Origin: a virus
DNA: 21,618 bases
IMG/VR virus record: IMGVR_UViG_3300027741_000305
Location: 1 to 21,618 of that record
Direction: 5' to 3' (one strand)
Notes under the pieces: model-generated
Told to the model about the DNA's origin: nothing
What the model saw: the letters and a program-made list of their open reading frames with translations, nothing else
Database searches by the model: none
Made by a program: the position numbers and the translations under genes
Part shown: positions 1-21,618 of the stretch, piece by piece
Position numbering within the stretch: position 1 is the stretch's first letter
How the letters are laid out: each line of letters starts with the position of its first letter

Positions 1-1554
1 AAAAAGATAGCGGAACCCATCTCTTTTGCTCCAAAGCAAACAGACGATGGGGCCGTTGTTGTAGCAGAAGGTGGAGTTTACGGCACCTATGTTGATTTAG
101 ATGGTTCAATTAGAACAGAAGCGGAACTAGTTAATAAGTACCGTGAAATGGCAATGCATCCTGAAGTTGACATGGCAATTGATGATATTGTCAATGAAGT
201 TATTACACAAGAACCAGAGATGGAGCCAATTGAGCTTATTCTTGATGATATAGAAGAATTGTCTGATAAAGTCAAAAAGATTTTTATTGAAGAATTCAAA
301 GAAGTACTAAATCTTCTTGAATTTAATCAATTATCATATGAGGTATTTCGTCGTTGGTATGTTGATGGTAGACTTTATTATCATGTAATCATTGATGAGA
401 AGCAACAAAATCTAGGCATTCAAGAATTAAGATATATTGATCCACGTAAAATTCGTAAGGTACGTGAAGTAAAAAGAAAAAAACTTCAAGATAATCAGTT
501 AGCTAACCAGACTAATAAAGAATACTATATCTATAATGATAAGGGATTTGCTAAGACTTCTGGAACTTCTGCCTTACCATCAAATAGTATTGGTGGTCTT
601 AAAATTGCTAAAGATTCAATTGTGCAGTGTACTTCAGGCATTACCTCACTAAACGGTGATTTGGTACAATCATATCTTCATAAGGCAATCAAGCCACTAA
701 ACCAACTTCGTTCTATGGAAGATTCTCTAGTTATCTATCGCATTAGTCGTGCGCCAGAACGCCGTATTTTTTATATTGATGTAGGAAATCTTCCTAAAAT
801 AAAGGCAGAGCAGTATTTACGAGATATTATGACTAAGTTTAAAAACAAACTAGTCTATGATAGTGCGACAGGTGAAGTCAGAGATGATCGTAAATTTATG
901 ACCATGCTAGAAGACTTTTGGCTACCTCGCCGTGAAGGTGGTAAGGGCACAGAAATTACAACGTTGCCGGGCGGACAAAATCTTGGTCAGATGGATGATG
1001 TTATATATTTTCAAAAGAAGCTTTATAAGTCTTTAAATGTTCCTATTAGTCGTCTTGATCCAGAAGCACAGTTTAACTTTGGTAGAGCAACAGAAATCAC
1101 ACGTGATGAGGTCAAATTCTCAAAGTTTATTAATAGACTTCGTATAAAATTTGCAATACTTTTTGCAAAAATTCTTGAACGTCAACTCATTCTTAAGAAT
1201 ATAATTACACCTGAAGAATGGGATGGAATTAAAAATCGTATTCGTTTTAAATATTCTCAAGATAACTATTTTGCTGAATTGAAAGAAATAGAAATTTTAT
1301 CAGGACGCATAAACACACTACAACAAGTTGATGGATTTGTTAATAAGTATTATTCAAATGAATGGGTTAGACGTAAAATTCTAAGACAGTCAGACGAAGA
1401 AATACAAGAAATTGATCAACAAATTAACGATGAGATGCAAAACACTCAATACAATCCATCAGAACCTCAAGCTATGGGCGGTGAAAATAGTAATACATCG
1501 CCTGATGAAAGTAATGGTAATGAGTATGCTTATGCGCCACCCAAGCAACAATAA
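1..1554 (+). CDS. 20: Portal vertex protein gp20, 5' end cut by window
   Basis: The frame is open from base 1 and gives 517 residues, close to the about 520 of T4 gp20, so only a short N-terminal piece is missing. The first visible residues (KKIAEPISFAP) and the following DDG stretch resemble the T4 gp20 N-terminus. The ATG at 148 lies inside the conserved NKYREMAMHPEVDMAI stretch and is not the start. The product forms the dodecameric portal at one capsid vertex, nucleates prohead assembly and is the channel for DNA packaging. The body has the family's LSGRINTL-like C-terminal region and ends in a polar, low-complexity tail. It is the first gene of the head cassette and is followed directly by core, protease, scaffold and capsid genes, as in T4. 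Confidence 0.95.
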   Translation, partial: KKIAEPISFAPKQTDDGAVVVAEGGVYGTYVDLDGSIRTEAELVNKYREMAMHPEVDMAIDDIVNEVITQEPEMEPIELILDDIEELSDKVKKIFIEEFKEVLNLLEFNQLSYEVFRRWYVDGRLYYHVIIDEKQQNLGIQELRYIDPRKIRKVREVKRKKLQDNQLANQTNKEYYIYNDKGFAKTSGTSALPSNSIGGLKIAKDSIVQCTSGITSLNGDLVQSYLHKAIKPLNQLRSMEDSLVIYRISRAPERRIFYIDVGNLPKIKAEQYLRDIMTKFKNKLVYDSATGEVRDDRKFMTMLEDFWLPRREGGKGTEITTLPGGQNLGQMDDVIYFQKKLYKSLNVPISRLDPEAQFNFGRATEITRDEVKFSKFINRLRIKFAILFAKILERQLILKNIITPEEWDGIKNRIRFKYSQDNYFAELKEIEILSGRINTLQQVDGFVNKYYSNEWVRRKILRQSDEEIQEIDQQINDEMQNTQYNPSEPQAMGGENSNTSPDESNGNEYAYAPPKQQ

Positions 1555-1556
1555 TA

Positions 1557-1564
1557 TATAAATA
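1557..1564 (+). promoter_or_regulatory. T4-type late promoter TATAAATA before core gene
   Basis: Exact match to the T4 late promoter octamer recognised by gp55-RNA polymerase. It lies 2 bases after the portal stop and 28 bases before the next ATG. gp55 and gp45 homologues are encoded in this same window, which supports use of this class of promoter. Confidence 0.8.
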
Positions 1565-1592
1565 TACCATAGAATTAATTAAAGGAAAATTT

Positions 1593-1871
1593 ATGACTGA
1601 CACAACTGATTTAATTGGCCAAGCTATTGATAGAAGCCCTATTGATTTTGCTGATACTCTTGATACGCTACTTCGTCAAAAAGCTATTGATGCACTTGCT
1701 GATAAAAAAGTTGAATTAGCAAATAGTATTTACGGAGAAACCCCAGAAGAAGATACTGATTTTGACGATGACGATTATGTAGACATTGATGATCTTGACT
1801 TAGACGATATTGATCTGGACCTAGATGATTTAGACTTAGACACAAAGGACGGAACAGATGAAGACGCTTAA
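1593..1871 (+). CDS. 67: Acidic prohead core protein, gp67-like
   Basis: A 92-residue protein with a strongly acidic C-terminal third: from about residue 50 it is mostly Asp, Glu, Leu and Ile in DLDLDDI-type repeats. T4 gp67 (PIP) is a small, acidic core protein encoded between gp20 and gp21, and this gene has the same place, size and composition. Core proteins fill the prohead and are degraded by the gp21 protease during maturation. A good Shine-Dalgarno (AAAGGAAA) precedes the ATG at 1593 and a late promoter lies just upstream. The end overlaps the next gene by 14 bases. The assignment rests on position and composition rather than clear residue identity. Confidence 0.65.
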   Translation: MTDTTDLIGQAIDRSPIDFADTLDTLLRQKAIDALADKKVELANSIYGETPEEDTDFDDDDYVDIDDLDLDDIDLDLDDLDLDTKDGTDEDA

Positions 1872-2697
1872 GGGTATGTTTGAAGTTTACAGAGCCAAAT
1901 CACCAGACGAACAAAAGTTTGTTGATAAGCATGTAACTATCAAGCACAAAGATCGCAACGAAGTCAATGGCAAGGCTAATGGCGACGATGTTTTCAAGGC
2001 AACAAATATCAAGGCTGTTGAGCGTAAAGGACGCCATGGATATAATGTTGGTGATGATGAAAAGGTATACGAAGAAAACGAATTTGTCAACGAAGAATTA
2101 TTTGATGAAGGTATGTTTGGTGGGTTGTTCCCTAAGAAACCAAAGGTAACAACCACTGTTCGTAACGTCAAAGACATTCCTGATGGCGAGAAGCCATTTC
2201 AGAAAGCAACTGGCCAAGGCACTCGTAAGGAACAGCCAGTTCCTCGTGACGAAAATGGCGACACTCTTTATCAGAGAGTTCAAAAGTCTCGTGGCATGAA
2301 GGAAGAAGCAGAAGAGATTGATGAAGCCAATAAAGAAAATAAAGTTAAAAAGAATGTCTATACAGGTAAGGTAGGGCAGAAGCTTGCTAGAGAAAGAGGT
2401 TCTGCGATGTATAGCGATGCTAAAAAGGCAGGACGTGAAATCCTTCGTAAAGAAGATATCATCAATCGTGCTATTGAAAAGTACATGCCTGAAGTAGCTG
2501 ATATTAAGCCACTCACCATGGAACAGCGCCTAGCCAATAAGCTTGACGGTATTTCAGAAAGCCATACTGCACTTCTTTTCTCTCTATTCACAAATCTCAA
2601 TGAAGATAACCAACTTAAGATGATCGAAGCTTGCGAAGATATGGAAGGCATTAATCAGATCATCGACTTTGCTATAGAAAATAATAGAGGTGAATAA
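1858..2697 (+). CDS. Probable prohead core/assembly protein (gp68 position)
   Basis: A 279-residue, charged, mostly hydrophilic protein in the position of T4 gp68, but about twice as long as the 141-residue T4 protein. The N-terminal region (MKTLKGMFEVYRAKSP, then a KFVDKHVTIKHKD stretch) is basic. The C-terminal 60 residues (SESHTALLFSLFTNLNEDNQ followed by an EGINQIIDFAIEN segment) look like a compact helical domain shared by non-enteric T4-like phages. The start overlaps the upstream acidic gene by 14 bases, and the stop overlaps the next start as TAATG, so translation of the three is probably coupled. Inference: an internal scaffold-core component. I cannot show homology to gp68 from sequence alone. 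Confidence 0.5.
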   Translation: MKTLKGMFEVYRAKSPDEQKFVDKHVTIKHKDRNEVNGKANGDDVFKATNIKAVERKGRHGYNVGDDEKVYEENEFVNEELFDEGMFGGLFPKKPKVTTTVRNVKDIPDGEKPFQKATGQGTRKEQPVPRDENGDTLYQRVQKSRGMKEEAEEIDEANKENKVKKNVYTGKVGQKLARERGSAMYSDAKKAGREILRKEDIINRAIEKYMPEVADIKPLTMEQRLANKLDGISESHTALLFSLFTNLNEDNQLKMIEACEDMEGINQIIDFAIENNRGE

Positions 2698-3089
2698 TGG
2701 CTGTAACTATTACATCAAATAAAAAAGGCACTGCGGCCAGCATTCATATTTCAAATGCAAATGCAACTCTGACTATAGCAGGAAATAGCACTGTAAGTGC
2801 AATTGCTATTGGCAATGAAGAACTTACAGGTGCTTACATTACTCAGCTATACTTTGGTCATGATGGCAGTGCTGCTGATGGCGGTCTTGCTGTCTATAGA
2901 GGTGCAAATCTTGTCATGGCAGTTGATACTTCGACATATGTTGATTTCGCTGGTACTGGAATGGCACTCACAGTTGATCAATCAGCAAACCTTGGTATTA
3001 AATTTATTGGTACAAACAATGCTTATTGTTTCCTTGAAGTGCAGAAGGTTGGAAATCTAACTGCTAATTCTCAATACTTCCAGAACTAA
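2697..3089 (+). CDS. Unknown protein in head cassette, probable virion protein
   Basis: A 130-residue protein, rich in Ala, Gly, Thr, Asn and Ser with alternating beta-type hydrophobics (for example NATLTIAGNSTVSAIAI) and few charged residues, very unlike the charged core proteins beside it. There is no signal peptide or membrane segment. The start is fixed by a TAATG overlap with the upstream gene, and an AAGGGG ribosome site for gp21 follows its stop. A compact beta-sandwich, such as a capsid decoration or other structural protein, would fit the composition and the place between core and protease genes, but this is inference. T4 has no equivalent at this spot. I do not recognise the family with certainty. 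Confidence 0.75.
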   Translation: MAVTITSNKKGTAASIHISNANATLTIAGNSTVSAIAIGNEELTGAYITQLYFGHDGSAADGGLAVYRGANLVMAVDTSTYVDFAGTGMALTVDQSANLGIKFIGTNNAYCFLEVQKVGNLTANSQYFQN

Positions 3090-3102
3090 GGGGCAACTAT
3101 AA

Positions 3103-3780
3103 ATGAAACTTATTACAGAAACATTCGAAGACGTTAAATACGTCTCAGAGGCAAAAGAGGACGGTACAAAGAACCTTTATATCGAAGGTATCTTTCTGCA
3201 ATCCGCAATTAAAAACCGTAATGGACGTATGTATCCAGAAGAAGTAATGGACAAAGAAGTTGCTCGTTACATGAAAGAATCTGTTGCATCAAAGAGCGCC
3301 ATGGGCGAACTTGGGCATCCAAATGGTCCTCAAATCAATCTAGATCGCGTATCACATCTTATTGTTTCTCTTAAAAAAGAAGGAACAGATTATATCGGTA
3401 AGGCTTTGATCACTAATACTCCAATGGGTGGTATTGCCAAAGGACTAATCGAATCTGGCGCACGTTTGGGCGTTTCTTCACGTGGTATGGGTTCTCTAAA
3501 ACTTAACAGTGAAGGTGTCAACGAAGTTCAGAACGATTTCAGACTAGCAACTGCTGCTGATATTGTTGCTGATCCTTCAGCACCAAATGCATTTGTTAAC
3601 GGCATTATGGAGTCTGTTGATTGGATTTATGATGAAAAAATGGGATGGAAAGCTATTGATCTTGCCGAACAAACCAAAAAAACTATTGAGAAATCAGTTA
3701 AGTCAAGATCACTTGATGAAACAAAAAGACTCAAGATTTTCGAAAATTATTTGACAGAATTGTCAAAAATTAAGTTTTGA
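3103..3780 (+). CDS. 21: Prohead core scaffold protease gp21
   Basis: A 225-residue serine protease of the T4 gp21 / herpes-assemblin type. Visible family features are the N-terminal IEGIFLQSAIKNRNGRMYP segment, the ELGHPNGPQINLDRVSH block (residues 69-85, carrying the likely catalytic His) and the ARLGVSSRGMGSL block (residues 120-132, carrying the likely catalytic Ser at 125 or 126). The enzyme sits in the prohead core, activates itself, cleaves the scaffold, core and major capsid proteins after Glu in (L/I)xE sites, and is then degraded. The gene follows a good AAGGGG site and is followed by the scaffold gene gp22, as in T4. The exact catalytic numbering is my reading of the motifs. Confidence 0.95.
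   Translation: MKLITETFEDVKYVSEAKEDGTKNLYIEGIFLQSAIKNRNGRMYPEEVMDKEVARYMKESVASKSAMGELGHPNGPQINLDRVSHLIVSLKKEGTDYIGKALITNTPMGGIAKGLIESGARLGVSSRGMGSLKLNSEGVNEVQNDFRLATAADIVADPSAPNAFVNGIMESVDWIYDEKMGWKAIDLAEQTKKTIEKSVKSRSLDETKRLKIFENYLTELSKIKF
3750..3767. repeat. Small inverted repeat at the end of gp21
   Basis: A perfect 7-bp stem TTTGACA / TGTCAAA with a GAAT loop, inside the last codons of gp21 and 12 bases before the gp22 late promoter. No T-run follows directly, so it is not a classic terminator. It could be a weak mRNA structure or chance. Confidence 0.35.
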
Positions 3781-3786
3781 TAAATA
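3779..3786 (+). promoter_or_regulatory. Late promoter variant GATAAATA before gp22
   Basis: Seven of eight bases match the TATAAATA late consensus. It overlaps the gp21 stop codon and lies 28 bases before the gp22 ATG, the same spacing as in front of the gp67-like gene. The following bases (CTAT) match those after the gp3 late promoter. Confidence 0.65.
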
Positions 3787-3813
3787 CTATAAACTACACA
3801 AAGGGAGTAAAAG

Positions 3814-4911
3814 ATGGTCGATCTAAAGACTATGACTGAAGCCGAAATTCTAGAGTTTGCTCAAAATCTTACAGAAGATGAGTTCAACGAACTAGACGAA
3901 GCTTCTCAAGAAATTATCATTAACGTAACTGAAAGTGCTGCTGCTGACACTCTTAAGCCTGGCGCTGGTTCAGGTGGTACAGAATCAAAGGCAGAAATGC
4001 TTGCTACTTTTGCTGCGCTTGCTGCTCAGCTTGGTAAGGAAGACCTTTCTGATCTTTATAACCGTACTATTGCCTCAATCGGTCAGGAAGCTGCAAACAT
4101 TCCAAATGACGCTGCTGCTAAGAATGCCGCAACAATCGCTATGAAGGGTGCTGTCAAGGAAGATATCAATGATATGTTCTCTTCTGACGATCTTTCAGAA
4201 GAATTCAAAGAAAAGGCAACAACTGTATTTGAAGCTGCTGTATCTGTTCGTGCAACTCTCAAGGAAGCTGAACTACAGGAAGAATTTGAAGAAACAGTTG
4301 CTGCTCTTGAAGAAGAATTTGAAGCAAAGCTACAAGAAGAAACATCAAACATTTTTGAAGATATTTCAGAAAAGCTTGACCAGTATCTTGATTATGCCAT
4401 TAATGAATGGCTAGAAGAAAACAAGCTTGTTGTAGAAAATTCACTACGTGCAGAAATTGCTGAAGATTTTATTCAAGGTCTACATGGTCTATTCTCAGAG
4501 CATTATATTCGTGTTCCAGAAGAAAAGATTGATCTAGTAGCTGAAATGAAAGCTGAACTTGAAGAAGTTAAGGCTAAGTTAAACGAAACAGTTGATTCAA
4601 AGCTTGAACTTCAAGCAATCATTGATGAAGCAACTCGTGAAGCTGCTCTAGAAGAAATGTCAGAAGGTCTTTCTGCAATTCAAGCTGAAAAGCTACGTAC
4701 ACTTGCTGAAGGCATCGATTTTATTGATGCTAACACTTACTCTAAAAAGCTTTCTATCCTCAAAGAAAATGTATCAGGCAAGAAAGTAGCAAAAACAACT
4801 GGTTTTATCACTGAAACAATTGATGGTGATGTTGGAGAAGAAGACAATGAAGTCTCCGTTCCTGCCCACATGCAACATTATATGAAAGCAATTTCTAAAT
4901 CTGTCAAGTGA
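3814..4911 (+). CDS. 22: Major prohead scaffolding core protein gp22
   Basis: A 365-residue, highly acidic and helical protein with long Glu/Ala/Leu-rich coiled-coil stretches (about residues 100-180 and 240-300), as expected for T4 gp22. It is longer than T4 gp22 (269). Several (L/I)xE sequences, the cleavage motif of gp21, are present, consistent with proteolytic destruction during maturation. The N-terminus (MVDLKTMTEAEILEFAQNLT) is a short acidic helical module, and the C-terminus is basic. An AAGGGAG ribosome site precedes the ATG and a late promoter variant lies at 3779. The neighbours gp21 and gp23 are in T4 order. The scaffold fills the prohead and directs gp23 shell assembly on the portal. 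Confidence 0.92.
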   Translation: MVDLKTMTEAEILEFAQNLTEDEFNELDEASQEIIINVTESAAADTLKPGAGSGGTESKAEMLATFAALAAQLGKEDLSDLYNRTIASIGQEAANIPNDAAAKNAATIAMKGAVKEDINDMFSSDDLSEEFKEKATTVFEAAVSVRATLKEAELQEEFEETVAALEEEFEAKLQEETSNIFEDISEKLDQYLDYAINEWLEENKLVVENSLRAEIAEDFIQGLHGLFSEHYIRVPEEKIDLVAEMKAELEEVKAKLNETVDSKLELQAIIDEATREAALEEMSEGLSAIQAEKLRTLAEGIDFIDANTYSKKLSILKENVSGKKVAKTTGFITETIDGDVGEEDNEVSVPAHMQHYMKAISKSVK

Positions 4912-4924
4912 AAAACTAAGATTT

Positions 4925-4932
4925 TATAAATA
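4925..4932 (+). promoter_or_regulatory. T4-type late promoter TATAAATA before gp23
   Basis: An exact TATAAATA octamer with T-rich flank lies between gp22 and gp23, 48 bases before the gp23 ATG. T4 gene 23 also has its own strong late promoter. An AAGGGAGAAG ribosome site follows in the leader. Confidence 0.85.
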
Positions 4933-4979
4933 TAATAGCTGAAACAAGCTTTTAAAATACTCAAGGGAGAAGAATTAAA

Positions 4980-6365
4980 ATGTCATATCTAGCTGAAGAA
5001 ATTCAAAACAAGTGGAAGCCAGTGCTTGAACACACTGATCTTCCAGAAATCAAGGACAGTCATCGTCGTGCGGTTACTGCTCAAGTTCTAGAAAACACAG
5101 AAAACGCAATTCGTGAAGCACGTTCTGTTGGTATGGGTGGTTCAGGTTTCCTTAGCGAAGCTGCACCAGTAAACTCAATGGGCGCATCTTCATCAACTTA
5201 TTCTGATGGTGCAGTCGATACTTTTGATCCAGTACTTATCTCACTAGTTCGTCGTGCGATGCCAAATCTTGTTGCTTATGATATCTGCGGCGTTCAGCCA
5301 ATGACAGGTCCAACAGGACTTATCTTTGCAATGAGAGCACGTTATGCTACACAAAGTGGTGATGAAGCATTCTACGGTGAAGCAAATACTGCATTCTCAG
5401 GTCGTGGTGGTTCAACAGGCATGTCAGCATCAAACGCTGGTTATGATGCTGCGACATCAGTTGGTGGCGCTGCTAGCAACATTGGTCTTTCACCATCAGC
5501 TAACACAAACGCAACAAACAGCCTTTATAACTTTGGTGGTGGTATTAAGACTTCTGCTGCTGAAGGTCTAGGTTCAGGCACAACATTCCCAGAAATGGCT
5601 TTCTCAATCGAGAAGGTTGCCGTAACTGCTAAGAGCCGTGCGCTAAAGGCAGAATATTCACTAGAACTAGCACAAGACCTTAAGGCAATTCATGGTCTTG
5701 ACGCTGAAACAGAACTTTCAAACATTCTGTCAACAGAAATTCTAGCTGAAATTAACCGTGAAGTTATCCGTACAGTAGTTATTTCTGCTCTTCGTGGCGC
5801 TGATGAAGGCACAACAACTAAGGGCGTTTTCGATCTTGACACCGATTCAAATGGTCGTTGGTCAGTTGAAAAGTTCAAGGGTCTAATGTTCCAGCTTGAG
5901 CGTGAAGCTAACGCAATCGCTAAGGGTACCAGACGTGGTAAGGGTAACATCGTTATCTGTTCTTCAGACGTTGCGTCTGCACTTCAGATGGCTGGTGTTC
6001 TTGACTATGCCCCTGCTCTTAACAGCAACAACCTAAACGTAGATGACACAGGCAATACCTTTGCTGGTGTTCTTAATGGTCGTCTTCGCGTTTACATCGA
6101 TCCATATGCTGGTTCTAACTACCTAGTAGTTGGTTACAAGGGTAGCTCAGCATTTGATGCTGGTCTGTTCTACTGCCCATATGTTCCACTACAGATGGTT
6201 CGTGCTGTCAATCCTGATAGCTTCCAGCCAAAGATCGGCTTCAAGACACGTTATGGTATGGTAGCCAATCCATTCGCACGTGGTGCAAGCGATGCAAATG
6301 CTGGTGCTATTGCTGAAGATACCAATCAGTACTATCGTCGTGTTCTAGTACAAAACCTTCTCTAA
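4980..6365 (+). CDS. 23: Major capsid protein gp23 precursor
   Basis: A 461-residue HK97-fold capsid protein of the T4 gp23 family, shorter than T4 gp23 (521). Family features include the N-terminal helical propeptide (MSYLAEEIQNKWKPVLEH), the LISLVRRAMPNLVAYDICGVQPMTGP region (about residues 83-108) and the FKTRYGMVANPF C-terminal block. A gp21-type cleavage sequence, LSE followed by AAPV, occurs at residues 58-60, so removal of about the first 60 residues is predicted; T4 gp23 loses 65. The region of residues 115-200 is Gly/Ser/Ala-rich and probably forms surface loops. The gene has its own late promoter and is closed by a strong hairpin terminator, fitting the highest-expressed virion protein. 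No gp24 vertex paralogue follows. Confidence 0.97.
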   Translation: MSYLAEEIQNKWKPVLEHTDLPEIKDSHRRAVTAQVLENTENAIREARSVGMGGSGFLSEAAPVNSMGASSSTYSDGAVDTFDPVLISLVRRAMPNLVAYDICGVQPMTGPTGLIFAMRARYATQSGDEAFYGEANTAFSGRGGSTGMSASNAGYDAATSVGGAASNIGLSPSANTNATNSLYNFGGGIKTSAAEGLGSGTTFPEMAFSIEKVAVTAKSRALKAEYSLELAQDLKAIHGLDAETELSNILSTEILAEINREVIRTVVISALRGADEGTTTKGVFDLDTDSNGRWSVEKFKGLMFQLEREANAIAKGTRRGKGNIVICSSDVASALQMAGVLDYAPALNSNNLNVDDTGNTFAGVLNGRLRVYIDPYAGSNYLVVGYKGSSAFDAGLFYCPYVPLQMVRAVNPDSFQPKIGFKTRYGMVANPFARGASDANAGAIAEDTNQYYRRVLVQNLL

Positions 6366-6387
6366 TAAGTTAAGGTTGTCCATGGAC

Positions 6388-6427
6388 AAAAAATTGGGGG
6401 AGGGTCGAAAGGCTCTCCCCTTTTTTT
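6388..6427. terminator. Bidirectional rho-independent terminator after gp23
   Basis: A 10-bp stem GGGGAGGGTC / GGCTCTCCCC (6397-6406 and 6411-6420) closes on a GAAA tetraloop. It is followed by T7 on the plus strand and preceded by A6 on the plus strand, which gives a U-run for minus-strand transcripts. It therefore serves both gp23 and the converging minus-strand genes. Confidence 0.93.
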
Positions 6428-6635
6428 ACTTTATAATACCATAGAAAAGAATAGTCGTAATAAATCCATTAACAACCATCAGTGGTTTATCATTCATCTT
6501 TAAACCTGCATAACCCCAAATAGAAGCACCAATAATTGAAAGAATAAGATCGGTTGTATGAAAACCAAATGCACGACATGTTGCCGCTATAATGACACAA
6601 ATTGTGCCAATCCATTTAATAATATTAAGAATCAT
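6426..6635 (-). CDS. Small three-helix membrane protein, unknown
   Basis: A 69-residue protein that is almost all membrane: three hydrophobic segments at about residues 4-21, 28-45 and 51-68, joined by short polar turns (FHTTD and KMNDKP). The start overlaps the stop of the upstream minus-strand gene as ATGA, and its stop reaches the shared terminator, so it is the last gene of the reverse operon. It has no recognisable holin or transporter motif. Inference: a small inner-membrane protein made early from the sigma70-type promoter at 6840-6868, perhaps for host take-over or exclusion. The function is unknown. Confidence 0.8.
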   Translation of the reverse strand: MILNIIKWIGTICVIIAATCRAFGFHTTDLILSIIGASIWGYAGLKMNDKPLMVVNGFITTILFYGIIK

Positions 6636-6814
6636 TGTTTACCATATGCTTTCCAACCAGAGATTGGCGAGTAGGTAAACATCAGTATGCCATCTCGTTC
6701 AATATAACATTCAAATCCTGAAGTCTCTGCATTAACCTGAGCAACATCAATACTTTCTCCTGTATATACTACAGTTCCAAAGTTGGAAAGAATGGTCTTG
6801 TAAATATTTGACAT
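6632..6814 (-). CDS. Small unknown protein of reverse early operon
   Basis: A 60-residue soluble protein (MSNIYKTILSNFGTVVYTG at the start) with alternating hydrophobic residues that suggest a small beta-rich fold. A strong AGGAG ribosome site lies 7 bases before the ATG. A sigma70-type promoter at 6840-6868 would start the mRNA only about 20 bases upstream. It shares a 4-base ATGA overlap with the downstream membrane-protein gene, which indicates coupled translation and possibly joint function. I do not recognise the family. Size, strand and promoter type fit an early host-interaction gene, by inference. Confidence 0.8.
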   Translation of the reverse strand: MSNIYKTILSNFGTVVYTGESIDVAQVNAETSGFECYIERDGILMFTYSPISGWKAYGKQ

Positions 6815-6839
6815 TTCTATCTCCTTAGCTTAGGATTTT

Positions 6840-6868
6840 TTTATAAGATATTTTTTAAGACAAGTCAA
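6840..6868 (-). promoter_or_regulatory. Sigma70-type promoter on minus strand
   Basis: Read on the minus strand: TTGACT (6863-6868), a 17-base spacer, then TATAAA (6840-6845). An A-tract (minus strand of the T-run at 6870-6879) sits just upstream of the -35 and resembles an UP element. It drives the two genes at 6814-6426. Confidence 0.8.
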
Positions 6869-6888
6869 GTTTTTTTTTTGATAAAAAC

Positions 6889-7074
6889 TTATTCACTATA
6901 AAAATTAATCAGATTACCAGAATCATCAATTGCTCTTACACGACTTGTATATCCATTCATTTTCTGTTTAGCAACTCTTTCTAAAACATAATTTATCATA
7001 GAATCACTTGTATTTGAACAAACACTAATTTGAGTCCAATTACCAGTATCTCTCATTCTTTGGATTCGAATCAT
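6889..7074 (-). CDS. Small unknown protein, first gene of reverse island
   Basis: A 61-residue protein (starts MIRIQRMRDTGNWTQISVC) with a beta-strand-like pattern and the RVRAIDDSGNLI segment near the C-terminus. It may be a small fold with one helix (residues 23-38) between strands. A clear AAGGA ribosome site lies upstream and a near-consensus sigma70 promoter lies at 7125-7153. A second promoter follows before the next two minus-strand genes, so the three may be expressed from two starts. No membrane segment or metal motif is seen. The function is unknown; an early, host-directed role is inferred from promoter type only. Confidence 0.78.
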   Translation of the reverse strand: MIRIQRMRDTGNWTQISVCSNTSDSMINYVLERVAKQKMNGYTSRVRAIDDSGNLINFYSE

Positions 7075-7090
7075 CTCTATTTCCTTACTA

Positions 7091-7098
7091 TATAAATA
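7091..7098 (+). promoter_or_regulatory. T4-type late promoter TATAAATA before gp3
   Basis: An exact TATAAATA followed by CTATT lies 72 bases before the gp3-like ATG at 7170. It lies inside the leader of the minus-strand transcript that starts near 7118, so the two transcription units face each other here. Confidence 0.8.
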
Positions 7099-7124
7099 CT
7101 ATTAGTTTTCATAACGACATACGA

Positions 7125-7153
7125 ATTATACGCATACAGACCTGACGAGTCAA
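7125..7153 (-). promoter_or_regulatory. Near-consensus sigma70 promoter on minus strand
   Basis: On the minus strand: TTGACT (7148-7153), a 17-base spacer, then a perfect TATAAT (7125-7130). Expected start near 7118, reading into the 61-residue gene at 7074-6889. Confidence 0.87.
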
Positions 7154-7169
7154 GAGGAAAAATACAAAA

Positions 7170-7643
7170 ATGTTCATGCCAGATCAAAATAACTTATCGC
7201 AACTGAATTTCAGGTTCAAGCTAAGCATCACACCTGAGTTAGAGTATCGTGCTCAGACTGTTAGCATTCCTGCTATCAACCTTGGAGCAATTTCAACTCC
7301 AACACCGTTTGTTCCATATTTCAATGCAGGTAATATAACATATGATGAACTAAACATTCAATTTATGGTTGGTGAAAAAATGGCAGACTATCTTGAAATT
7401 TTTAATTGGATTGAAAAACTTGGCCATCCAGATAACCTAGAAAATTATAAAAATATCAAGTCTGACTGTTCTGTTTTCATCCTCAATAATAACTTACAGC
7501 CACAAATCCATGTAAGATTCACAGATGTATTTCCCGTATCGTTATCAGCAATTGAATTTGACAGCACATTGCCAGAAATTCAGTATGCTACGTCTACTGT
7601 AGGTTTGAGATTTAATCGTTATTATTTTGATATATTAAATTGA
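7170..7643 (+). CDS. 3: Tail completion / tube-terminator protein, gp3-like
   Basis: A 157-residue protein with the layout of T4 gp3 and related tail-tube-fold proteins: an N-terminal FRFKLSITPELEYRAQTVSI strand region, then SIPAINLGAI (T4 gp3 has an equivalent VPIPGI block), YDELNIQFMV(G)E, YLEIFNWIEKLG (like the WIGMYEWMLG of gp3), and a C-terminal strand pair ending in RFNRYYFDIL. The gene lies between gp23 and uvsY, where T4-like cyanophages place gp3. gp3 caps the tail tube and stabilises the contracted sheath end. It has a late promoter (7091) and an AGAGGA ribosome site. The alternative is another tail-tube paralogue (gp19 or gp54 type); the order favours gp3. Confidence 0.72.
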   Translation: MFMPDQNNLSQLNFRFKLSITPELEYRAQTVSIPAINLGAISTPTPFVPYFNAGNITYDELNIQFMVGEKMADYLEIFNWIEKLGHPDNLENYKNIKSDCSVFILNNNLQPQIHVRFTDVFPVSLSAIEFDSTLPEIQYATSTVGLRFNRYYFDILN

Positions 7644-7668
7644 CAATATAACGAATCAATGTTATGAT
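7640..7668 (+). promoter_or_regulatory. Consensus sigma70 (early) promoter for uvsY operon
   Basis: A perfect TTGACA (7640-7645, overlapping the gp3 stop), a 17-base spacer and TATGAT (7663-7668). The start is expected near 7675, about 29 bases before the uvsY ATG. This marks the switch from late structural genes to the early recombination/replication operon. Confidence 0.9.
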
Positions 7669-7669
7669 C

Positions 7670-7686
7670 GTCTCAATCACTGAGAC
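7670..7686. repeat. Inverted repeat across the uvsY transcription start
   Basis: GTCTCA - ATCAC - TGAGAC, a perfect 6-bp stem with a 5-base loop, just after the -10 element and spanning the likely +1. It could be an operator or a 5' mRNA hairpin. It is too short for certainty. Confidence 0.5.
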
Positions 7687-7703
7687 GCATTGAAGGATAC
7701 ATT

Positions 7704-8138
7704 ATGAAACTCGAAACAATCTACGCATTTTGGGCTGAAGACAGCAAGATTGACCGTATGGACCTTGGCGAAGAATCACTTAAGATTTCATCTCTCCATC
7801 AGAAATATATGGAGATATATACTAATGAGAAGATCATCCTTCGTAAGTTTGATATTGATCTAAAGGTTCTGAAGTTAGAGAAGCATGAATTCTACACTCA
7901 GGGGCCGACAAATGAAACGCAAGAAAAAGGATGGGAGCTACCTGCTATTGGCAAGGTGATTCGTTCTGATGTTCAGCAATACGTTGAAGCAGATAAGGAT
8001 ATCATTCAGCTAACACTGAAGATTGGTATTCAAAACGAAAAGGTTTCCCTACTCGAATCTATTATCAAGAACCTATCCAATCGTGGTTTCCAAATAAAGA
8101 ACGCAATCGATTGGATCAAATATACAAGTGGTGGCTAA
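7704..8138 (+). CDS. uvsY: Recombination mediator UvsY
   Basis: A 144-residue protein matching T4 UvsY (137) best in the C-terminal part. EADKDIIQLTLKIGI then IIKNLSNRGFQIKNAIDW corresponds to the SADKDVLKVDTSLQY and KSRGFAIKHIQD blocks of T4. UvsY binds single-stranded DNA and loads UvsX recombinase onto gp32-covered DNA for recombination-dependent replication. It is the first gene of the operon driven by the sigma70 promoter at 7640-7668 and has a GAAGGA ribosome site. Its stop overlaps the uvsW start as TAATG, so these two partners of recombination are co-translated. uvsW and uvsY are also near neighbours in T4. Confidence 0.9.
   Translation: MKLETIYAFWAEDSKIDRMDLGEESLKISSLHQKYMEIYTNEKIILRKFDIDLKVLKLEKHEFYTQGPTNETQEKGWELPAIGKVIRSDVQQYVEADKDIIQLTLKIGIQNEKVSLLESIIKNLSNRGFQIKNAIDWIKYTSGG
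8075..8116. repeat. Inverted repeat near the end of uvsY
   Basis: ATCCAATCG (8075-8083) and CGATTGGAT (8108-8116), a perfect 9-bp stem with a 24-base loop, ending 21 bases before the uvsW ATG. It may modulate translation at the junction, or be chance within coding sequence. Confidence 0.35.
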
Positions 8139-9619
8139 TGAGTGATGTGCATCTTGAATACATAAATGACGTTCATTGTAGAATAAGAGCCGACCCTGGT
8201 ATCTTAATGGAGCTTTCTGATAAGCTGACATTTTTTGCAGAGAACTATAAGTATCACCCAAAGTTTAAAAGTAAATTTTGGGACGGTAAGATAAGGTTAA
8301 TCAATACACTCACTGGTATTGTTTATGCTGGTCTTGCACTTCGTATTAAGAAGTATTGCGATAGTATAGGTTATAGTTTTTCTTTCGATAAAGAGTTGAC
8401 ATATGATAACGTGTCCGTTAACGAAGTATTAGAACATATTAAACAATTAGAACTCCCTGAATGGCTCGAAATCAGAGACTATCAGGTCGAGGCTGTTGTG
8501 AAGTGTTTAAGAACACGTAGAAGAACTCTTCTATCACCGACATCATCAGGTAAGTCTTTCATGATCTATTTGATAGCTACATGGTACAGTGAGAAGACGT
8601 TAATCATCGTTCCTTCAACTGGTCTAGTGGCACAGTTTGAAGATGATATTCGTTCATATGGGTTTAAGGGAAAAATCGCAACATCAATTGGTGGATTGGA
8701 AAAGAACAATAATATCGACGCTGATATTGTCATCACTACATGGCAATCGCTCGAAAATGGCAGATCGACTATGCCTAGTGAATGGTATGACCAATTCAAA
8801 GTTGTTATAGGCGATGAAGCGCATGGTTGTAAGGCAACATCTCTCATCAAGATACTCTCTGCCATGAAAAATACTCCATATAGATTTGGCACAACAGGTA
8901 CGTTAGATAACATAGAACTTAACAAAGCTACAATTGAGGGATTATTTGGTCCTCCCCATACTACTACAACAACTAGAGAACTAATTGATCAAGGTCATGC
9001 GTCAGACATTAAAATAAAATGTATTGTCCTTGAATATCCTGATGATGTTATCAAGGAATTCCATAAGCCAATCTTTGACCCTGTTGAGCAAAAGAACAGA
9101 AAAAAGACTTATGCAGAAGAAGTGGAATTTCTGATCAATTACCAAAAGAGAACTAAGTTTATAAGAAACTTGGCATTATCTCTCAAGGGTAATAAACTAC
9201 TGTTCTTTCGTCTAGTTTCTCATGGAAAAATTCTTCATGAAGCACTGAAAGACCAAAGCAACGCTTTCTATATTGATGGAGGCGTAAAGGATAGAGAAGC
9301 TATCCGTAAGTCAATGGAAGACGAAGAAAACGCAATTCTTATTGCATCACTTGGTACCACAAGTACGGGTGTATCTATTAAGAAATTGCACCATATGATC
9401 GCTGCTGGACCTCTGAAGTCTAAGATCAAAGTACTACAGTCCATTGGACGTATGTTGAGACAACACAAGGACAAAGAAGAGGCATACCTCTACGATATTG
9501 TAGATAATCTTAGCAAAGGAGCTAAGAAGAACTTTGCCTTAAAACATTTTGAAGAGCGTGTCAATATATACGACCAAGAAAAATTTGATTATAAAATTTA
9601 TAAGGTGAAATTAAAATGA
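8138..9619 (+). CDS. uvsW: RNA/DNA helicase UvsW
   Basis: A 493-residue superfamily 2 helicase, close to T4 UvsW in length. The N-terminal DNA-binding domain contains YKYHPKFKSKFWDGKIRLI (T4 has the equivalent RFNPRFRYGNWDGRIRLL). Walker A SPTSSGKS is at about residues 133-140, the DEAH box at 226-229 (VIGDEAH), TGTL-type motif III follows, and motif VI (QSIGRMLRQH) lies near the C-terminus. UvsW unwinds R-loops and drives branch migration, helping the switch from origin- to recombination-dependent replication. The start at 8138 (TAATG with uvsY) is preferred over an in-frame ATG at 8111, since MSDVHLEYINDVHCRIRAD aligns with the T4 start. The stop overlaps the next gene as ATGA. Confidence 0.95.
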   Translation: MSDVHLEYINDVHCRIRADPGILMELSDKLTFFAENYKYHPKFKSKFWDGKIRLINTLTGIVYAGLALRIKKYCDSIGYSFSFDKELTYDNVSVNEVLEHIKQLELPEWLEIRDYQVEAVVKCLRTRRRTLLSPTSSGKSFMIYLIATWYSEKTLIIVPSTGLVAQFEDDIRSYGFKGKIATSIGGLEKNNNIDADIVITTWQSLENGRSTMPSEWYDQFKVVIGDEAHGCKATSLIKILSAMKNTPYRFGTTGTLDNIELNKATIEGLFGPPHTTTTTRELIDQGHASDIKIKCIVLEYPDDVIKEFHKPIFDPVEQKNRKKTYAEEVEFLINYQKRTKFIRNLALSLKGNKLLFFRLVSHGKILHEALKDQSNAFYIDGGVKDREAIRKSMEDEENAILIASLGTTSTGVSIKKLHHMIAAGPLKSKIKVLQSIGRMLRQHKDKEEAYLYDIVDNLSKGAKKNFALKHFEERVNIYDQEKFDYKIYKVKLK

Positions 9620-10038
9620 TTTATGTTTTTAAACTTATTTCAGGAGAAGAGTTTATCGGCGCACTTGATAGTGATGAAAATTCAAATAATGATGTTGAAT
9701 TTTATAATATCACAAATCCTATGGATATTCTTGATGGGCACGATGAATATGGCTCTGTTACCATGAAGTTGCGTGATGTTATGTTGTTGTCAGATGATAA
9801 TTTTATATCAATCCCCCGCAAGGCAATTATAGCATACTATCCAGTATCTAAGATTATGGTGGAGTATTATCAAAAAGCAATCATGTATGCCAATCAATAT
9901 ACAAAAAAGAAGATTGAAAGACAGATCAAAGAAGCTACCAATCAACTTGATGAATATATGGCAGAATCTAGGATAGAAAAGGTTCTTAGAGAACTACGTC
10001 TTCGTGATATCAAGCCTGGCAACGACACAGTTAACTAA
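9616..10038 (+). CDS. Small protein with Sm-like N-terminal fold
   Basis: A 140-residue protein. The first about 75 residues (MIYVFKLISGEEFIGALDSD, then NITNPMDIL and later FISIPRKAIIAYYPVS) have the strand order and the SGEEFIG / NPM pattern of Sm/LSm-like small barrels found in T4-like marine phages. The rest (residues 80-135) is a charged helical, possibly coiled-coil tail. The ATGA overlap with uvsW suggests coupled translation. Sm-like proteins commonly bind RNA as rings, so a role in phage RNA handling is possible but inferred. T4 has no obvious equivalent here; its uvsW.1 is a different, smaller helical product. Confidence 0.8.
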   Translation: MIYVFKLISGEEFIGALDSDENSNNDVEFYNITNPMDILDGHDEYGSVTMKLRDVMLLSDDNFISIPRKAIIAYYPVSKIMVEYYQKAIMYANQYTKKKIERQIKEATNQLDEYMAESRIEKVLRELRLRDIKPGNDTVN

Positions 10039-10047
10039 GGAAATAAT

Positions 10048-10608
10048 ATGGCTACTAACGAAGATAACCACTATGTAGATAATAAGCTTTTATATGCTGA
10101 AATGATTAAATACATTAACAAATATAATGAAGCTAAAGAAGCTGGACTTGAACCTCCTAAAGCAAATGACTACATTGGAAAATGTATATGGTTGATTGCA
10201 AATCGTTTATCAACCAACAGAAACTTCATTGGGTATACTTACCGTGAAGATATGGTAGGGGATGCAATCGAAAATTGTTTTAGATATTTGCACAATTTTG
10301 ATCCTGAAAAGTCTACAAATCCATTTGCATATTTTACTCAAATTATGTATTATGCATTTCTGAGACGTATTGACAAAGAGAAGAAACAAACATATATTAA
10401 GTACAAATCCATGGAAAATTCAATAGTAATGAATACCTTGGTCGAAATGGCACCTGATGATCAGGGACATTTTAATGCATTTATGATGACAATGGATATG
10501 GATAAACTATCCAGCCTGTCTGAAAAATATGAAGCAAAAATAACAACAAAGGCCACAAAGAAAAAAGGGCTAGAAAAATTTTTTGGAGATGAAGATGAGT
10601 CGATTTAA
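10048..10608 (+). CDS. 55: Late transcription sigma factor gp55
   Basis: A 186-residue protein, the same length as T4 gp55 (185). It keeps NDYIGKCIWLIANRLSTNRN, NFIGYTYREDMVGDAIENCF and LHNFDPEKSTNPFAYFTQI, which is the sigma region 2-like core (T4: [20 protein letters not shown]). gp55 directs host RNA polymerase to TATAAATA late promoters, several of which occur in this window. The extreme C-terminus, GLEKFFGDEDESI, has the hydrophobic-plus-acidic character of the T4 gp55 tail (SLDFLYEAND) that binds the sliding clamp gp45. The gene overlaps a small downstream gene by 14 bases and has an AAGGAAA ribosome site. Confidence 0.95.
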   Translation: MATNEDNHYVDNKLLYAEMIKYINKYNEAKEAGLEPPKANDYIGKCIWLIANRLSTNRNFIGYTYREDMVGDAIENCFRYLHNFDPEKSTNPFAYFTQIMYYAFLRRIDKEKKQTYIKYKSMENSIVMNTLVEMAPDDQGHFNAFMMTMDMDKLSSLSEKYEAKITTKATKKKGLEKFFGDEDESI

Positions 10609-10771
10609 TTCTGTTCCTGCTATTGTTCAACAGATGGCAGAGACTTTAAAAGATAGCCGCACTTCACAAAATGAAAAGTTTAATAGAGCACAAGTGCTAG
10701 AAATAACTAAAGAATATTGTGAACAGGCTCTTATTACTTTTAAAAAAGAGCAAGACAAAAAAAGAAGGTAA
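10595..10771 (+). CDS. Small unknown helical protein after gp55
   Basis: A 58-residue, mainly helical, charged protein (MSRFNSVPAIVQQMAETLKD) ending in a very basic tail (KKEQDKKRR). The start at ATG 10595 is chosen because GGAG at 10585-10588 sits 6 bases before it, although in-frame TTG 10583 and ATG 10589 exist upstream. It overlaps the end of gp55 and is followed 3 bases later by gp47, so it is inside the operon. It lacks the clamp-binding tail expected of the late coactivator gp33, so I do not call it that. The function is unknown. Confidence 0.75.
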   Translation: MSRFNSVPAIVQQMAETLKDSRTSQNEKFNRAQVLEITKEYCEQALITFKKEQDKKRR

Positions 10772-10774
10772 ATT

Positions 10775-11821
10775 ATGAAAATTGCAGTGCTTGGTGACAC
10801 ACACTTCGGAGTAAGAAACGATTCGGAGCATTTTCATGCTCATATGAAGAAGTTTTACTCTGAAGTGTTTTTTCCATATCTGGAAGAGAACTGCATTGAT
10901 AGGGTGCTTCAGGTTGGTGACTTGTTTGATAACAAGAAGCAAATCAACCTGAAGTCCCTTACCTTAGCCAAAGAATATTTCTTTGATGTGATGCATGAGA
11001 GGGATATCTCCCTACTTACCTTTGTGGGTAATCACGATAGCTTTCACCGCAATAGCATCAAGATCAATACTCAAGAGAGCCTTCTCTACGGGTATCAAAA
11101 AATTCGTGCCTTCTCATCCCCTACACTATGGGCCTTTGATGATCTTCCTGTGTTGATCCTACCATGGATTTGTCAGGAAAACTATGATGACTGCATGAAG
11201 ATGATTGATGCTGCTGATGCTAATGGTGTTGTGTTCGGACACCTAGAGCTAGCTGGCTTTGAGATGCATCGTGGTTCTATCATGAATAAGGGCATGGACA
11301 GCAACATCTTTAGTAAGTTTCGTGCTGTATATTCTGGTCACTATCATCACCGTTCATCTAAGGGCAACATCACATACCTTGGTACCCCATATGAGATGAC
11401 ATGGGCTGACTACGAAGATCAGAAAGGATTTCATGTGTTTGACACAGACACCCTTGAAATGACCTTTGTTCCTAATCCCTTCCATATGTTCCACATCATC
11501 ACATATGATGACAGTAAGGATATGGATATTGATTTTAGTCTATTGGAAGGTGCTGCTATCAAGCTTGTTGTTGAACGTAGAAATAATGATACGAAATATG
11601 AGCAATTTGTGCATAAGATTGAAGAACAAAATCCTTTTAAGTTCAACATTATTGAACAAAAGACTGTTCTCAATATGGATGAAGAGGATGAGATGGTTGA
11701 TGCTGAGAGCACACTAGGAATTCTACGTAAGGTGATTAATTCTTCAGATGTTACTGTGGATAAAACAGAGCTTGACGAATACCTTACAAGTCTGTACACC
11801 GAAGCTTTGTATATGAGTTAA
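10775..11821 (+). CDS. 47: Recombination nuclease subunit gp47 (Mre11-like)
   Basis: A 348-residue calcineurin-type metallophosphoesterase of the Mre11/SbcD/T4 gp47 family (T4: 339). The metal-binding motifs appear in order: GDTHFG (residues 7-12), GDLFD (48-52), GNHDSF (85-90), FGHLEL and SGHYHHRS. With gp46 it forms the complex that resects double-strand ends for recombination-dependent replication and degrades host DNA. A gp46 gene starts 3 bases after its stop, as in T4 where 47 and 46 are adjacent. Ribosome site AGAAGG precedes ATG 10775. No motif is missing. Confidence 0.97.
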   Translation: MKIAVLGDTHFGVRNDSEHFHAHMKKFYSEVFFPYLEENCIDRVLQVGDLFDNKKQINLKSLTLAKEYFFDVMHERDISLLTFVGNHDSFHRNSIKINTQESLLYGYQKIRAFSSPTLWAFDDLPVLILPWICQENYDDCMKMIDAADANGVVFGHLELAGFEMHRGSIMNKGMDSNIFSKFRAVYSGHYHHRSSKGNITYLGTPYEMTWADYEDQKGFHVFDTDTLEMTFVPNPFHMFHIITYDDSKDMDIDFSLLEGAAIKLVVERRNNDTKYEQFVHKIEEQNPFKFNIIEQKTVLNMDEEDEMVDAESTLGILRKVINSSDVTVDKTELDEYLTSLYTEALYMS

Positions 11822-11824
11822 TAA

Positions 11825-13528
11825 ATGATAATCTTTAAAAAACTTCGCTACCAGAACTTTCTGTCATCTGGAAATCAGTTTACCGAAATTGATTTAATGC
11901 GTAATGACCTAACACTTATTTCTGGTAAGAACGGTAGCGGCAAGTCTACTATTCTTGATGCACTTTGCTATGTGTTATTCAATAAGCCATTTCGCAACGT
12001 CACACTCAAGCAGCTAATGAACACTATCACCAATAAGGGATTGATGGTTGAGTTAGACATGTCTATCAATGGTAATGAATATCAACTTCGTCGTGGTATG
12101 AAACCAAACGTGTTTGATGTTACATGCAACGGCAAGATGCTTGATAAGGAAGGGGCCAGAGAAGATCAAGAGAACTTTGAAAAAAATCATATCAAGATGA
12201 ACCACAAGACCTTTACACAGGTTGTGGTGCTTGGTTCTGCTAACTATATTCCTTTCATGCGTCTGACAACTCCTGATCGCCGTAAGATTGTGGAAGATTA
12301 TCTCGACATTCAAATCTTTTCTATTATGAATGGTATCCTGAAGTCACGTATTTCAGAAAATAAGACGAAACTTAAAGATGCTGAATATGCTGTTGAACTA
12401 TGTGAACAAAGAATTGATCTTCACAAGAAACATATTGATTCTCTAAAAGCAAACAACGAAGAATTGATTGCTCAAAAACAACTTAAGGTGCAGGAGCTTG
12501 AAGCAGACTGTTGCCTATTGAATGTTGGTATTGATGGATATCAGTCTCAGGTTAATGATCTTCTAGAAGAGATTGCTGATGAAGATAAGGTATCAAAGCG
12601 CAAGAACAAAATCATTGAGATGGGTTCTGCTTTAAATGAACGCATTCGTGGTTTGAAGAAGGAAATTGATTTCTTTAACAATCATGATGAATGTCCTACG
12701 TGTAAGCAAGATATTGATCCTGATTATAAGGGCAGTGTGGTAGAAAAGCGTAGCAATAAGCTTGAAGAAATTAGTGGTGGTGTATCTGACCTTCAACAAA
12801 AGCTTAAGGATGTGAATGATCGTATCAAGCAGATTGAAATCACTAACACACAGATAACTATGTTCAATCGTTCTATTCAGGACAACAACACAAAGATTAC
12901 TCTGTACAATCGCAGTATTGCTGACTTGAACAAAGAAATTGCTGCTCTACGTAATGTTTCTAACACAATTGAGGATGATAGCGATTATGAGAATGCCAAG
13001 ATTGAACTAATTGAGCATAAGGACGAACTATCTAAGTTCAAAAAACACAAGGAAATCCTTGATGTATCTGCCGTATTCCTTAAAGATAGTGGTATCAAGA
13101 CCAAGATTGTTCAACAGTACATTCCCGTCATCAATAAGACAATCAACAAATATCTTGCTGACATGGACTTTCTGTGTGAATTTAACCTTGACGAAGAGTT
13201 CAATGAAGTGCTAAAGTCTCGTTTTAGAGATACCTTCTCATACGAGTCGTTCTCTGAAGGTGAGAAGTTTCGTATCGATTTGGCGCTGATGTTTACATGG
13301 CGTGAAGTTGCAAGACTACGCAATTCAGTAGCAACAAACCTGTTGATCTTAGATGAAGTGTGTGATGGTCCTGCTGATGATGAAGCGGAAGATGCGTTGT
13401 TTGAAATTCTCAGTAAGCAGGAAGATTCTAACGTGTTTGTTATCTCACACAACAGTCGTGTCAAAGATCGTTTTGATCATGAGATTAAGTTCAAGAAAGT
13501 CAAAAACTTTAGTAGGATAGTATGGTAA
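11825..13528 (+). CDS. 46: Recombination nuclease ATPase gp46 (Rad50-like)
   Basis: A 567-residue SMC/Rad50-type ATPase, similar to T4 gp46 (560). Walker A GKNGSGKST is at residues 34-42, the N-terminal lobe continues to about 180, and two coiled-coil arms flank a zinc hook CPTC (290-293, in NHDECPTCKQDID). The ABC signature SEGEKFRIDLAL starts near 477 and Walker B LLILDE is at about 506-511, followed by a D-loop SH pair (VISHN). The zinc hook dimerises the complex and ATP binding controls gp47 access to DNA ends. The stop overlaps the next start as TAATG. Confidence 0.97.
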   Translation: MIIFKKLRYQNFLSSGNQFTEIDLMRNDLTLISGKNGSGKSTILDALCYVLFNKPFRNVTLKQLMNTITNKGLMVELDMSINGNEYQLRRGMKPNVFDVTCNGKMLDKEGAREDQENFEKNHIKMNHKTFTQVVVLGSANYIPFMRLTTPDRRKIVEDYLDIQIFSIMNGILKSRISENKTKLKDAEYAVELCEQRIDLHKKHIDSLKANNEELIAQKQLKVQELEADCCLLNVGIDGYQSQVNDLLEEIADEDKVSKRKNKIIEMGSALNERIRGLKKEIDFFNNHDECPTCKQDIDPDYKGSVVEKRSNKLEEISGGVSDLQQKLKDVNDRIKQIEITNTQITMFNRSIQDNNTKITLYNRSIADLNKEIAALRNVSNTIEDDSDYENAKIELIEHKDELSKFKKHKEILDVSAVFLKDSGIKTKIVQQYIPVINKTINKYLADMDFLCEFNLDEEFNEVLKSRFRDTFSYESFSEGEKFRIDLALMFTWREVARLRNSVATNLLILDEVCDGPADDEAEDALFEILSKQEDSNVFVISHNSRVKDRFDHEIKFKKVKNFSRIVW

Positions 13529-13800
13529 TGAGAAAGTTTTATTACACTGTAGATGATCCTGTATTCGATGATTATTTCGAATGGAACCATGAATATGATT
13601 ATGAAGATTACTCTGACGTGATAGAAGATTGCGCCAAAGAGTATGAAGATAACAGTAATTGGGAAGACGCTACAGAACTAGAATTCTATCTTTGGAAGCG
13701 TGATGAACCAGAAGATGAGCCTGAGTTGCTAGGTGTATTCACCGTGTATCGTGAATTTATGCCCTATTTTACTGCATACGAGAAAAAAAATGACGTATAA
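13528..13800 (+). CDS. Small, very acidic unknown protein
   Basis: A 90-residue protein with 28 Asp/Glu against 8 Lys/Arg and many aromatic residues (MRKFYYTVDDPVFDDYFEW, then YDYEDYSD). There are no membrane or metal motifs. The ATG at 13528 is in TAATG overlap with gp46; an in-frame ATG at 13522 is possible, and the AGGA at 13514 sits nearer to that one. The composition is like that of DNA-mimic inhibitors, but many phage proteins of unknown role are acidic, so this is only a suggestion. It overlaps the next gene by 11 bases within one long operon. Confidence 0.75.
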   Translation: MRKFYYTVDDPVFDDYFEWNHEYDYEDYSDVIEDCAKEYEDNSNWEDATELEFYLWKRDEPEDEPELLGVFTVYREFMPYFTAYEKKNDV

Positions 13801-14029
13801 GAATGTAACAGTTGATATCGATGTGTATCTTGAAGACTTTGATGATGAAGAATTGATCGAAGAACTTGAAGAAAGAAATTATAAAGTATCAAAAAAAGAT
13901 GATGGCACCAATTTTGGTCGTATAAATACACTTGTGAACAATCTTTGGCTAGCAAGAGTACTACAGGAACCCAACCTAGACGAACACCTGAATGAATTAT
14001 TTAATGAAGTTTTGAACAGGAGTATATAA
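13790..14029 (+). CDS. Small unknown protein with acidic EL-rich helix
   Basis: A 79-residue protein. It starts MTYKNVTVDIDVYLEDFDDE followed by ELIEELEERN, a pattern of a short strand then an acidic helix that recurs in many phage proteins of unknown role. The C-terminal half (LVNNLWLARVLQEPNLDEHL) is helical. The start at 13790 is chosen because upstream in-frame codons (a GTG from 13733) only read another frame of the previous gene. It overlaps that gene by 11 bases and is joined to deformylase by TAATG. An exact late-promoter octamer lies inside it. The function is unknown. Confidence 0.75.
   Translation: MTYKNVTVDIDVYLEDFDDEELIEELEERNYKVSKKDDGTNFGRINTLVNNLWLARVLQEPNLDEHLNELFNEVLNRSI
13921..13928 (+). 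promoter_or_regulatory. Possible internal late promoter before deformylase
   Basis: An exact TATAAATA inside the upstream small gene, about 100 bases before the deformylase ATG. The octamer matches the late consensus fully, but it lies in coding sequence, so chance occurrence cannot be excluded. Confidence 0.5.
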
Positions 14030-14574
14030 TGATCCATGAATTAGTGGATAAACATCATCCAATTCTTAAGACAGAGTTGGAGAAGTTTGATTTTAAAAAT
14101 CCCCAAACAGACCCAATCCAACTTGCTCATGATCTAGCAGAAACAATGCTAGACAAGGGCGGCATTGGTATTTCTGCCAACCAAATTGGTTTGCCATATC
14201 GTGCATTTGCGATGTTGACAGAACAAATCATTGTCTGTTTTAATCCCATTCTTCTATCTGCGTCTGATGAACAGATTGTGCTTGAAGAAGGATGTCTCTC
14301 ATACCCAAATCTTTTCGTCAAGATCAAGCGCCCACAAAACATTCGTGTTCGTTACACTGAGCCTAACGGTAATGTGATTACCGAAAAGTTTGGTGGTATG
14401 ACTGCACGTATTTTTCAACATGAGCTTGACCATCTTGATGGTGTCGTGTATACCAAGAGGGCTAACAAGATTCATTTTGAACAGGCTAAGAAGAATGCCA
14501 AGAAAGGGATTATTAATCCAAAGATTTCAAATGAAACACGCATTATCATGAATCAAATGAGTATTGGGTTATAA
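14029..14574 (+). CDS. def: Peptide deformylase
   Basis: A 181-residue peptide deformylase with all three family motifs: GIGISANQ (residues 45-52, the GxGxAAxQ motif), EGCLS (87-91, metal ligand Cys89) and HELDH (131-135, two His ligands and catalytic Glu). It removes the formyl group from the N-terminal Met of new proteins, using a bound metal. Length is near the bacterial size (about 170). Deformylases are known in T4-like cyanophages and other phages, where they may keep up with rapid translation or favour particular proteins. It starts as TAATG with the preceding small gene. All active-site residues are present, so an active enzyme is expected. Confidence 0.95.
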   Translation: MIHELVDKHHPILKTELEKFDFKNPQTDPIQLAHDLAETMLDKGGIGISANQIGLPYRAFAMLTEQIIVCFNPILLSASDEQIVLEEGCLSYPNLFVKIKRPQNIRVRYTEPNGNVITEKFGGMTARIFQHELDHLDGVVYTKRANKIHFEQAKKNAKKGIINPKISNETRIIMNQMSIGL

Positions 14575-14575
14575 A

Positions 14576-14869
14576 ATGAAGAAGATTGAATACAAGTACA
14601 ACGAGGGACAGTCTCTTAAGGAGATTACCGATTATATTGATGCCACATATGGTGAGCATTATTCACGAAATAAGTTTCAGGCAACTGAATTTATAATTGA
14701 TAGCGGTCATGGAACTGGCTTCTGTATTGGCAACATGCAGAAGTATACACAGCGTTATGGCAAGAAGGGCGAACCAAACGAATGGCGTAAAGACCTTATG
14801 AAAGTTATTCACTACGCTATTATTCAACTGCATGTTCATGATCTTGAACATCCAACTACAAAGGATTAA
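14576..14869 (+). CDS. DUF3310/SaV-like small protein
   Basis: A 97-residue protein with the DUF3310 pattern: an aromatic/charged N-terminal half, then TGFCIGNMQKYTQRYGKKGE, followed by WRKDLMKVIHYAIIQL (family form: F-C-x-GNA-x-KY-x-x-R-x-GxKG-x-x-x-x-DL-x-KA-x-x-Y). Members are common in phages and are sometimes labelled nucleotide kinase, but the role is not settled. The start is taken as ATG 14576, 1 base after the deformylase stop; a TTG upstream is less likely. It sits between deformylase and a glycosyltransferase, in the replication operon, which fits a nucleotide or DNA-metabolism role without proving it. Confidence 0.8.
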   Translation: MKKIEYKYNEGQSLKEITDYIDATYGEHYSRNKFQATEFIIDSGHGTGFCIGNMQKYTQRYGKKGEPNEWRKDLMKVIHYAIIQLHVHDLEHPTTKD

Positions 14870-14871
14870 TT

Positions 14872-15735
14872 ATGGGAATTGAGATTAAAGTACCAATCGA
14901 AAAGCTACGTGAGCGTAAGTTATTCTTCGCCGCACCAATGTATGGTGGTCAGTGCGCTGGCATGTTTGCTCGTTCAGTAGCAGACCTTTCAGCATTATGT
15001 ACACATTATGGAATTCAGATTCGTTTCTACTTCTTGTTCAACGAATCACTTATCACTCGTGCACGTAACTACTGCGCTGATGAGTTTATGCGTTCTGGTG
15101 ACACACATATGATGTTTGTTGACTCCGATATCGGTTTCAACGCACAGGACGTTATCGCTCTACTAGCACTACAGAGTGAAAATGAAGATGATGATAAGTA
15201 TGATGTCATTGCTGGTCCATATCCTAAGAAGTGTATTTCATGGGAAAAGATCAAGTCTGCTGTTGATAAGGGATTTGCGGATGAAGACCCACAGAACCTT
15301 GAAAAGTATGTAGGCGATTACGTTTTCAATCCTGCTAACGGCACTGGTCAAATTCCACTAGGTGAGCCTGTTGAAGTTCTTGAAGCTGGTACTGGTTTCA
15401 TGATGATTCGTCGTCAGACTTTTGAAAAGTTTGCTGTTGCTTATCCAGAACAACTGTATACTCCTGATCATATTCGTACAGAACATTTTGACGGCTCTAG
15501 ACAGATCATGGCATTCTTTGATACACCTATTTGCCCAGATACGAATCGCTATCTTTCAGAAGATTATATGTTCTGTCAGTGGACTCGTAAGGCTGGTATG
15601 CATGTCTGGTTCTGTCCATGGATGCAGCTACAGCATGTAGGCATGTATGTGTTTGGCGGTTCTCTTGTAGACCTTGCACAAATTGGTGCAGCGGCTACTG
15701 CCGACCCAAGCCAGCTTAAGAAGCTAAAGAAGTAA
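14872..15735 (+). CDS. GT-A-like glycosyltransferase
   Basis: A 287-residue protein with a GT-A-type nucleotide-sugar fold: N-terminal KLFFAAPMYGGQ, NESLITRARNYCADEF, then the MMFVDSDIGFN strand with a DSD (DxD) metal motif at residues 84-86, and later VEVLEAGTGFMMIRRQTFEK and SEDYMFCQWTRKAGM blocks that look like the acceptor-side helix region with an ED catalytic pair. The acceptor is unknown: it could be DNA base, protein or cell-surface sugar. It lies 2 bases after the DUF3310 gene and just before the sliding clamp, in a replication operon. No signal peptide or membrane segment is seen, so it should act in the cytoplasm. Confidence 0.85.
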   Translation: MGIEIKVPIEKLRERKLFFAAPMYGGQCAGMFARSVADLSALCTHYGIQIRFYFLFNESLITRARNYCADEFMRSGDTHMMFVDSDIGFNAQDVIALLALQSENEDDDKYDVIAGPYPKKCISWEKIKSAVDKGFADEDPQNLEKYVGDYVFNPANGTGQIPLGEPVEVLEAGTGFMMIRRQTFEKFAVAYPEQLYTPDHIRTEHFDGSRQIMAFFDTPICPDTNRYLSEDYMFCQWTRKAGMHVWFCPWMQLQHVGMYVFGGSLVDLAQIGAAATADPSQLKKLKK

Positions 15736-15754
15736 ATTTGAAAGGTATTATATT

Positions 15755-16414
15755 ATGAAGTTTAGTTCAAAGACCCTACAAGTGATTCGCAATTTTGCAT
15801 CGATCAACAATGGCATTCAGTTTAAGCAGGGCAACGTGCTTAAAACTATGTCAGAATCAAAGAATGTGATGGCTAAAGCTACTCTTGACACAGAAGTCGA
15901 AGCCACATTCTGCATCCATGATCTATCACAGTTTCTTGGTGCTGTATCGATGCTAGATGATCCTGATCTAACTCCTACTGATCATTATCTACAGATTGGT
16001 AAGGGTTCAGAAAAGTTCAACTACATTTATGCTGATCCTAGTATGATCCTTATTCCACCAGAAAAGGATATCAATCTTCCTACACGTGATGTAGAGTTCA
16101 AGCTTAATGGCGATGTTCTTAATCGTGTTATGAAGGCGCTTGGTGTTCTTGGTTCACCACAGATTGCTGTTACTGGTGATCGTGAGAAGATTTATCTTCA
16201 GACCATGAATGTCAAGAATCCTACAGACTCTTCATTTCGTGTTGAAGTCGGTGAAACGACAAGCGAATTTAACTTGATTTTCTTGACAGAAAATATTAGA
16301 CTTCTACCCGGTGATTATGACGTTGCTATCTCTGCCAAGGGGTTTGGTCATTTCTCCGGTGATGACATTGACTACTGGATTACGATTGAAAAGGATAGCT
16401 CCTTCAACCAGTAA
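15755..16414 (+). CDS. 45: Sliding clamp gp45
   Basis: A 219-residue clamp, near T4 gp45 (228). The N-terminus MKFSSKTLQVIRNFASINNGI aligns with MKLSKDTTALLKNFATINSGI of T4, followed by a FCIHDLSQFLGAVSML block (T4: VAIYDLNGFLGILSL). The C-terminal domain has GDYDVAISAKGFGHF (T4: GNYKLLLWAKGKQGAAKF). The trimeric clamp tethers DNA polymerase and also, with gp55 and gp33, activates late transcription. The gene is separated from the clamp loader gp44 by a 96-base gap with a strong hairpin. A GAAAGG site precedes the ATG. Confidence 0.95.
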   Translation: MKFSSKTLQVIRNFASINNGIQFKQGNVLKTMSESKNVMAKATLDTEVEATFCIHDLSQFLGAVSMLDDPDLTPTDHYLQIGKGSEKFNYIYADPSMILIPPEKDINLPTRDVEFKLNGDVLNRVMKALGVLGSPQIAVTGDREKIYLQTMNVKNPTDSSFRVEVGETTSEFNLIFLTENIRLLPGDYDVAISAKGFGHFSGDDIDYWITIEKDSSFNQ

Positions 16415-16426
16415 TTTGATTGTGTT

Positions 16427-16491
16427 GGTTTAAGAAATGTGCTAGAAGTATAGTTTGAATGTACTTTTAGTGCATTTCTTAAACCTTTTTT
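16427..16491 (+). terminator. Long hairpin with U-run between gp45 and gp44
   Basis: Left arm 16427-16450 and right arm 16462-16485 form 24 continuous base pairs (13 perfect outer pairs GGTTTAAGAAATG / CATTTCTTAAACC, then an inner stem with three G-T pairs) around an 11-base loop, followed by T6 at 16486-16491. The shape is that of a rho-independent terminator or attenuator. It would reduce transcription into gp44 or protect the 3' end of clamp mRNA, so making clamp more abundant than loader. Confidence 0.85.
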
Positions 16492-16510
16492 ATTATGTGA
16501 AGGATATATC

Positions 16511-17452
16511 ATGCTAGAAGAATTTCTCTGGGTCGAACGCCATCGCCCAAAAACAATTGACGATACAATTCTTCCTGCTGACCTTAAGGAAACCTTTAAG
16601 GCATTTGTTGAGCAGAAAAACATTCCAAATCTTCTTCTTTCTGGTCCTGCTGGTTGTGGTAAGACCACAGTAGCACGTGCTATGCTTGAAGAACTTGGAG
16701 TTGACTATATCGTCATCAATGGTTCGTTGAACGGCAACATCGACACACTACGCAATGAAATTATGAGGTTTGCTTCATCTATTTCGTTCACTGGTATGCG
16801 TAAGTATGTCATTCTAGACGAAGCCGATTATCTAAATGCAAACTCCACACAGCCAGCACTTCGTAACTTTATGGAAGAGTTTTCGAAGAACTGTGGTTTC
16901 ATTTTGACTTGTAACTTTAAAAACCGCATCATTGGTCCTATTGCAGACTCACGTTGTGTCAATATTGACTTTAAGATTCCTAAGAAAGAACTTCCTGATC
17001 TTGCTAAGCAAATGATGAAGCGTTCTTGCTCTATCCTTGATGGTGAAGGAATTGAGTATGACAAGGCTGTTGTTGCTGAGTTGATTAAGAAGCATCATCC
17101 TGATTGGAGACGTGTTCTTAATGAATTGCAGCGTTATAGTGCCACAGGACGTATTGACAGTGGCATCCTTGCCAATCTCAAGGAAACATCTATCAAGACA
17201 CTTATCGGGTTTTTGAAGGACAAGGAATTTACAAATGCACGTAAGTGGGTAGCAGAGAATTCTGATACTGATAGTGTTGCTATTTTCCGCACTCTATATG
17301 ATACTGCTAGCGATAACGTAGCTAAGAATTCTGTTCCACAACTGGTTTTAATTATTGCCAAATACCAGTATCAGGCGGCATTTGTTGCAGATCATGAAAT
17401 CAATCTGATGGCATGTCTTACTGAAATGATGGTTGAATTGGAATATCTATGA
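16511..17452 (+). CDS. 44: Clamp loader large subunit gp44
   Basis: A 313-residue AAA+ ATPase, the size of T4 gp44 (319). It starts MLEEFLWVERHRPKTIDDTI, typical of clamp loaders, with Walker A GPAGCGKT (residues 45-52), Walker B ILDEAD (101-106), and the SRC arginine-finger motif (147-149). With gp62 it forms the 4:1 loader that opens gp45 and closes it around primer-template DNA. An AAGGA site precedes ATG 16511 downstream of the long hairpin. The stop overlaps a zinc-ribbon gene as ATGA; in T4 gp62 follows gp44 directly. Confidence 0.97.
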   Translation: MLEEFLWVERHRPKTIDDTILPADLKETFKAFVEQKNIPNLLLSGPAGCGKTTVARAMLEELGVDYIVINGSLNGNIDTLRNEIMRFASSISFTGMRKYVILDEADYLNANSTQPALRNFMEEFSKNCGFILTCNFKNRIIGPIADSRCVNIDFKIPKKELPDLAKQMMKRSCSILDGEGIEYDKAVVAELIKKHHPDWRRVLNELQRYSATGRIDSGILANLKETSIKTLIGFLKDKEFTNARKWVAENSDTDSVAIFRTLYDTASDNVAKNSVPQLVLIIAKYQYQAAFVADHEINLMACLTEMMVELEYL

Positions 17453-17637
17453 CCTTCTGGAAGCGTAAGAAATGTCCTCTTTGCAAGAGCGTTATTAAGT
17501 CCAAACACAAGACAATGACATTTCAGATTGATACTGCTGAAGGCGTGTTGGAAATCCATGACGTATGTCCTAAATGTACATACGTCATGGAACAGTCCGC
17601 TAATATCCTTGAAAAGAATGGAATGTTAGATGAGTAA
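17449..17637 (+). CDS. Small zinc-ribbon protein inside clamp-loader operon
   Basis: A 62-residue protein with a two-knuckle zinc-ribbon pattern: CPLC at residues 9-12 and CPKC at 40-43, separated by a basic stretch (KSKHK) and beta-like residues (TMTFQIDTAEGVLEIHDVC). The rest is a short C-terminal helix. It probably binds one zinc ion. It overlaps gp44 by 4 bases (ATGA) and gp62 by 8 bases, so all three are translationally linked, although T4 has no gene here. The second knuckle is encoded within a 14-bp perfect inverted repeat. The function is unknown: a nucleic-acid-binding or protein-binding accessory to the loader is inferred from place and fold. Confidence 0.85.
   Translation: MTFWKRKKCPLCKSVIKSKHKTMTFQIDTAEGVLEIHDVCPKCTYVMEQSANILEKNGMLDE
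17555..17591. repeat. 14-bp perfect inverted repeat inside zinc-ribbon gene
   Basis: TCCATGACGTATGT (17555-17568) and ACATACGTCATGGA (17578-17591) pair perfectly around a 9-base loop. It covers the CPKC knuckle codons and ends 38 bases before the gp62 ATG. A stable mRNA hairpin here could set gp62 translation; as DNA it could be an operator. Confidence 0.85.
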
Positions 17638-18016
17638 TCCATTTGATTATGTTGCCGCTATTACATACGGCAAGAATGATATGATGACAGGCACTGAAAA
17701 TGATGAGTTGGCAGAGGCTGGATATAACTCATATCTAACCAATAAGTCGCTATCATATTTCCCAGACACCTTGCTTTATGCAAATGAAATGAATATGTTA
17801 AATCATATTGATAATAAACTACAATTTCATTATCTTATAAATAGTATCAGGCCCAAAAAAAGATTTTCCAAATGGGTGAAGAAACAGGAAGATAGTGATA
17901 TTGAGGCAGTAAAAGAGTATTACAAGTACAATACATCAAAAGCTGAAGCCGCCTTATCTTTACTTTCCCCACAACAAATAAATGAAATAAAAAAAAGGTT
18001 GAATAAAGGTGGATAA
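17630..18016 (+). CDS. 62: Clamp loader small subunit gp62
   Basis: A 128-residue protein, shorter than T4 gp62 (187) but like the small gp62 forms of cyanophages. Recognisable blocks are SYFPDTLLYANEMNML (T4: SQFPECMPAVYAMNLI) and LQFHYLINSIRPKKRFSKWVKK (T4: [20 protein letters not shown]). It forms the single-copy subunit of the gp44/62 clamp loader. The start overlaps the zinc-ribbon gene by 8 bases and lies downstream of a perfect inverted repeat, suggesting coupled, reduced translation relative to gp44, consistent with the 4:1 loader ratio known for T4. An exact TATAAATA occurs inside the gene at 17836-17843, of doubtful use. Confidence 0.9.
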   Translation: MSNPFDYVAAITYGKNDMMTGTENDELAEAGYNSYLTNKSLSYFPDTLLYANEMNMLNHIDNKLQFHYLINSIRPKKRFSKWVKKQEDSDIEAVKEYYKYNTSKAEAALSLLSPQQINEIKKRLNKGG

Positions 18017-18018
18017 AC

Positions 18019-18417
18019 ATGGGAAACATTATTGATACTCTTTTAGAGGTAAAGTTAGGGGAGGAAGATGATTTCCTAAAGGTTAGAGAAACCCTTACTC
18101 GCATTGGGATTGCATCACGCAAAGACAGTACATTGTATCAGTCTTGCCACATACTGCACAAGCAGGGAAAATTTTATATCGTTCATTTTAAGGAAATGTT
18201 TGCACTTGACGGTAAGCCATCCAATTTTTCAGATGAAGATAAAGGCCGTAGAAATACTATTGCCAATCTACTACAGGATTGGGGATTGCTTAAAATTGTT
18301 GACGAAAAGCAAGCAGATGAAGTTCGTGCGCCTATGAATCAAATTAAGATTCTATCGCACAAGGAAAAGAACGAATGGCACTTGACACCAAAATATAATA
18401 TTGGTAAGAAGAAATAA
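18019..18417 (+). CDS. regA: Translational repressor RegA
   Basis: A 132-residue protein that aligns closely with T4 RegA (122): DDFLKVRETLTRIGIASRKD, LYQSCHILHKQGKFYIVHFK and LLQDWGLLKIVDE have near-identical T4 counterparts. It is about 8 residues longer at the N-terminus and slightly longer at the end (NIGKKK). RegA binds the ribosome-binding regions of many early T4 mRNAs, including clamp and clamp-loader genes and its own. AAAGGTGG precedes the ATG. It follows gp62 by 2 bases, as in T4. In T4 the next gene is DNA polymerase 43; here a 55-residue gene and an HNH endonuclease follow instead. Confidence 0.96.
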   Translation: MGNIIDTLLEVKLGEEDDFLKVRETLTRIGIASRKDSTLYQSCHILHKQGKFYIVHFKEMFALDGKPSNFSDEDKGRRNTIANLLQDWGLLKIVDEKQADEVRAPMNQIKILSHKEKNEWHLTPKYNIGKKK

Positions 18418-18433
18418 CTAAAGGATTTTTGTT

Positions 18434-18601
18434 ATGACAGATAACGGCCCAAAAGAAGTTAAAGGTGGAACATTTGCACCTGCTGATATCAAGATTATTA
18501 AAGAAGCACTTCACTTTTTTATTCAAGAAGCATATCAGCTTACTGTAGAAGAAGAACGTCATATCACAAATCTTCTGCATCGATTAAATCGAATTGGATA
18601 A
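18434..18601 (+). CDS. Small unknown protein after regA
   Basis: A 55-residue protein that starts MTDNGPKEVKGGTFAPADIK and continues with helical sequence ending in NLLHRLNRIG. An AAGGA site (18421-18425) is 8 bases before the ATG and the gene is 16 bases after regA. The C-terminal half is a plausible amphipathic helix pair (ALHFFIQEAYQLTVEEER). The clear ribosome site, close spacing and protein-like composition support a real gene. Similar small proteins seem common beside replication genes in T4-like phages, but I cannot name a function. Confidence 0.78.
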   Translation: MTDNGPKEVKGGTFAPADIKIIKEALHFFIQEAYQLTVEEERHITNLLHRLNRIG

Positions 18602-18619
18602 AAATTCAATTTTACTAAA

Positions 18620-18646
18620 TAGATTAGAAACAAAAATTCTAATCTA
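18620..18646. repeat. Inverted repeat abutting HNH ribosome site
   Basis: TAGATTAGAA (18620-18629) and TTCTAATCTA (18637-18646) make a perfect 10-bp stem with a 7-base loop. The 3' arm ends on the first base of the AAGGA ribosome site (18646-18650) of the HNH gene. An ACTAAATA late-promoter-like octamer lies just before it (18614-18621). Confidence 0.75.
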
Positions 18647-18657
18647 AGGAAAATTGA

Positions 18658-19002
18658 GTGCAAAAATGTTCTGAGTGTCGTATTGACTTAAACGAAGAAA
18701 CTGCTTATAAAAAGACCGAATCAAGATGGCAGTCTAAATGTCGAAATTGTTTCAATCGTTATTGTAACAAAAGGTGGAAAAAAAGAAAGCTTGAAGCCAT
18801 AGAATATAAAGGCGGGAAATGTGAAACCTGTGGTTATAATAAATGCGCTAACGCACTTGAATTCCATCATCTTGACCCGAATACCAAAGATGCAGAATGG
18901 GTAAAAATTCGTCTTTGGAGTTGGGAAAAGATAAAAAAAGAGCTTGACAAATGTATGTGTTTATGTGCAAACTGCCATAGAGAAATACATGAAGTTATAT
19001 AA
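18658..19002 (+). CDS. HNH endonuclease, probably freestanding homing type
   Basis: A 114-residue HNH nuclease starting with GTG at 18658, 7 bases after AAGGA. The N-terminal part has a Cys pair ribbon (CSEC at 4-7, CRNC further on), then a very basic stretch (NKRWKKRKLEA). The HNH core follows: CETCGYNKC, LEFHHLDPNTKD, then LCANCHREIHE, which supplies the His, Asn and His of the metal-binding beta-beta-alpha nuclease and the zinc Cys pairs. Such genes spread by cutting recipient DNA at or near their own insertion site. It sits between the replication operon and tRNA-Arg, which begins 5 bases after its stop. There is no intron sign, so it looks freestanding. Codon use is more AT-rich than in neighbouring genes. 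Confidence 0.9.
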   Translation: MQKCSECRIDLNEETAYKKTESRWQSKCRNCFNRYCNKRWKKRKLEAIEYKGGKCETCGYNKCANALEFHHLDPNTKDAEWVKIRLWSWEKIKKELDKCMCLCANCHREIHEVI

Positions 19003-19007
19003 AAATT

Positions 19008-19083
19008 GGTCCTATAGTGAAACTGGATATCACAGTAGTCTTCTAAACTTCTAGTCGAGGTTCGAGTCCTCGTGGGACCGCCA
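19008..19083 (+). tRNA. tRNA-Arg(UCU)
   Basis: A 76-base cloverleaf. The acceptor is GGTCCTA / TGGGACC, the T arm CGAGG-TTCGAGT-CCTCG, the anticodon loop CTTCTAA with anticodon TCT (reads AGA), the discriminator is G and CCA is encoded. The anticodon stem has one T-T mismatch (GTAGT / ACTTC). It would support AGA/AGG codons in this AT-rich genome. Confidence 0.92.
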
Positions 19084-19093
19084 TTTGTAATAA
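19081..19093 (+). repeat. tRNA 3'-end repeat, copy 1
   Basis: CCATTTGTAATAA covers the encoded CCA of tRNA-Arg and the first 10 bases after it. The same 13 bases follow the CAU tRNA at 20482-20494. Confidence 0.8.
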
Positions 19094-19126
19094 AAATCGT
19101 GTATTGTGTTTATAAGGAAATATATT

Positions 19127-19669
19127 ATGTTTGAAGAACTTTTACCAAAGATGGTTCCCTCTGTTATTTTTAAGACACGTGTTCGTGATCTTGCAGTAGG
19201 TGGCGACAATCCATATCGCTGGGAAGACGTAACCACGTTTGACCTCTTTGCAGGTAAGCGTGTTGTTTTGTTCTCTCTTCCTGGAGCATTTACCCCTACT
19301 TGCGATACATATCAACTTCCTAGTTTTGAAGATAAATTTGCTGATTTTAAGGCACTTGGTATCAAGGATATCTATTGTGTTTCAGTTAATGATGCTTTTG
19401 TTATGAATGCTTGGGCTAAGGCTCAGAACCTCAAGAACGTCAAGGTCATCCCTGATGGAAATGCCGATTTTACTCGTTATATGGGCATGGAAATTGCTAA
19501 ACAGAATTTTGGTTTCGGTTATCGTTCATGGCGCTATGCTGTAGTGGTCAATAACGGTAAGATTGAAAAGTGGTTTATCGAACCCGGTAAAAAGTATGAC
19601 GCTGAAGATGATCCTTATGGTGAAACTTCCCCTGAAAACATTCTAGAATGGATTAAGAACAATGGCTAA
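19127..19669 (+). CDS. Prx5-type peroxiredoxin
   Basis: A 180-residue thioredoxin-fold peroxidase of the Prx5/AhpE-like group. The peroxidatic motif PGAFTPTC is at residues 52-59, with Cys59 and the Thr-(x)-Cys arrangement, inside VVLFSLPGAFTPTCDTYQLP. Further family blocks are IYCVSVNDAFVMNAWAKAQ and SWRYAVVVNNGKIEKWFIEP. It should reduce hydroperoxides using a thiol donor. Start at ATG 19127 follows AAGGA; a GTG at 19106 in frame is weaker. It starts 43 bases after tRNA-Arg, and its end overlaps the next gene by 8 bases. A peroxiredoxin is not part of the T4 core and was probably acquired; codon use resembles that of the core genes. Confidence 0.93.
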   Translation: MFEELLPKMVPSVIFKTRVRDLAVGGDNPYRWEDVTTFDLFAGKRVVLFSLPGAFTPTCDTYQLPSFEDKFADFKALGIKDIYCVSVNDAFVMNAWAKAQNLKNVKVIPDGNADFTRYMGMEIAKQNFGFGYRSWRYAVVVNNGKIEKWFIEPGKKYDAEDDPYGETSPENILEWIKNNG

Positions 19670-20303
19670 TCGCATCTTTCGTATCACAATCTCTGGTCAT
19701 GGCGGAGAATTCGCTTTCAGTAAAAGCTCACTTGATGAGTATATGTACTGGAATAGCGATGAAGCACGTTTAATTCTTGAAGATCAAGAAGATGAAAACC
19801 CTCTGATGGAATATCTTCTTAATAAAGACTGGGATGAGAATGTTGAACGTTTTAATTCTGTAAAATTTAAGCGTAATGGTAATTGGGAATATCAAGATGA
19901 TATTGATCATAACTTTGGCGTAAATCTTGACTTTGCATACTTAACAGTTGAAGAAGTAACTTCTCTTGATTGGGAGGCAAATGTCATTGATACAATCTAT
20001 GACCATGTTTCTTTAAGCAATGCAATTGACGATAACGATCTTGATGTTAATTATGTAGAAGAAACATGTGAAGGGTGTTCACATGTTCTAGCGTGTGTTA
20101 GTATTGAAAAGGGTGTTTTCTTTCAGAATTACCTTACCACAGACGGTGCAGACTTTGATATCAATAAGCTAAGTTTTAGCACAAAAAATTATCCTACAGA
20201 AGATGAGATTGTGGAATGGGTATATTATGATGGTCAACAACTTGATAGTGACGAATGCAATACCAACACTAAAGGTATGTTTGTAGAAATTATTGAAGTT
20301 TAA
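19662..20303 (+). CDS. Acidic protein of unknown function
   Basis: A 213-residue acidic, soluble protein (starts MANRIFRITISGHGGEFAFS) with no signal peptide or membrane segment. It has a strand-rich start, a long acidic middle (DEARLILEDQEDENPLMEY) and a CEGC pair at about residues 136-139 that could bind a metal or form a disulfide. It overlaps the peroxiredoxin gene by 8 bases, which implies coupled translation, and a tRNA begins 6 bases after its stop. I do not recognise the family; a functional tie to the peroxiredoxin is a guess from the overlap. Confidence 0.8.
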   Translation: MANRIFRITISGHGGEFAFSKSSLDEYMYWNSDEARLILEDQEDENPLMEYLLNKDWDENVERFNSVKFKRNGNWEYQDDIDHNFGVNLDFAYLTVEEVTSLDWEANVIDTIYDHVSLSNAIDDNDLDVNYVEETCEGCSHVLACVSIEKGVFFQNYLTTDGADFDINKLSFSTKNYPTEDEIVEWVYYDGQQLDSDECNTNTKGMFVEIIEV

Positions 20304-20309
20304 ACCAAT

Positions 20310-20402
20310 ACACCCGTAGCTCAATGGTAGAGCGGTGAGCTTATACCTCATGATCGGCAGATTACCGAACGGTTGGGGGTTCGAATCCCTCCGGGTGTAC
20401 CA
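20310..20402 (+). tRNA. tRNA with anticodon UAU (Ile), 23-base variable region
   Basis: A 93-base cloverleaf: acceptor ACACCCG / CGGGTGT, D arm GCTC-AATGGTA-GAGC, anticodon stem GTGAG / CTCAT with loop CTTATAC (anticodon TAT, reads AUA), T arm GGGGG-TTCGAAT-CCCTC, discriminator A, encoded CCA. The region between anticodon and T arms (20352-20374) is 23 bases, where a tRNA-Ile has about 5. It can fold as TCGG-CAGATTA-CCGA or ACC-GAAC-GGT. Confidence 0.8.
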
Positions 20403-20407
20403 TATAA

Positions 20408-20484
20408 GGGCGTATAGCATAGCGGTCTAATGCCAGCCGCTCATAACGGCTTGATCGTAGGTTCGAATCCTACTGCGCCTACCA
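20408..20484 (+). tRNA. tRNA with anticodon CAU (Met or Ile2)
   Basis: A 77-base cloverleaf 5 bases after the previous tRNA: acceptor GGGCGTA / TGCGCCT (with G1-T72 and one inner T-G pair), D arm GCAT..ATGC, anticodon stem AGCCG / CGGCT with loop CTCATAA, T arm GTAGG-TTCGAAT-CCTAC, discriminator A, encoded CCA. It lacks the GGG/CCC anticodon stem of initiators. Lysidine-modified Ile2 or elongator Met cannot be told apart here. Confidence 0.92.
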
Positions 20485-20494
20485 TTTGTAATAA
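20482..20494 (+). repeat. tRNA 3'-end repeat, copy 2
   Basis: CCATTTGTAATAA again spans the CCA and trailer of the CAU tRNA, identical to 19081-19093. Confidence 0.8.
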
Positions 20495-20505
20495 GGAAAT
20501 AAAAA

Positions 20506-20781
20506 ATGCCAAAGTATTTAATAGAAACTATTTCAATATTTCGTCATCGTTACATGATTGAATGTGAAAATATAGATCATGCAAAAGACGAAGTTATAAT
20601 GAATGCTGCGGAAGAATTCAGTCAAAAACATATTGAAGAAAACATTTTTAGTTGTCGTGAAATTACTGATGAAGAAGTTCCTATTCTATACTTCAATGAT
20701 AATCCATACATGATTGGTAATTGGGGTCCAGAACATGCATTTAAATATGTAAATAAGGTAAATTATGATGGACAAGAATAA
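20506..20781 (+). CDS. Unknown small protein
   Basis: A 91-residue protein. It starts MPKYLIETISIFRHRYMIEC and continues with an EEFSQKHIEENIFSCREIT segment; an N-terminal strand-helix-strand pattern like small alpha/beta folds is likely. AAGGAAATAA gives a good ribosome site before the ATG, 21 bases after the CAU tRNA. There are no metal or membrane features. It overlaps the following membrane-protein gene by 17 bases. Similar short proteins are seen in other T4-like phages, but no function is known to me. Confidence 0.8.
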   Translation: MPKYLIETISIFRHRYMIECENIDHAKDEVIMNAAEEFSQKHIEENIFSCREITDEEVPILYFNDNPYMIGNWGPEHAFKYVNKVNYDGQE

Positions 20782-20932
20782 TAATTTAAAGGAAGATAGT
20801 AAAAAGTGGGCTAAACGAGCAGCATTTTTTGCAATATTTGGTATCACAGGTGCTGCCGCTCTTCTTGCATATAATACATACCGTATGTCTAAAGGTCTTG
20901 ATGAGATTGATTGGGAAAATATAAAGCTATGA
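20765..20932 (+). CDS. Small single-pass membrane protein
   Basis: A 55-residue protein. A charged N-terminus (MMDKNNNLKEDSKKWAKR) leads to one hydrophobic helix at about residues 19-36 (AAFFAIFGITGAAALLAY), then a short C-terminal tail (MSKGLDEIDWENIKL). An AAGG site lies 6 bases before ATG 20765; an adjacent ATG at 20768 is an alternative start. Overlaps with both neighbours (17 bases upstream, ATGA downstream) suggest coupled translation. The basic residues before the helix favour an N-in, C-out orientation less than N-in anchoring, so topology is unsure. The role is unknown; it is too small and lacks features to call it a holin. Confidence 0.8.
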   Translation: MMDKNNNLKEDSKKWAKRAAFFAIFGITGAAALLAYNTYRMSKGLDEIDWENIKL

Positions 20933-21609
20933 AAGTAAATATTGGTCCTTATAAATCAGACATTATTCCGGTATATAGTTGGGAATATCGTTATGAGTGC
21001 TGGCGCAGACCTCAAACTTGCTATCTTCCTGAAGAAGAGTATACTAAGTTTGATAAGTTCGTCTTTGGCTTCTTCGATATACTTTCTAAACTATCACGTC
21101 CCATTAATTATTGGTATGCAGATCAAAAACGTACTGAAAAGGTCCGTATTGATGACTATGATGTTTGGGGGGCTGATCATACTCTTGCTCTAATCATTCA
21201 TCCTGTTCTCGTAAAACTTAAAGAAAAGAAACATGGGTCGCCTTGTGTCGATGATGAAGATGTTCCAGATCATCTAAAGTCAACATCTGCTTCACCAAAA
21301 GAAAACGAATGGGATACAGATGACAATCATTATGCACGATGGGATTGGGTTCTTGATGAAATGATTTGGGCATTCAAGCAGCATACTGATCATAATTGTA
21401 ATTCTGATCAGTTTCATCACAATTCTGATCAGCTTGATATGACTTTTGAAAATGATGTTAATGATAAAAAGACCATCAAATTCAACCATCAGAAAAATCC
21501 AAATAAACCACCTTACTGGATTGACGAAGATGGAAAAAAAGCGCATTATGAAAGAATTGTAAATGGTCGTCGTCTCTTTGCAAAATACTACGATGGCCTT
21601 TGGGATTGA
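20929..21609 (+). CDS. Conserved T4-like phage protein of unknown function
   Basis: A 226-residue protein of a family widespread in T4-like and other large phages. It opens with KVNIGPYKSDIIPVYSW, has DVWGADHTLALIIHPVLVKL, then KEKKHGSPCVDDEDVPDHLK, and a DDNHYARWDWVLDEMIWAF block before a His/Asp-rich stretch. The many conserved Trp, His and Asp residues suggest metal or nucleic-acid binding, but the function is not known to me. ATG 20929 is chosen because it forms an ATGA overlap with the membrane-protein stop; a TTG at 20911 reads into that gene. A short in-frame duplication gives two NSDQ units near residues 158-168. A stop TGA ends at 21609. Confidence 0.88.
   Translation: MKVNIGPYKSDIIPVYSWEYRYECWRRPQTCYLPEEEYTKFDKFVFGFFDILSKLSRPINYWYADQKRTEKVRIDDYDVWGADHTLALIIHPVLVKLKEKKHGSPCVDDEDVPDHLKSTSASPKENEWDTDDNHYARWDWVLDEMIWAFKQHTDHNCNSDQFHHNSDQLDMTFENDVNDKKTIKFNHQKNPNKPPYWIDEDGKKAHYERIVNGRRLFAKYYDGLWD
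21387..21432 (+). repeat. Cluster of TGATCA palindromes and a 12-base repeat
   Basis: TGATCA occurs at 21387, 21405 and 21426. The last two lie in a 12-base direct repeat AATTCTGATCAG (21400-21411 and 21421-21432), 21 bases apart and in frame, coding the repeated NSDQ. Confidence 0.6.
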
Positions 21610-21618
21610 TTAATGTAC

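Follow-up and report, generated by a model that had tools for sequence, protein, structure and literature searches.

An antisense cassette of small genes with variable cargo at the gp23-gp3 junction of a T4-like phage

A T4-like phage fragment of 21.6 kb (virus record IMGVR_UViG_3300027741_000305; 21,618 nt, the whole of which we call the window) carries, between gp23 and gp3, an antisense island of three short genes whose first gene and promoter are kept in close relatives while the other genes are exchanged. On balance, we favor reading this island as a modular moron-type operon that is transcribed early by the host polymerase and occluded late, and whose small products interact with the host. 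Its sequence features suggest an early-expressed accessory cassette that probably serves host take-over or counter-defence.

Matches to Pfam and PHROGs gave the gene order portal gp20, small head genes, scaffold gp22, gp23, the island, gp3, uvsY, uvsW, gp55, gp47, gp46, gp45, gp44, gp62 and regA (Table 1). The stretch beyond regA includes, at 19127-19669, a gene for an antioxidant protein of peroxiredoxin type (phrog_2281, E 7e-65). The island sits where the late virion block gives way to the replication block, gp3 being the sole gene between the island and the uvsY-uvsW-55-47-46-45-44-62-regA block. This bears on an earlier remark, in a first-pass annotation of the window, that early-type promoters stand amid late virion genes: the promoters are present, but an early promoter at such a late/early border is not unusual, since only gp3 precedes the replication block and uvsY has a sigma70-like promoter of its own (TTGACA-17-TATRWT, present in all four genomes compared).

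Table 1. Features of the island and its borders (positions in the window).
Feature	Position	Strand	Evidence
gp23 major capsid protein, left border of island	4980..6365	+	phrog_138, E 6e-170
gp23 terminator hairpin at convergent island end, possibly bidirectional	6396..6421		hairpin retained in relatives
Gene A, 69 aa, predicted three-helix membrane protein, Pfam DUF6552	6426..6635	-	profile match and AlphaFold model
Gene B, cargo gene of 60 aa with own promoter	6632..6814	-	75% and 70% identity to relatives in L091 and L123 (other contexts)
P2, sigma70-type promoter of gene B, TTGACT-17-TATAAA	6840..6868	-	common to B copies in L123, less exactly L091
Gene C, 61 aa, constant first island gene; predicted beta-beta-alpha-beta-beta domain	6889..7074	-	77-84% identity in 4/4 island-bearing relatives
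T4-type late promoter of gp3, TATAAATA, facing P1, 26 bp between	7091..7098	+	found in 6/6 sequences covering the site
P1, sigma70-type promoter of island, TTGACT-17-TATAAT	7125..7153	-	kept in L092, L093, L094, L096, L099 (17 nt) and L100 (16 nt)
gp3-position tail protein, right border of island	7170..7643	+	phrog_45, E 6e-33
uvsY sigma70-type promoter, TTGACA-17-TATGAT, overlaps gp3 end	7640..7668	+	kept in three relatives
uvsY, first gene of replication/recombination block	7704..8138	+	Pfam UvsY, 2.7e-27

In the sense of transcription the genes on the minus strand follow one another as C, B and A, and the early observation that they run against all others was borne out, the ORF listing of the window having no further substantial minus-strand ORF and all its other substantial ORFs on the plus strand. 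Are these three short frames truly genes? In each, silent changes greatly outnumber replacements: dN is 0.08-0.21 against a dS of 0.6-1.0 for C (distant pairs), and pN is 0.16 against a pS of 0.79 for B. A retains 62-78% identity across more than 10 viral contigs. These patterns indicate that A, B and C are genuine genes, with purifying selection on all three, and together with the retention of the frames in relatives they rule out spurious ORFs. Strong ribosome sites had been ascribed to the island, and those of B (AGGAG) and C (AGGAA) are indeed good, but A has no obvious one. Because its start overlaps the stop of B by 4 nt (ATGA) and a site of its own is not obvious, translation of A is probably coupled to that of B.

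An antisense island lies at the same junction in four relatives (L092, L093, L094 and L099), and the comparison agrees with the suggestion of an inserted cassette: the frames and promoter are conserved and the cargo is variable, C and P1 being kept and other genes swapped. From P1 outward the cargo is C-B-A in the window, C-D-A in L092, C-D-E in L094 and C-E-F in both L093 and L099; C is thus first in all five islands, the genes that follow differ, and A is missing from three of the five. Nor does the cargo follow the gp23 tree: the sister phages L092 and L099 (support 96/88) differ, with C-D-A and C-E-F, respectively, and L093 and L099 have common cargo and are not sisters. In the 72.5 kb relative G001, no counter-strand block other than the island is convincing. 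Relatives of B occur in unrelated contexts in L091 and L123. In L123 (1790-2707) B and A share a strand and are separated by about 540 bp, and the L091 contig (L091/L109) has the two about 6 kb apart; A and B may therefore travel together.

What might the products do? The three functions had been called undescribed, but A is not wholly so, since it belongs to a Pfam family, DUF6552. We found nothing convincing in Pfam or PHROGs for B, C, D, E or F, and PADLOC gave no hit on A-E; protein F contains paired CxxC motifs which, from the sequence, look zinc-binding. The AlphaFold model of C (pLDDT 89) has the order beta-beta-alpha-beta-beta, and its best PDB matches (VIA) are Dmd of T4 and RB69 (Z 7.3/7.0, rmsd 2.3, 54 residues), followed by a designed protein and AcrIF9. 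Dmd (60 aa) is of similar size and has the compact order of elements predicted for C, at an identity of 7-11% (7-12% with AcrIF9 included). Foldseek matched C to Dmd with a probability of 0.77-0.96 and E 0.3-0.8. A match of Z about 7 is within the chance range for small folds, and profile comparison with T4 Dmd gave nothing (hhalign probability 0.3%). Dmd neutralizes the RnlA/LsoA ribonuclease toxins (PMC5308261). In T4 its gene adjoins genes 61/41, whereas C lies elsewhere, at the gp23-gp3 junction. The modeled resemblance of C to the Dmd antitoxin is no more than suggestive, and the product of C would most likely be a binding or inhibitor protein with a Dmd/AcrIF9-type fold.

Gene A matches DUF6552 (PF20189) with E 1.3e-10 and 41.9 bits, against a gathering cut-off of 27. 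Relatives of A and this family were found at 47 viral loci, and the family is present in pelagiphage HTVC008M (gp006); our literature search found no paper mentioning it, and a pattern search of bacterial contigs returned pattern matches but no relative. Across 22 diverse members aligned, K7, W8, W40, D49, L52 and N56 are invariant, and A, with the same invariant W, D and N as its HTVC008M counterpart, is a short form without the N-terminal extension. The AlphaFold model of A (pLDDT 94) has helices at 2-23, 26-46 and 50-68, in keeping with the small three-helix membrane protein that had been proposed for the end of the island. We set aside its PDB matches (generic three-helix and TPR-like folds; NuoJ at Z 9) as uninformative.

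In SemiSWEET transporters a W and an N line the substrate pocket. A is of the same three-helix size class and shares with LbSemiSWEET (PDB 4qnc) a W-x8-D-x6-N stretch in helices 2-3, W40/D49/N56 being in register with W48, D57 and N64; the PDB chain 5uhs is LbSemiSWEET with D57 replaced by alanine. Could the island, then, be an early auxiliary-metabolism or host-physiology cassette, in which A truly transports solutes as SemiSWEETs do, while the remaining genes tune host membrane or metabolism, with no role in defence? In its favor are this shared spacing, an hhalign match of 27 columns at the W-D-N stretch (E 4e-4), and the metabolic neighbors of A's relatives: those with 66-78% identity are found at other sites, surrounded by small genes, and several of them adjoin genes labeled, from their sequences, as deaminase-like and 2OG-Fe-oxygenase-like. 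However, the hhalign probability is just 34%, the monomer model matches SemiSWEET structures poorly (TM 0.43-0.56), and A, unlike SemiSWEET, has no PQ motif in helix 1, about eight residues fewer before the W and a shorter link between helices 1 and 2. Because that motif is missing and the score against MtN3_slv (PF03083), 13.9 bits, is below the Pfam cut-off of 23.7, we have not filed A as a SemiSWEET; a 38-aa LbSemiSWEET query found none in phages. Furthermore, A cannot define the island, being absent from three of five. We therefore consider a purely metabolic cassette unlikely, albeit with a real chance of being right, and A by itself might be an auxiliary metabolic gene that has nothing to do with defence. 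Within the moron-type operon that we favor, the product of A would be a minimal SemiSWEET-like membrane protein altering solute flux or membrane state.

Both sigma70-type promoters that the first-pass annotation had placed on the minus strand are there as described. P1 is one of three 11/12 sigma70 matches among those listed (18.6 kb scanned), but such matches are not over-represented overall (61 found in the window scan against 64 expected in shuffles), so it is conservation that supports P1. Across five genomes its -35 hexamer is 93% and its -10 hexamer 100% identical, while the 17-nt spacer has drifted to 49% and the 30 nt downstream to 67%, and a counterpart, TTGACC-16-TATAAT, occurs in the more distant L100. 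P2 is absent from the relatives' islands that lack B. The copy of B in L123 has, in its other context, the same promoter (TTGACT-17-TATAGT), and B thus moves with its promoter; the L091 version is less regular. At the far end, the gp23 hairpin is strong on the plus strand (z -4.1), and on the minus strand it has a 6-bp stem, with a U-run after 3 nt, and z -0.8. The earlier statement that the island shares the gp23 terminator is therefore only plausible for the minus strand.

Taken together, these signals suggest the following course. Early in infection, the RNA polymerase of the host, bound to the primary sigma factor, would read C-B-A leftwards from P1 (and P2), and the transcript would end at the gp23 terminator. 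Later, gp55-directed transcription of gp3 from the facing TATAAATA would cross P1 and occlude the island. P1 and the gp3 late promoter face each other in all relatives covering both, an arrangement that would also suit a mainly regulatory island, in which leftward transcription across the late promoter delays gp3 and the peptides matter little. Yet the strong purifying selection on the A, B and C proteins, the exchange of whole genes and the presence of B with its own promoter inside the island make such a role very improbable.

How often is this junction used? In 60 other T4-like loci the gp23-gp3 gap is 78-162 bp in 44 and 267-3791 bp, with inserts, in 16; the junction is a recurrent insertion hotspot. 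An insertion that is absent in relatives is one mark of a moron, and the 44 short gaps supply it; another, a promoter independent of the flanking operon, is seen at the level of sequence in the conserved P1 and in P2, which travels with B. On the gp23 tree the antisense islands require at least three changes, and they thus arose or were lost several times. Among the inserts in other T4-like contigs are endonuclease-like genes and a BMP-like binding protein (labels read from the sequences), as well as a 203-aa 2OG-Fe(II) oxygenase antisense between gp23 and gp3 in L022/L024 (Pfam 9e-8), where a late box reads into gp3. The BMP-like protein, of 363 aa in the L051 gap, has a signal-peptide-like start, a BMP-family periplasmic binding look and late boxes on both sides, and is possibly an auxiliary transport gene expressed late. 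G002 (3300032250_000449) has a counter-strand endonuclease-like gene at 7783-8385 and, at 84660-92000, a structural-looking block with switched strand that adjoins opposed late boxes at 84542/84561. That the island is a selfish or degenerate remnant of homing-endonuclease traffic, of no benefit to the phage, might be supposed from the endonuclease-like genes at the junction in L050, L026, L029 and L061 and an annotated homing endonuclease in Caulobacter phage Cr30, but no endonuclease occurs in the islands of the window's clade and selection has maintained the frames, the promoter and C, so we hold this to be highly unlikely.

Returning to the host-interaction operon, the turnover of its cargo, the small size of its genes, the early-type promoter and the fold of C lead us to guess at host take-over or counter-defence, a plausible role that leans on the resemblance of C to Dmd. 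A bolder proposal would make the junction a counter-defence exchange locus, with a fixed P1, a C of Dmd/AcrIF9 fold, swapped inhibitors and a late reset by the gp3 promoter, and would make the DUF6552 member a minimal phage protein, of about 65 residues, of the SemiSWEET superfamily; we consider this combination doubtful. The gp23-gp3 gap is a precise, reusable address for exchangeable small genes in several T4-like lineages, and sorting T4-like genomes by this gap would list candidate genes for host take-over or counter-defence, C, B, D, E and F being the short candidates supplied here. Additionally, our comparisons hint at an evolutionary link between the uncharacterized DUF6552 proteins of marine phages and the SemiSWEET transporters.

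The antisense arrangement of the window is not unique. In the Sinorhizobium phages phiN3 and phiM12 (Emdodecavirus) and in Cr30, antisense short hypothetical genes likewise occupy the gp23-gp3 junction, near uvsY. There are six in phiN3 and six in phiM12, compared with three in the window, and about a dozen in Cr30, along with a tRNA and the annotated homing endonuclease. HMM comparison detected no relation of the island genes of these three phages to A-E, and the phiN3 block, unlike the window, has neither a 10/12 sigma70 match nor a TATAAATA match. In a published tree these three phages fall in one clade with DLP6 (PMC5349666), which has only a plus-strand exonuclease at the junction. All through positions 74758-85943 of Cr30 (KF301602), gp3, uvsY and uvsW stand as single core genes between reverse-strand blocks of small genes, an extreme form of the layout of the window. 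Accessory cassettes between T4 core genes are a known kind of feature, and the island is one of them; its antisense layout is unusual, and it recurs at gp23-gp3 in several lineages.

Follow-up and report, generated by a model that had tools for sequence, protein, structure and literature searches.

The tRNA-Ile(UAU) gene and its locus

The window, by which we mean the whole stretch of DNA analysed, is the 21,618-base virus record IMGVR_UViG_3300027741_000305. Its PHROGs matches include portal, head protease, scaffold, major head protein, helicase, SbcCD-like and clamp-loader genes; this gene set marks the source as a tailed phage, which we take to have T4-like affinity. ARAGORN finds three tRNA genes in the window, and Rfam agrees: a tRNA-Arg(UCU) at 19008–19083, a tRNA-Ile(UAU) at 20310–20402 and a tRNA with a CAU anticodon at 20408–20484. 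The last of these lies 5 nt downstream of the tRNA-Ile(UAU) gene, on the plus strand like that gene and all of its parts described below, and is called tRNA-Met; it belongs to the tRNA cluster and stands outside the structure considered here. With C29-G41 and C4-G69, it may be a tRNA-Ile2 instead of an elongator tRNA-Met.

An earlier note, made from the letters of this DNA alone, had described the gene at 20310–20402 as a UAU tRNA with an intact cloverleaf and a 23-base variable region, and had proposed an ARAGORN run as a check. ARAGORN calls a tRNA-Ile(tat) of 93 nt at exactly this position, and the description is borne out by ARAGORN, Rfam and direct reading alike. The Rfam tRNA model RF00005 scores 62.2 bits over 20310–20399 and treats the extra bases as an insertion: 23 nt separate the anticodon stem from the T stem, 18 more than in a 5-nt variable loop.

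The 5′ acceptor strand (20310–20316) forms 7 bp with 20392–20398, in keeping with acceptor-stem covariation among the related tRNAs described below. The D arm (20319–20333) is of class I type, with a 4-bp stem containing U12-A23 and a 7-nt loop. Linked to the D stem by nucleotide 26 alone is the first, 5′ anticodon arm (20335–20351, GTGAG-CTTATAC-CTCAT), which carries the UAU triplet at 20342–20344, U33, A37 and an unusual C38. It is followed by a second, 3′ arm (20354–20368, TCGG-CAGATTA-CCGA), a putative imitation of the anticodon arm of tRNA-Ile(GAU), with GAU at 20360–20362 and, at 20355/20367, a C-G pair equivalent to 29-41. A tail, ACGGTT (20369–20374), leads to the T arm (20375–20391; 5-bp stem, TTCGAAT loop), and the gene ends with the discriminator A73 and an encoded CCA (20399–20402). 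Second loop and T stem are 10 nt apart, the spacing spanned by positions 39–48 of class I tRNAs. RNAfold slightly prefers another fold of the variable region in the window tRNA (−30.4 kcal/mol, against −29.8 kcal/mol with the hairpin), and retains the second-arm hairpin in 143 of 236 minimum-energy folds of the family.

A sequence error, which would have undone the observation, is contradicted by the occurrence of an identical tRNA in a separate IMG/VR contig (L218) and of near-identical ones in three further loci (L066, L061 and L090).

A tRNA family with a second, anticodon-like arm

Across all loci collected, at least 308 related tRNA genes were parsed in 308 loci, at least 236 of them distinct. 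The parser demanded at least 2 bp in the second arm, at least 4 bp in the anticodon and T stems, at least 6 bp in the acceptor stem and a GA(U/C)-type loop, and the loop and pairing counts among the 236 members are conditional on these demands; the viral-contig pattern scan, the species-genome scan and the anticodon-free scan all preselected AGAU. Carriers of the two-arm tRNA are phages of cyanobacteria, gammaproteobacteria and lactobacilli, together with some bacterial genomes. Long-variable tRNA-Ile genes occur in two Synechococcus phages and one Acinetobacter phage, and further named carriers are the Lactobacillus/Levilactobacillus phages LpeD, ENFP1, Lpa804 and 3-521 and the Stenotrophomonas phage DLP_6. 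The records of eight named carrier phages annotate the gene as a plain tRNA-Ile in five cases and leave it unannotated in three.

A stricter pattern applied to 84,980 bacterial and archaeal species genomes returned 99 stretches, about three quarters of which are tRNAs by eye; the 25 judged to be non-tRNA were excluded from the neighbour comparison. Genomic copies were found in Microbulbifer, Xanthomonadaceae, relatives of Roseobacter, Acidobacteria, Planctomycetota and others, some of them within tRNA arrays. Acidobacteria copies, for example, stand amid several tRNA genes (L248, L252, L266, L271 and L300), and a TrwC relaxase near the copy in L248 suggests that the tRNA array there lies on a conjugative element. 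In several Roseobacter and Acidobacteria members (L247, L256, L287, L233, L248, L271 and L300) the D loop measures about 4 nt, and in some of these the 8-9 linker is shortened too, the UAU loop and the GAU arm still being kept. Three tRNA-rich loci (L238, L285 and L290) encode related proteins of about 500 amino acids downstream of the tRNA, that in L290 being Ro60/TROVE-like. Six further loci matched by the species-genome scan (L225, L231, L261, L273, L293 and L303) share a conserved non-tRNA stretch, mostly from Nitrosopumilus or its relatives according to the record titles. A dedicated neighbour gene was considered and rejected: the chromosomal copies have no common neighbour across taxa, and a Pfam search of 20 neighbours gave unrelated families, including TrwC relaxase, KfrA and Ro60/TROVE.

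The loop of the second arm has 7 nt and the form C-A-G-A-U-(U/A)-A, which, numbered as an anticodon loop, reads C32, A33, G34, A35, U36, U or A37 and A38. The stem is supported by covariation: in an alignment of 34 chosen sequences from the 57 representatives (the other 23, two GAC members among them, were set aside for unusual D arms, long 5′ linkers or loops that deviate), all four stem pairs changed on both sides, and the score of 0.791 was reached by none of 500 shuffles, which gave 0.172. Among 235 distinct members the loop is strongly conserved, with G34 and A35 in all 235, U36 in 232, C32 in 219 and A38 in 218. At the third stem pair, which corresponds to 29-41, 203 of the 235 members and 39 of 47 cluster representatives have C-G. 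Position 37 is U in 140 members, as in the window, and A in 79. Three of the 235 members have a GAC loop, the Val anticodon, as does Lactobacillus phage 3-521; every GAC-loop member noted (L157, L161, L179 and L391) has G33.

We compared the second arm with the anticodon arms of tRNAs from the same contigs, divided into 39 anticodon groups. Over positions 29–41 the best fit was to Ile-GAU, at +5.21 bits, with the runner-up at −7.59. When 34–36 were left out, Ile-GAU was still first, narrowly (−0.66 against −1.15 bits), the half-bit margin arising because A33 and U37 count against Ile-GAU. The 7-nt loop alone gave +2.3 bits for Ile-GAU and −4.54 for the next of the 39 groups. Furthermore, the C29-G41 pair is commonest in Ile-GAU tRNAs of these contigs (59%, against 29% in the next group).

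A loop-blind scan of long-variable UAU tRNAs matched at least 118 places, of which at least 100 were tRNA-like and at least 59 distinct. Among the matches listed, 49 of 59 distinct tRNAs had a GAU-centred hairpin, compared with 258 of 11,800 shuffled variable regions (2.2%), and the GAU hairpin is therefore not a matter of chance. The remainder, among the same matches, comprised three with GAC and seven others, one of which (L016) has a GAU loop with a stem mismatch.

The bases retained in the second arm coincide with published Ile identity positions. A38 is part of the E. coli Ile identity set, and the determinant at 12-23 is U12-A23. For tRNA-Ile, PMC9976931 names the anticodon and A73 as determinants, with minor ones at C4-G69, 12-23 (printed there as U12-G23) and C29-G41, gives 29-41, 34, 35 and 36 as the informative positions, and lists t6A37 as a strong determinant in the E. 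coli set. The positions kept in the second arm are these same 29-41, 34, 35 and 36: G34, A35, U36, A38 and C29-G41 are present both in the window and in the family, and A37 is replaced by U in the window. The earlier note had noticed the insert, but had missed its likeness to the anticodon arm of tRNA-Ile(GAU).

The arm is also placed like an anticodon arm. Although the parser accepted anything from 6 to 16 nt, the second loop and the T stem are 9–10 nt apart in 235 of the 236 members, and the 39-48 spacing of 1015 out of 1099 class I tRNAs is likewise 9–10 nt. Among the 236, G occupies position 46 in 164 and a pyrimidine position 48 in 206. The spacing between the first arm and the second loop is variable, at 4–13 nt. 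The normal 3′ spacing, together with the junction of the first arm, indicates that the first arm joins the D stem and the second the T stem, each in the manner of a normal anticodon arm. Taking out either arm with its linker would leave a tRNA of normal length, and excision of one arm after transcription would produce an ordinary tRNA. The linkers vary, however, and we know of no bacterial system that splices so short a tRNA segment, which makes excision very improbable.

The spacing to the T arm has a bearing on decoding as well. Both arms might serve the ribosome, the UAU arm for AUA and the GAU arm for AUU and AUC, in which case one tRNA would serve all Ile codons; besides the normal spacing, a full CUGAUAA second loop in 5 of the 236 members is in line with this. 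We consider such dual decoding unlikely all the same: the U33 of the U-turn is replaced by A in 224 of 235 members, position 37 is mostly U, and the stem is often of only 3–4 bp. These sequence comparisons give good support, as far as anatomy goes, to a family of tRNAs whose anticodon arms stand in tandem.

The tRNA body and the reading of AUA

The long variable region had led the earlier note to two possible origins, an Ile(AUA) tRNA extended by insertion or recombination and a Leu-like tRNA with a changed anticodon, and to the possibility that AUA is charged with Leu. The tRNA does share with class II tRNAs (Leu, Ser and Tyr) a long variable region with a hairpin, 23 nt in the window, but differs from them in its class I D stem, in the 5–6 nt that, in most members, separate the hairpin from the T stem, and in the 7-nt anticodon-like loop. 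Positions 13 and 22 are paired in 89% of the family and in only 4% of Leu tRNAs from the same contigs, and the window, with C13-G22, does not have the Leu-type D arm that is without this pair. No member, out of 163 scored, fitted best as Leu or Ser. The body further shows A73 in 230 and C4-G69 in 127 of 236 members, U12 in 147 and A23 in 134 of 163. A73 also argues against serine charging, the bacterial Ser discriminator being G73 (PMC9976931, PMC7609411). An extra element within an Ile(AUA) tRNA accounts for the class II-length region and stands; the derivation from a Leu-like tRNA does not agree with the class I body.

Allo-tRNAs, with 8/4 or 9/3 acceptor and T stems, share the long variable arm and commonly UAU, the UAU ones being 8/4 (PMC7609411). 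This identity was rejected: the stems are 7/5 in the window and, by parse, in the family, with A73 and a class I D arm.

The meaning of AUA was approached through 4,194 protein alignments between carriers. Opposite AUA the residues were Ile at 0.331, Val at 0.191 and Leu at 0.148, similar to AUU/AUC (Ile 0.411, Val 0.189, Leu 0.136), whereas Leu codons stood opposite Ile at 0.088 and Leu at 0.538. These alignments draw on 307 sources and not on the window alone, and related pairs among them are not independent. By this comparison AUA is read as Ile in the carriers, a conclusion that concerns the codon and not directly the charge of this tRNA; the tRNA itself combines UAU and A73 in a complete cloverleaf. 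On a crude ORF call, AUA accounts for 50 of the window's 6,236 codons.

Charging with Leu has a precedent in the nematode nev-tRNA-Ile(UAU), which shares UAU and a variable arm with the present tRNA and is leucylated in vitro (PMC4300185). Its arm is Leu-like, however; that of the present tRNA resembles Ile(GAU), and the hosts are bacterial. Despite the long variable region and A73, a Leu-type or Leu-charged tRNA is, in our estimate, scarcely credible: AUA aligned with Ile and the class I body leave the suggestion of Leu charging unsupported.

We also considered, and rejected, replacement of lysidine by this tRNA. TilS scored above the cut-off in 14 of 16 carrier genomes, and at E≤0.001 in 15 of 16, in a test that is rough only, the TilS model having matched archaeal controls as well.

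Coupling of the second arm to UAU

To follow the arm independently of the anticodon, we scanned with the second loop fixed and the anticodon free. At least 66 new stretches were found, of which 29 were not parsed as tRNA, and all 28 distinct parsed tRNAs among the matches listed carried UAU. Exhaustive scans for long-variable tRNAs with two other anticodons gave, for GAU, 53 stretches with four distinct tRNA-like sequences, none of the four with the arm, and, for CAU, 17 stretches with one, also without it. Long-variable tRNAs with Lys, Asn, Thr, Gly, Gln, Glu or Cys anticodons were noted in eight loci (L089, L113, L141, L162, L164, L177, L251 and L371); these may be tRNAs of Ser- or Leu-like body that carry a different anticodon.

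This coupling bears on the idea that the GAU arm is a decoy, baiting a host or toxin RNase that cuts the anticodon loop of tRNA-Ile(GAU). Evasion of anticodon nucleases by means of phage-encoded tRNAs is reported, and the arm does copy an anticodon arm. A decoy would not need a particular tRNA to carry it, yet this arm was found only with UAU; it is also spread over many phyla, and no nuclease that singles out tRNA-Ile(GAU) is known to us. We judge that a decoy has a small chance of being the explanation.

Viral contigs also contain UAU tRNAs of the ordinary class I form, lacking the arm: at least 98 distinct ones (L394–L513), all with A73. The second arm is therefore not always needed. Their presence contradicts the statement, in a 2021 review, that UAU has been lost in prokaryotes and is absent from phages (PMC8007984). 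Class I UAU tRNAs occur in 19 bacterial species, including Mycoplasma mobile (PMC4013482). The bacterial class I tRNA-Ile(UAU) of Mycoplasma mobile and Lactobacillus plantarum has the same UAU, A73, body and Ile meaning as the two-arm tRNA, but is without the second arm; in the two-arm tRNA the first arm mostly has C38 and usually does not have C29-G41. In numbers, and between related sequences, C38 is found in the first arm of 211 of 236 members, against 16 of the 98 distinct armless class I phage UAU tRNAs among the matches listed; C29-G41 is found in 53 of 236 members (10 of 47 cluster representatives), against 40 of the 98. In the window the first, decoding arm has a G-C pair and C38 in place of C29-G41 and A38, and A38 is present there in 22 of 236 members. 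The pattern is consistent with the Ile signals having moved from the first arm into the second, with A73, U12-A23 and, in about half of the members, C4-G69 apparently remaining in the body.

The hairpin might instead bind another partner, such as a U34 or A37 modification enzyme, a phage protein or the ribosome, its likeness to Ile(GAU) being partly coincidence; it could, for example, restrain misreading of AUG. The association of C38 with the arm and the existence of GAC loops speak for such a partner, and the conservation of precisely the published Ile identity positions, C29-G41 included, at anticodon-arm spacing speaks against it. We regard this as a minority possibility, less expected than not by a wide measure, though a reasonable one to keep in view.

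Candidate roles of the two arms

For the rare isoleucine codon AUA, bacteria mostly rely on a CAU anticodon bearing lysidine. IleRS reads the anticodon, and a UAU tRNA therefore risks losing its charging; most bacterial IleRS enzymes recognise UAU poorly. We propose that the tandem arms answer this risk by dividing the work. The first arm, hung normally from the D stem, would read AUA on the ribosome through UAU. The second would supply a copy of the parts of tRNA-Ile(GAU) that IleRS uses, namely G34, A35, U36 and C29-G41; in the major tRNA-Ile(GAU) the corresponding arm, copied here at 32, 34–36, 38 and 29-41 with the same T-arm spacing, is the sole anticodon arm and has U33 and A37. Host IleRS would probably take the second arm as the anticodon arm, perhaps once it has displaced the UAU arm from beneath the D stem, and Ile would thereby be loaded on a tRNA whose own UAU would otherwise be a poor substrate feature. 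A33 may keep the GAU arm from decoding, and C38 in the UAU arm may weaken AUG reading or synthetase binding, which is a guess.

That UAU decodes AUA while host IleRS recognises GAU, so that Ile is charged by way of the GAU arm, is the likeliest of the readings considered, and one to which we give about even odds. The stronger version, in which two interchangeable arms serve the codon and the synthetase and the tRNA changes shape between enzyme and ribosome, seems to us possible but somewhat short of probable. Binding of the second arm by IleRS, the exchange of arms and poor UAU recognition as the underlying reason are what we infer from the arrangement of the sequences. Against use of the second arm by IleRS stand A33, the frequent U37 and the GAC members, all of which depart from the normal Ile loop. 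The armless UAU tRNAs of other phages and the energy fold of the window tRNA also count against it. The Lactobacillus phages, too, carry the arm despite the recognition of UAU by the IleRS of lactic acid bacteria, as reported in the title of a referenced paper.

We found no description of a two-arm tRNA-Ile(UAU) in the open-licence PMC literature, where the only variable-arm Ile(UAU) tRNAs encountered were the leucylated nematode ones. A widespread phage tRNA seems to solve the charging risk of UAU with a spare Ile(GAU) anticodon arm. If this is true, decoding and identity would be separated within one natural tRNA, an arrangement that would be directly testable in vitro and would offer a new design for engineered tRNAs.
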